46,902 bases of DNA. Origin: Candidatus Rokuibacteriota bacterium. GTDB taxonomy: Bacteria; Methylomirabilota; Methylomirabilia; Rokubacteriales; CSP1-6. This document shows positions 1 through 46,902 of this stretch, piece by piece. A program made the translations under genes and the position numbers. The stretch's first letter is position 1, and every line of letters starts with the position of its first letter. The DNA lies in assembly GCA_003220435.1 (NCBI GenBank), contig QHSL01000014.1:1-46902 (forward strand). Reading direction: 5' to 3'. Under the pieces are notes generated by a model that was not told the DNA's origin, ran no database searches, and saw nothing but the letters and a program-made list of their open reading frames with translations.

Positions 1-157
1 CAGTAGTCTTCCGGTTCGGATGATTACTAGCACGCACTCCTAGGCACTCTGGGTCATCAAGGCGTCGCGATCTGAAGTGCGGTTTGGCGCGTCACTACTG
101 ATCATTCGTGACAATGAGTGACCGGGACTGATCCCCAGCGGTATCGCTCGGACACCA
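1..157 (-). other. Sequence interrupting tRNA-Arg: candidate group I intron or integration junction, cut by the window edge
   Basis: Read on the minus strand, this follows the tRNA-Arg 5' half directly after its anticodon loop. It opens with a segment that pairs back with the tRNA: TCGGAC (tRNA anticodon stem side) with GTCCGA at about 153-148, giving a helix closed by about 10 nt, which resembles a group I intron P1. Two more hairpins are visible. One is GTCACT...AGTGAC enclosing CATT...AATG (about 92-123). The other is a 4-bp TCCG/CGGA stem with a 3-nt loop inside a longer imperfect stem at about 2-28. I could not find the conserved group I core segments with certainty, and the 3' end lies outside the window. 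An integrated-element attachment junction or tRNA decay are alternatives. Confidence 0.35.
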
Positions 158-196
158 TTAGAAGTCCGATGCTCTATCCTACTGAGCTACAGGCGC
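158..196 (-). tRNA. tRNA-Arg(TCT), 5' half only
   Basis: On the minus strand the sequence starts with the acceptor strand GCGCCTG, continues with TA, a D-arm bounded by GCTC and GAGC, and an anticodon stem TCGGA followed by the loop CTTCTAA, with anticodon TCT at 162-160. A normal gene would continue with TCCGA, variable loop, T-arm and CAGGCGC. Here the match stops at the end of the anticodon loop, and no T-arm or 3' acceptor strand is present before the window edge. The half that is present looks undamaged. The gene is therefore either split by an intron whose 3' exon lies outside the window, or a remnant left by integration at the anticodon loop. Confidence 0.7.
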
Positions 197-284
197 GTCA
201 GGCGTTTGTATGCCACTCGGTCGTGATTCTACCTCTGTGAGCCCAGCAATGGCGCGCGGGACGAGCGCGCTATACCCTCGGGAC

Positions 285-818
285 ATGAGCCTCGGGGGCT
301 GGCTGCAGGAGCAGCTCTTCGAGCGCCGCATCGTGCTCGTCACCGGTCGGCTCGACGACGACGCGGCGACGAAGGCAGCGGCCGCGCTCCTGGCGCTGGA
401 CGCCCACGCGGACCGGCCCATCGAGCTCCACCTGGACAGCCCCGACGGCGTGCTCGGGGCAGTCTTCGTCCTGATCGACACGGCCGACACGCTGCGCTCC
501 GCGCTGCGCATCCTTTGCCGGGGTCAAATCGGCGGCCCAGCCATCGGCGTGGTCGCGGCGGCCGATCACTGCGCCGCCGCACCGCACGCGCGGTTCCACC
601 TCTCCCAGCCGACGGCGCGGTTCGGCGGCACCCCGGAGGCGATCGCCGCGCAGAGTCGCCAGCAGCAGGAGCTGCTGTGGAAGCTCTACGGGCGCCTTGC
701 TCGGCGCACGCGCCGGCCCGCCGAGGAGATCGCCGAGGACATGCGGCGTGGGCGCCATCTCGACGCGCGCGAAGCGCTCGACTACGGCCTCATCGACGAG
801 ATCACGGCTGCCCGGTAG
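285..818 (+). CDS. ClpP-fold protein lacking the serine protease triad (pseudo-ClpP)
   Basis: The protein of about 177 residues follows the ClpP fold from beginning to end: ERRIVLVTGRLDD near the N-terminus, IELHLDSPDG where ClpP has IxxxINSPGG, then the GQ... and SQP blocks, and a C-terminal ALDYGLIDEI. Lined up by hand with E. coli ClpP, the nucleophile block GQAASMG reads GQIGGPA (Ser to Gly), the MIHQP block reads HLSQP (His to Ser), and the RDRFLS block reads RGRHLD (Asp to Gly). All three catalytic residues therefore appear lost. Such proteins could be structural ClpR-like subunits or could have an unrelated role. No clpP, clpX or clpA is nearby. I chose the ATG at 285 because homology begins there; an upstream in-frame ATG at 210 is also possible. 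Confidence 0.8.
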   Translation: MSLGGWLQEQLFERRIVLVTGRLDDDAATKAAAALLALDAHADRPIELHLDSPDGVLGAVFVLIDTADTLRSALRILCRGQIGGPAIGVVAAADHCAAAPHARFHLSQPTARFGGTPEAIAAQSRQQQELLWKLYGRLARRTRRPAEEIAEDMRRGRHLDAREALDYGLIDEITAAR

Positions 819-925
819 CCCCGAGCGCCGAGGCCTCCGGCCGGCGGGAAGGGTCAAGCCGAGGGGCCTGGGCTTTGATGGGCAGCCGAGCTCTCCCAGG
901 GGAGGGGCGAATGACACATGGCCCA

Positions 926-1114
926 TCAGCGCGCCTCACCTGCCGCCGGCGGGTCCGACGGAAACTCAGACCGCATACGCTTCCAGACGATGAACTCCTC
1001 ACCGCCCCGGTCCCGTTGGATCCGTCCGCGCCAGACTCCACCGTCGCGGTCCACGCCGATGGTGGTGTGGCCCTGAGCATCGAGCGCGACCTGGACAAGC
1101 TGGGGTTGCGGCAT
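926..1114 (-). CDS. Small hypothetical protein
   Basis: This is a 62-residue frame with a coherent protein-like core (VQVALDAQGHTTI, then DGGVWRGRIQR and EEFIVWKRM). The core resembles short beta-strand proteins in which a single propeller-like repeat carries a G-x-V-W-R-G-R motif. There is no signal peptide or membrane segment. No clear ribosome binding site precedes the ATG at 1114, so the start is uncertain. The opposite strand is also open here, but its translation is arginine-rich and featureless. No function can be assigned. Confidence 0.45.
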   Translation of the reverse strand: MPQPQLVQVALDAQGHTTIGVDRDGGVWRGRIQRDRGGEEFIVWKRMRSEFPSDPPAAGEAR

Positions 1115-1477
1115 GACTTACACCATCCCTTCTTGGTGGGCTTGGATGGCAACGCCTTGTTGAGGAGCGTGGGCTACCGCCAGTGAATTTCCGCCAAGTA
1201 TTCGGGGAATCACCCTATTGTTCGGCCCCACTCCTCGGGTCTATGGTGATAAGGATGTCATGGGTGAAGCAGCAGCGCACGCGTCGTCGCGACGGTGTGC
1301 CCACGGTCCTCTCGGAGTTCGTCGTATCCGCCGTCCGTCTCTCTGGTCGCGGAGTTTTCTGACCGCTCAGATTCGGTGCAAGAAGGCGAGGCCCCAAGTC
1401 GGCGCCACGAGCATGCGGCGTTGTCAGGGCCTCCATTCTTGAGTGGGCTGGAGGTTCGAATCTGTCGGAGGCGGGTC
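1115..1477. other. Intergenic stretch without a recognisable gene
   Basis: About 360 bases with short open frames on both strands that give low-complexity, arginine-rich translations. I see no RNA gene. The only local structure noted is GGGAATCACCC near 1207, a GGG/CCC flanked element, which is too short to interpret. The promoter for the small + strand gene at 1478 presumably lies here. Confidence 0.4.
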
Positions 1478-1711
1478 ATGGCAGACCTTGTCTTCATCGT
1501 GTCGCGTACCGCGCCAAGACAATACTTCTATCTCAAGCATGTATATGCCGATGAGAGCAGGGACGTGGTCCTCGATCGACGGGGAAGCGAACGGCGCCGG
1601 AGTCCGCAGCGGCCGCCGACCGAGCGACGCCACGTTGAGCGGCGCCACCGCGACATAACGCGAGAACTCCAGTCGTCGGGCTGGGCCCTGGTCAGGCGCC
1701 CGGTGAAGTAA
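1478..1711 (+). CDS. Small basic protein with ERR repeats, unknown function
   Basis: This 77-residue protein starts MADLVFIVSRTAPRQYFYLK, a short beta-rich head, and continues with an arginine-rich tail in which E-R-R recurs (SERRRS, TERRH, VERRHRD) before an ITRELQSSGWALVRR end. A GGAGG Shine-Dalgarno sequence sits at 1467-1471, seven bases before the ATG, which fixes the start although the frame is open further upstream. I recall similar short proteins in environmental genomes but know no function. The very basic tail could bind nucleic acid or acidic surfaces; this is inference. Confidence 0.65.
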   Translation: MADLVFIVSRTAPRQYFYLKHVYADESRDVVLDRRGSERRRSPQRPPTERRHVERRHRDITRELQSSGWALVRRPVK

Positions 1712-1811
1712 CGCGATCCGCTCGTGAGCGCCCCGGGCCCGTTCCTCGATGGTGGCCAGCCTCTCTCACCTGGCGGCAAAGCTCGGCCTCTCATTCTGGC
1801 GCTTGGCTAGG

Positions 1812-2804
1812 TCATGGGGTCGCGTCCCGCTTTGGGCTCGTCTCCTCTATGTGGCGGCAGTTGATGCCCGCGATGAGCCTATAACAGGTCTCCAAGGTGG
1901 GAAGCGGGATCCCCAGTTCCGCGCCCTTTCGTACGGCATACCCCAGGGTCTCCTCGACTTCGAGACGCCGGCCCTGTTCTAGATCCTGAAGGGTGGACAC
2001 CTTGTGAGCTGGAGCCCGGGCCTCCATCACTGTCCCAAACTGACGGATCGTGGTCACCGCCTCAGACAGTGGCAAACTGCACAAAGTTTTAATGGGCAGC
2101 GGTTCCCGATCTTCCAGTGGAACGCCGAGTTTCGCGGCTAACAGGCCAGTCTCCCGCACGAGCTGCGCCATGACCAGCGCCGTGTCGGGTTGAGTCTGAA
2201 ACTTGTACGACGGTAGACGCGTCAGCACGGCGGGCGCCATCCAGCTCATGAACAATGCGTATTTGGACCACTCGACGGTCTGAATCTGCGGCACCGCGTC
2301 GGCACGGATCCCGGCATTGACCAGAGCGTCCACAAAGGTCTGAGCACGTGCGGAGATGCCCGCGGGAAGTTCGCCAAGGACCAGATATTCATTGACTGTG
2401 AAGCGCACCGGCCCGGCAGGCGTCACTCCACCGCTCAGAAAGGCTGCCGCTCCCAGGGTCTTGTCCCGGCCGAAGGTGTGCGCCAACTGTTCATCCTTCA
2501 GCACGCCGTTCTGGATCGACAGGGCGCTGCCCACCTTGAGATGGCCAACGCTTTCCAGCGCAGGTTCAGTGTCATAGGTCTTCACGGCTACTACGAGGAC
2601 GTCGGCCTCGCGCACCGTCTGCGGCGTGGTGGCCACGGCGACCGGCACGGTGAAGTCCGCCAGTCCGGTGAGGGTGATCCCGTTCTGCTGTAAGTATGCC
2701 GCGCGGTCCCCACGCGCGATGATGGTGACCTCTTCGCCGGCCCGCGCCAGATGGCCGCCGATGATCGACCCCAGGGCTCCTGCGCCCAGAATGACAATCT
2801 TCAT
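1812..2804 (-). CDS. 2-dehydropantoate 2-reductase family protein (ApbA/PanE)
   Basis: PanE-family enzymes reduce ketopantoate to pantoate with NADPH in pantothenate synthesis, but many paralogues act on other 2-oxo acids. The 330-residue protein begins MKIVILGAGALGSIIGGHLA, the Rossmann GxGxxG motif. It has ADVLVVAVKTYDT after the first sheet, a conserved SIQNG segment, and a helical C-terminal domain with VEWSKYALFM, where the family has its catalytic lysine (W-x-K). Length fits the family. The ATG at 2804 matches the family N-terminus; a GTG nine bases upstream is the alternative. It stands alone, with no panB or panC nearby, so the exact substrate is open. Confidence 0.85.
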   Translation of the reverse strand: MKIVILGAGALGSIIGGHLARAGEEVTIIARGDRAAYLQQNGITLTGLADFTVPVAVATTPQTVREADVLVVAVKTYDTEPALESVGHLKVGSALSIQNGVLKDEQLAHTFGRDKTLGAAAFLSGGVTPAGPVRFTVNEYLVLGELPAGISARAQTFVDALVNAGIRADAVPQIQTVEWSKYALFMSWMAPAVLTRLPSYKFQTQPDTALVMAQLVRETGLLAAKLGVPLEDREPLPIKTLCSLPLSEAVTTIRQFGTVMEARAPAHKVSTLQDLEQGRRLEVEETLGYAVRKGAELGIPLPTLETCYRLIAGINCRHIEETSPKRDATP

Positions 2805-2843
2805 GGCGTCCACGCCGTCAACGAGATGCCCTCAGGTTGGGAA

Positions 2844-3350
2844 CTATCTCACGTTGAATTTGACGCGCAAGTTGCGACGGAGCACCTCGTTGAGTGTCCG
2901 CAGACACGCAACAAATCTTATGAAGAGATCCAGGACCTCCTGGGAATCAGCGTTCTCAGACAAAACATGTTTGGCCAGTGCGCGCGTCAGAGGCTCTTCG
3001 TCCTTTTGTGTGCGCCAGATGTTGAACGCGTTCAAATACTCCTGGTCCCGCAGGTCGGCGACTGCCCGGAACGCAATCAATGCATGCCGTGATTTGAAGT
3101 GGGAGGGATGGCGAATTCGGGCGTGCATTGCGTCGAGCGCGCGATCGGCCACGTCCTTGTCGAGTTCTGCCTGGAGAACCCGGCTCGCGACAAACGTTCG
3201 TGTGATGAGCCACTCCAAGACACTGTACCTGCTCGGGATCGGGTCTCGTGGTTGATGGACGTCCTTCCAGATTTCGTCCGCGAGGCTTTGACCTAGATAC
3301 TCCGCGGTGACGATTTGCTTCCGGGTGGAGAGTGAGTTGCCGAACCACAT
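2844..3350 (-). CDS. Hypothetical protein
   Basis: A 168-residue, mostly helical, charged protein without signal peptide or membrane segments. I recognise no motif. GGAG lies seven bases upstream of the ATG at 3350; a TTG two codons earlier is possible. Base composition is visibly less GC-rich than in flanking genes, with AT-rich runs such as the stretch near 2915, and codon use follows. This suggests recent acquisition, though nothing mobile lies beside it. It is separated from the PanE-like gene by 39 bases on the same strand and may be its upstream operon partner. Confidence 0.6.
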   Translation of the reverse strand: MWFGNSLSTRKQIVTAEYLGQSLADEIWKDVHQPRDPIPSRYSVLEWLITRTFVASRVLQAELDKDVADRALDAMHARIRHPSHFKSRHALIAFRAVADLRDQEYLNAFNIWRTQKDEEPLTRALAKHVLSENADSQEVLDLFIRFVACLRTLNEVLRRNLRVKFNVR

Positions 3351-3566
3351 GGGCAAACTCCGTATTGTCGAAATCCGAGGATCCCAAGAGCGGCCGTCCT
3401 ATCTAGAATGCGGGAGCGGGGTGTCAATCTCCTAAAAAAGGGTTGCCGAGCATACGCTTCGAGTGCCACGGGGGGCGCTCCCACCCCGTGCCCGTCGCGA
3501 TGCTGCACTTTCCGCTGTTCAGCTACACGCGGACGAGCAGGTCACCCCAGATGGTCCGTCACGCCT

Positions 3567-4622
3567 TCACAGGGCTTTCGTCTCCTCGCGGTAGAGATCG
3601 AGCGCCTTCATCACGGGCGCGTCGGTGAAGCTGAACAGAAAAGCGGGCCGGTCGCTCTTGTTGACATGCTCCCGGAACGTCCAGGTCGGCACCGTGAACA
3701 CATCCTTGTCTTCCCAATCGAGCCGTCCCTCGCCGACAATCGAGTAGCCGGCGCCCTCGATCACGTGATAGTTCGTGCAGCAGACGCTCCGGTGCGCCTG
3801 GGTGCGCTCGCCCGGGCGCAGCATCTGGATGAAGCACGCGATCGTCGGCATGGCGGGTCCGCCGGTCACGGGGTTCGTGTACTCGAGGATGATGCCGTCG
3901 AACGGGCTGCCGGAGTGTTCGGCCGCCATGCGCTCGAGCGCAGCGCGAGCCTGAGCCATCGGGTAGTGCCACAGCGGCGAGTACCGCGTGGACGGCGCGG
4001 CCTCCCACGCCGGCCTCAGGCCCCCGTCGCCGTATTTCGCGAAGGACGGGTCGGCGCCCTCGCCGATGGTCTGGGTCTCCTTGTAGTACTCCTCGTAGAA
4101 TCCGGCCTCGAGCATCCGAACAAGCGGCGTGTCCAGGCCGTCGAGCCAGATCATCGGCCCGTCGGTATCGTTGGCGTGATCGTGCCAGGTCCAGTTCGGT
4201 GTCAGCACGAGATCGCCGGGGGCCATCGGAATGCGGTCGCCGTTGACGACCGTGTAGCCGCCCTTGCCCTCGATGATCAGGCGCAACGCGGAACCTGAAT
4301 GGCGATGGGCGCGCGCGATCTCGCCGGGCATGACAATCTGGATGTTGGCGACCATGGTGTTGCTTGCCGACAGGCCCGGCAGCTCGGGGTTCGTCAGCCG
4401 GAGCACGCGTCGCTCGGCCTGCTCGGTGCCGACGAGCTGGGCCGCGCGCATCGCCTGGGGACGCAAGTCGCGCCAGTGCCACACCCAGGGGACGGCCTTG
4501 CTCTTGGGCTCGAGGGTGATACCGCCGCCGATCCAGGCGGGCGTGATGTGTTGCGATCGGAGCTGCGCGTAGTAGTCCTGCAGCTGCGCTTCCGACGACT
4601 TGATGTCGGAGAGCTTCAACAT
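3567..4622 (-). CDS. Gentisate 1,2-dioxygenase-like bicupin
   Basis: Gentisate and 1-hydroxy-2-naphthoate dioxygenases are two-cupin non-haem iron enzymes that cleave a hydroxylated aromatic ring. This 351-residue protein has the first cupin with the metal motif ARAHRHSGSALRLIIEG and the later WTWHDH block, plus a second cupin near residues 265-340 with AHRSVCCTNYHVIEG. The full-length match and the H-R-H triad suggest an active ring-cleavage enzyme, but the substrate cannot be read from sequence. The start at 4622 follows an AGGGAGGGG Shine-Dalgarno; the frame stays open far upstream, but that part has no family similarity. It is divergent from the binding protein at 4870. Confidence 0.85.
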   Translation of the reverse strand: MLKLSDIKSSEAQLQDYYAQLRSQHITPAWIGGGITLEPKSKAVPWVWHWRDLRPQAMRAAQLVGTEQAERRVLRLTNPELPGLSASNTMVANIQIVMPGEIARAHRHSGSALRLIIEGKGGYTVVNGDRIPMAPGDLVLTPNWTWHDHANDTDGPMIWLDGLDTPLVRMLEAGFYEEYYKETQTIGEGADPSFAKYGDGGLRPAWEAAPSTRYSPLWHYPMAQARAALERMAAEHSGSPFDGIILEYTNPVTGGPAMPTIACFIQMLRPGERTQAHRSVCCTNYHVIEGAGYSIVGEGRLDWEDKDVFTVPTWTFREHVNKSDRPAFLFSFTDAPVMKALDLYREETKAL

Positions 4623-4772
4623 CGCCAACCCCTCCCTTTGAGCGGGTGCCGGCGGCCCTGCCCGAGGTTCACGCCCGGCGGCCGTCGCCTGGCCCCAGGT
4701 TCTCGCACACGCGACGTGGGCCGTCAAGCGCGCGCGGCCACTCCGGAGGCGAAGGCCGGCCCGACGGTTGGC

Positions 4773-4803
4773 GGTTGTTGACAACCTTGGTTTCCGGTAA
4801 AGT
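4773..4803 (+). promoter_or_regulatory. Inverted repeat and candidate promoter before the 4870 gene
   Basis: GGTTGT-TG-ACAACC (4773-4786) is a perfect 6-bp inverted repeat in the 247-base divergent region between the bicupin and the binding-protein operon. A TTGACA hexamer (4778-4783) overlaps its right half. The best downstream -10 candidate is TAAAGT at 4798, but its 14-base spacing is short. A repressor such as a GntR- or LacI-type protein bound here would cover the -35; this is inference. Confidence 0.4.
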
Positions 4804-4869
4804 ACGCGCCGATCTTCCTCGGGGAACGCCGGTCCGACCATCCCGTTCAGCGCTGGGAGGGAAGACGCC

Positions 4870-6483
4870 ATGCACCCACGACACCGCCTCCTCCGTCTCG
4901 TCGGACTCGTCGCACTCGGCTGGGTGATCGTCGCGCCGGCGACCATCGCTGAAGCGCAGGCGCCCAAGCGCGGCGGCACGCTACGGGTCTCATACGGCAA
5001 CGAGATCTCCAATCTCGATTTCTACACCGCGCCCGGCTACGAGCTGAACTGGGTCGCGATGAACATCGGCTGCGGCCTTCTCGGCATCACGCCCGACGGC
5101 AAGTTCGTCCCGGACGCCGCCGAATCGTGGCAGATCTCGCCCGACGCGCTCCTCTACACGTTCAAGCTCCGGAAGGACGTTCTGTTCCATGACGGCACCA
5201 AGGTCGACGCCGCCGCGGTCAAGTTCAGCATCGATCGCATCATGGATCCGGCGACCAAGTCCAGCATGCGGACCTACTACGAGCGCCTGCACTCGGTCGA
5301 GGTCCTCGATCCGTACACCGTCCAGATCCGGCTCAAGGAACCGTACGGGTTCACGCTGCACATGCTGGCGGCGTACCGCATGGGGCTCGTGTTCTACTCG
5401 CCGACCGCCACGCAGAAGTACACGCTCGAGGATCGAAAGAGCGGAAAGCCGGAGGCGGTCGTGGGATGCGGGCCGTTCCGGCTCGTCGAGTGGGTGAAGG
5501 GCAGCCACCTGGTCATGGATCGTTTCGAGAAGTACTACGACCAGGGATTCCCCTATCTGGATCGCGTCGTGATCCGCGTGATCAAGGACCCCATCACGCA
5601 GATGGCGGCATTCAAGGCCGGCGAGATCGACTTCATCGTCGACTTTTCGCCTGAGCACGTCGAAACGCTCAAGGCGCAGAATCCCCGCGCCCAGGTCATG
5701 ACCGGAAAAGAGACGACTCCCATGGTGGCGATGATGAAGATCACGGTCCCGAAGGACGCGAAGCCCATGGCCAAGGACCGCGCGGCGCATCCGATCTTCA
5801 GCGACATCAGGGTTCGCAAGGCGATCGGCTGCTATGGTATCGACCGCAAGGAGATCGTGAAGATCGCGTTCAAGGGCCACGCGACCCCGTGGGTCGGGAT
5901 CATCCCGCCGGGGACCCCGGACACTGCCGATGTCACGCACCTGTGCCCCTACGACCCGGTCAAGGCGAAAGCGTTGCTGGCCGAGGCCGGCTACGGGCCG
6001 CAGAAGCCCCTGACCTTCGAGTTGATGACGAACACCGAGAAGTCCGTGTTCAACGTCATCGCCACCGTCATCAAGGAACAGGTCTCGCGCATCGGGGTGA
6101 CGGTGAACATCAGGCTGGTCGACAAGGTGACGTGGATGAACGTGGCCACGCAGGATGGTCCGTTCGACATGTACGTCGAGGATCTCGCGTCGCTGTTCAC
6201 CGTGGACCAGAACACCCTCTTATCGAGCAGCACGGCGGCGTGGAACACCACGCGGCACACCGACCCCAAAGTCGACGACTACTACGCCCGCTACGCTCGA
6301 GAGATGGACCCGGCGAAGCGCAAGGCCGTCGCCAGGGAATTTCAGGAGTTCATGACCGACAAGCTCTACTGGAACACGATCTCCGGCTCGCCGTTCTATG
6401 AGGTCGCCCAGCCGTGGATGAAGGACTACGTCTACAACGCCGAGTGGAAAGTCCTCTACAAGAAGGTCTGGCTGGACCGGTAG
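4870..6483 (+). CDS. ABC transporter substrate-binding protein, family 5 (DppA/OppA-type)
   Basis: Family 5 binding proteins capture peptides, nickel, opines or other small solutes outside the membrane for an ABC importer. The 537-residue protein has a signal peptide with a basic N-terminus, a hydrophobic core and A-E-A-Q-A, followed by KRGGTLRVSYGNEISNLDF, the usual family start. It also shows the PDAAESWQISPDALLYTFKL block and the FHDGTKVDAAAVKFSIDR block. A GGGAGGG Shine-Dalgarno precedes the ATG. No permease or ATPase gene is nearby; the next genes, 18 and 36 bases apart at the successive junctions, are a PQQ-type dehydrogenase and a cytochrome c, which suggests it delivers or senses their substrate. 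Confidence 0.9.
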   Translation: MHPRHRLLRLVGLVALGWVIVAPATIAEAQAPKRGGTLRVSYGNEISNLDFYTAPGYELNWVAMNIGCGLLGITPDGKFVPDAAESWQISPDALLYTFKLRKDVLFHDGTKVDAAAVKFSIDRIMDPATKSSMRTYYERLHSVEVLDPYTVQIRLKEPYGFTLHMLAAYRMGLVFYSPTATQKYTLEDRKSGKPEAVVGCGPFRLVEWVKGSHLVMDRFEKYYDQGFPYLDRVVIRVIKDPITQMAAFKAGEIDFIVDFSPEHVETLKAQNPRAQVMTGKETTPMVAMMKITVPKDAKPMAKDRAAHPIFSDIRVRKAIGCYGIDRKEIVKIAFKGHATPWVGIIPPGTPDTADVTHLCPYDPVKAKALLAEAGYGPQKPLTFELMTNTEKSVFNVIATVIKEQVSRIGVTVNIRLVDKVTWMNVATQDGPFDMYVEDLASLFTVDQNTLLSSSTAAWNTTRHTDPKVDDYYARYAREMDPAKRKAVAREFQEFMTDKLYWNTISGSPFYEVAQPWMKDYVYNAEWKVLYKKVWLDR

Positions 6484-6501
6484 AACCAGGAGGAATTCCC
6501 G

Positions 6502-7755
6502 ATGATCAGGCTCCTCGCAACTCTCACGGCGCTTCTCGTGGTGCTGCCCGCCTTCGCGGTGCCCGCGGGTGGCCAGCCGGCCGCTCAACCGATGCCCCCC
6601 CTGCAACCTCAGCCGACCACCGTGCCCGGACGGCCCGACATTCCCAATGCCGAAGTCAATACGCTGCTGCGCAGCATCGCGCCCCCGCCGCTTCCAATGA
6701 CGGAAGACCAGCTGCCGATCCCGCAGCTCAAGCTGCCCAAGGGCTTCAAGATCGAGGTCTTCGCCAGCGGCATCGCCAATGCTCGCACGCTGCGACTCGG
6801 CGACAAGGGGACCGTGTTCGTCAGCAACCGCCTGCTCGACAAGGTCTACGCCATCGCCGACCGGAACGGGAAGCGCGAGCTCAAGATCATCGCGTCGGGC
6901 CTGGACCGGCCCAACGGTCTGGCCTTCCACAAGGGCGCGCTGTACATCGCCGAAGGCACCAAGATTTCCAAGCTGGAGAGGATCGAGGACAACCTCGGCG
7001 ATCCGCCCAAGCCCGTCGTCGTCTACGACGATCTGCCGAACCATCAATCGCACGGCTGGCGGTACATCGGCATCGGGCCAGACGAGAAGCTCTACATCAA
7101 CGTCGGTGCGCCGTGCAACATCTGCGAGCCGCCTGCCGCCAACGCGCAGATCCGACGGCTCAACCTCGATGGCAGCGGCGCCGAAATCTACGCGCGCGGC
7201 GTCCGGAATTCCGTGGGTTTCGACTGGCATCCGGTGACCAAGCAGTTCTACTTCACCGAGCACGGCCGCGACTGGCTATCGGAAGACCTGCCCGAGGACG
7301 AGCTGAACCGCGTCACCAAGCCCGGCCAGCATTTCGGCTTCCCCTACTGCCACAACGGTACCTTCACGGATCGCGAGATGGGCTGGGGGCGCTCGTGCGA
7401 CGAGTTCGAGAAGCCGGTCGCGCTCATGGGCCCGCACTCGGCCGTCCTCGGCATGCGGTTCTACACCGGCAAGATGTTCCCGAGCCAATACACGAACGCG
7501 ATCTTCATCGCCCGGCACGGCTCCTGGAACCGGACCAAGAAGATCGGCGGCGACGTGGTCGTCGTGAAGCTGAACAAGGACGGCAGCGTGCGATCGCAAG
7601 AGCCGTTCCTCACGGGCTTCATCCAGAACAACCAGTACATCGGCCGCCCGGTCGACGTGCAGTTCTTGAAGGACGGCTCGATGCTGGTCTCGGACGACTA
7701 CGCCGGCGCCGTCTACCGCGTGAGGTACGGCGGCGACAAGGTCGCGAAGCCCTGA
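6502..7755 (+). CDS. PQQ-dependent sugar/sorbosone dehydrogenase-like protein
   Basis: This 417-residue exported protein starts with a signal peptide (hydrophobic stretch 5-22) and a proline-rich linker, then a six-bladed beta-propeller of the soluble glucose dehydrogenase/L-sorbosone dehydrogenase family. Family blocks seen are FASGIANARTLRLGDKGTVF, NHQSHGWRYIGIGPDEKLYI, GVRNSVGFDWHP, EHGRDWLSEDLP (the D-E-x-N region binding metal/PQQ) and HGSWNRTKK. These enzymes oxidise sugars or alcohols in the periplasm with PQQ and pass electrons to a cytochrome. The next gene is a cytochrome c, which fits. AGGAGG sits seven bases before the ATG. Confidence 0.85.
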   Translation: MIRLLATLTALLVVLPAFAVPAGGQPAAQPMPPLQPQPTTVPGRPDIPNAEVNTLLRSIAPPPLPMTEDQLPIPQLKLPKGFKIEVFASGIANARTLRLGDKGTVFVSNRLLDKVYAIADRNGKRELKIIASGLDRPNGLAFHKGALYIAEGTKISKLERIEDNLGDPPKPVVVYDDLPNHQSHGWRYIGIGPDEKLYINVGAPCNICEPPAANAQIRRLNLDGSGAEIYARGVRNSVGFDWHPVTKQFYFTEHGRDWLSEDLPEDELNRVTKPGQHFGFPYCHNGTFTDREMGWGRSCDEFEKPVALMGPHSAVLGMRFYTGKMFPSQYTNAIFIARHGSWNRTKKIGGDVVVVKLNKDGSVRSQEPFLTGFIQNNQYIGRPVDVQFLKDGSMLVSDDYAGAVYRVRYGGDKVAKP

Positions 7756-7773
7756 ACGGCGTTCACGTATAGC

Positions 7774-8331
7774 TTGATCGCCGCAGTACTCGTGGGGTTG
7801 TCGGCGTGGCCGGCCATGGCGCAGCCGCTCGACGCGCGGGTCGCTGCCTGCCTGGTCTGCCACGGCGAGAACGGGCAATCGGCGATCGCCGAGGTGCCCT
7901 CGCTCGGTGGGCAGCCGGCCTTCTACCTCCTCATCCAGCTGTTCATGTTCCGGGAACGAATGCGCGTCGTCGAAGTCATGAACGCGACGACCCGAGGGCT
8001 CAGCGACAACGAGTTGCGAAGTCTGGCGGATACCGTGGCCAAGCTGCCGCCGCCGCCACCGGCCGGCGGTCCCACCGATCCCGCCCGCCTGGAACGAGCC
8101 CGCGCGCTCATCGAGCAGCACCGCTGCAACTTCTGCCACAAGAGAGATTATTCGGGTGAAGAGAGTGTTCCCCGCCTGGCCGGTCAGCGAGAGGACTACC
8201 TGGTGAAGGCGCTGCGGCAATACAAGGACAACACGCGCCGCGCCTACGATACCTCGATGGCGGACGTCCTGTACCTGATCAGCGACGAACAGCTCCTCGA
8301 TCTGGCCTACTTTCTGGCGCGCGTCCGCTGA
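7774..8331 (+). CDS. Diheme cytochrome c
   Basis: About 185 residues with a signal sequence ending near PAMAQP and two haem motifs: CLVCH at residues 26-30 and CNFCH near 117-121. A DTSMADVLYLISDEQ segment after the second motif could supply the distal methionine. The two-domain layout resembles cytochrome c4. It probably takes electrons from the PQQ dehydrogenase encoded just upstream. The only in-frame start after the upstream stop at 7753 is TTG at 7774; this leaves a short signal peptide with no basic N-terminus, so the start could be an unrecognised codon a little upstream. Confidence 0.85.
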   Translation: MIAAVLVGLSAWPAMAQPLDARVAACLVCHGENGQSAIAEVPSLGGQPAFYLLIQLFMFRERMRVVEVMNATTRGLSDNELRSLADTVAKLPPPPPAGGPTDPARLERARALIEQHRCNFCHKRDYSGEESVPRLAGQREDYLVKALRQYKDNTRRAYDTSMADVLYLISDEQLLDLAYFLARVR

Positions 8332-8683
8332 CCCCACGCCCGGATCCGAGCTACGGGACGGTGACCTGCGCCGTCGCGGCCGAGCGGCCAGCGGCCACGA
8401 TTGACGGCCTGTCTCGTATCCGTGTCACGCTTGTCACGGTCGGGGGCCGTCTCCCCCCCTTCACCATTTGAAGCGCCTGTCTTTCGGGCCTCAGGGGTCG
8501 GCACGTCGCTTGCTGACCGGGCTACGGCATCGACCGCGGAGCGCGACGTCAGGAGGCCCCGATGACTCGCCGGCTCTCTCGCCGCCGACAACACCTCGAC
8601 TGTGACCGAGAGCAACGAGAGCACAACTGCCGGGCGTCCGACACCACGGTGCAGGTGACGGCGCCCTCGCCGAGGGGGAAGCT
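8332..8683. other. Intergenic region, no gene seen
   Basis: About 350 bases between the cytochrome c and the next + strand gene. Open frames on the minus strand here give low-complexity translations with no family resemblance. No hairpin followed by a T-run and no convincing -35/-10 pair was found. Confidence 0.4.
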
Positions 8684-10105
8684 CTGATCTCGCGTCTCGC
8701 CCCGCTGCTTGTCGCGCTGGCGCTCACGCTTATGTTCACGCCTGGCCCGACGGCGGCGGCTGATGCAACGGTCGAGAACGTGTGGCGAGCGCTACGCGAA
8801 GCACCGTGGGGAGCCACCTTCGAGGAGTGGACCCGGCGAGGCGCAGCCGCGAGCTGTGAGCGTTTCCGCAGCAACGGCGGCTCGAGCACGGCCGACGAGG
8901 AATGGGCCTACCGCTGCCGTGGGGACGACGCCGACGTCGTCCGAGAGTGGTTCTTTTACATCTTCCCCGGCGCTCCCCCGGCGCCGCGGTTCGAGCAGCT
9001 CCGCGCCCGGATCCCGACACCGGTCAGCGCTCCGCCGGACGGCCCCGAGGCATTGCTCGCCAGCCGTCATCGAGCACTCGCCGAGCGGATCTCGGCGCTT
9101 TACGGCAGCGGCGAGCATCCTGAGCCAGTGACGGTGCGCGAGTTCGGCTCAGCGTCGTGGCGCGACATCGTGCGGTGGCGCGCCAACGCCCTGGAGATCG
9201 TGCTCTACATGGACGCGCCGCCCTCGGGACCTTCGTACCTCGGGCTCCTTGCGCGTCACATTGCGCTCCTCACCGCCATCACCGAAGAGTGGCGCGAGCT
9301 CGAGACCAGCCGCATGCCGCCGTCGGCGGAGTGGGTGGCGACGCAGCTCGCTGTTCTGCTCGGTAAGGAGCTCCATACTGCGTTTCCGGACTACCGCGCA
9401 CTGCTCGCCCGCGCCGTGGAGAATCCTACCGATTCGGCCGTGCAGGCGAAGGTCTACGCGCTGGTCCTGGAGCTACTGAAGGCCGCGAAGGCCCACAATG
9501 CCCAACGTCCGGCGCTCCTCCTCGCGGCCGACCATCTCGCGAGCCACCTCGGCAGCCAGGACGAGCGCTCACCCGAGTGGGACGCGCGGCGCCGGGCTCT
9601 GCGAATCGACGGCCTCACGTGGCACTGGTCGCAGCTCGGCGCGAGCTGGTTCTATGCGCACGATCTCCTCTGGCGGATCTGGAAGGAGTACCCGGCGAGC
9701 CCATGGGGGGAGCGAGCCTTTGTACGGCTGCTCGACCTCGGCTGGGACACCAGTGTCGGCTGTCGAAAGGGCAGTGACCAGTTTCGCGAGGTGATCCGCC
9801 AGGGCGAGGCCTTCCTCGCTCGACGTCCTATGAGCCCTGCGCGGGCCGAGGTCAAGTTCCTGGTCGCGCAGTCCTACGAGACGTGGTGGTCGCTGAGCCA
9901 GGCGTCGCGCGAAGATCAGTACGCCGATCCGGCCCGCTATCAGGACGGAGCCACCACGGCCCGGCAGAAGGCGATCGCCGTGTACAAGGACGTACTCGGG
10001 CTGGTTCCCACCGGACCGCCATCGACCTACGCACGGCGGGTCCTGCCTCGACTCGGCCTGGGCTTCCCCACGAACCAGCGGCGGTTCTTCTGCGTCTACG
10101 ACTGA
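8684..10105 (+). CDS. Exported protein of unknown function
   Basis: From the ATG at 8732 the protein has 457 residues and begins inside a hydrophobic segment. Reading 16 codons further upstream to a CTG at 8684 restores a normal signal peptide (ISRLAPLLVALALTLMFTP, then PTAAADA), and GAGGGGGAA lies just before it. I therefore favour a CTG start. The mature part is helical and rich in Trp and Arg, with segments such as AVYKDVLGLVP and a repeat-like SPWGERAFVRLLDLGWD, which suggest TPR-like or other helical repeats. No enzymatic motif was found. The gene stands alone between a + operon and a minus operon. Confidence 0.7.
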   Translation: MISRLAPLLVALALTLMFTPGPTAAADATVENVWRALREAPWGATFEEWTRRGAAASCERFRSNGGSSTADEEWAYRCRGDDADVVREWFFYIFPGAPPAPRFEQLRARIPTPVSAPPDGPEALLASRHRALAERISALYGSGEHPEPVTVREFGSASWRDIVRWRANALEIVLYMDAPPSGPSYLGLLARHIALLTAITEEWRELETSRMPPSAEWVATQLAVLLGKELHTAFPDYRALLARAVENPTDSAVQAKVYALVLELLKAAKAHNAQRPALLLAADHLASHLGSQDERSPEWDARRRALRIDGLTWHWSQLGASWFYAHDLLWRIWKEYPASPWGERAFVRLLDLGWDTSVGCRKGSDQFREVIRQGEAFLARRPMSPARAEVKFLVAQSYETWWSLSQASREDQYADPARYQDGATTARQKAIAVYKDVLGLVPTGPPSTYARRVLPRLGLGFPTNQRRFFCVYD

Positions 10106-10142
10106 TCAACGCTCGCGCGTGACTCACCCTCTTGGCTCGATC

Positions 10143-11012
10143 TCAAAACGTCGCTCCGGAGGCGAGGTAGTGCTCGACGATCTCGGTCCCGGTCGCACGC
10201 CACACACCCTCGTGGCGCAGGATGTAGGCGAGCGCCGAGTCGAGCGCGCCGATGCGGTGGGGGACGCCGATGATGAATGGATGGAGGCAGATGGCCATGA
10301 CGCGTCCAGACTGCGCGCCCTCGCGGTACAGCGTGTCGAACTGGCGGCGGATCATGAGCTCGAATTCGTCCGACGACCGGCCGGCGCGTAGAATCTGCGG
10401 CAGGTCGTTGATCTCCCCGGAGTACGGGATCGAGCACAGGCGCCGGCCTCCGATGTTCATCAGATAGGGCTGATCGTCGTTGATCCAGTCGGCGACGTAG
10501 GTGGCGCCGGCCTCGACGAGGTAATCGAGCGTGTGCCAGCTCTCTTGCAGGCCGGACGACAGCCAGCCCCTCGGGCGCCGGCCCGTCGCCTTCTCGATGC
10601 TTGCAAACGTGGCGAGCACGACCCGCCGCTCCTCTTCAGGAGCCATCCGATTGAGAAGGCGCGCGTTGCTCTGGTTGTGCCCCATGAACTCCCAGCCGAG
10701 CGCGCGGGCGTCCTCGACGACCTGGGGATAGTCGTCGCACGCCTCGGCGTTGAGCGCGACGGTCCCGCGCACGCCGTGACGCGCCATCACCTCCATCATG
10801 CGGAAGATCCCGACGCGATTGCCGTAGTCGCGCGGCGCCCAGTTGATGACGTCGGGCGCCTGGCCGGTACCACCGGGCACCGGCTCGTTCAGCGGAAACG
10901 TCTCGACGTTGGGGATGACCCAGAGCGCGAGGCGCGCGCCGTTCGGCCAGGTGATCGTGGGTCGGCGATTGATCGGGACATAGGGAAACGGCCCGGAGCG
11001 CTGCGGCTGCAT
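10143..11012 (-). CDS. Polysaccharide deacetylase-family hydrolase (PuuE-like)
   Basis: The 289-residue protein matches the NodB-fold subgroup that includes PuuE-type allantoinases. It has WVIPNVETFPLN near residue 31, the RDYGNRVGIFRMMEVMARHG block, GTVALNAEACDDYP, and EFMGHNQSNARLL, which sits where the family has its metal-binding His motif. There is no signal peptide, so it acts in the cytoplasm, unlike true chitin or peptidoglycan deacetylases. C-N hydrolysis of a small amide or ureide is more likely. The ATG at 11012 lies two bases after the stop of the upstream gene (TGAGATG), so translation is coupled; it is the last gene of a four-gene operon. Confidence 0.8.
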   Translation of the reverse strand: MQPQRSGPFPYVPINRRPTITWPNGARLALWVIPNVETFPLNEPVPGGTGQAPDVINWAPRDYGNRVGIFRMMEVMARHGVRGTVALNAEACDDYPQVVEDARALGWEFMGHNQSNARLLNRMAPEEERRVVLATFASIEKATGRRPRGWLSSGLQESWHTLDYLVEAGATYVADWINDDQPYLMNIGGRRLCSIPYSGEINDLPQILRAGRSSDEFELMIRRQFDTLYREGAQSGRVMAICLHPFIIGVPHRIGALDSALAYILRHEGVWRATGTEIVEHYLASGATF

Positions 11013-11013
11013 C

Positions 11014-11967
11014 TCAACGCGTGACCTCGCTCGAAGGGACGGCCACGCCGTGCGCCTGCGCCTGCACCTCGAGGTTGACGAGCCCGAAGGGCGAGGCTGT
11101 CGCGTCCAGCATGCCCCAGCTCTTGAGCCAGTCGAAGGTACGCCGCATCTCGTCGAGGGGAATCGGCGCGGGATCGCACACCACGACGCGGCTCTCGCGG
11201 AGATCGTCGATGGTGAGGGCGGCGATCTCGGGATCATCCTTCCCGTGATAGTCGATGAAATAGTGGAGATAGGCGCGCTTGTTCGCGTTGATGCGGCGCA
11301 CCGCCTCACGCACCGCGCGACTGAACGCGGCATAGGTCTCGGCATCGACCCGCTCGGAGGCGACCTCGGTGCCGTGGAAGAAGGCGGAGCAGATCGGCCG
11401 GCAGCCCTTCTTCTCGGCGAGCGTGAGGTGGGGTTCGGTCAAGGTCGTCGCCTCGACCTCGCCTCGCAACATCGAAGCGAGCCGGAAGCGCGAGCCGTTG
11501 GGGGCCTGGCAGAGCTTGATCATGTCGCGCGGGAGGAACCCTTCGAGCATGTGGAGCGCGATGTAGTGCGTGCCGAAGTAGAAGGGCACGCCGATGGTCC
11601 GGTTGGCGAGCTGCTGCGGGGTGTAGACGGGGGAGTCAGGCGGCACGACCAGCGCCGAATAGGCGATGATGGCGCGTCGGCCGAGCTGGCGACTCTTGAT
11701 ACCTGTTTCCTGGACGCGGCAGTAGTTGCCCCATTCGCAAGCGTTGTACATGTCCGCCTTGCCCTGCTCGAAGAGGCGGCCATGGCTCGCGAACGGGTTC
11801 ACCCCCTTGGGACTCGTGACGTCGAGCTCGGTCTTCTTCTCGACGCCGGCTTCGCGGTCCACCCACTCGACGAGGAGCCCTTCCTTCTCGAACAATCCCT
11901 CGTCGTACGCGACCAGCTCAGCCAGGCCCTGGAATGGCGCGGTGGTCTCCAAAACCAGCTTTCTCAT
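11014..11967 (-). CDS. NMT1/THI5-like substrate-binding protein without signal peptide
   Basis: THI5/NMT1-like proteins have a periplasmic binding fold; importers use them for pyrimidines, taurine or sulfonates, and in yeast the fold is a thiamine-pyrimidine synthase. This 317-residue protein starts MRKLVLETTAPFQGLAELVA, directly in the first strand of the fold. It also has YDEGLFEKEGLLVEWVD, IGVPFYFGTHYIALHMLEGF and ATTLTEPHLTLAEKKGC. The ATG at 11967 is chosen for its GAGGAG Shine-Dalgarno; the frame upstream adds no hydrophobic segment. No permease or ATPase is nearby and the partners are cytosolic enzymes, so it may bind or process a cytosolic compound rather than serve import. Confidence 0.8.
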   Translation of the reverse strand: MRKLVLETTAPFQGLAELVAYDEGLFEKEGLLVEWVDREAGVEKKTELDVTSPKGVNPFASHGRLFEQGKADMYNACEWGNYCRVQETGIKSRQLGRRAIIAYSALVVPPDSPVYTPQQLANRTIGVPFYFGTHYIALHMLEGFLPRDMIKLCQAPNGSRFRLASMLRGEVEATTLTEPHLTLAEKKGCRPICSAFFHGTEVASERVDAETYAAFSRAVREAVRRINANKRAYLHYFIDYHGKDDPEIAALTIDDLRESRVVVCDPAPIPLDEMRRTFDWLKSWGMLDATASPFGLVNLEVQAQAHGVAVPSSEVTR

Positions 11968-11992
11968 GGCGTATCTCCTCATGTCCAGCGAT

Positions 11993-13048
11993 CTAGTAAC
12001 CCCGAGCCCAGTCAATCACGTTGGCGAGCGGTCGCCCGTCCAGATATGCGCGCAGATTGTCGGCGAACACCTCGACGACCCGATGCTGCGCCACATCGGT
12101 ACCACCGGAGACATGCGGCGTAATCAACACGCGCTCGTCCTGCCAGAGACGGCGATCGGGGGCGTGCTCGAACTCCCCGAGGTAGACGTCCAGACCGACG
12201 CCACGCAGCTTCCCCGCCGCCAGCGCGGCGATCAGCGCCTCTTCGTCGATGATCTCCCCGCGGGCGACGTTGACCAGCACCGTTCCCGAACGCATGGCCG
12301 CAAACGCCTCGCGACCAATCAACCCGGTCGTTTCCGGTGTCCACTGACAACAGACGGCCACGAAGTCACTCTCCCCCAGCAGCGTATGGAGATGCGCGGG
12401 ACTTTCGAGACGGCTGAATCCTGAGAGCAAGTCCCCGGCCGATACGTGCCGCCGCGTACCGACGACGCGCATTCCGGCCCCGGCGCAAAGGCTTCCGACC
12501 GCCTGCCCAATGCCGCCGGCGCCGATGACACAGACGGTCTTGCCTTCGACCTGGATCGGCCGATAGGTGCCGTGCTCGAAATGCTGCCGCTGTCGGTCGC
12601 GGTGGGCCCGATGCAAGCCGCGAGCGAAGTGTAGAAAACAGGCCAGGACGTACTCGGCCATGGGCCGGGTATTGCCATGACCGCGCGATGTGGTGACGCA
12701 TACATCGCTGCCCCACAGGTCCCCACGCAGCAAATTGCTGGCCCCCGCCGGGCGTTGATGAAACCACCGTAGCCGTGGCGCCCGCGCCCGTAGATCGAGG
12801 GGGAACGGCCACCCGCCCAGGATCACCTCTGCCTGAGCCAGGAGACGGTCGCGCTCCGCGCGCGTGCTGGTTGGACAGGGGCGCTTTCCCAGGTAGCGCT
12901 CCACGGTCCATTGGGGCCAGGTTTGCCGGATCTCGTCATCGAACCAGCCGCGGGCGTCGATGATACGGAGCCGCGCGTCGAGGCGCGCGATTTGCGCCAG
13001 CTCCTCATCGACGATGGGCTGGATGACGAGGACGTTGACCGTCTGCAT
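11993..13048 (-). CDS. D-isomer-specific 2-hydroxyacid dehydrogenase
   Basis: A 351-residue NAD(P)-dependent enzyme that interconverts 2-oxo acids and D-2-hydroxyacids. It has the split catalytic domain with the central Rossmann domain, GKTVCVIGAGGIGQAVG for nucleotide binding, VNVARGEIIDEEALI carrying the catalytic Arg, and the LITPHVSG block with the acid/base His. The substrate-pocket segment SRGHGNTRPMAEYVL is typical of the GyaR/GhrA branch. The ATG at 13048 follows GAGG. It lies 25 bases upstream of the binding protein and 17 bases downstream of the aldo/keto reductase, in the same operon. Confidence 0.9.
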   Translation of the reverse strand: MQTVNVLVIQPIVDEELAQIARLDARLRIIDARGWFDDEIRQTWPQWTVERYLGKRPCPTSTRAERDRLLAQAEVILGGWPFPLDLRARAPRLRWFHQRPAGASNLLRGDLWGSDVCVTTSRGHGNTRPMAEYVLACFLHFARGLHRAHRDRQRQHFEHGTYRPIQVEGKTVCVIGAGGIGQAVGSLCAGAGMRVVGTRRHVSAGDLLSGFSRLESPAHLHTLLGESDFVAVCCQWTPETTGLIGREAFAAMRSGTVLVNVARGEIIDEEALIAALAAGKLRGVGLDVYLGEFEHAPDRRLWQDERVLITPHVSGGTDVAQHRVVEVFADNLRAYLDGRPLANVIDWARGY

Positions 13049-13065
13049 CGGTCCTCGGGGCGCGG

Positions 13066-13974
13066 CTAGGGTGCGGAGCCCGCGGCAGCGAGGCGACGCT
13101 TGGCCTCGGCATACAGAGCCGGCTGGAGCGGCCCTTGCCGCAGGGCGGCGATATTGTTTTGGAGATGCGCCGGGTTGATCGTTCCCACGATGGTCGTGGC
13201 CATGCCCGGGTGGGTGAAGGTGAAGCGAAGGATGAACTCCATCGGGGTCATGCCCTCGAGCAGGTCATCGAGTCGCGCCTTCTGCCACCGCTCCCATTGC
13301 GTCCCCGCCTGTCCGCCCCCGGATGGGGCACCCTTGGCAGCACCGCCCCTGATGACGATGCCCGCTCCCGAGCCGGCAGCGGTGGCAATCATCGCCTCGT
13401 GCTCGCGCTCCACAGCCGAGTACGGTATCTGAAACACATCGAACACGCCCATCGCGATGTGATCCGCGAGGTGCGGCAACGTGGCGGACATGCCGACGAA
13501 CCGCACCTTGCCCGCCCGCTTGAGTGAGAGCACCGCGCCGAGGGCGTCGTGCTCCTCCAGCGTCTGCTTGGACGGCGAGGCATGGAACTGGAGCACGTCG
13601 ATGTAGTCCGTCTTCATGCGGACGAGGCTCTGTTCGACCCCCGCGATGATATTGTCGCGCGTGAAGACGTGGGGGTTCCGCTGGCCCCGTGGGGCAGGGG
13701 TCGCGCCGACCACACAGCCGCATTTGCTCGCCAGGTAGTACTCGGAGCGCCGGGCCGCAAGGTAGCGCCCGATACGCTCCTCGCTGAGTCCGTAGTCGAT
13801 CGACGTGTCGATGTAGTTGATGCCGGCGTCGAGCACGGCGTGGAGAATGGTTTCTGCTTGCGCCTCGGTGACCTCGCGGCCCCGCGGGGCACCCCGCAGC
13901 TCCATCGCGCCATACCCCAGCATCGTGACCTGAAGCCCAGTCCGTCCGAGTTCTCGTTTCGGGAGATCAGTCAT
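13066..13974 (-). CDS. Aldo/keto reductase
   Basis: A 302-residue NADPH-dependent carbonyl reductase. The tetrad is complete: Asp56 in INYIDTSIDYG, Tyr61 in the same block, Lys84 in YYLASKCG and His131 in DVLQFH. LGRTGLQVTMLGYGAMELRG at the N-terminus and the MATTIVGTINPAHLQNN block near the C-terminus are also family features. A strong AGAGGGGGG Shine-Dalgarno precedes the ATG at 13974, and the frame upstream is not homologous. It is the first gene of the minus-strand operon and is divergent from the Rieske oxygenase, with 191 bases between them. Confidence 0.9.
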   Translation of the reverse strand: MTDLPKRELGRTGLQVTMLGYGAMELRGAPRGREVTEAQAETILHAVLDAGINYIDTSIDYGLSEERIGRYLAARRSEYYLASKCGCVVGATPAPRGQRNPHVFTRDNIIAGVEQSLVRMKTDYIDVLQFHASPSKQTLEEHDALGAVLSLKRAGKVRFVGMSATLPHLADHIAMGVFDVFQIPYSAVEREHEAMIATAAGSGAGIVIRGGAAKGAPSGGGQAGTQWERWQKARLDDLLEGMTPMEFILRFTFTHPGMATTIVGTINPAHLQNNIAALRQGPLQPALYAEAKRRLAAAGSAP

Positions 13975-14020
13975 ATACCCCCCTCTATACAGTCCTTCCC
14001 TTTGTGAGGCCGGTCTCCAT

Positions 14021-14040
14021 CCCAGGCCCCGCGGCCTGGG
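14021..14040. repeat. Perfect inverted repeat in a divergent intergenic region
   Basis: CCCAGGCC-CCGC-GGCCTGGG, an 8-bp perfect stem with a 4-base centre, lies between the aldo/keto reductase and the Rieske oxygenase. It could be an operator for both promoters or a hairpin in the leader of the + strand gene. No T-run follows on either strand, so it is not an obvious terminator. Confidence 0.5.
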
Positions 14041-14165
14041 CGCCGGACCCGCCTCGAGACCCTGATAGTAGATGATCGTCGCGGTCTGGCACAGCGACGG
14101 TCTTTGTTGTAGCTTCATCAGCGCGCGGGAGCAGTTCACCAATCCATGTAGCGAGGAGAGCTGAC

Positions 14166-15467
14166 ATGGCAACCCGAGCGCCCTTCCTGACCACGCACTT
14201 CGGCGCCTACTATCACCGCGAGGTTCCTCAAGAAGATACCGAGCTCACGCATACCGGCCCCGGAACGCCGTGCGGAGAGTACTTGCGCCGTTTCTGGCAG
14301 CCGGTTTGTTTCACTGACGAGCTACGCGATCTTCCGATACGGGTCAGAATCCTCGGGGAGGATCTCGTGGTGTTCCGCGACTTCCGGGGTGCGATCGGCC
14401 TTCTGGAGCTCCATTGTCCGCATCGGGGCACGTCGTTGGAGTTCGGCCTGATCTCCCCGCGAGGAATCCGATGCTGCTACCACGGCTGGCTCTTCGACGT
14501 CGACGGGGCCATTCTCGAGACCCCGGGCGAGCCGGCGACGAGCACGCTGAAGGACCGGCTCTGCCACGGCGCCTATCCCATCCACGAGCACAACGGGATC
14601 GTGTTCGCGTACATGGGACCGCCGGAGGAGCAGCCCGCCTTTCCCGTCTACGATAGCTTCAATCGGCCCGGCTATCGACTGATCCCCGGCCGCAAGTATT
14701 ACTATCCGTGCAACTGGCTGCAGATTCTCGAGAATGCCATGGACCCGGTTCATACGGCGTTTCTCCACACGATCGTCAGCGGCTCCCAGTTCACCGACGA
14801 GTTCGGCAAGGTGCCGGAGCTGGATTTCACCCAGACGCCCGTCGGCATGATCTACATGGCGAGTCGCCGAGTGGGAGACAACATCTGGGCGCGAATGGTC
14901 GAAGCCGTCCTGCCCAACCTCCAGCAAGTGGCGCCGATCTGGGAGAACGGCCACCACGAGCATCCCTTCAGCGGCCCGATGATGAGCCGTTGGATCGTAC
15001 CCGTCGACGACACCAACACCCTGTTCATAGAATTCCGACACGTGAGCGAGACGGCGGGCGTCACACCCGAGTGGTGGGCGAATCGCGATGTCATGTTACC
15101 CGGCCAGCTCGCTTCCGACGCCTACGAGGCGAGTCAGCGGCAACCCGGCGACTACGAGGCTCAGGTCAGTCAGCGGGCAGTCGCCATCCACGGTCTGGAG
15201 CATCTCGGAGCCACGGATCGTGGCGTCATCATGTTCCGGCAGCAGCTCCGGCAAGGTATCCGCGCGGTCACAGCCGGGAAAGCTCCTGATGGCCCGTCGC
15301 GGGTCGCCGGCACGATCACCGCGACGTATTGCAACGACACGGTCGTGCGTGTCCCTCCCGCACCGACGGCGGAGGATGACCAGCAACTCATGCGGGCGAC
15401 TGCGCGGAAGCTCGTCGAATCCTATCTCGCCCGCCCGCCCCTCCTCGTGGGCGGTCGGCCGGGCTGA
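14166..15467 (+). CDS. Rieske [2Fe-2S] aromatic-ring oxygenase, alpha-type
   Basis: This 433-residue protein has an N-terminal Rieske domain with Cys84/His86 (LHCPHRGTSLEFG) and Cys103/His106 (RCCYHGWLFD). The catalytic domain has the mononuclear iron motif in LENAMDPVHTAFLHT near residues 188-202, with Asn, Asp and two His. Such enzymes hydroxylate or demethylate aromatic substrates using electrons from a reductase not encoded here; the single-subunit layout resembles vanillate demethylase or phthalate-type oxygenases. GAGGAG sits seven bases before the ATG. It converges with the VOC gene at 15472, only four bases away. Confidence 0.9.
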   Translation: MATRAPFLTTHFGAYYHREVPQEDTELTHTGPGTPCGEYLRRFWQPVCFTDELRDLPIRVRILGEDLVVFRDFRGAIGLLELHCPHRGTSLEFGLISPRGIRCCYHGWLFDVDGAILETPGEPATSTLKDRLCHGAYPIHEHNGIVFAYMGPPEEQPAFPVYDSFNRPGYRLIPGRKYYYPCNWLQILENAMDPVHTAFLHTIVSGSQFTDEFGKVPELDFTQTPVGMIYMASRRVGDNIWARMVEAVLPNLQQVAPIWENGHHEHPFSGPMMSRWIVPVDDTNTLFIEFRHVSETAGVTPEWWANRDVMLPGQLASDAYEASQRQPGDYEAQVSQRAVAIHGLEHLGATDRGVIMFRQQLRQGIRAVTAGKAPDGPSRVAGTITATYCNDTVVRVPPAPTAEDDQQLMRATARKLVESYLARPPLLVGGRPG

Positions 15468-15471
15468 TTTC

Positions 15472-15909
15472 TCATCGTGACCCTCCGAGGATCTCCGCGA
15501 GCGCCGGGGTGGCCATCCCCGCCTTCCAGGTCGGATCACGGACCTCGAGCAGGTTGCCCGAAGGATCGAGGAAGTACAGCTCGCGGCCGGTGAAGAAGCC
15601 GTGCTCGCGGTAGGTGAGCTCTTCGATCTTCACCCCTCGCTCGTGGAAGAGCCGGACCGCCTTCTCCCATTCCTCCGGCGAGAGCGTGAAGGAGTGATGC
15701 AGGCGGTTGTCCTGCTGGGGGGTCCGGTGGAGCTTCTCCCTGCGCTCGCAGAGCAGGATGTCGTGGCCGCCCACGTGGAAGCACGCCATGTTGGAGTTGC
15801 CCAGCCGGCCGCGATACTCAAGACCGAGCAGATCGCGGTAGAAGCGCTCGCTCTCCTCCAGATCATTGACCGGGATCGACCAATGGGTGACGCCGTCGAT
15901 CTTGAGCAT
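15472..15909 (-). CDS. VOC-superfamily (glyoxalase/dioxygenase-fold) protein
   Basis: A 145-residue protein of the vicinal oxygen chelate fold. It starts with the beta-alpha-beta unit GVTHWSIPVNDLEESERFYR, has a second module beginning near LHHSFTLSPEEW, and ends with FFTGRELYFLDPSGNLLEVRD. The His near residue 9, the HHSF block and the terminal Glu are the usual metal ligands. Members include glyoxalase I, fosfomycin resistance enzymes and extradiol dioxygenases. GAGGAC lies directly before the ATG. It follows the second VOC gene by 17 bases. Confidence 0.85.
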   Translation of the reverse strand: MLKIDGVTHWSIPVNDLEESERFYRDLLGLEYRGRLGNSNMACFHVGGHDILLCERREKLHRTPQQDNRLHHSFTLSPEEWEKAVRLFHERGVKIEELTYREHGFFTGRELYFLDPSGNLLEVRDPTWKAGMATPALAEILGGSR

Positions 15910-15926
15910 GTCCTCACCCCGTTAGA

Positions 15927-16337
15927 TCACGACGTGCCATCCCAGCCCGTGTGGGAGATGTCGAAGACCACCTCGTCGGGGCCCGCCCACTTCATCTCGA
16001 AGTTGCGGTGACGGCCGGACGGCAGCGGGGCGTCGATCCCTTCCTTCTGGGTCAGTCTCTTCCCCTGGGCCGCCTCCAGTTGCCGAGAGGCGTCGCCGAG
16101 GTCGTCCACCTCGACACCGAAGTGGTGGATGCCGCTGTAGTTGGGTCCATTGGCTCCCACGTCGGCGTCCTGGTCGGTCTTCCAGTTGAGGATGGCCAGA
16201 TTGATCGCGCCATCGGTCAAGAACACCGCGCCGCTCGGGCTGCGGCGGATCTCCTTCCATCCGAAAGCAGCCTTGTAGAACGCCGCGACCTCGTCGGGGT
16301 TACCGGTGGTCAGTGCGATGTGCTTGATCCTCGCCAT
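15927..16337 (-). CDS. VOC-superfamily protein
   Basis: A 136-residue VOC protein, different from its downstream neighbour. It starts MARIKHIALTTGNPDEVAAF, carries FYKAAFGWKEI, GAINLAILN, the mid-protein SGIHHFGVEVDDLGDA block, and ends with DEVVFDISHTGWDG. A GGAGGAGG Shine-Dalgarno fixes the ATG at 16337. The pair of VOC genes beside a Rieske oxygenase suggests a small catabolic island for an aromatic compound, with one as a possible extradiol dioxygenase; this is inference, and the sequence does not distinguish lyase from dioxygenase. Confidence 0.85.
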   Translation of the reverse strand: MARIKHIALTTGNPDEVAAFYKAAFGWKEIRRSPSGAVFLTDGAINLAILNWKTDQDADVGANGPNYSGIHHFGVEVDDLGDASRQLEAAQGKRLTQKEGIDAPLPSGRHRNFEMKWAGPDEVVFDISHTGWDGTS

Positions 16338-16432
16338 GCCGTCCTCCTCCCTTTCATCGTGCCGCCTCGGTCTCTGCCTGGCGTCGCGCGGCAACAGTAG
16401 CACGGGTCCCGCGCACGTCGCCTCGAGTCCTC

Positions 16433-16448
16433 CTTGACCCTCGTCAAG
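16433..16448. promoter_or_regulatory. Inverted repeat upstream of the cyclase-AAA gene
   Basis: CTTGAC-CCTC-GTCAAG is a perfect 6-bp inverted repeat 47 bases before the cyclase start, in the divergent region with the VOC genes. The left arm contains TTGACC, a possible -35. The best -10 (CATAAC) is only 15 bases further, so the promoter call is weak; the repeat could be an operator. Confidence 0.35.
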
Positions 16449-16495
16449 CGGCAGCATAACCTCTTTGCGGCTGGACATTTTAGCGAGCATTCAGC

Positions 16496-19400
16496 ATGCG
16501 CTGCAATCGGTGCCACCGCGAGGCTCCTCCCGACGCTCAGTTCTGTCCTGAGTGCGGGGCGCGGCTCGCTCTCACCTGCTCCGAGTGCGGCACCGAAAAC
16601 GGTCTCGACCACAAGTTCTGCAAGAAGTGCGGCCGCCCGCTCGTGGCGCCGACGACGAGTGAGAAGGAATCGCCGAAGTTCACCTCGCCGCAGAGCTATA
16701 CACCTCGCCACCTCGCCGAAAAGATCCTCACCTCCAAGGGCGCGATGGAGGGCGAGCGCAAGCAAGTCACGGTGCTGTTCTGCGACATCGCCAACTCGAC
16801 CGCCCTGGCGCAACGCGTAGGTGCGGAGGCGATGCACACCGTGCTCGAGCGGTTCTTCGAGCTGGCGCTGGCCGAGGTCCACCACTACGAGGGCACCGTC
16901 AATCAGTTTCTGGGCGACGGCTTCATGGCGCTGTTCGGCGCGCCCATTGCGCACGAGGATGACGCACGGCGTGCCGTGCTCGCGGCCCTCGGCATCCAGC
17001 GGCGCCTCCACGAGCACCAGGCACCCTCGGCCGAAGTCCTCGGCGACGTCACGGTCCGGATGGGCCTCAACACCGGGTTCGTCGTGATCGGCAGGATCGG
17101 CGACAACTTGCGCATGGATTACACCGCGGTGGGGGACACGACGAATCTCGCCGCCCGCTTGCAGCAGGCCGCCGAGCCCGGGACGATGTTGATCAGCGAG
17201 TCGACGCATCGATTGGTGCAGGGCGCCGTCCGCGCCGAGCGCATGGCGCCTCTCTCGGTCAAGGGCAAGAGCGAGCCCGTCGAGGCGCACCGCCTCCTCG
17301 GGCTGGCGCCCCGCCGCTCGGCGCTCGAGGAGCGGACCACGAGGTTGCTCGGCCAGTTCGTGGGACGCGCACGCGAGACGGGCGTGCTGCAGGATCTCTA
17401 CACACAGGTCGTGGACGGTCACGGCCAGGTCGTCGGAGTCGTGGGTGAGCCTGGCATGGGGAAATCGCGCCTGCTCCACGAGTTCCGACGTGGGCTCGGC
17501 AGCCGACCGGTGACCGTTCTCGAGGGTCGCTGCGTCTCGTACGGCGGCTCGATCCCCTACCTCCCGATCGTCGAGTTCCTTCGCAACAATTGTGGGATCG
17601 TCGAGGGCGACGCGCCCGACATCGTCGCTGACCGCATCGCCGCGGGCCTCAACGAGGTCGGGATGGCGCCGGCAGAATGGGAGATGTACCTGCTCCACTT
17701 GCTCGGCGTCAAGGACGCGAGCGGCGCGATCGAGGCCCTGAGCCCCGAGGCCATCAAGGCACGGACCTTCGAGGCCCTGCGTCAGATGAGTCTCAGAGGG
17801 AGTCGCCGCCGACCGCTGATCTTCATCGTCGAGGACGTGCACTGGATCGACAAGACGTCAGAGGAGTATCTCGCCTCACTGGTCGAAAGCCTCACCGCGG
17901 CACCTATCTTGCTCGTCACGACCTATCGACCGGGATACCGGCCGCCGTGGATGGACCGCTCCTACGCCACGCAGATCACGCTCCGGCCCCTGATGCGTCA
18001 GGACTGTTTGAGCGTGATGCAGTCCGTGCTCCAGAACGACCAGCTCTCCAGCGCCCTGTCCGAGACGATCCTGAACCGGGCCGAGGGCAATCCCTTCTTC
18101 CTCGAGGAGCTGGCGCTGGCGGTCGGCGAGCATCGTGAGCCTGGTCACGCGATCCCACACACGGTGCAAGGCGTGATCATGGCACGCATCGACCGGCTCT
18201 CCGAAGACACGAAGCGCCTGGTGCAGACGGCCTCCGTCCTCGGCCGAGAGTTTCCACTCACGCTCCTCGATCGCGTCTGGGACGGCCCCGGGGCGCTGCA
18301 TCCCCACCTTCTGGAGTTGAAGCGCCTCGAATTCGTCCATGAGCGCGCGGGGGCCGACGAGCCGGTCTACGTGTTCAAGCACGCGCTCACGCAAGATGTC
18401 GCGTACGACGGCCTGCTGACCCATCGGCGTCAAGCCCTGCACGGGGCCGCGGGCCGCGCGCTCGAGGAGCTGTACGCCGACCGCCTCGAAGAGATCTCCG
18501 GTTCGCTGGCCTACCACTTCGATCGGTCGGAGATCGCGGACAAGGCCGTCACGTATTTGACCCGGGTCGCGGACAAGGCAGCACGCATCTACGCCAACGC
18601 CGACGCGCTGACCCACCTCACCGCGGCGCTCGCTCACATCGGCCGACTGTCAGATGGGCCGGCGCGTGATCGGATGCTCCTCGACGTCGCGCTTCGCCAG
18701 GGATTCTCGCTCTACTTTCTCGGGCGCTTCACCGAGAGCGTGAACCATCTCCTGGAGCATCGCGAGCGGGTGGACCGGCTCGGCGATGCCGTGCTCGCCG
18801 GTCCTTACTATTTCTGGCTGGCTCACATGTACAGCCGTCTGGGAAACCAGGAGGTCGCCGCGCAGAGCGCCAGGCGGGCGATCGACGAGGCGAGCCGGTG
18901 CGGCGACGACGCGACGCTGGGCAAGGCTCATGGGCTCCTCGCTCTCGAGGGCCATTGGTCCGGCTCGGCCCATGACGGTATCCGGCACGGGCGAGAAGCC
19001 GTCGCGCGGCTCGAGGGCACCACCCAACAGTGGTGGCTCGGCATGGCGTATTTCTATCTCGCCGTCGATCACCTCCTGATCGGGCGGTTCTCGGAGGCGC
19101 TCGAGGCGACCGCGCGCGCCTCGGCGGTCGGAGAGGCCATCAGCGACACTCGGCTCCAATGCTACGCCGCGTTCACCAGCGGCTGGGTCGCGGCGATGCG
19201 CGGGGATCTGGACCTGGCCGTCGACGACTGCGAGCGCAGCCGCAAGCTCGCCACCGACCGCGTGAGCGGTGTCTATGCGGCCGGCTTCGTCGGGTACGCT
19301 CATGTCGAGCGCGGTGACGCCGAACCGGCAATTCCGATACTCGAGCACGTCGTGCGCGAGCTCGAGCAGTTCGGCTTTCCGCAGTGGCACGGGATGTTCA

Positions 19401-19795
19401 CGGCATCACTCGGCGAGGCCCTCAGGCTGACCGGCGATGCAACGGCCGCGCTGGAGCTGGCGCAGCGCGGCATCGCGATCGCGAGCGGGGCACGGTACCG
19501 GCTCGCGGTCGGCTACGGCCAGCGGATCCTGGGCCGGATCGCCAGGGACACCGGTGGCCATGACGAAGCGGCCGCGCACTTCGAAGAGGCGCTCGGTACG
19601 TTCACGTCGATTGGAGCCCAGTTCGAGGTCGGGCGGATGCGGCTCGAGCTCGCCGAGCTCGAAGCCGTGCGCGGCGATCGCGTCACCGCACTGGCACACG
19701 CCGAGGCCGCCGACGCCGCGCTGCGCGATCTCGACGCGCCGATCTACCGGACCCGCGCGCAGCGTCTGGTGGGCGAGCTTCGGCTGGCTCGGTAG
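16496..19795 (+). CDS. Zinc-ribbon, class III nucleotide cyclase, AAA ATPase and TPR regulator
   Basis: A 1099-residue multidomain protein. Residues 3-46 are two zinc ribbons (CNRC...CPEC and CSEC...CKKC). Residues about 85-265 form a class III adenylate/guanylate cyclase domain with metal aspartates in LFCDIANST and FLGDGFMALFG, and the AVGDTTNLAARL block carrying the transition-state Asn and Arg. An AAA/STAND ATPase follows, with Walker A GEPGMGKS near 316-324 and Walker B LIFIVEDVHWID near 442. The C-terminal 450 residues are TPR-like helical repeats. The catalytic residues look intact. Such proteins are common in soil bacteria and are thought to sense a ligand through the repeats; the role here is unknown. 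Confidence 0.9.
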   Translation: MRCNRCHREAPPDAQFCPECGARLALTCSECGTENGLDHKFCKKCGRPLVAPTTSEKESPKFTSPQSYTPRHLAEKILTSKGAMEGERKQVTVLFCDIANSTALAQRVGAEAMHTVLERFFELALAEVHHYEGTVNQFLGDGFMALFGAPIAHEDDARRAVLAALGIQRRLHEHQAPSAEVLGDVTVRMGLNTGFVVIGRIGDNLRMDYTAVGDTTNLAARLQQAAEPGTMLISESTHRLVQGAVRAERMAPLSVKGKSEPVEAHRLLGLAPRRSALEERTTRLLGQFVGRARETGVLQDLYTQVVDGHGQVVGVVGEPGMGKSRLLHEFRRGLGSRPVTVLEGRCVSYGGSIPYLPIVEFLRNNCGIVEGDAPDIVADRIAAGLNEVGMAPAEWEMYLLHLLGVKDASGAIEALSPEAIKARTFEALRQMSLRGSRRRPLIFIVEDVHWIDKTSEEYLASLVESLTAAPILLVTTYRPGYRPPWMDRSYATQITLRPLMRQDCLSVMQSVLQNDQLSSALSETILNRAEGNPFFLEELALAVGEHREPGHAIPHTVQGVIMARIDRLSEDTKRLVQTASVLGREFPLTLLDRVWDGPGALHPHLLELKRLEFVHERAGADEPVYVFKHALTQDVAYDGLLTHRRQALHGAAGRALEELYADRLEEISGSLAYHFDRSEIADKAVTYLTRVADKAARIYANADALTHLTAALAHIGRLSDGPARDRMLLDVALRQGFSLYFLGRFTESVNHLLEHRERVDRLGDAVLAGPYYFWLAHMYSRLGNQEVAAQSARRAIDEASRCGDDATLGKAHGLLALEGHWSGSAHDGIRHGREAVARLEGTTQQWWLGMAYFYLAVDHLLIGRFSEALEATARASAVGEAISDTRLQCYAAFTSGWVAAMRGDLDLAVDDCERSRKLATDRVSGVYAAGFVGYAHVERGDAEPAIPILEHVVRELEQFGFPQWHGMFTASLGEALRLTGDATAALELAQRGIAIASGARYRLAVGYGQRILGRIARDTGGHDEAAAHFEEALGTFTSIGAQFEVGRMRLELAELEAVRGDRVTALAHAEAADAALRDLDAPIYRTRAQRLVGELRLAR

Positions 19796-19805
19796 GTCCG
19801 CGCCG

Positions 19806-20732
19806 CTAGCGGCGAAACGCGCGGATGACCGTCCGTGCCCCGTCGACTCCGATCGGAGCGACCAGGATCGGGAGATCGACGCCGGCGCCGCGAAAGGCGG
19901 CGAGCTGCGCTCGGCAACGGTCCATTGGACCGAGGAGGCACACCGCGTCGAGGATCCGCTCGCTCAACGACGCGCCTCCGGCGCCCTTCTCCATCTGGGC
20001 GGCCTCGTCCGCAAAACCGCTCGCCCGAAAGAGTCTCTGGAAGAAGGGAAACGTCGTGTACAGTCCGAGGTTCTGACGCGCGGCCTCGCGCATCGCCTTC
20101 ACATCGTCGCCCAGAAACGTCGGCAGACCCAGGGTGACGTCGAGCTTGCCGAGGCCGGAAGCCTTGGCCCGGCCACGGTCGATCCACGCCTTGCTCTGCT
20201 TGACCCGCGCGGCCGACCAGAGAAACGGCATGATCCCGTCCGCGAGCTCGCCAGCGAGCTCGACGGTGCGTGAGGTCACCGCGGCGACATAGAGCGGCAC
20301 CGGCTTCGGTGAAGGCCGCTGGGGAAGATGCGTCGTCGGCCCTTCGCCCTTCAGCCACTTCCGCACTCCGCTGACATACCGTCGCAATGCGGCCGGGGGG
20401 TCTGCCATTTCGATCCCGAGCGCGCTGTTGACAGGGGGATGGCTGACGCCCAGGCCGAGCACGAAGCGCCCGCCGGTCGCGTCGGCGATGAGGGCCGCCC
20501 CCTGCGCACAGACGTACGAGTGGCGCAGATAGATGTTCGCGATCCACGTCCCGATGGTGATTCGCTGGGTCGCCGCGCCCATGAGCTGGGCGGTCGCCAT
20601 CACGTCATTGTTGACCTCGGTGGTGAAGATCGCATCGAACCCGGCCTCCTCTGCCTCGCGGGCGATTGTCTGCACATCGCGGGCACTCCAGCCCGCTCCG
20701 GGAATGACAGCGAGTCCGAGTCGGTCAGCCAT
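19806..20732 (-). CDS. LLM-class F420-dependent oxidoreductase-like protein
   Basis: A 308-residue luciferase-like (beta/alpha)8 protein. It starts DRLGLAVIPGAGWSARDVQT, has EAEEAGFDAIFTTEV, the ITIGTWIANIYLRHSYVCAQ block, and GGRFVLGLGVSHPPVN, which is typical of F420-binding members. VPLYVAAVTSRTVELAGELA follows. The likely cofactor is F420 or FMN, and the substrate is unknown. GGAGG precedes the ATG at 20732; the open frame upstream is not homologous. It ends 10 bases from the cyclase gene on the opposite strand. Confidence 0.88.
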   Translation of the reverse strand: MADRLGLAVIPGAGWSARDVQTIAREAEEAGFDAIFTTEVNNDVMATAQLMGAATQRITIGTWIANIYLRHSYVCAQGAALIADATGGRFVLGLGVSHPPVNSALGIEMADPPAALRRYVSGVRKWLKGEGPTTHLPQRPSPKPVPLYVAAVTSRTVELAGELADGIMPFLWSAARVKQSKAWIDRGRAKASGLGKLDVTLGLPTFLGDDVKAMREAARQNLGLYTTFPFFQRLFRASGFADEAAQMEKGAGGASLSERILDAVCLLGPMDRCRAQLAAFRGAGVDLPILVAPIGVDGARTVIRAFRR

Positions 20733-20814
20733 GGGAGCCTCCTTCAGCCACCAGGGGTGGCGCCGGGAGGGTAGCTCCATCGAACGATTGGGGTCAAGGA
20801 ACACTCGCAGGGTC

Positions 20815-20844
20815 TTGACCTCCCCGGGGCACTCCCCACATGAT
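20815..20844 (+). promoter_or_regulatory. Candidate sigma-70 promoter for the flavin monooxygenase gene
   Basis: TTGACC (20815-20820) and CATGAT (20839-20844) are separated by 18 bases, directly upstream of the ATG at 20855. Transcription would start around 20851, giving a nearly leaderless message, and indeed no clear ribosome binding site is present. Confidence 0.4.
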
Positions 20845-20854
20845 CTGAGCCACG

Positions 20855-22024
20855 ATGACGCCGGAGACGTACCTTGAGCGGGTTCGCGCGCTCCTGCCGT
20901 CGCTGCGTGAGCGCGCCCTCCATGCCGAGCAGCTCCGGCGGCTGCCCGACGAGACCCTCGCGGACTTCCAGGAGGCCGGACTCTTTCGCTGCCTCCAGCC
21001 CAAGCGCTATGGCGGCTACGAGCTCGATCCCGCGACGCTCTACCGGGCCGTCATCGAGATCGGCACCGTCTGCGGCTCGACCGCCTGGATCCTCGGCGTC
21101 GTCGGCGTTCACAACTGGCACCTCGCGCTTTTCGCGCCGCAGGCGCAAGACGACGTCTGGGGCAAGGACACGAGCATTCAGGTCTCCACATCCCTGGCGC
21201 CCACCGGCACCGTGACGCGGGTCGACGGAGGCTTCCGCCTCCAGGGCCGCTGGTCCTTCTCGAGCGGCTGCGACTTCTGCCACTGGGCGGCGCTCGGCGG
21301 CACCGTGCCCCCGCTCAAGGATGGTGCACCCCCTGACGTACGGACCTTTCTGGTCCCGCGATCGGACTACGCGATCGATGACACGTGGTATGCGGTCGGG
21401 CTCTGCGGCACCGGAAGCAAGGACGTGGTGGTGGACGATGCCTTCGTGCCGGAGTACCGGACCCACTCGTACCGCGATGCGTTCTATCTGACGAATCCCG
21501 GCGCCGCGGTCAACGACGCGCCGCTCTATCGCCTACCCTTCGGGCTCGTCTTTCCGGCGTGTATCAGCTCCCCGGCCATCGGCGTCGCGCTGGGAGCGCT
21601 CACGACGTTCCGCGACCAGACGACGACGCGCATCTCCCCGCGTGACCAGAGCCGGGTCGCCGAGGACCCGTTCGTGCAGTTTTCGCTCGCGGAAGCCGCG
21701 GCCGAGGTGACCGCCGCCCGCGATCGCCTGCTCGGCAACTTTACCGAAGCGATGCAGCTGGTCCGCGACGGCGCGGAGCTCTCCCTCGCCCAGCGGGCGC
21801 GCTATCGGTGGGATACCGCGAAGGCCGCGGATCGGTGCGTTCGCGCCGTCGATCGCCTGTTCGAGGCCAGCGGAGGCCGCGGCGTCTTCCTCGACAACCC
21901 CATCCAGCGGGCGTGGCGTGACGTCCACGCGATCCGGGCGCACGCCGGCAACAATCTCGAGAAGGCCGCCTTCGTGTTCGGACGTTCCGAGTTCGGCCTT
22001 CCGCCGCTCGATCTCAGGTTCTAG
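20855..22024 (+). CDS. Acyl-CoA dehydrogenase-fold flavin monooxygenase (HsaA/HpaB-like)
   Basis: A 389-residue protein of the group D flavin-dependent monooxygenases, which have the acyl-CoA dehydrogenase fold but hydroxylate aromatic rings using reduced flavin from a partner reductase. Blocks seen: LPDETLADFQEAGLFRCLQP and KRYGGYELDP near the N-terminus, GSTAWILGVVGVHNWHLALF, FRLQGRWSFSSGCDFCHWAA, VGLCGTGSKDVVVDDAFVP, and a C-terminal ASGGRGVFLDNPIQRAWRDV. The catalytic base Glu of true acyl-CoA dehydrogenases is not evident. The partner reductase is not in the window. Confidence 0.85.
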   Translation: MTPETYLERVRALLPSLRERALHAEQLRRLPDETLADFQEAGLFRCLQPKRYGGYELDPATLYRAVIEIGTVCGSTAWILGVVGVHNWHLALFAPQAQDDVWGKDTSIQVSTSLAPTGTVTRVDGGFRLQGRWSFSSGCDFCHWAALGGTVPPLKDGAPPDVRTFLVPRSDYAIDDTWYAVGLCGTGSKDVVVDDAFVPEYRTHSYRDAFYLTNPGAAVNDAPLYRLPFGLVFPACISSPAIGVALGALTTFRDQTTTRISPRDQSRVAEDPFVQFSLAEAAAEVTAARDRLLGNFTEAMQLVRDGAELSLAQRARYRWDTAKAADRCVRAVDRLFEASGGRGVFLDNPIQRAWRDVHAIRAHAGNNLEKAAFVFGRSEFGLPPLDLRF

Positions 22025-22087
22025 GGTCCTCCCGCGCCTCTTTGAGCGTCTCCGGAACTTCCACGGCGGAGGCCTGTCTAACGGGTC

Positions 22088-22951
22088 ATGAGCCACCTCC
22101 TCTCCGTGGATTCCGAGGTCACTGCTGCGCCGACCGCCGGAGCGCTTTCCCTCCGCTCGGGACGCCGTTGGGATCCGCGGCTCTATCAGATCGGCACGCT
22201 GGCCGGGCTCCTCGTTTATGGGATGTGGTGGCTGGACCTCGAGGTGCAGCCGCTGACCGCGGTGGCCATCGTCGCGAGCGTGCTCGCCACGCAGTTCCTG
22301 TGCATGCGCCTGGCCGGTCGGCCCCAGTTCGATCCGCGAAGCGCGCTCATCTCCGGACTCTCGCTCTGCCTCCTGCTCCGCACCGGGTCGACGGGCCTGG
22401 CCATGCTCGCCGCCGTGATCGCCATCGCCAGCAAGTTCACGCTGCGCGTGCGGGACAAGCACGTCTTCAATCCCACTAACTTCGCCCTGGTCGCGATGCT
22501 GCTCACCACCGGGGAGGTGTGGGTGTCACCCGGGCAATGGGGCAGCGGAATCGTCTTCGCCTTTCTGCTGGCGTCGGCCGGTGGCCTCGTCGTGAATCGC
22601 GCGGCCCGCGCGGACGTCACCTGGACCTTCCTCGCGTGCTACGCGGCCCTGCTCGGCGGCCGCTCGCTCTGGCTCGGGGAGCCGCTCGCGATCCCGATGC
22701 ACCGGCTGGAGAACGGCGCCCTCGTGCTGTTTTCCTTCTTCATGATCTCGGATCCCAGAACCACGCCGAATTCGCGGACCGGGCGCATCCTGTTCGCGGC
22801 GCTGGTGTCGCTGGGGGCCTACACGGTTCAGTTCTGGTTGTTCCGGACGAACGGCCTCCTCTGGTCCCTCGCCATGTGCTCGCTCGTTGTCCCGCTGATC
22901 GACCGCCTGTTGCCGGGTACGCGCTACCGGTGGAAAAGGAGCCTCGCATGA
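22088..22951 (+). CDS. RnfD/NqrB-family membrane protein without other Rnf subunits
   Basis: A 287-residue membrane protein with about eight to nine hydrophobic helices. It shares with RnfD the VRDKHVFNPTNFALV block after helix four and the SDPRTTPNSRTGRILFA block, the counterpart of the family's TDPxTSPxxxxGR region. RnfD carries a covalent FMN on a threonine in an SGAT-like motif; I see no such motif here. No rnfA, B, C, E, G or apbE gene is nearby, so this is not a standard Rnf complex. The stop overlaps the next start by four bases (ATGA), which ties it to the DUF2330 gene. Confidence 0.8.
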   Translation: MSHLLSVDSEVTAAPTAGALSLRSGRRWDPRLYQIGTLAGLLVYGMWWLDLEVQPLTAVAIVASVLATQFLCMRLAGRPQFDPRSALISGLSLCLLLRTGSTGLAMLAAVIAIASKFTLRVRDKHVFNPTNFALVAMLLTTGEVWVSPGQWGSGIVFAFLLASAGGLVVNRAARADVTWTFLACYAALLGGRSLWLGEPLAIPMHRLENGALVLFSFFMISDPRTTPNSRTGRILFAALVSLGAYTVQFWLFRTNGLLWSLAMCSLVVPLIDRLLPGTRYRWKRSLA

Positions 22952-24309
22952 AGCTCACGGCGATCTTCGTGACCGCCATGCTCGTCGTCGCGATCGCGGC
23001 ACCCACCGTCCTGGCCTTCTGCGGCTTCTATGTCGCCAAGGCCGATACCAAGCTGTTCAACCAGGCCTCGCAGGTGGTGCTGGTCCGCCACGAGAACAAG
23101 ACCGTTATCACCATGGCCAACGACTTCAAGGGAGACCCCAAGGAATTTGCCGTCGTGGTGCCGGTGCCGACCGTTCTCCAGAAGGGACAGATCCGGGTTG
23201 GCGATCGCGCGCTCGTCGAGCACCTCGATGCCTACTCCGCGCCCCGGCTGGTCGAGTATTTCGACGACAACCCGTGCACGCCCCACCTCCGGTTCGAGCT
23301 GCGAGGGTCCGCCGCGCCCATGACGACGTCGCAGGACAAGATGTCCGAGCGAGCCCACGGCCTCGGCGTCACTATCGAAGCCCGGTACACCGTGGGCGAG
23401 TACGACATCCTCATCCTGTCCGCGCAGGAGAGCGCGGGGCTCGAGACCTGGCTCCGGGATAGCGGCTATCGCCTGCCCGCGGGGGCGTCGTCGGTTCTGG
23501 GCAGCTATCTCAAGCAAGGGATGAAGTTCTTCGTGGCCCGCGTGAATCTGGAACAGCAGGCCAGGCTCGGCTTCACATATCTGCGTCCCCTCCAGATGGC
23601 ATTCGAATCACCGAAGTTCATGCTGCCGATTCGTCTCGGCACTCTGAATGCCGACGGGCATCAGGAACTGTTCGTCTACGCGCTGACGCGCACAGGCCGC
23701 GTGGAGACGACGAACTATCGCACCGTGCGGCTGCCCACCGGCATCGAGCTTCCGGTCTACGTGAAGGAAGAGTTCCCGCAGTTCTACCGGGCGATGTTCG
23801 CTCGGCAGGTCAAGCGCGAGGCCATGCGCGCGGTGTTCCTGGAGTACGCCTGGGACATGGCCTGGTGCGATCCCTGCGCCGCCGACCCACTCACTCCCGA
23901 GGAGCTGCGCAAGCTCGGGGTCTTCTGGCTACCGGAGAGCGCGTCCGGCGAATCCGGTGACCGGCTTCGCCGCGCGCCGGGGGGTCCCGTGAACGTCTTC
24001 TTGACTCGTCTCCACCTCCGCTACGACGCGGCGAGCTTCCCCGAGGATCTCGTCTTCCAGGAGACCGCCGACCGCGCCAACTTCCAGGGACGCTATGTCC
24101 TGCGGCATCCGTGGAAGGGAGAGGCGAAGTGCGAGGCGGCCGAACGCTACCGTCAGTCGCTTCGGGCCCGCGTCGAGCAGGAGGCCGGCAACCTCGCCTC
24201 GCTCACCGGCTGGGCCATCGAGGACATTCGCCGCAAGGTCGGTCCCGTCGGCGACAGCGAGCGCACACCCGACAGCCGCCCGTGGTGGCAGAAGCTGTTC
24301 GGGGAGTAG
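22948..24309 (+). CDS. DUF2330 exported protein
   Basis: A 453-residue protein starting with a signal peptide (MKLTAIFVTAMLVVAIAAP, cleavage near VLAF) followed by CGFYVAKADTKLFNQASQVV, the hallmark start of DUF2330 proteins. Further blocks are PKEFAVVVPVPTVLQKGQIR, YTVGEYDILILSAQES and NVFLTRLHLRYD. The Cys in FCGFYV lies right at the predicted cleavage point. The function of the family is unknown. GGAGCC lies before the ATG, which overlaps the stop of the RnfD-like gene; the two products likely work together at the membrane. Confidence 0.85.
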   Translation: MKLTAIFVTAMLVVAIAAPTVLAFCGFYVAKADTKLFNQASQVVLVRHENKTVITMANDFKGDPKEFAVVVPVPTVLQKGQIRVGDRALVEHLDAYSAPRLVEYFDDNPCTPHLRFELRGSAAPMTTSQDKMSERAHGLGVTIEARYTVGEYDILILSAQESAGLETWLRDSGYRLPAGASSVLGSYLKQGMKFFVARVNLEQQARLGFTYLRPLQMAFESPKFMLPIRLGTLNADGHQELFVYALTRTGRVETTNYRTVRLPTGIELPVYVKEEFPQFYRAMFARQVKREAMRAVFLEYAWDMAWCDPCAADPLTPEELRKLGVFWLPESASGESGDRLRRAPGGPVNVFLTRLHLRYDAASFPEDLVFQETADRANFQGRYVLRHPWKGEAKCEAAERYRQSLRARVEQEAGNLASLTGWAIEDIRRKVGPVGDSERTPDSRPWWQKLFGE

Positions 24310-24330
24310 TCGCGCGCGGGCACCGTTGCG

Positions 24331-25476
24331 CTAGTCGAACAGCGACAGATCGATCGCATCGCCCATCGTGCGGTAGCCCAGGTCGCTTGGGTGGAGGTGG
24401 TCGCCGCAGTCGTAGATCGGCAGCATCCGGGTCGGATGGTCGGGATCGCGTAACGCCCGGTCGAAATCGACGACCGCGTCGAAGTCGTCGGTCTTGCGCA
24501 GCCACTCGTTGACTTCCTGGCGCACCGCCTCGCGCTTCGGGTTCCAGGCACCGGGCAGGAAGGTCTCGTTCTCGAATGGGGTCAGCGTGCCGCCGACCAC
24601 CTTGATCCCGCGGGCCTGCCCGCGCACGGCGAGCTGCTTCAGCCCGGCGATCATCTGCGCGGCGGTCACCTCTTCTTCGGGCTTGCCGTTTCGGTTTCGC
24701 AGATCGTTGGTGCCCAGCATGATGACGGTATGCGTGACGCCGGGCTGCGCCAGCACATCCCGATCGAAACGGCGCAGACCGCTGTCGCCGCGGATGTCGT
24801 GCAGGATGCGGTTTCCGCCGAGCCCCTGGTTCATCACCGACATCAGCCGCCCGCCCCGCCGTGCCACGAGCCGGCGCGCGAGCTGCGAGGGCCAGCTGTG
24901 ATGGCCGTCATGGGTCGAAATGTTGGCGTCGGTCAGCGAGTCGCCGACCGCGACGATGGCGCCCGTCGCCGACGGCGCGACGACGTCGATGCCGCAGACG
25001 AAGTACCAGTCGTCGGTGAGGCGCCCGACCGGCATGACCTCTTCGGCCGCGAAATCTCCTGGCGGCGAGATGTAGTTGGTCTGCCGCGCGTAGCGTCCGG
25101 TGATCCCGAAGCTCACCGGCAGATCGGCCGGCAGGTGCACGCTGACCGCAAGGTCCGACAACGGCGCGAACGCCAGCTCGACTGGATCGCTGACCACCAG
25201 CGACCCGGCGGCAATCGTGGCGCGGGGCTCGCCGCCGAAGGTCAGTCGGCGGTTCGAGCCCGGCACGAGCGCCGGCCCCGTGCTGCGGACGCCGACGCGG
25301 GCCGCGCCGATCGCCAACGGGCGAGCGCCACACGCGTTCGAAATGCGCACGCGCAGCGTGCTGCCACCGATGCTGACCCGAGGCATCATCCGCAGCGTAT
25401 GGTTGCTGAAGGCGGCGCCCTCGGCGGGCGCGGGCGCCGCCGTCCAGGTCCCGACCCAATGCGCGTTGTCCGTCAT
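24331..25476 (-). CDS. SGNH/GDSL hydrolase
   Basis: A 381-residue esterase-type protein. A beta-rich N-terminal domain (residues 1-165, WVGTWTAAPAPAEG start) precedes the SGNH domain. Its blocks are complete: block I VAVGDSLTDAN with the nucleophile Ser, block II NQGLGGNRIL, block III MLGTNDLRN and block V DHLHPSDLG with the Asp and His. Substrates are typically acylated sugars or lipids. There is no signal peptide. GGAGGGGG precedes the ATG. It lies 28 bases downstream of the binding-protein gene on the same strand and so may be co-transcribed with it. Confidence 0.88.
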   Translation of the reverse strand: MTDNAHWVGTWTAAPAPAEGAAFSNHTLRMMPRVSIGGSTLRVRISNACGARPLAIGAARVGVRSTGPALVPGSNRRLTFGGEPRATIAAGSLVVSDPVELAFAPLSDLAVSVHLPADLPVSFGITGRYARQTNYISPPGDFAAEEVMPVGRLTDDWYFVCGIDVVAPSATGAIVAVGDSLTDANISTHDGHHSWPSQLARRLVARRGGRLMSVMNQGLGGNRILHDIRGDSGLRRFDRDVLAQPGVTHTVIMLGTNDLRNRNGKPEEEVTAAQMIAGLKQLAVRGQARGIKVVGGTLTPFENETFLPGAWNPKREAVRQEVNEWLRKTDDFDAVVDFDRALRDPDHPTRMLPIYDCGDHLHPSDLGYRTMGDAIDLSLFD

Positions 25477-25504
25477 GGTCTTCGCCCCCTCCGGCGAGAA
25501 GCGC

Positions 25505-27061
25505 CTACCTGGCCTTCAGCTTTACATCCTCGTACGGCGCCGACCACGGGTAGTCGGCGATCAGCCCCAGGCCCGACTCCGCGACGCGGGGGCCGTGACC
25601 CTGGAGCAGGACCAGCTGCCAGATCGGCAGGTACATGACCTTCTCGTGCATCAGCTGCTGGATGCGGTGCAGGATCGCCTCGCGCTTCTTGTGATCGAGC
25701 TCGGTCGCTTGCTCCCGAAAGAGGCCGTCGATGTCGGGGTAGCCGCCGTAGGCGTAGATGGCGGTCGAGATGGTGAACGCCTCGATGCGCGTGGCCGCGT
25801 TGCCGAAGACGCCGCTCAGGCCGTAGATGATGTTCTTCAGCTTCTTCTCCTGATAGGCCTTCAGGAACGCCGCGCGCTCGAGCGGACGCAGGCGCGTCCG
25901 GATCCCCGCCGCCTGGAGATAGTTCTGCACGGGCTCGGCATAGCTGCTGGTGGCGGCGTCGATCCAGAAATCGCCGGCGTCGAAGCCCTTCGGGAAGCCG
26001 GCCTCCGCGAGCAGCTGCTTGGCGCGAGCCGCGTCGTAAGCGATGGCGGGCGGCTGCCAGTAGAAGTCGAAGCTCGTGGGGATGATGCTGCCGGTGATCT
26101 TCGAGTGGCCGAGCGTCTGCGCCTGGCTCACCGCCTGACGATCGACGGCGTGCGTGGCGGCCAGGCGAACGCGGCGGTCGTGCCAGGGCGAGCTCTTGTC
26201 CCACTGGTCGGCAAAGACCAGCCAGTGCGTGCTCACGAAGGGGGTTGGTCGGAGCGTGAGCCCCGGCGTGCGCTGCACCTCCTCGCCGAGCTCGCCGGTG
26301 ACCGCATACATGATGTCCGTCTCGCCGCGCTTGAGCATGGCCATCCGTGTGGTGACGTCCGGGACCACCTTGAAGACCAACTGCTTCACGCTCGGCGTCT
26401 TGCGCCAGTAGCTTTCGACGGCCTCGAGCACGAGCTCCACGCCGGGATTGAACGACACGTAGCGGTAGGGGCCCGCGCCGACCGGGTGTTTCTTGAAGCC
26501 CTCCTCGCCCACCTTCTCGATGTACTTCTTGGGGACGATCCAGCCGGCGCCCGTGGCCGGCGTGCCGTAGAAGGTCATGAAGTCGGGCCACGGTTGTTTG
26601 AGCCGGAAGCGGACGCGCCCGGGATCCGGCGTCTCGATGGCGGCCACCTTGTCCTTGAGCATCTTCGCCGAGATGCCGCGATAGCGCTCGAACGAGAACT
26701 TGACGTCCTCGGCCGTCACGGGATCACCGTTGTGGAATCGCACGCCCTTTCGCAGGACGAAGTCGTAGACGAGCCCGTCCGGCGATGCGCTCCACGACTC
26801 GGCCAGACTGGGCGCCATGCTCTTCCCGGGCAGCGGCTTCACGAGGGCATCGTGGAGCGCGTAGAGGATCATGAAGGGCGTGATGAGTCCCGGCGTCTCG
26901 GCCGGCTCGAAGAGCGTCGGCGCCAGCGTGAAGTGAACCGCCCACGTCATCTGACCCGCGGGCGCATCAGCACGCGCGCGCGGGGCGACGATGGCGTGTG
27001 CGACGGTGGCCAGCGTCAGCGCGAGTGCCCCCGCCACGACCTGGCGTGTGCGTCGGTTCAT
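25505..27061 (-). CDS. ABC transporter substrate-binding protein, family 5
   Basis: A second peptide/nickel-type binding protein, 518 residues, with a signal peptide (RRTRQVVAGALALTLATVAH, cleavage near ARA-DA). It lacks a lipobox cysteine. Family blocks are MAPSLAESWSASPDGLVYDF, RKGVRFHNGDPVTAEDVKFS and VKQLVFKVVPDVTTRMAMLK. AAGGAG eight bases before the ATG at 27061 supports this start over the GTG one codon earlier. No permease or ATPase gene is adjacent; the downstream partner is an SGNH hydrolase. Confidence 0.9.
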   Translation of the reverse strand: MNRRTRQVVAGALALTLATVAHAIVAPRARADAPAGQMTWAVHFTLAPTLFEPAETPGLITPFMILYALHDALVKPLPGKSMAPSLAESWSASPDGLVYDFVLRKGVRFHNGDPVTAEDVKFSFERYRGISAKMLKDKVAAIETPDPGRVRFRLKQPWPDFMTFYGTPATGAGWIVPKKYIEKVGEEGFKKHPVGAGPYRYVSFNPGVELVLEAVESYWRKTPSVKQLVFKVVPDVTTRMAMLKRGETDIMYAVTGELGEEVQRTPGLTLRPTPFVSTHWLVFADQWDKSSPWHDRRVRLAATHAVDRQAVSQAQTLGHSKITGSIIPTSFDFYWQPPAIAYDAARAKQLLAEAGFPKGFDAGDFWIDAATSSYAEPVQNYLQAAGIRTRLRPLERAAFLKAYQEKKLKNIIYGLSGVFGNAATRIEAFTISTAIYAYGGYPDIDGLFREQATELDHKKREAILHRIQQLMHEKVMYLPIWQLVLLQGHGPRVAESGLGLIADYPWSAPYEDVKLKAR

Positions 27062-27181
27062 CACCTCGTCTCCTTATCACGCGCGATCACGCCCGTACCA
27101 AGGGCGCACCGCGATTGGCGCCAGACTGTACCGTGCGCCGCGACCAGCGCGCGTCGAGACTAGCCGCGGAGCTTCCCGCGG

Positions 27182-28120
27182 TCAATCGGCCCGACCGTAT
27201 CGGTCAGGGCTCCAGTCACGTGCCACGTCGACCAGCGTCGCGAGCACGGCTCGGTCGTGCGCGCACGCGATGATGCCGGGCAGCCTGATCATGTTGGTGC
27301 GTTCATCGAGCCACAACCCGCGAAAGTCGACGCGCCGGCCGTCGTGCACCCAGACCGCGTCCCCCCCGAGCAGCCGCGCGAGGTGCAAGCTCACCGGGAA
27401 GTCGTAGACGTTAGGAGTGTGAAAGAGAGCGCCGCCCAGCTCACCGCCCGCCATGAGCGGGAAGAGGCTTCCGCCTGTCTCAGCGCCGCGGACGCCCTCG
27501 AGCCCTGCGTGACCGACCGCACGGGCGCGTTCCTCGTCCTGCCCCAGGAACCCGCTGACGAGAATCCGGCGGCTCCGCCGATGTCGATCGGCGGTGACCG
27601 ACGGCAACGCGTTCAGCACGTCTCGGGCCGAGCGGTCGGGGTCGTCCGGCCCGAGCAGGATGCGGTCTTCGCGAGCCTCCAGCCAGGTTCCATCCGGACC
27701 TTCTTGGGGCAAGTAAACCAGGGAGTAATGAACCGTCTCGGGCGTTCGCGCGTGCAGCATCACCGAGTAGCCATTGCCGGTGCGATCGCGATACTGCCGC
27801 GTGCCGTCGATCGGGTCGATGGCCAACACCCACTGGCTCTGTCCGGCGAATCGGCCGAGGTCGCCCGCGACTTCCTCGGCTTCGATCCGGCACAGGCGGA
27901 CGGCCGGTCCCATATCACGCAGGGCGGCCACCAGAAGCTCCTGGACCGAGAGATCCGCCAGCGTGAGCGCGTCGCTGTCCGCGAATCCCGATCTCTTTCC
28001 CGCCAGAGAGATGTCATGGCTGCGCAACAGCCGGGCGATCGCCCCAGCCCATCGAAAAACGCGGGGAAGATTTTCGGAAAGTATTGAAACCAGATTGCTC
28101 GAAGAGAGGTCGTCCGTCAT
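27182..28120 (-). CDS. Inositol monophosphatase/CysQ-family phosphatase
   Basis: A 312-residue member of the lithium-sensitive phosphatase family. The metal motifs are IEAEEVAG (Glu pair), VLAIDPIDGTRQYRDRTG (D-P-x-D-G-T) and a C-terminal NVYDFPVSLHLARLLGG where inositol monophosphatases have WDxAAG. The VYDFP variant and the insert around residues 160-200 are unlike standard IMPase and closer to bisphosphate nucleotidase (CysQ) or FBPase-like members. The substrate is a small phosphate ester, not identifiable from sequence. The ATG at 28120 lies at the edge of a palindromic element. Confidence 0.8.
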   Translation of the reverse strand: MTDDLSSSNLVSILSENLPRVFRWAGAIARLLRSHDISLAGKRSGFADSDALTLADLSVQELLVAALRDMGPAVRLCRIEAEEVAGDLGRFAGQSQWVLAIDPIDGTRQYRDRTGNGYSVMLHARTPETVHYSLVYLPQEGPDGTWLEAREDRILLGPDDPDRSARDVLNALPSVTADRHRRSRRILVSGFLGQDEERARAVGHAGLEGVRGAETGGSLFPLMAGGELGGALFHTPNVYDFPVSLHLARLLGGDAVWVHDGRRVDFRGLWLDERTNMIRLPGIIACAHDRAVLATLVDVARDWSPDRYGRAD

Positions 28121-28122
28121 TT

Positions 28123-28139
28123 GGTCAGATATTGACCAC
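28123..28139. promoter_or_regulatory. Palindromic operator candidate
   Basis: TGGTCA-GATAT-TGACCA is a perfect 6-bp inverted repeat with a 5-base AT-rich centre, two bases upstream of the phosphatase ATG (minus strand) and in the divergent region with the DedA gene (28263). The region 28121-28262 is clearly more AT-rich than its surroundings. A dimeric repressor bound here would block the phosphatase start; this is inference. Confidence 0.5.
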
Positions 28140-28262
28140 GGATCGGTATGTATTCAAGCACTCCGAACGAAAGGCGTCTCAGCATTTAGAGAGTCCGCAC
28201 ATAAATTAAGCTACTTGAGGGCCATCTGGGGCTTGGTATCCGCCTTGCTCTTAAGGGAGTCC

Positions 28263-28976
28263 GTGAGCCTAGAAGCCATCGCAAGCCTGGTCGTAGCGCA
28301 CGGATACCCAGTCCTCTTCAGCATCATCGCCCTCGATTGCTTGTTCCTCCCGATCCCCGGCGAGCTCTTGCTCCTGACCTTCGGCGGAGTCGCGGTCCAG
28401 GCGCATTTCGATCTCGGCATCGGCATCGCGGTGGCCGCGCTGGCCGTGCTCGTCGGCGATTCGATCAACTACTGGCTGGGGCGGTTCGGCGGCAAGCGCG
28501 TGGTCACTAGATTTCGCTTCGCCCAGCGCTGGACGCTGCGAGCTCCGATCATCATCTTCGGTCGATTCGTCATCGGCGCGCGGGTCGTCGTGGCGCCACT
28601 CGCCGGTGCGCGGCGCGTCCCGTTCGGCCGGTTCCTGTTCCTCGACGCCATCGGAGCGACGCTCTGGGCGACCGTGTTCGTGCTGATCGGCTACGGCGCT
28701 CGGGTCAACCTCGCGGCCGTGCAGCAGCACTGGAGCAGCCTGGTCAACGCGATCGAGTTCGCCCTGATCGCGGTGCTTGCGAGCTACCTCGCGGCCAAGC
28801 TCGTGAAGCTGCCCCGGCTGCCCATCGCGGTCGGCGTCGCGCTGATCGCGTTCGCCTCGCTCCGGCCGGCGACGGCGTCGTCGCAGGACGCCCACTTCGC
28901 GCCTCTCCGCATCAACCACGATCCGCTGCGCGCGATCCCGGTCGGCCTGTCCTCCGCGGCCTCTGCCTCGAGCTGA
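28263..28976 (+). CDS. DedA-family membrane protein
   Basis: A 237-residue polytopic protein of the DedA/SNARE-associated family. Members include undecaprenyl-phosphate and phospholipid translocases. Family blocks: LPIPGELLLLTFGGVA with the membrane-embedded Glu, VLVGDSINYWLGRFGGKRV, and FGRFVIGARVVVAPLAGARR, the re-entrant R-x3-G-x-R segment. LFLDAIGATLWATVFVLIGYG follows. I chose the GTG at 28263, preceded by GGGAG, because family similarity begins there; the frame is open for long upstream without similarity. The last 25 residues are low-complexity. Confidence 0.88.
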   Translation: MSLEAIASLVVAHGYPVLFSIIALDCLFLPIPGELLLLTFGGVAVQAHFDLGIGIAVAALAVLVGDSINYWLGRFGGKRVVTRFRFAQRWTLRAPIIIFGRFVIGARVVVAPLAGARRVPFGRFLFLDAIGATLWATVFVLIGYGARVNLAAVQQHWSSLVNAIEFALIAVLASYLAAKLVKLPRLPIAVGVALIAFASLRPATASSQDAHFAPLRINHDPLRAIPVGLSSAASASS

Positions 28977-28999
28977 CGCTCCCGCGGTTTCCTGCGCCC

Positions 29000-29794
29000 T
29001 CAGCGCTCGCGAGCGGGTGGGTTTCGGCGTCGACCCAGAGCACACGCGCCGAGCACGACGAGCCCCGCGGTCACGAGCACCCAAGTGTCGGCTTCGGGGA
29101 CGGAGCCTCCCTGCGTGGTCACTTCGATGATGAAGTCGTTGAAGTCCTGGTCGGCAATCGAGAATGGACGGTCTTCGGCCCCGATCCAGAACGTGTAGGA
29201 GTCGGGACCCTCGAACGCGGCAAAATGCTGGTCGCTCGTCTCGTCGCTCGGGTTTCCCGAAGAGAGCGTATACCACGTGGCGCCGTGGACGGCGCTCGTC
29301 AGGTAGTAGCCGTAGTACAAGGTCGGCGAGAACTCCGCGCTGGATTGGCCGGTCACCCCGCTGAAGAGCGGATGAGTCGCGCCGATCACGGCGCCGGTCG
29401 CATCGGTCTCGAACCAGCCAAACACGTTGGTCTCCGCGTTGCCGGCGATGACCAGGTGCAACACGGCGTTGCTGTTCCCAGAGGCGTGAAAAAAGAAGCT
29501 CGGATCCGCCGCTCCACCCAGCGCACCCCAGAATGGGATCGCCCCGGGAGCGCCGGCGCCGAGCTGAGGGCACCGCCCCGCGGCGGTCAAGCAAAAGCCG
29601 ACGCTCATCTGTGCGCCGTCGCCCGACCCGTTGTTCCAGTACGGGATCCCGTTCTGGTCGGTCAACGTGGCGGATGTCCACGACTGCCAGTTGTTGCCGG
29701 GGGTTCCCAGCAGACTATCGGCCAGGGCGGGCGGAGCCGCCATCGCCGTGGTCCCGACCAGTGCTGTCAACAGGACGAAATCCCGTAGTTTCAC
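29000..29794 (-). CDS. PEP-CTERM sorted exported protein
   Basis: A 264-residue protein with a signal peptide (KLRDFVLLTALVGTTAMAAP) and a C-terminal sorting signal: VPEADTWVLV, then a hydrophobic helix (AGLVVLGACALG) and a GRRR stop. This is the PEP-CTERM arrangement recognised by exosortase, which couples such proteins to extracellular polysaccharide. The middle part is rich in Gly, Ser, Asn and Trp, and I find no enzyme motif. The GTG at 29794 follows GGGAAGG. An ATG 13 codons upstream lies inside the -24 element of a sigma-54 promoter and cannot be used with that promoter. No exosortase gene is in the window. Confidence 0.8.
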   Translation of the reverse strand: MKLRDFVLLTALVGTTAMAAPPALADSLLGTPGNNWQSWTSATLTDQNGIPYWNNGSGDGAQMSVGFCLTAAGRCPQLGAGAPGAIPFWGALGGAADPSFFFHASGNSNAVLHLVIAGNAETNVFGWFETDATGAVIGATHPLFSGVTGQSSAEFSPTLYYGYYLTSAVHGATWYTLSSGNPSDETSDQHFAAFEGPDSYTFWIGAEDRPFSIADQDFNDFIIEVTTQGGSVPEADTWVLVTAGLVVLGACALGRRRNPPARER

Positions 29795-29817
29795 AGGCCT
29801 TCCCGAGCGGGTACCGG

Positions 29818-29832
29818 GCAAGAGTATTGCCA
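29818..29832 (-). promoter_or_regulatory. Sigma-54 (RpoN) promoter of the PEP-CTERM gene
   Basis: On the minus strand TGGCAATACTCTTGC carries the -24 GG and -12 GC with exactly ten bases between them, as the sigma-54 consensus requires. Transcription would start near 29806, leaving a 12-base leader that contains the GGGAAGG ribosome binding site before the GTG at 29794. Confidence 0.75.
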
Positions 29833-29860
29833 TTCCGGGGTCCCGTTTAAATTCTTGGGG

Positions 29861-29911
29861 TTACACGACACCTTCAAAGCCGGAAATCCCGACCTGTAAA
29901 TGGCTCCGACA
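29861..29911. promoter_or_regulatory. Candidate enhancer sites upstream of the sigma-54 promoter
   Basis: TGTAA/TTACA and CGACA elements recur together: TTACACGACA at 29861-29870, and CGACCTGTAA continuing into TGTAAATGGCTCCGACA at 29890-29911. They lie about 30-80 bases upstream of the -24 element, where sigma-54 activators bind. Sigma-54 control of PEP-CTERM genes by a PrsK/PrsR-type two-component system is known in other bacteria; that these are its sites is inference. Confidence 0.45.
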
Positions 29912-29925
29912 GGCCTCGGCGACCT

Positions 29926-31161
29926 TCACTCCGACTCGTATTCATACGAGTGCTGCGCGTCGAGGAGCCTCAGCCGCGTATAGACGCCGACGGCCGCCGG
30001 CGCGTTGAACTCGAAGCCGCGGACGCCCGGGTCGATCGAGATGAAGGACGTGGTGCCGTCAGGGTTCAACTTGCTGGCCATGCGGCTCTGCCAACCGCCG
30101 AACTGGAAGACGACCTCGTCCGGGCCCCCGCGGACGACGATCTCGCCGAGGGCCGGGTTGCGGTACGCTCTCGCGAGCCGCTTGACCTCGGCGGGCTCCG
30201 GAGGCACCTTCCAGTCCCGCTGCTCGCCGCAGAGGTACGCGTGAGACTCACGCACGCTTGACAGCAGGCCCACCTCGGCCTCGGGCTTGCCGTCGTAGAT
30301 CACCTCCAACGTGCGGAGCATGATCGCCCTCACCACGCCCCAACCGGAATCCGCGTTCGTGAGGAAGACGCCGCCGACCCCGATGTCCGGCACGAAGAAG
30401 AAGTCGCTCTTGTAGCCGAACATCGAGCCGCCGTGGCTGATGACGCGAATACCCTTGATGTCCTCGATCCAGAGGCCCATGCCGTACCAGGAGTTCTCGC
30501 CCGTCCTTACCTGGGGCACGCGCCGCGCGACCAGATTTTTCTCGGTGACGAACGCCGACCCATCCGGCAGCCGTCCCCGCGCGAGCTCGAGGCGCACATA
30601 GCGTGCGTAGTCTCGCACGCTCGACCATGCGCCGCCGGCGGGACGGACGGGGATGATCGAGTGGTTCAGGACCATGTCGATGGGCACGTTGCGCAGCGAC
30701 ATGTCCCGCGAGTGCGGCGAGGCGTGGTCGGCGCGCAACGCTTCGTCGAATGAAAAGGTCGTTCGGCTCATCCTCAGCGGGCGGAAGACCTTGTCGCGCA
30801 TGACCTCGTCGTAGGCCACGCCGATCTCGCCGTCGGGCTGGATCGTGCGCGCGCCGATGTAGCCGGCGGCGGAGGCCAGTGGATTGCTGTACTGGAAGAG
30901 CGCGCCGAACCCGGTCGTGGGCTTCATGCTCGCCAGCACGTCGAGCTGGCCCTGCGGCGAAGAGCGATGGAAGGTGAAGAGCCACTCGAGGATCAGACCA
31001 TCCGGCGACGCGGTTACGGTCCAGTCGGCCGCGACCTTGAGTGTGGCGCCCGACGGAAGCGCCACCACGCGGTCGGTGGCCGCCGGCGGAGCCATGGCGC
31101 CGGGGGAAGGCCCAGCGCACCCCGCCAGCGCGGCGAGGGCAAGGAGCAACCCATACAACAT
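29926..31161 (-). CDS. Serine hydrolase (beta-lactamase/PBP-like) lipoprotein lacking the SxxK segment
   Basis: A 411-residue protein with a lipoprotein signal (LLLALAALAGCAG, lipobox Cys15). It goes directly from a short beta segment (LPSGATLKVAADWTVTASPD) into the late part of the class C beta-lactamase/esterase fold: FQYSNPLASAAGYIGAR (the Y-x-N motif), VFRPLRMSRTTF, and the HGGS motif in VISHGGSMFGYKS. The N-terminal half of that fold, which holds the catalytic S-x-x-K and the HTSG-like turn, is missing. The frame is intact, so this looks like an in-frame deletion that leaves an inactive protein. It sits 12 bases after the upstream gene. Confidence 0.75.
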   Translation of the reverse strand: MLYGLLLALAALAGCAGPSPGAMAPPAATDRVVALPSGATLKVAADWTVTASPDGLILEWLFTFHRSSPQGQLDVLASMKPTTGFGALFQYSNPLASAAGYIGARTIQPDGEIGVAYDEVMRDKVFRPLRMSRTTFSFDEALRADHASPHSRDMSLRNVPIDMVLNHSIIPVRPAGGAWSSVRDYARYVRLELARGRLPDGSAFVTEKNLVARRVPQVRTGENSWYGMGLWIEDIKGIRVISHGGSMFGYKSDFFFVPDIGVGGVFLTNADSGWGVVRAIMLRTLEVIYDGKPEAEVGLLSSVRESHAYLCGEQRDWKVPPEPAEVKRLARAYRNPALGEIVVRGGPDEVVFQFGGWQSRMASKLNPDGTTSFISIDPGVRGFEFNAPAAVGVYTRLRLLDAQHSYEYESE

Positions 31162-31173
31162 AGCGGCAAGAAG

Positions 31174-31557
31174 CTACGGTCCTTGCTGCTGGGCCGGCAG
31201 CGCCTCCTGAGAGATCAGGTCGAAGCTCATGACTTTGAGCTGATAGCTCTCGGCCTCTTTGAGGGGCGGCAGGACGAAGAAGGTCCGCACGCCAGGGACG
31301 GCGTTGCCGAACACGGAGACCGTGGCCTCGCGCAGGACACTGCCGGAGTCGTCGACGACCTGAGCGCGCACGCGGACGTTCGTCACGCGCCAGCGCGAAT
31401 CGTTGTAGAGGTAGCCATCCACGCCCGGGCGCATCCAGCCCGGGCGTCGCACCCACTCGATGCGGAACGACTCGGTTGAGGGAGTGGAGCTCTGCCCGTA
31501 GGCTCCCGGGCTCAGGAGACAGATCGCCACCGCGACGAGCACGCCCCGTCGTCGCAT
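31174..31557 (-). CDS. Small exported protein, FxLYD-like
   Basis: A 127-residue protein with a signal peptide (GVLVAVAICLLSPGAYGQ) and a single beta-sandwich-like domain: GYLYNDSRWRVTNVRVRAQV, DDSGSVLREATVSVFG and a closing FFVLPPLKEAESYQLKV. This pattern (N-x-S, then V-x-V-x-A-x-V-x-D, then PPL) resembles the FxLYD family of extracellular beta domains. The function is unknown. It lies between the DHS-like gene (9 bases) and the truncated serine hydrolase (12 bases), all on the minus strand. Confidence 0.7.
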   Translation of the reverse strand: MRRRGVLVAVAICLLSPGAYGQSSTPSTESFRIEWVRRPGWMRPGVDGYLYNDSRWRVTNVRVRAQVVDDSGSVLREATVSVFGNAVPGVRTFFVLPPLKEAESYQLKVMSFDLISQEALPAQQQGP

Positions 31558-31566
31558 GAGCGGGCG

Positions 31567-32640
31567 CTAGAAGACCTCGGCCAGCTTCAACGGCTTCGCC
31601 CGCTCGCGCCGGTGCCCCGGCCCGAAGGCCTCGGTGAGCCCCTGGCAGATGATCGGCAGCGCGATCGTCACGTCGGCGAAGCACATGACGTTGTCGCTGC
31701 CGTGCGCCTCCTTGCCCCAGGAGATGCACTCGGTGGCGAGCGTCGCGCCGCCGAGGCCGCCGAAGACGGTGTTGTCGGTCGTGATCTGGATCGAGGCCTT
31801 GTGCGGCGTGGCGTCGACGTTGCCATAGCGGGTCCGGACGCTGGTGGCCGTGATCTGTAGGAAATCCTTCGGCACGCCGCCGCCCAGGAAGACCACCGAG
31901 GTCCCACGCTTGGACGTCATGGCGTTGTCCATGATGTCGGTCGCGATCCGGTAGTCCTTGAAGAAGTCGACGACCGGCGCCAGCTCGGCCTTGCTGCAGG
32001 TGCTGTACCCCTCGCCGATCGGCCCGTCCGGCAGCCCGCAACAGAAGACCGGGACCTGGCAGCGCGCTGCGGTCGCCAGGATCGACTTCGGGAAGCCCTT
32101 GGCGTCGAGCCAGAGCCCGAGCTCGTAGAGCAGGCGCGAGGTCGGGATCGTGGGCTTGCGCCACGTCTCCGCCAGCTCGTCGAAGAACCGGCCGGTGACG
32201 AGCGTCTCCATCTGGTCGTACTTCTTCGAGGAGACGATGTGGTCGTAGAAGCGGTAGTAGCCCCTCTCGGCCAGCGCCCGGTCGTCGACGTGCTCGGGAT
32301 CGACGCGATAGACGCGCGTCTCTTCCATCATGTCGAGCAGGTCCTCGGTGATGTTGGCCGAGGTGGATGCCAGCACGTCCACGTAGCCGCGCTCCACCAG
32401 CCACGTGACGAGCGGCCACATGCCCGCGCTCGACATCGACGCCGCGTAGCCGAGACAGATGACGCTGTCACCCTCGATCATCTTCTTCCAGGCGTCGAAG
32501 GCCTCTCCGAGCTTCCGGCCCTGGAAGGCCGACTTGCTCATCCGGCCAAGCAGCGCCAGCACGCTGCTCGGCGGGCCGCCGGCTACCGTCATGGGTTCGC
32601 GGACAAGCCTCGGGTCGTCGTAGCGGAGATCGCCGGCCAT
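31567..32640 (-). CDS. Deoxyhypusine synthase-family protein, possible homospermidine synthase
   Basis: Deoxyhypusine synthase moves the aminobutyl group of spermidine to a lysine of eIF5A; bacteria lack eIF5A, and some relatives instead make homospermidine. This 357-residue protein has the NAD-binding TSANITEDLLDMM, VVFLGGGVPKDFLQI and CISWGKEAHGS, whose Lys310 matches the lysine that carries the aminobutyl intermediate. The active site therefore looks intact. An AGGAG in the end of the previous gene precedes the ATG at 32640. The upstream neighbour, 8 bases away, is a SpeD-like protein, which points to polyamine metabolism. Confidence 0.88.
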   Translation of the reverse strand: MAGDLRYDDPRLVREPMTVAGGPPSSVLALLGRMSKSAFQGRKLGEAFDAWKKMIEGDSVICLGYAASMSSAGMWPLVTWLVERGYVDVLASTSANITEDLLDMMEETRVYRVDPEHVDDRALAERGYYRFYDHIVSSKKYDQMETLVTGRFFDELAETWRKPTIPTSRLLYELGLWLDAKGFPKSILATAARCQVPVFCCGLPDGPIGEGYSTCSKAELAPVVDFFKDYRIATDIMDNAMTSKRGTSVVFLGGGVPKDFLQITATSVRTRYGNVDATPHKASIQITTDNTVFGGLGGATLATECISWGKEAHGSDNVMCFADVTIALPIICQGLTEAFGPGHRRERAKPLKLAEVF

Positions 32641-32648
32641 GGTCGCTC

Positions 32649-33437
32649 CTATCGCTGAGGAAGCCAGGTGCGTGACTTGGCGTGCTCGTCGGCCCGCTCG
32701 GTCCGGAGGTACCGGTACCGGCTTCCCCGCGCGATCAGCGCTTCCTGAACGCTGCCGCCGGGGAACTGAGCCAGAAGCCGGGGCATGACGAAGTTCCGGT
32801 CGAAGAAGCGGCACGAGAACAGGTCGAAGTACGCGCGTTCCTCGTGGGGGAACACGTGAAGGCTCACGTGACTCTCGGCGATCATCGTCATCGCGCTCAG
32901 GACGGACCGCCCGGCGACGCGATCCTGGATGACGTAGGGGCGCATGATCGGCGTCATGCCGATCAGGGCGGGGAGCCGGTCGAACAGGTTGAAGAGCGCG
33001 TCCAGGCTCTGCGGGCCCTGATAGGCATCGACGTTCAGGAACAGGTGCGGGCCGAAGTCGTTCTCGACGTCTGGCTCGGAGTCCTTCAGGTCCTGCCGGT
33101 CGACGGTGTGCACGCTCGTGACCGCGCACGGGAAGACGGCCTCGAGGAGCGCCCGGAGCTTGGCCGGGTTGAAGTCGTCCGGCGCCACCAGATCGGCAAA
33201 ATACGTCTCGCGGAAGGAGAAGGTGTGGAGCGTGAAATGTCCGCCGGCGAGAAACACGAAGGCACTGATCCCGCAGTCCTCGGCCACGACGCCGTTGTAG
33301 TACGGAAGCACGAACGCCGGCATCGTCCGCCGGAGCCCGAGCTGAGCGGGCGCGTCCTCCAGGATCTCCTGGATCAGGCGCGCGTCGTCGAAGCGCGAAC
33401 GGAATCCCCGGAACCCGTCAATCGTGAAATGGAGCAT
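32649..33437 (-). CDS. SpeD-like pyruvoyl decarboxylase (AdoMet decarboxylase family), tandem-duplicated fold
   Basis: The 262-residue protein contains two related halves. The C-terminal half has MIAESHVSLHVFPHEERAYF followed by DLFSC: Ser189 in E-S-H is the expected self-cleavage and pyruvoyl-forming residue, with His194 and Cys209 as the processing and catalytic residues. The N-terminal half has FLAGGHFTLHTFSFRETYFA then DLV at the same place, with Gly-Gly-His instead of Glu-Ser-His, so it cannot form pyruvate. This matches the eukaryote-like two-domain form. SpeD relatives that have become ornithine or arginine decarboxylases are known. GGGGGTG precedes the ATG at 33437. Confidence 0.82.
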   Translation of the reverse strand: MLHFTIDGFRGFRSRFDDARLIQEILEDAPAQLGLRRTMPAFVLPYYNGVVAEDCGISAFVFLAGGHFTLHTFSFRETYFADLVAPDDFNPAKLRALLEAVFPCAVTSVHTVDRQDLKDSEPDVENDFGPHLFLNVDAYQGPQSLDALFNLFDRLPALIGMTPIMRPYVIQDRVAGRSVLSAMTMIAESHVSLHVFPHEERAYFDLFSCRFFDRNFVMPRLLAQFPGGSVQEALIARGSRYRYLRTERADEHAKSRTWLPQR

Positions 33438-33471
33438 TCGCACCCCCTGGGGCATCCTCTTCCGGCCCATC

Positions 33472-34299
33472 TTAACGCGGTTCGCGTCGTCCTTTAATAG
33501 CGAATCGCGAAATTCCTGCGGCGACGAGCCACGGAACGTGCCGCTGGAGGAAGACGGCCACCTTTCCGAAACCGGTGATCACGGTCTCGCGGCGCCGGCG
33601 CGCGACCGCGGTCACGATCTTTCTCGCCGCCCGCTCCGCCGGCATGACGATCAGCCGGGGAATCGGCCGCCGACGTGCCTCCGGCCGATAGATGCCCCGG
33701 TTGTCGACCTGAGCCAGCTCGGACTCGACGAAGCCCGGGCTGATGAGCGTGACCGCGACGCCGTACGGCGCCAGCTCGTGGCCGAGCGACTGGGCCAGAC
33801 CGCGCAGCGCGAACTTGCTCATCGTGTAGGCCGTCGAGCCCGGCACGCCGAGGTGGCCGCTGACGCTGCCCACCAGGACGAGCCGGCCCCGCGTCTGCCG
33901 GAGATCCGCGAGGGTCGCGTACACGGTTCTCAGCACGCCGAACAGGTTGGTCTCGAGCTGACGGCGGTAGTCTTCGATCGAGAGGGCTTCGAGCGGGCCG
34001 ACGACTCCGAAGCCGGCGTTGGCGACGACCACGTCGATCTTGCCGAAGGCCGCTCGGGCTTCGCCGGCCGCCCGCTCCAGATCGCCGTCCCGGCTCACGT
34101 CACAGGCGATGACCGCGGCCCGGCGGCCGGCTTTCTGGATGTCGGCGGCGACGGCCTCGAGCCGGTCCCGCCGGCGGGCCAGGAGCGTCACGTCCGCGCC
34201 CTCGGCGGCGAACTCGCGGGCGAGCGCCGCTCCGATTCCCGACGAAGCTCCGGTGATGAGGACCGCGTGGCCGGCAAATCGCTGCCGTCGACGTTGCAC
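33472..34299 (-). CDS. Short-chain dehydrogenase/reductase (SDR)
   Basis: A 275-residue classical SDR. It has the nucleotide motif VLITGASSGIGAALA, the NAG motif in VVVANAGFG, and the catalytic Ser-Tyr-Lys in VGSVSGHLG and AYTMSKFALRG. A C-terminal hydrophobic, basic extension (FGKVAVFLQRHVPWLVAAG) suggests membrane association, as in the lipid-related SDR branch. The substrate is unknown. It starts 10 bases after the small exported protein gene, on the same strand. Confidence 0.9.
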   Translation of the reverse strand: MQRRRQRFAGHAVLITGASSGIGAALAREFAAEGADVTLLARRRDRLEAVAADIQKAGRRAAVIACDVSRDGDLERAAGEARAAFGKIDVVVANAGFGVVGPLEALSIEDYRRQLETNLFGVLRTVYATLADLRQTRGRLVLVGSVSGHLGVPGSTAYTMSKFALRGLAQSLGHELAPYGVAVTLISPGFVESELAQVDNRGIYRPEARRRPIPRLIVMPAERAARKIVTAVARRRRETVITGFGKVAVFLQRHVPWLVAAGISRFAIKGRREPR

Positions 34300-34309
34300 C
34301 GCCGGCGCG

Positions 34310-34606
34310 CTAGGGATTCTGGAGCGAGATCGCCTCTTCGGCGAAGGCGGCGGCGGTCTTGGCCTTGCGGATCGAGTCGCCGTGGTCCCGCTTCGTCTTC
34401 GCGTTCTCGTGGTGGGCCTTGGCCTCGGCCACGAGCTTCTTCGCCTCGTCGATCAGCGGCTTGGTCTCGGGACTCACCTTGCCCGCTTCCGCCTTCTTGA
34501 TCAGATCCTCCGCCTGCTTGATCGCCACCGGGCAGTTGAACGCCCAGGTCGGCGCGCCGGCGAGAACCAGAGCCGCGGACAGCACCAGGACGGCGACCCT
34601 TCTCAT
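34310..34606 (-). CDS. Small exported helical protein
   Basis: A 98-residue protein with a signal peptide (VAVLVLSAALVLAGAPTWA), then a helical mature part rich in Lys, Ala and Glu, with heptad-like spacing (AIKQAEDLIKKAEAGK, DEAKKLVAEAKAHHENAK). It resembles short periplasmic coiled-coil proteins and is not assigned to a family. AGGAGG precedes the ATG at 34606. It lies 34 bases downstream of tRNA-Pro. Confidence 0.75.
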   Translation of the reverse strand: MRRVAVLVLSAALVLAGAPTWAFNCPVAIKQAEDLIKKAEAGKVSPETKPLIDEAKKLVAEAKAHHENAKTKRDHGDSIRKAKTAAAFAEEAISLQNP

Positions 34607-34640
34607 GCGCGACCTCCTGAGATCGGGCGAGTGCGGTAGA

Positions 34641-34717
34641 TGGTCGGGGTGAGAGGATTTGAACCTCCGGCCCCCTGCTCCCAAAGCAGGTGCGCTACCA
34701 GGCTGCGCCACACCCCG
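34641..34717 (-). tRNA. tRNA-Pro(TGG)
   Basis: On the minus strand a full cloverleaf can be drawn: acceptor CGGGGTG pairing with CACCCCG, a D-arm, an anticodon stem CCTGC/GCAGG with loop TTTGGGA (anticodon TGG), a variable loop, and the T-arm CGGAGGTTCAAATCCTC. CCA is encoded (34643-34641). The length is 77 bases. Confidence 0.95.
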
Positions 34718-34758
34718 ACGGCGTGCGCGCATCGACTCGGCCTCGATCCGACTATATC

Positions 34759-35340
34759 TCATCCCCCGAGAAGTCGCCGGAGGGACGCGAGCGCCCGGCC
34801 GCGGTGGCTGACTGCGGCTCTTTCCTGGTCGGAGAGCTCGGCGAACGTTCGACCGAGCGGCGGGTAGAAGAACACGGGGTCGTAACCGAAGCCGCCGCGG
34901 CCGCGCGGCGCCGCCACGATCACGCCCTCGGCGACGCCCTCCACGACCTGTTCCGGTCGGCCGGGACCGACCAGCGCAATGACGCACCGGAAGCGTGCCG
35001 TCCGCCGCGACGGCTCGACGGCACGGAGCTTCTCCAGCAGCAGTGCCCAGCGCCCGCGGTCGTCGAGCCCGGGGCCGCCAAAACGCGCCGTGTAGAGCCC
35101 GGGCTCACCGGACAGCGCGTCCACCTCGAGCCCGGAGTCGTCGCCCAGCGACAGCTCGCCGGTGAAACCGGCGGCCGCGCGCGCCTTCCCGAGCGCGTTC
35201 TCGGCGTAGGTCCGCCCGGTCTCCTCCGGAAGCCAGGCGCCGGAGAATTCGGAGAGGAGCCGGACCTGGAAGGGCACGTCGCCCAGGAGCGTGACCAGCT
35301 CGCGGCCCTTGGCGGGATTGAGCGTGCCGAGGACGAGGAT
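34759..35340 (-). CDS. rdgB: RdgB/HAM1 non-canonical purine NTP pyrophosphatase, atypical start
   Basis: RdgB removes dITP, XTP and dHAPTP from the nucleotide pool. Conserved blocks: LGTLNPAKGREL (the SNTNP-like substrate motif), TYAENALGKARAAA, GDDSGLEVDALSGEPGLYTA, GGFGYDPVFFYPPLG and the terminal ELSDQERAAVSHRGRAL. To include the N-terminal strand ILVLGTLNPAK, translation must start at or near 35340, where the codons read CTA-ATC-CTC. No ATG, GTG or TTG exists in frame there; the first GTG is 21 codons downstream and would delete the substrate motif. The gene overlaps or abuts the rph stop (35345), so coupling with a rare codon is likely. Confidence 0.85.
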   Translation of the reverse strand: MLVLGTLNPAKGRELVTLLGDVPFQVRLLSEFSGAWLPEETGRTYAENALGKARAAAGFTGELSLGDDSGLEVDALSGEPGLYTARFGGPGLDDRGRWALLLEKLRAVEPSRRTARFRCVIALVGPGRPEQVVEGVAEGVIVAAPRGRGGFGYDPVFFYPPLGRTFAELSDQERAAVSHRGRALASLRRLLGG

Positions 35341-35344
35341 TAGA

Positions 35345-36076
35345 CTAGAGGCCGAAGGCGCGCTCGGCCCGCGCGTCGAGCGCCCGGCGCTGGAGCCCGA
35401 CCAGCCGACGGATGCCCGCCTCGGCGATCGCGAGGAGCGCGTCGAGCCGGGCGCGGCCGAAGGGCACTTGCTCCGCCGTTCCCTGCACCTCCACGAACTC
35501 GCCCGCGCCGGTCATGACGATGTTCATGTCCACCTCGGCGCTCGAGTCCTCGACGTAGTTCAGGTCGAGCACCGCCTGGCCCTGGACGACGCCGACGCTG
35601 ACGGCGGCGACGCAGTCGCGGATCGCGGCGGTCGGCTGGAGCGCGGGGATGCGCGAGATCGCGTCGGCGACCGCGATGAACCCGCCGGTGATCGCCGCGG
35701 TGCGGGTGCCGCCGTCGGCCTGAATCACGTCGCAGTCGACCCACACCGTGCGCTCGCCGAGCTTGCTCCGGTCGATGACGGCGCGGAGCGCCCGCCCGAC
35801 GAGCCGCTGGATCTCCTGCGAGCGCCCGCTGGGGCCGCGGTTCTCCCGCGGCGATCGGGTGTTCGTCGCGCGGGGAAGCATCGCGTACTCGGCCGTCACC
35901 CAGCCCTGCCCCTGCCCCTTCAGGAACGGGGGGACCTTGTCCTCCACCGACGCGGTGCAGATGACCTTCGTCGCGCCGAACTCCACCAGCACCGAGCCCT
36001 CGGGGTGCAGGAGGTAGTCACGCGTGACCGTGATCGGCCGGAGCTGGTCGGGGGCGCGGCCGTCGGGCCGTGGCAT
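35345..36076 (-). CDS. rph: Ribonuclease PH
   Basis: RNase PH trims the 3' ends of tRNA precursors by phosphorolysis. The 243-residue protein is full length with the family start [19 protein letters not shown], the [20 protein letters not shown] block, [14 protein letters not shown], the phosphate-binding [15 protein letters not shown], and [14 protein letters not shown]. It lies between the amidase gene (18 bases) and rdgB, an association common in bacteria. Confidence 0.95.
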
Positions 36077-36094
36077 CGCGTTAAGCCGTCTGCG

Positions 36095-37549
36095 TCACTG
36101 CTGACGGCCCGCCGGCGGCCGCGTCACCGGCGCCGGCTCGACGGCCGCGCGTGTCCGCTCGTCCCAGTTCCGCTTGTACTCGGTGAGGCCGGTGAGGATC
36201 GCCCGCGCGATCTCGTCCCGGTAGCGCGTCTCTTTCAAACGCTTCTCTTCGCGCGGGTTGGTGACGAAGCCGATCTCGATCAGGATGGCGGGCATCGCCG
36301 CGCCGCCCAGGACGTAGAACCCCGCCTGCTTCACGCCGCGGTTGGAGATCCGCAGCGATTGGGTCATCGCGTCGTGGACGACCTCAGCCAGCCGCGAGGA
36401 CTCCATCTGGAATTCCGACTGGGCGAGGTCCCACAGGATCAACTTCACGACGTCGGTCTTGCCGTTGCCGCGGCCGGGCGGCGTCTCGAGCTGGACCACG
36501 CCGTTCTCGAGCGCCGCCACCTGGCGTGCCGCGCTGTCGGTGGCCTCCGAGGAGAGGAAGTACGTTTCGACCCCGTCGGTGGCCGTCTCGCGGTGAGCGT
36601 TGGCGTGGATCGACACGAACAGGTCGGCGCGCTCCTTGTTGGCCAAGCTCGTGCGGTCGCGCAGCGTCACGAAGTGGTCGGTGTCGCGCGTGAAGCGCAC
36701 CTTGATCCCGAGCCGTTCCTCGACCAGCTTGCCCACGCGCCGCGTGACGTCCAGCACGAGGTCCTTCTCCATCAGTCCCGTCGGGCCCACGGCGCCGGAG
36801 TCGTGCCCGCCGTGGCCGGCGTCGAGCACGATGGTCCGCACCGGCGTGAGCCGCTCGCGCCCGGGACGAGGAGCCGGCTCGACCGGTCGGGCGACGTCGA
36901 GCACCAGGCGGGGCGGATCGACGAGGGTGATGGCGCGGATCGTTCCCGCCGCGCCCTCGTAAACCACCCGCAGCAGCCCGTCGGCGCCGGCGCGCTCCAG
37001 GCGGACCTCGGCGATCAGCCCGTCCTGGGGCTCCTCGGCGTGTGTGCCGCCGGCGAGGCCGCTCAGCCGGATGCGCGCTTCCCGAGGCCCGCTCGTCTCG
37101 ATGCGGTGGGCGATGGGCGCGGACGTCTCGACGACGATGCGGGTGAATGACGGATACGAGCGCACCCGCACCTCTTCCAGCGTGATCTCGGTGGGCGCCA
37201 CGCTGGCCACGCGCGTGAGCGTCGGCACGACGCGATCCACGAAGGACTCCGGCACGAGCCACACGCCTCGCTTCACTCGCACCGGCGCGTCGAGCACGAT
37301 GGGCTTGCCGTCGACGAGCACCTGGGCCCAGTTCCGCGTGAGCGTGACGACGCGGTCGCCGGTGCGGAGGTGGGCTCGAGTGCTCGCGGCGGACGCGTCG
37401 AGCTTCGTTTTCTGGAGCGACGCGGCCACCCGCGTGAGCTCGACGTAGAGACGACCATCGTGAGTGACCGTCGGCATCCCGGCGTGCACCCACGCGGCCC
37501 ACACGAGCAGCGGTACCACCACGAAGACAGCGAGACCTCTGGCGGTCAT
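36095..37549 (-). CDS. N-acetylmuramoyl-L-alanine amidase with AMIN domain (AmiC-like)
   Basis: A 484-residue exported enzyme that cuts the amide between MurNAc and the stem peptide in peptidoglycan. Order: signal segment (ARGLAVFVVVPLLVWAAW), a region with a copper-amine-oxidase-like fold, an AMIN domain near 120-220 (LEEVRVRSYPSFTRIVVETS), then Amidase_3. Zinc ligands are seen in VLDAGHGGHDSGA, the EKDL glutamate and VSIHANAH, with the catalytic Glu in LIEIGFVTN. The ATG at 37549 starts the signal sequence. It lies 42 bases after the flippase-like gene. Confidence 0.92.
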   Translation of the reverse strand: MTARGLAVFVVVPLLVWAAWVHAGMPTVTHDGRLYVELTRVAASLQKTKLDASAASTRAHLRTGDRVVTLTRNWAQVLVDGKPIVLDAPVRVKRGVWLVPESFVDRVVPTLTRVASVAPTEITLEEVRVRSYPSFTRIVVETSAPIAHRIETSGPREARIRLSGLAGGTHAEEPQDGLIAEVRLERAGADGLLRVVYEGAAGTIRAITLVDPPRLVLDVARPVEPAPRPGRERLTPVRTIVLDAGHGGHDSGAVGPTGLMEKDLVLDVTRRVGKLVEERLGIKVRFTRDTDHFVTLRDRTSLANKERADLFVSIHANAHRETATDGVETYFLSSEATDSAARQVAALENGVVQLETPPGRGNGKTDVVKLILWDLAQSEFQMESSRLAEVVHDAMTQSLRISNRGVKQAGFYVLGGAAMPAILIEIGFVTNPREEKRLKETRYRDEIARAILTGLTEYKRNWDERTRAAVEPAPVTRPPAGRQQ

Positions 37550-37591
37550 CGGCGAGGCCAATTCTAACAACGGACGCTCGCGCCGGCCCTA

Positions 37592-38557
37592 TTAAGTGGC
37601 CCGGCGCTCGGGGGACCGCGTCAGCGCGAACGCGACGAGGCCGATCGCGATCCAGGCCACCTCACGGATCCGGCGCACGAGGCTGAAGGAGATTGCCGTG
37701 GGGGCCGAGAGGCCCAGCGCCAGGAAGATGGCAACGAACCCGCCCTCCAGGGCGCCGAGGCTCGCCGGGATCAGAAAGGTCGCGACACGTATCGCGGTTC
37801 CGAACGCCTCGATCACGGTGGCGGTCGCCAGCGAGACCTCGACGCCGAGGAACTTCAAAATGAGCCACGTCTCGACCGACCCGAGCAGCCAGGCGACGAA
37901 GTGGAAGGCGATCGAGAGGGCGAGCCGCCGCGGCGCCGTTCGGTAGAACTGACCGAGCGCGTCGTCGACGCGTCCGAGGGTCGCGCGCCCGTGCCCGGGG
38001 GAGACGCCGAGCCGCTCGAGCAGCCGCCCGGTCCATCCGAGCATGCCGCGCGTCTGCACCAGGACGAACAGCGCCAGCGCGATCGTCTCGACCGCCAGCA
38101 GCCAGAGCATGCCGTGGAGGAGGGCCGATCCGTTCAGGATCGTGCTCCACGCCACCGCGATGCCCACGAGCAGGAAGAGCCCCTGGCCGATCGTGATCGT
38201 GGTCTTGGCGACGATCACCGAGCTGAGGGTCGCTTCGATCGGCGCGCGCTCGCGCAGCAGCCAGGCCTTGACCGCTTCGCCGCCCAGCGCCGCGGTCGGC
38301 GTGATCAGGTTGAACGCCTCGCCGGCGAGCCGCGACGAGACCAGGGCGGAGAAGGCCACGCTCTCGCGCAGGAACGCGAAGCGCCAGCCGAGCGTGTCGA
38401 AGAACTGCACGAAGATGACGGGAACGCAGAGGATCACGGCGAGCCGCCAGGAGAGCTCGGCGACGGAGGCGAGCACCGCCGCCGGGTCGTTTTGCGCGAC
38501 GAGCGCCGCGAACAGCGCGACACCAAGAACGAGGAGCGCGATGCGGAGGAGCTTCAG
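37592..38557 (-). CDS. Flippase-like membrane protein (LPG synthase TM/UPF0104 family)
   Basis: About 321 residues with seven to eight membrane helices. The family block LAGEAFNLITPTAALGGEAVKAWLL (shown in part: NLITPTAALGGEAVKAWLL) is intact, as is LIPASLGALEGGFVAIF near the C-terminus. Relatives include the flippase domain of MprF and glycolipid translocases. The first membrane helix (LKLLRIALLVLGVALFAALV) requires a start at CTG 38557, one base after the upstream stop (TGAGCTG); the first GTG at 38476 would cut this helix off. As the last of eight coupled genes it probably moves the operon's lipid product across the membrane. Confidence 0.85.
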   Translation of the reverse strand: MKLLRIALLVLGVALFAALVAQNDPAAVLASVAELSWRLAVILCVPVIFVQFFDTLGWRFAFLRESVAFSALVSSRLAGEAFNLITPTAALGGEAVKAWLLRERAPIEATLSSVIVAKTTITIGQGLFLLVGIAVAWSTILNGSALLHGMLWLLAVETIALALFVLVQTRGMLGWTGRLLERLGVSPGHGRATLGRVDDALGQFYRTAPRRLALSIAFHFVAWLLGSVETWLILKFLGVEVSLATATVIEAFGTAIRVATFLIPASLGALEGGFVAIFLALGLSAPTAISFSLVRRIREVAWIAIGLVAFALTRSPERRAT

Positions 38558-38558
38558 C

Positions 38559-40133
38559 TCAGCTTTCCCGGTAGAGCAGCAGCACGACGCCCACCAGCGT
38601 GAACGCCCACGCCCAGATCCGCCCCGGCAGCCGGCCGGCGGGCGGCGGCAGGCGTAGCTCGAGCCACCGGCCCCAGCCGGTGACGATCGCCAGCAGGCCC
38701 AGGGGGACGTGAGTCACCTCGATCAGGAACTCGTCCTTCAGGTTGAGCCCGGCGTGGGAATGGGTGAGGAGGAGCCCGCCGCCGCCGACGCACAGCAAGG
38801 GGAAGATCAGCATGAGCCCGGAGCGGCGGAGCCGATCGGTCCGAATCGCCCACTCGAAGACGCCGAACGCGATGACCAGCAGCACGAAGACGCGGTGCTG
38901 GAGAACCTCCGGGTACTTCATGCTCTCCCAGAAGCCGAGCGGCCCGAGCGGCCAGGCGCCGGGATCGTTGCGGACGAGCAGGAAGGCGGCCAGACCCAGG
39001 AACACCAGGGGCCAGTGACGCGCCCACCCGATCCGGCCGATCACGTGCAGGACGGCCAAGAGCCCCATCGCGAGGACGAAGAGCCCGGCCACGTGATGGT
39101 TGAACTCCGACCACGCGCGGTCGGCGTCCGTGCGCGGCGCGTTACGATCGTCGATCGGCAGCTCCTCGATCGGGGGAGACGACAGCGTGGGCCACTGCGG
39201 CGTGAACCGCACGGCGACTTCGGCAACCGTCGCTCGGTCGGCTACGACGTCCACCGCCGGCGGCAGCGAGGTCAACGACGCCGCGACGAAGAGCACGGTG
39301 GCGCCCAGCCCGAACTCGACCTCGGCGAATCGCCGCAACCGCGTGAGGCCGGCCGGCGGCACGTCCGGAAGCCGGCGCACGACGAAGAAGTTCGCTGCGC
39401 CAAGGCCAAGGAGGCCGGCGAGCGCCACCACCTTCGTCAGGATCATGGACCCGTAGGAGGTGCCGACCAGGGCTCGCGGGCCATCCACGTAGGACAGCGT
39501 GAGCCCGAGGCCGGCGACGACGAGCGTCGCGACGGCGAGGATCGACATCGTCGAGAACCGCTTGAGCAGCGTCAGCGGCGCGTCCTCGACACGCGACAGC
39601 GCGATGACGACGAGGTGGAACAGCCCGCCGATCCACACGCCGGCCGCGAACTGGTGCAGCCCATCGAGCGTCAACAGGAGCCCCCGTGGCCCGAGACGCC
39701 CCGCCGCGTGGCTCGTCCAGGCGCTGCCCACGCCGAGCACCGCCGTGAAGCCGATCAGCGCGATCCACCAGCGGCCGGCGCCGGCGCGCTTCGACAGCAG
39801 CGCCGCGCAGCCGGCGATCAGCCCGAGGCACGCGCCAGTCCGCGCGAGCCCGGCGCGGAAGTAGCTCGTGTGTATGAGCTCCCCGAGGGGCCAGCCCGAC
39901 GTCGCGTCGGCGAGAACGCCGAGCTGAACGCCGAGCGCGAGCACCTGGGCGGCGGCCGCCACACCGGCGCCGATTGCGGTCAGCGCGAGGCACCGGACGA
40001 GCCGCGGCGCGAGCGCCGGGCGAGCCGCCACTTCCGGGCGGAGCAGGAGCGCCGCGAAGAGCACGCCGCCCACCGCGACCGCCTGGCCGCACAGGGCGAG
40101 CCCTCGCAGAAGAACGTCGACGAACCCAGCCAC
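38559..40133 (-). CDS. CopD-like polytopic membrane protein
   Basis: A 524-residue membrane protein with about twelve to fourteen helices. It has the CopD/YcnJ domain pattern: a helix ending LDGLHQFAAGVWIGGLFHLV, then STMSILAVATLVVAGLGLTL, SYGSMILTKVVALAGLLGLG and AANFFVVRRLP. A further helical region (residues 340-520) has conserved-looking His residues (HHVAGLF, THSHAG, THVPLG). CopD proteins are linked to copper uptake, but the setting here, inside a lipid-type operon and seven bases from the CDP-alcohol transferase, makes a lipid-linked role possible. The start is GTG. Confidence 0.8.
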   Translation of the reverse strand: MAGFVDVLLRGLALCGQAVAVGGVLFAALLLRPEVAARPALAPRLVRCLALTAIGAGVAAAAQVLALGVQLGVLADATSGWPLGELIHTSYFRAGLARTGACLGLIAGCAALLSKRAGAGRWWIALIGFTAVLGVGSAWTSHAAGRLGPRGLLLTLDGLHQFAAGVWIGGLFHLVVIALSRVEDAPLTLLKRFSTMSILAVATLVVAGLGLTLSYVDGPRALVGTSYGSMILTKVVALAGLLGLGAANFFVVRRLPDVPPAGLTRLRRFAEVEFGLGATVLFVAASLTSLPPAVDVVADRATVAEVAVRFTPQWPTLSSPPIEELPIDDRNAPRTDADRAWSEFNHHVAGLFVLAMGLLAVLHVIGRIGWARHWPLVFLGLAAFLLVRNDPGAWPLGPLGFWESMKYPEVLQHRVFVLLVIAFGVFEWAIRTDRLRRSGLMLIFPLLCVGGGGLLLTHSHAGLNLKDEFLIEVTHVPLGLLAIVTGWGRWLELRLPPPAGRLPGRIWAWAFTLVGVVLLLYRES

Positions 40134-40140
40134 GAGAACG

Positions 40141-41340
40141 TCAAGCGCGCGGCCGCGCGCTCACCCACAGCAGCAGGAGAAAGAAGATCGGCGTTCCGAC
40201 TGACGCCAGCATCAGGAACCAGTACGCCTTGCCGAACGCCGAGAGCACGACCACGAGGTAGATGAAGTCGCGGTGCGAGAACGCCTCGGCGAGGCGCGCC
40301 GGCCAGGTCGCGTCGTCGGTCAGCGCGGTGTCTCGCATGGTCTGTCGCGACGCGATAGCGGCCGAGCCCACCGTGGCGACGACCGTGAGCGCGCCGGCCA
40401 GCAGCGGCCACGCGGCGCCGGTGGCGAGGCCCAGCCCCACCGCCATGCACGCGAACACCGCGACGTGCACCGCGTTGTCGCCCCAGAAGTCGAGGATCGC
40501 GCCGCGCGGCGACTCCATGAACTTGAGTCGCGCCAGCTCGCCGTCGCAGCCGTCGAGGATCGAGTGCGTCAGGAACAGGAGCGCGCCGGCGAGCTGGTAC
40601 TGGGGCTCCGACGACAGGAAGAACGGCGCGCCGATGAGGCCGAGCGCGAGGCTGACGAGGGTCATCGCGTTGGGCGTGACCCGCGTGGGGGCCAGCCGGC
40701 GTGTGATCGCGAGCGAGATCTTCCGCTCGAAGTGGCGCGACATGAACCCTTCACGCCGCTTGATCAGGCTCTGCAGCAGCCACGTCTCGGCCGGCCCCGT
40801 ATCGGCCGGCGAGCTCAGCCGGACGCGGCCCGCCGCGTCGCCCTCGAGCTCGGCGCCGCCGAACCTCGCGCGCAACGCCGCCAGCAGCTCCTCGCCGGTC
40901 TCGCAGCGCGCCGCCGCGGCGAGCACCGCGGCCGCATTCTCGGTGTCGATCACCGCCGCCATCGCCGAGTCGCAGTGAAGGCGCTCCGCCTCGAGCCGCC
41001 GCTCGCGGAGCGAGCGGAGCCAGCGGACCTGGGGCACGACGTTCCCCTGGAGGACGACGATCCGGCTCCGTGCGGCCGGACCCGGGCCGGCGCCGGCGGT
41101 CAGGGCGACCGCCGCCGTTCCATCCAGAAGCGGATCGGTGCCCACGTGGGCGTTTCGCACCAGCACTCGCGTGAATCCGGCACGGACACCGGCGAGGACG
41201 ATGCGGCGCAGCAGCGGCAGCCCCGCCACCATCGTGGCCGGCGCGACGCGGGCGCCGGACGGCGGCGGGACGACCACGAGCAGGCTCTCCACCGACCGCT
41301 CGGTGATCGCGACCGCCGTCGTCAGGTCAGGGTTACGCAC
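40141..41340 (-). CDS. CDP-alcohol phosphotransferase with a degenerate N-terminal nucleotidyltransferase domain
   Basis: A 399-residue protein in two parts. Residues about 1-190 resemble a sugar nucleotidyltransferase, but the signature loop is VVVPPPSGARVAPATM instead of G-x-G-x-R, and no Mg-binding Asp is apparent, so it looks inactive. Residues about 195-399 form a membrane CDP-alcohol phosphotransferase with the full motif D-G-x2-A-R-x8-G-x3-D-x3-D seen in ILDGCDGELARL and GAILDFWGD. The layout recalls bifunctional inositol-phosphate cytidylyltransferase/phosphotransferases of thermophiles. The GTG start at 41340 overlaps the previous gene by 19 bases and follows GAGGTGG. Confidence 0.85.
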   Translation of the reverse strand: MRNPDLTTAVAITERSVESLLVVVPPPSGARVAPATMVAGLPLLRRIVLAGVRAGFTRVLVRNAHVGTDPLLDGTAAVALTAGAGPGPAARSRIVVLQGNVVPQVRWLRSLRERRLEAERLHCDSAMAAVIDTENAAAVLAAAARCETGEELLAALRARFGGAELEGDAAGRVRLSSPADTGPAETWLLQSLIKRREGFMSRHFERKISLAITRRLAPTRVTPNAMTLVSLALGLIGAPFFLSSEPQYQLAGALLFLTHSILDGCDGELARLKFMESPRGAILDFWGDNAVHVAVFACMAVGLGLATGAAWPLLAGALTVVATVGSAAIASRQTMRDTALTDDATWPARLAEAFSHRDFIYLVVVLSAFGKAYWFLMLASVGTPIFFLLLLWVSARPRA

Positions 41341-42353
41341 ACCGCCACCTCGCGCCCGCCCTCGCGGCTCGACGCGCGCGCCCCGTGCTCGAGCACGACG
41401 CACAGCGACGCCTCGGCGAGGTTGTCGCCCCGCGGCGCGCGGCCAGCGGCCTCGGCGAGGAACTGATCGGCGACGGCATCGAACCAGTCCGGGTGATGCG
41501 AGCCGGCGGACATGGCCGGCGGGCACGCCCAGCGCTCGTCGCTCCCGTGCCCGTTGTGTCGGAGCACGAGCGTGTCGTCCTGCAGCTCGAGGACGCCCCT
41601 TGACCCGGTGACCTCGGCCCAGTTCTTCCGCTCGTCCGACGCCCACGTGAGCACGACCTCGGCGGTCGCCGAGGCAAAGGTGACGCGAACGGTCGCGGTG
41701 TCTTCGACTTCCCAGCCGACGTGCCGACGCCGCTCGAGCCTGGCGCTCACCGATCGGGGCGACTGGCCGACCCAGCGGGGCACGACGTAGAACACGTGCC
41801 AGCCGTGATCGGTGAGGACTCCGCCGCCCGCGACCGCCGGATCCACGCGCCAGTTGCCGTTGCTCTCGTCACCGGTGGCGGCCGGGCGGGTCCGAAACGT
41901 GTGCCAGACCACGCGCGTGACGGCGCCGATCTTCCCCTCGCGGATCAGCTCCGCGGTGCGCCGCACGATCGGCGCATAGTGCCAATTGTGGACCGTGTGA
42001 AGGACGCACCCGGTCTTGGCCGCGAGCTGCGCGACCGGCATCAGATCGTCGAGCGAGCCGACCAGCGGCTTCTCGCAGAGCACGTGCAGGCCTCGCTCCA
42101 GCGCGCTCCGGATCAGCGGTGCGTGGCTCGACGGCGGCGTGCAGATGTCGACGAAGTCCAGCGGCGCCGCGGCCAGGAGCTCGCCCGTGCTGGCGCACCA
42201 CCGAGCGCCGGGCGCCACAGCCGTCAGCAGCGCCCGCTGCTCCGGCCGCGAGTCGGTCGCCGCGACGATCTGAACGTCGCGCCGCCGGAGCCAGCCCGGC
42301 AAGTGGCCGTGGACGGCGACGTTGCCGAGGCCGACGATGGCGCCGCGGAGCAT
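41322..42353 (-). CDS. Gfo/Idh/MocA-family dehydrogenase
   Basis: A 343-residue NAD(P)-dependent sugar or polyol dehydrogenase. The Rossmann start is LRGAIVGLGNVAVHGHLPGW; further blocks are DFVDICTPPSSHAPLIRSAL, GLHVLCEKPLVGSLDDL (with the E-K-P motif) and GGGVLTDHGWHVFYV in the substrate domain, where the family has the G-x3-D-x-G-x-H motif. The enzyme would oxidise or reduce a hydroxyl of a cyclic polyol or sugar. It starts one base after the stop of the aminotransferase gene (TAGGATG). Confidence 0.88.
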   Translation of the reverse strand: MLRGAIVGLGNVAVHGHLPGWLRRRDVQIVAATDSRPEQRALLTAVAPGARWCASTGELLAAAPLDFVDICTPPSSHAPLIRSALERGLHVLCEKPLVGSLDDLMPVAQLAAKTGCVLHTVHNWHYAPIVRRTAELIREGKIGAVTRVVWHTFRTRPAATGDESNGNWRVDPAVAGGGVLTDHGWHVFYVVPRWVGQSPRSVSARLERRRHVGWEVEDTATVRVTFASATAEVVLTWASDERKNWAEVTGSRGVLELQDDTLVLRHNGHGSDERWACPPAMSAGSHHPDWFDAVADQFLAEAAGRAPRGDNLAEASLCVVLEHGARASSREGGREVAVCVTLT

Positions 42354-42354
42354 C

Positions 42355-43683
42355 CTACCCGAGGCCGTGCTCCCGAACGATCACGCCAAGCGCCTCGTCG
42401 AGGATCGCGAGCCCGGCCAGCGCCGTGTCTTCGCGGATCGTGAGCGGCGGGTTGATGCGAACCGAGGGCGAGTAGGTCATGGCGGCGAGCCCGCGGCGCA
42501 GACACTCCTGGTAGAGCGCCTGCGAGACCGTCTTAGCGAGCGGCTCCTTGGTCGTCCGATCGCGCACGAGCTCGATGCCGAGCATGAGACCTTTGCCCCG
42601 CACCTCGCCCACGCACCGGTACTTCTCCTTCATCGCCTCCAGGCGCGCGAGCATCACCTTGCCCACGCGCTCGGCGTTCTTGACGAGATCCTCCTTCAGG
42701 ATGATCTCGAGCGCGGCGAGGCCGGCGGCGGACGCCAGCGGGTTACCGCCGTAGCTCGACGAGCTGTAGCTCGGGTTAGACCAGGGCTTGGACGCCGTGA
42801 TCTTCTCGGTCGAGATCACGCCGGCCAGGGGGAACCCGCCGCCCACGCCCTTGCCGACCGTCATGATGTCGGGCACGACGCCGTCGTGATCCGCGCCCCA
42901 CATGGCGCCGGTGCGCCCGAAGCCGGTGATCATCTCGTCGCAGAGCACCAGCGCGCCGTGGTCGCGGGCAATGCTCTGGACCGCCCGCAAGAATCCCTCG
43001 GGCGGGACGATGTTGCCGGCCGTGCCCTGCATGGGCTCGACGATGATCGCGCCGATCTCGCCGCCGGTCTGGTAACGGATCACGTCCCGCAGGAACTCCG
43101 CGCACGCGATGCCGCAGTCCGGATACCGGAGCTTGAGCGGGCACCGATAGCAGTCGGCGTAGGGCGACAGGTACCGACCCGGCGTGAACGGCCCGAGGTG
43201 GTGCTTGAAGTCGCTACCGAGCAGCGGCATCACGCCCGCGGTCTTGCCGTGGAAACCTCCCCAGAAGCCAACCACCTCGGACTTGCCGGTGGCGGCCTGC
43301 GCCAGGCGCAGCGCGGCCTCGACCGCCTCGGCGCCGCCGGAGAAGAGCTGGATGCGGTTCAGCCCTTCCGGCGTGACGGAGGCCAGCAGGTCCAGGAACT
43401 TCGCGCGCGTCTCGGTCGTGAAGCTGCCGAACGTGAGTCGCTCGACCTGGCGCTGCAGCGCCTCGACGTAGTGGGGATGGCAGTGGCCGATGCTGCCGAC
43501 GGCGATGCCGGCGATGAAGTCGATGTACTCGTTGCCGTCCTCGTCGATCAGGATGCAGTCGACGCCGCGGGCCATCGCGAGCCCGGCGTAGAGCGAGAAG
43601 CCCTGCGAGCCGGGGGATAGATAACGGCGCTCCCGGGCGACGATCTCCTTGGAGCGCGGCCCGACCTCGCGCCGCTCGCTCAC
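42355..43683 (-). CDS. Class III aminotransferase
   Basis: A 442-residue PLP enzyme of the acetylornithine/GABA aminotransferase type. Blocks: GSIGHCHPHYVEALQ, LFSGGAEAVEAALRLAQAAT, GFWGGFHGKTAG, LVLCDEMITGFGRTG and TVGKGVGGGFPLAG, which carries the PLP lysine. SSSSYGGNPLASAA follows. A Cys-rich insert (DCYRCPL, YPDCGIACAE) is found in one branch of the family. It would aminate an aldehyde or ketone. The GTG at 43683 overlaps the stop of the ATP-grasp gene by four bases (GTGA), so the two are coupled. Confidence 0.9.
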   Translation of the reverse strand: MSERREVGPRSKEIVARERRYLSPGSQGFSLYAGLAMARGVDCILIDEDGNEYIDFIAGIAVGSIGHCHPHYVEALQRQVERLTFGSFTTETRAKFLDLLASVTPEGLNRIQLFSGGAEAVEAALRLAQAATGKSEVVGFWGGFHGKTAGVMPLLGSDFKHHLGPFTPGRYLSPYADCYRCPLKLRYPDCGIACAEFLRDVIRYQTGGEIGAIIVEPMQGTAGNIVPPEGFLRAVQSIARDHGALVLCDEMITGFGRTGAMWGADHDGVVPDIMTVGKGVGGGFPLAGVISTEKITASKPWSNPSYSSSSYGGNPLASAAGLAALEIILKEDLVKNAERVGKVMLARLEAMKEKYRCVGEVRGKGLMLGIELVRDRTTKEPLAKTVSQALYQECLRRGLAAMTYSPSVRINPPLTIREDTALAGLAILDEALGVIVREHGLG

Positions 43684-44516
43684 CCCCGCCCTCCCGCGAA
43701 TCGCAGCGCCAGGTACGCGGCGATGTTGGCCGATGCTTCGTCGCGGTAGAGCGCGAAGCTCGGCCACGCGTTGACGTCAAGCAGCACCAGGTCGCCCGAT
43801 GGCGTCGCGATCGCGTCGCCACCGTAGACCTCGAGCCATAGCGCCGACGCCGCCCGGCGCACGAGACGCGCGAGCCGTCGCGGATCCAGCGGGTGGCCGG
43901 CCACGCGCTGGTCCTTGTGATAGAACCAGCGGAACCACGGCGGCTCCCGATGCGGACCGCCGCCGGCGCCGACCCCGTAGAACTTGATCAGGTCGCCCTC
44001 GACGTGCGGCTGGAGGACAGCGCGCGGGATTCCGCGCTCGGCGAGGCCGCGGAGCGCATCGCTGACGGCCGCCGCGGTGGCCGCGAATGTGACGTCGCCT
44101 TCCTGCGTGTTGTGCACGTCTGCGCGCTTCACCCAAACCGGGAGCACTCCCGCATCGATCCGCTCGTCGGTCGAGACGAGGCGGCTGTGGATGAACGGCA
44201 CGTTCGCCTCGGCCAGGGTGGCGATCATCCGCTCGCGGTAGGTGTTCTCGACGGCACGCGGGCTGTTGACCTGCGGCACGCCGCTCAGCTCGAGGTTTCG
44301 CAGCCGCGCGAGCACCTCGAGGCGCTCGCACATCAGGAACACGAAGCGCGGCCGGTCGTCGTTCTCGCTCACCTCGTCCGCGGTCTTGAGCGTGACCTGG
44401 TACCCCTTGGCCTCGAGGTGCTTACCAGTCAGTCTCAGGATCTCAGTGTCGTCGGACTCGCGGCCCGGCGAATGAGTGGCCTCTCGAAAGATGCCCCAGC
44501 AGCGCGAGTTATCCAC
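43680..44516 (-). CDS. ATP-grasp family ligase
   Basis: A 278-residue protein with the ATP-grasp layout: an N-terminal region ending VFLMCERLEVLARLRNLELS, the ATP-binding part with VWVKRADVHNTQEGDVTF and VLQPHVEGDLIKFYGVG, and a closing DLVLLDVNAWPSF, in which Asp and Asn bind Mg. ATP-grasp enzymes join a carboxylate to an amine or phosphorylate a small molecule. I cannot place it in a characterised subfamily; RimK/ITPK-like members are the nearest by eye. AGGAGG precedes the GTG at 44516. It sits between the nucleotidyltransferase and the aminotransferase. Confidence 0.78.
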   Translation of the reverse strand: MDNSRCWGIFREATHSPGRESDDTEILRLTGKHLEAKGYQVTLKTADEVSENDDRPRFVFLMCERLEVLARLRNLELSGVPQVNSPRAVENTYRERMIATLAEANVPFIHSRLVSTDERIDAGVLPVWVKRADVHNTQEGDVTFAATAAAVSDALRGLAERGIPRAVLQPHVEGDLIKFYGVGAGGGPHREPPWFRWFYHKDQRVAGHPLDPRRLARLVRRAASALWLEVYGGDAIATPSGDLVLLDVNAWPSFALYRDEASANIAAYLALRFAGGRG

Positions 44517-44537
44517 GCGAATCCTCCTGAATGCACT

Positions 44538-45239
44538 TCATGATACTCGTCCTGCCAACGCCAGCGCCTCGGCAAGCGCGACGTCGTCGGCCCGATCCAC
44601 GTCGACCACGCGCTCGATGACCTCGGCGTACACCGGCTCGCCCGAACGCACGAGCCACGCGAGGAACTCGCGGAGCCGTCCCAGCCCGACCGCCGGTCGC
44701 AGCGTGCGCACGCGCTCGGGTACCAGATACATCCCGGCGGTGACGAGGTCGCTCGCGTCGCCGCCGAGGGCCGTCACCCGTCCGCCAGCGCCCACGGTGA
44801 CGCGCAGCGGGCTCTCGTCGGCGACCAGCGGTGTCACCGCGAGGACCGTCGCGTCGTCGAGGTGTGTCGACGCGGCCTGGACGAAGCGCACGAAGTCGGC
44901 CTCGACGCACCACGCGTCGACCGTCGAGACGAGCATCGGCCCGCCGGGACGGCGCGCCGTCACCTCGCTGAAGCTCTCGAGCGACGACTGCGTCGTCTTG
45001 ACGATGACGTCGATGTCGACGTCGGGAAAGCGCGACCGGATCCAGTCCACGCAGTCACGCTCGCCCTCGTTCAAGATGATCGCGAGGGGCGTGACGCGCG
45101 CGGCGCAGAAGTTGCGGATCACCGACTCGATCAGCGGAACGCCGGCGATCGGCACCATCGGCTTCGGCATCGCGAACCCGGCGCGGCGCAGGCGGCTCCC
45201 TTCGCCCGCCGCGATGATGCCGCCCGCCCGCGGGATCAC
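44538..45239 (-). CDS. Sugar-phosphate-type nucleotidyltransferase
   Basis: A 233-residue NTP transferase of the GlmU/RmlA-like fold. It has the intact signature GGIIAAGEGSRLRRAG and PKPMVPIAGVPLIESVI, the metal Asp in LVSTVDAWCVEAD, and a C-terminal VVDVDRADDVALAEALAL, which supplies the second metal ligand. It would turn an alcohol phosphate into its CDP or other NDP derivative. This intact copy complements the degenerate domain fused to the CDP-alcohol transferase further along the operon. The GTG at 45239 overlaps the HAD stop by four bases (GTGA). Confidence 0.87.
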   Translation of the reverse strand: MIPRAGGIIAAGEGSRLRRAGFAMPKPMVPIAGVPLIESVIRNFCAARVTPLAIILNEGERDCVDWIRSRFPDVDIDVIVKTTQSSLESFSEVTARRPGGPMLVSTVDAWCVEADFVRFVQAASTHLDDATVLAVTPLVADESPLRVTVGAGGRVTALGGDASDLVTAGMYLVPERVRTLRPAVGLGRLREFLAWLVRSGEPVYAEVIERVVDVDRADDVALAEALALAGRVS

Positions 45240-45922
45240 AGAAAGATCCCCTTGAGCTCGCGCAGCGAGTCGATGCGGCGGTCGTCACGGCAGCACGGGC
45301 GCTCCGCCAGTGACGCCGCAGGGGCGAGCCAGATGTGGCGCATCCCGACCCCGCGCGCTCCCGCCATGTCGCGCGGCAGCGAGTCGCCGACGAAGGTCGC
45401 CGACGAGGCGGGGACCCCGAGCGCCTGCAACGCGTGGTGGAAGATCCGCGGATCCGGCTTCTCGCACCCGAGCTGGGTGGAATCGACGAGAACACTGAAG
45501 TAGGAACGAATACCGGCATCCTCGCACACCCGTGTCAGGTTTCCGTAGAAGTTGGAGACGATTCCAAGCCGATAGCGCCCCGCCAGCTCGGCGAGGAGCG
45601 GCGTGTTGGCGGCGAGTGTCGCGAGCGCGTCGTCGAGAAAGCGGCGCGCCACCCGGCCCGCGACTCTGCGATCGGCAGGCGCGAGCGCGGCCGCGACGCC
45701 CTCGACGAGGCGGGTCACGGTCTCCTGGAACGAACACGTCGTCGCGAGCGCGCCGACCAGCGCGCCGTCAGCCGCGTAGAAGCAGGGATCGAACCGGTCG
45801 CGCGCCACCACGATTCCCTCGTCGGCGAACAAGCGGAAGACGCGTTCCTTCCAAGGGAGCCCGTCGGCGTCCAGCGTTCCCCCGAAGTCGAACAACACGG
45901 CAGCCTGGTCGTTCGCGGTCAA
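45236..45922 (-). CDS. HAD-superfamily phosphatase
   Basis: A 228-residue HAD hydrolase. All four motifs are present: VLFDFGGTLDADG (nucleophile Asp), GIVSNFYGNL (Ser/Thr), CEKPDPRIF (Lys) and FVGDSLPRDMAGARG (acidic pair). A helical cap lies between motifs I and II. It would dephosphorylate an intermediate of the pathway encoded by the following seven genes. The apparent start is TTG at 45922 with no clear ribosome binding site, only 22 bases after the 3' end of ssrA, so it may be translated from the ssrA read-through transcript. Confidence 0.87.
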   Translation of the reverse strand: MTANDQAAVLFDFGGTLDADGLPWKERVFRLFADEGIVVARDRFDPCFYAADGALVGALATTCSFQETVTRLVEGVAAALAPADRRVAGRVARRFLDDALATLAANTPLLAELAGRYRLGIVSNFYGNLTRVCEDAGIRSYFSVLVDSTQLGCEKPDPRIFHHALQALGVPASSATFVGDSLPRDMAGARGVGMRHIWLAPAASLAERPCCRDDRRIDSLRELKGIFL

Positions 45923-45944
45923 GAAAGAGCGCCGCTGTCGAGTA

Positions 45945-46300
45945 TGGTGGAGGCGGTGGGAATCGAACCCACGTCCGGAAACCCTCAGCCGCAGGCGTCT
46001 ACGTCGATAGCCGACCTACGCTACTGCTCCTCGCTACGCGGCACTCCGATCGGCAGGATCACCGCGCGGCCAGCCTCAAATGTCTCGCCCCTCCCCTGAG
46101 GCCAGGTTCGGAGCCAGCCACCAGAATATGACGTCCGTTCCCGGTCCCTGATGGCTCGAGCCGGCGGACGCTGACGGGTGTTAGGCCGCCAGAGCTAGCT
46201 GTGTGTCGGCAGCTATACCGTTCTCTCTATTTAACGAGGGGAGAGAAACCTCGAGACGCAGCCTGGACCTCACTGATCCCCGTCGAAACCTGTCGCCCCC
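45945..46300 (-). ncRNA. ssrA: Transfer-messenger RNA (tmRNA)
   Basis: On the minus strand the 5' end GGGGGCG pairs with the 3' CGCCTCC, the T-arm GTGGGTTCGATTCCCAC is present, and CCA is encoded at 45947-45945, 356 bases in all. The typical GACAGGTTTCGACGGGGAT follows the acceptor strand. The tag reading frame ends CAG-CTA-GCT-CTG-GCG-GCC-TAA, giving ...QLALAA and a stop; upstream in frame it reads NGIAADT, with the resume codon probably GAG or AAC near 46227. It lies just downstream of smpB, its protein partner in ribosome rescue. Confidence 0.95.
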
Positions 46301-46322
46301 TTGAAGCACTCGATTTTTTTGA

Positions 46323-46331
46323 AGTATATCA
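46323..46331 (-). promoter_or_regulatory. Extended -10 promoter of ssrA
   Basis: TGATATACT on the minus strand is a TGn-extended -10 with TATACT at 46328-46323, 22 bases before the mature 5' end of tmRNA; a 5' leader of about 15 bases would then be removed by processing. No good -35 is seen, as expected for this promoter type. It overlaps the end of the smpB region. Confidence 0.5.
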
Positions 46332-46335
46332 CGCA

Positions 46336-46824
46336 TTACCACGCACCGCGTCGAGCCGCGCGGGCGGCCTTGTCCATGTCGCGCTGCTCCTCCCGCTCGC
46401 GCAGGGCCGAGCGCTTGTCGTGGAGCTTCCGCCCGCGCGCCAGGCCGAGCTCGACCTTCGCCCGGCCATCCTTGAAGTAGAGGCGCAGCGGCACCAGCGT
46501 GAGCCCGCGCTCGGCGATCTTTCCAGAAAGTCGCGAGAGCTCGCGGCGATGCAGGAGGAGCTTCCGGTCCCGCTCCGGGTTGTGATTGGCGTCGGTGCCG
46601 TGGCTGTACGGGCTGATGTGACAGCCGAGGAGCCAGCCCTCCCCGCTTCGCACCGTCGCGTAGCTGTCCTTGAAGTTCACCTGGCCCGCCCTGAGCGACT
46701 TGACCTCGGTGCCCCGCAGGACGAGCCCGGCCTCCACGGTCTCGATGACCTCATAGAGGTGTCGGGCGCGCCGATTGACCGCGATCGAGCGGTCGCCGGA
46801 GGCCTCCTTGGCTTGACTTGGCAT
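46336..46824 (-). CDS. smpB: SsrA-binding protein SmpB
   Basis: SmpB carries tmRNA into stalled ribosomes. The 162-residue protein has the family start NRRARHLYEVIETVEAGLVL and GTEVKSLRAGQVNFKDSYAT, the ISPYSHGTDANHNPERDRKL block, and the HRRELSRLSGKIAERGLTLV segment. The basic C-terminal tail (GRKLHDKRSALREREEQRDM) enters the mRNA channel. The ATG is at 46824. Its product partner ssrA follows 35 bases downstream. Confidence 0.96.
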   Translation of the reverse strand: MPSQAKEASGDRSIAVNRRARHLYEVIETVEAGLVLRGTEVKSLRAGQVNFKDSYATVRSGEGWLLGCHISPYSHGTDANHNPERDRKLLLHRRELSRLSGKIAERGLTLVPLRLYFKDGRAKVELGLARGRKLHDKRSALREREEQRDMDKAARAARRGAW

Positions 46825-46840
46825 AGCTGGAAGGTATTAT
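46813..46840 (+). promoter_or_regulatory. Promoter of tRNA-Leu, overlapping the smpB start
   Basis: TTGACT (46813-46818) and TATTAT (46835-46840) are separated by 16 bases and lie 16 bases upstream of tRNA-Leu. The smpB start codon (46824, minus strand) lies inside the spacer, so the two divergent genes share this DNA. Confidence 0.65.
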
Positions 46841-46855
46841 GACTGCGCTCTTCGG

Positions 46856-46902
46856 GCCGAAGTGGCGGAATTGGCAGACGCGCCAGATTCAGGGTCTGGT
46901 GC
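46856..46902 (+). tRNA. tRNA-Leu(CAG), partial at the window edge
   Basis: The sequence starts GCCGAAGTGGCGGAATTGGC, the typical tRNA-Leu acceptor and D-arm, and reaches the anticodon stem CCAGA/TCTGG with the loop TTCAGGG, anticodon CAG. The long variable arm, T-arm and 3' end lie outside the window. Confidence 0.93.

Follow-up and report, generated by a model that had tools for sequence, protein, structure and literature searches.

A SpeD fusion with a silenced N-terminal half, a predicted arginine decarboxylase paired with a DHS-family enzyme in Rokubacteria

Introduction

Clusters that combine SpeDA, a pyruvoyl-dependent arginine decarboxylase, with SpeY, a homospermidine synthase of the DHS family, are already published, as are several SpeD fusions (Li 2023, PMC10407285). 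The locus described here has in common with the SpeDA and SpeY pairs the SpeD fold, the pyruvoyl Ser/His/Cys residues, an adjoining DHS homologue and an agmatinase in the genome; SpeDA, however, is a single-domain protein, whereas here two SpeD units are fused and the N-terminal one is dead. Two SpeD halves per chain of about 270-320 residues, one of which may be dead as in the present case, are also found in the SpeD-SpeDC fusions of Desulfotignum and Omnitrophica OLB16 and in the half-dead fusion of Victivallis (PMC10407285). In those proteins the live AdoMet decarboxylase is the N-terminal half and the dead half, if there is any, the C-terminal one, which is the reverse of the order found here.

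The eukaryotic class 2 AdoMet decarboxylases (human, potato) likewise carry a duplicated fold within a single chain, one half being live and the other dead, and in trypanosomes a dead paralogue, the prozyme, is kept as the partner of the live AdoMet decarboxylase, the two being separate proteins there and a single chain in our case. A literature search that covered few subscription papers found no earlier report of a SpeD fusion with a dead N-terminal and a live C-terminal half. The new part of this study is a widespread family of such fusions, which genome comparisons lead us to predict as arginine decarboxylases.

Results

The window, that is, the whole stretch of DNA analysed (46,902 nucleotides), corresponds to contig C26 in an assembly of 5.4 Mb (95.5% complete) from a soil bacterium of Candidatus Rokuibacteriota. 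It encodes a fused SpeD homologue, hereafter the double SpeD, and a DHS-family enzyme whose ATG lies 8 bp downstream of the double SpeD stop (Table 1). The start of the double SpeD was set at the motif M(L/Y)HF..DG common to its relatives (here MLHF.IDG), with trimming of a longer open reading frame, and neither gene is assigned to any family by NCBIfam.

Table 1. Features of the double SpeD and DHS genes in the window
Feature	Position	Strand	Basis or remark
Double SpeD (fused SpeD homologue, 262 aa)	32649..33437	-	ATG at 33437, stop at 32649
N-terminal SpeD half, catalytically dead	33060..33437	-	Gly66 at the Ser position; without Cys; His71 kept
Gly66 codon (Ser position of the N-terminal half)	33240-33242	-	Sequence
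C-terminal SpeD half, predicted live	32652..33059	-	AES189H, His194, Cys209
Ser189 codon, predicted self-cleavage site and pyruvoyl source	32871..32873	-	Aligned to T. maritima S63
DHS-family enzyme, 357 aa, predicted homospermidine or agmatine-coupling synthase	31567..32640	-	ATG at 32640, stop at 31567
Lys310 codon, catalytic Lys of DHS (human K329)	31711..31713	-	Sequence alignment

The order double SpeD then DHS recurs in 13 of the 16 Rokubacteria that carry the double SpeD, and it stays constant while the upstream neighbours change between genera, which bears out an earlier note, made on this DNA, that took the two genes for a real module. No DHS was found in the genomes of two further carriers (G043 and G052), and a third (G036) yields a fragment only. 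Two neighbours, an SDR gene upstream and an FxLYD-like gene downstream, were considered as members of the module and rejected, as they adjoin the pair only in the window's genus. Elsewhere in the window, positions 29926-31161 encode a protein of PF00144 (beta-lactamase/serine hydrolase family) and 29000-29833 a protein that resembles DUF4114 and has a weak PEP-CTERM motif.

Each half of the double SpeD exceeds the cut-off of PF02675 (AdoMet_dc) in a profile search, and the two halves align to each other with a score of 72 (27.5 +/- 4.6 for shuffled sequences, with 0 of 1000 shuffles scoring as high). The earlier note had seen two copies of the fold, one with the pyruvoyl serine (AESH) and one without (GGHF), and this is what we find; its Ser189 is the residue numbered so here. 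In the C-terminal half, Ser189, His194 and Cys209 have the spacing of S63, H68 and C83 in the T. maritima enzyme, and the triad is restricted to this half; the N-terminal half shows GGH at residues 65-67 and lacks both Ser and Cys, His71 being retained. An alignment of double SpeDs gives the motif GGH(F/L)T(I/L)HTFS in the N-terminal half and MIAESH...H...D.FSC.FF in the C-terminal half of 43/43 sequences. A live AdoMet decarboxylase N-terminal half of the SpeD-SpeDC type was thus not encountered, GGH standing in place of ESH in every one. Between the window and genome G050, dN/dS is 0.08 for the dead half, 0.19 for the live half and 0.15 for DHS, and in the comparison with the more distant L015, for which dS is near saturation, the dead half again has the lowest value. 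These ratios indicate that the dead half is under strong purifying selection and is not decaying.

The AlphaFold2 model of the double SpeD (pLDDT 90, pTM 0.88) has as its top match across both halves in VIA-align 2 the human AdoMet decarboxylase (1jl0, Z 16.2, rmsd 3.0 A over 201 residues, 8% identity). The T. maritima enzyme fits one half (Z 15.7, 112 residues, 2.7 A), and the trypanosome AdoMet decarboxylase/prozyme system is matched with Z 12.7. The ranges aligned to the human enzyme are collinear, so that its live N-terminal half pairs with the dead half of the double SpeD: the active half is N-terminal in the human protein and C-terminal here, and the predicted substrates differ. By likeness to the dimeric class 1b enzymes, we infer that the dead N-terminal half contributes to the active site.

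This structural match, together with the AESH motif, a Ser/His/Cys triad like that of AdoMet decarboxylases, and the linkage to speE in some Clostridia (see below), would be expected of a genuine AdoMet decarboxylase that parallels the eukaryotic enzyme in bacteria, in which case DHS would take its aminobutyl group from spermidine. We regard this reading as very improbable: the double SpeD scores 44.9 bits against the NCBIfam class 1b AdoMet decarboxylase model TIGR03330, below the cut-off of 75.65, and nearly all the double-SpeD genomes checked hold another SpeD besides speE, in two cases in the same operon. A Pro is reported to be fixed in AdoMet decarboxylases (Li 2023, PMC10407285); at that position, which we located from the text of the same paper, double SpeDs vary, with Pro in most Rokubacteria and Glu or other residues elsewhere.

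A family-by-family search found the double SpeD in 16 of the 95 genomes of the phylum. Beyond Rokubacteria, full-length relatives with 45-61% identity come from Myxococcota (Sorangium isolates among them), Aminicenantes, Bacillota (among them Thermincola MAGs and the isolate Alkalibaculum sporogenes) and a single alphaproteobacterial MAG. We rejected chance and artefact as explanations, since the architecture and motifs recur across several phyla and are found in isolates and MAGs alike. When the separated halves were placed in a tree, in which the single-domain comparators were phage homologues only, the N-terminal halves form one group (100/100) and the C-terminal halves another (91/100), and both group with the phage proteins, away from canonical AdoMet decarboxylases, by a weak branch (67/91). 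Since the same dead N-terminal and live C-terminal halves are shared by Rokubacteria, Myxococcota, Aminicenantes and Bacillota, the sequences fit one old, single fusion. Viral contigs yielded no double SpeD, and single-domain homologues at only two close loci.

Two further observations concern the database entries and paralogues in these groups. A contig titled as a Klebsiella pneumoniae MAG (L094, CAMDBH010000029.1) carries a double SpeD that, with the next two genes, matches Myxococcales loci, and its label looks wrong. Four Bacillota genomes (G103, G105, G108, G114; loci L103, L104, L105, L107) encode small SpeD homologues in open frames of 127-158 aa, from which the catalytic Cys and His are missing (SC/TC is replaced by SW or CW); these are free-standing dead paralogues, and the genomes also encode a double SpeD and a canonical SpeD.

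The gene content of the window's own genome was searched for the rest of polyamine metabolism. On contig C9 a canonical speD precedes speE, accompanied by a divergent agmatinase gene, speB (TIGR01230, 196.7 bits, cut-off 174.3), so that the ordinary spermidine route is encoded. The earlier note had remarked that no spermidine synthase is near, which holds for the window and fails for the genome, and its suggestion of a cell with no AdoMet step is contradicted by the complete speB/speD/speE cluster. Of the genes that it proposed to look for, speE is thus present; neither the pyruvoyl arginine decarboxylase PvlArgDC nor an OKR-type decarboxylase was found in this genome, in which the sole PF02784 protein is LysA. 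Many related Rokubacteria have the cluster speB-PvlArgDC / speD-speE, with PvlArgDC above its cut-off; genus g2 and the genus of the window lack PvlArgDC, both in the cluster and in the genome, and keep the agmatinase. Within the same family, PvlArgDC is absent from 11/15 genomes with the double SpeD versus 4/35 without it (Fisher p 3e-5), counts that are phylogenetically non-independent, as one or two losses may account for them. Arginine is suggested as the substrate because of this pathway hole, an agmatinase being present with no other arginine or ornithine decarboxylase found in the genome, and the pattern suggests that the double SpeD took the place of the unrelated PvlArgDC in the window's lineage. 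Against this, three genomes of the family (G046, G047, G077) keep both enzymes and one (G055) has neither.

The neighbourhoods in Clostridia, an independent case, point in the same direction. At locus L089, a class 1a SpeD, speE, an agmatinase and the double SpeD stand in a row; L086 has the class 1a SpeD, speE and the double SpeD, with no agmatinase in the row; and at L078 the double SpeD is joined by speE and agmatinase, with a canonical SpeD elsewhere in the genome. The class 1a SpeD proteins of L086 and L089 are above the cut-off of TIGR03331. Because a separate SpeD, speE and agmatinase are present, arginine decarboxylation would be the missing step in these loci. A speE linked to the double SpeD in relatives, which the earlier note had named, in combination with proven AdoMet decarboxylase activity, as a finding that could overturn its reading, does exist in Clostridia; yet it does not prove the double SpeD to be an AdoMet decarboxylase, because these genomes hold a separate, canonical one. 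Four clostridial PF01276 proteins were checked as possible SpeA (G103, G104, G110, G111) and set aside, as they adjoin tmk and/or holB, like YaaO. Agmatine deiminase is present in 5/5 of the double-SpeD Bacillota without agmatinase (G103, G105, G108, G110, G114) and in three Myxococcota (G095-G097). One or other of the two agmatine-using enzymes is found in 18/20 double-SpeD genomes outside the phylum, a count that covers carriers of the double SpeD only, and such enzymes are common.

Single-domain homologues provide a functional anchor. In Microcystis phage MaAM05 (L116, 2498-5276) the genes speD, speH_1, speE and speB form a row, and the product of speH_1 is 31.9% identical to the C-terminal and 24.5% to the N-terminal half of the window protein. 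Both halves of the double SpeD thus resemble one single-domain homologue, unlike those of the SpeD-SpeDC fusions. Vampirovibrio has two speD genes with speE and speB, and its second SpeD was shown to be an arginine decarboxylase (Li 2023, PMC10407285); by analogy, this protein would be the closest, if indirect, functional anchor for the double SpeD.

The main competitor for the substrate is ornithine. A SpeDC-like ornithine decarboxylase would make putrescine, from which DHS would form homospermidine, and this is the reading closest to the AdoMet-free one proposed earlier. SpeDC has a TSH motif and an upstream Gln, whereas the live half of the double SpeD reads AESH in 43/43 sequences, and three of the four SpeDC-diagnostic residues (Gln, Thr, Phe, Tyr), at positions assigned by our own reading, appear to be absent. 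Relatives of pelagiphage HTVC103P offered no ODC-type motif class by which to fix the SpeDC residues. The retained agmatinase, moreover, would have no agmatine to act on in the window's own genome (G000) and in the clostridial operons. The published SpeD-SpeDC fusions have their ornithine decarboxylase in the C-terminal half, the half that is live here, and SpeDC with SpeY was named as a possible NAD-only route (Li 2023, PMC10407285). On balance, ornithine seems to us an unlikely substrate, with the caution that genome context can mislead, because the ornithine decarboxylase of Methanolacinia also coexists with SpeB (Li 2023, PMC10407285).

The DHS-family enzyme has the catalytic lysine, Lys310, in the motif SWGK and scores 223 bits against PF01916, as expected from its earlier description as a DHS partner with the catalytic Lys. 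As in SpeY and CdmS, the family and the lysine go together with a genome without eIF5A; this DHS differs from them in that no NCBIfam model for DHS, SpeY or BGAN synthase is matched above its curated cut-off. The eIF5A family (PF01287), another target of the search proposed in the earlier note, was absent from 18/18 Rokubacteria genomes, with archaeal control genomes positive, and the enzyme is therefore not for hypusine, as far as these 18 genomes show. The fold model has a mean pLDDT of 81.6; no active-site reading was drawn from it because residues 290-311, beside the catalytic Lys, have values below 50.

The product is more likely to be homospermidine made from putrescine, in the manner of SpeY, than the product of agmatine coupling. 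In Thermus, CdmS couples two agmatines (PMC10981699), and a similar enzyme here would form caldomycin (1,9-bis(guanidino)-5-azanonane), which agmatinase would convert to homospermidine with no free putrescine; this route is compatible with arginine as the substrate of the double SpeD, whose product DHS would use directly. Two residues distinguish CdmS from human DHS, and both are altered in this DHS (D316 to Gly/Leu, D243 to Glu), but the second remains acidic where CdmS has Phe. The score of 131.5 against the caldomycin/BGAN-synthase model NF002699 (cut-off 500) is lower than the 145.4 against the SpeY homospermidine synthase model NF001980 (cut-off 450), and DHS proteins 56-60% identical are also present in about 12 other Rokubacteria without the double SpeD. 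Agmatine coupling is thus a tentative alternative. Judging by those genomes, DHS has a history of its own there. Around the position of human D243, the linked enzymes read CGLPDGP(I/L)GE and the unlinked ones PAAPDGPL.E. In several Rokubacteria without the double SpeD (L034, L036, L037, L039, L041, L043, L044), DHS repeatedly adjoins a divergent SAM-methyltransferase-like gene with UbiE/BioC-like matches below cut-off.

No DHS lies beside the double SpeD among the loci outside Rokubacteria. Within the phylum, G043 and G052 (L032, 8405-10654; L063, 1-5838) carry a double SpeD of 67% identity that is flanked by SbnA-like and SbnB genes; in G052 a non-ribosomal peptide synthetase of the Pls/PosA family (TIGR02353, 700.8 bits, above the cut-off) and then an Ala_racemase_N protein come next, and this is perhaps a poly-diaminopropionate-type cluster. 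Such a setting would suit an enzyme that makes a special amine from another amino acid, for example 2,3-diaminopropionate or 2,4-diaminobutyrate. For the fusion described here we consider this improbable, as the Sbn context belongs to one branch, and everywhere else both gene linkage and gene content point to polyamine synthesis. Substrates may nevertheless vary, because DHS is unlinked outside Rokubacteria and this relative of the fusion stands beside SbnA and SbnB in two Rokubacteria.

Discussion

In this study, we describe a SpeD fusion that forms a pseudo-dimer within one chain and that probably decarboxylates L-arginine with a pyruvoyl cofactor, as SpeDA does; the most likely reading of the two-gene module is an arginine decarboxylase followed by a homospermidine synthase. 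The C-terminal half would cut itself at Ser189, generating the pyruvoyl cofactor, and the N-terminal half, having lost the cleavage site, is probably kept to complete the active site and to hold the dimer together. The double SpeD would then convert arginine to agmatine, from which the agmatinase of contig C9 would release putrescine, and the NAD-dependent DHS homologue would build homospermidine out of two four-carbon units, with putrescine as the most likely substrate.

This model modifies what had been proposed from the DNA of the locus. That the decarboxylase does not act on AdoMet is probably right, with the evidence favouring arginine over ornithine. If the substrate is arginine, the pair cannot make putrescine by itself, as was suggested, and needs the agmatinase encoded elsewhere; the other half of the suggestion, homospermidine as the DHS product, probably stands.

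A bolder version of the model, which we offer as rather speculative, is that two fused SpeDA-type units, the first silenced, constitute a widespread class of bacterial arginine decarboxylases, an independent mirror of the eukaryotic AdoMet decarboxylase, that displaced PvlArgDC in Rokubacteria, with agmatine passing straight to a coupling DHS in a two-gene route from arginine to a guanidinopolyamine.

If the arginine decarboxylase reading is true, the half-dead, half-live SpeD architecture of the eukaryotic AdoMet decarboxylase would have arisen more than once, with either half able to fall silent, and on a different substrate. The double SpeD would then offer a bacterial system for asking why a dead half persists. 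It would also give a proposed function to a family of Rokubacteria, Myxococcota, Aminicenantes and Bacillota that now scores as a weak relative of AdoMet decarboxylase, and would supply the missing arginine decarboxylase for several of the genomes that encode it.
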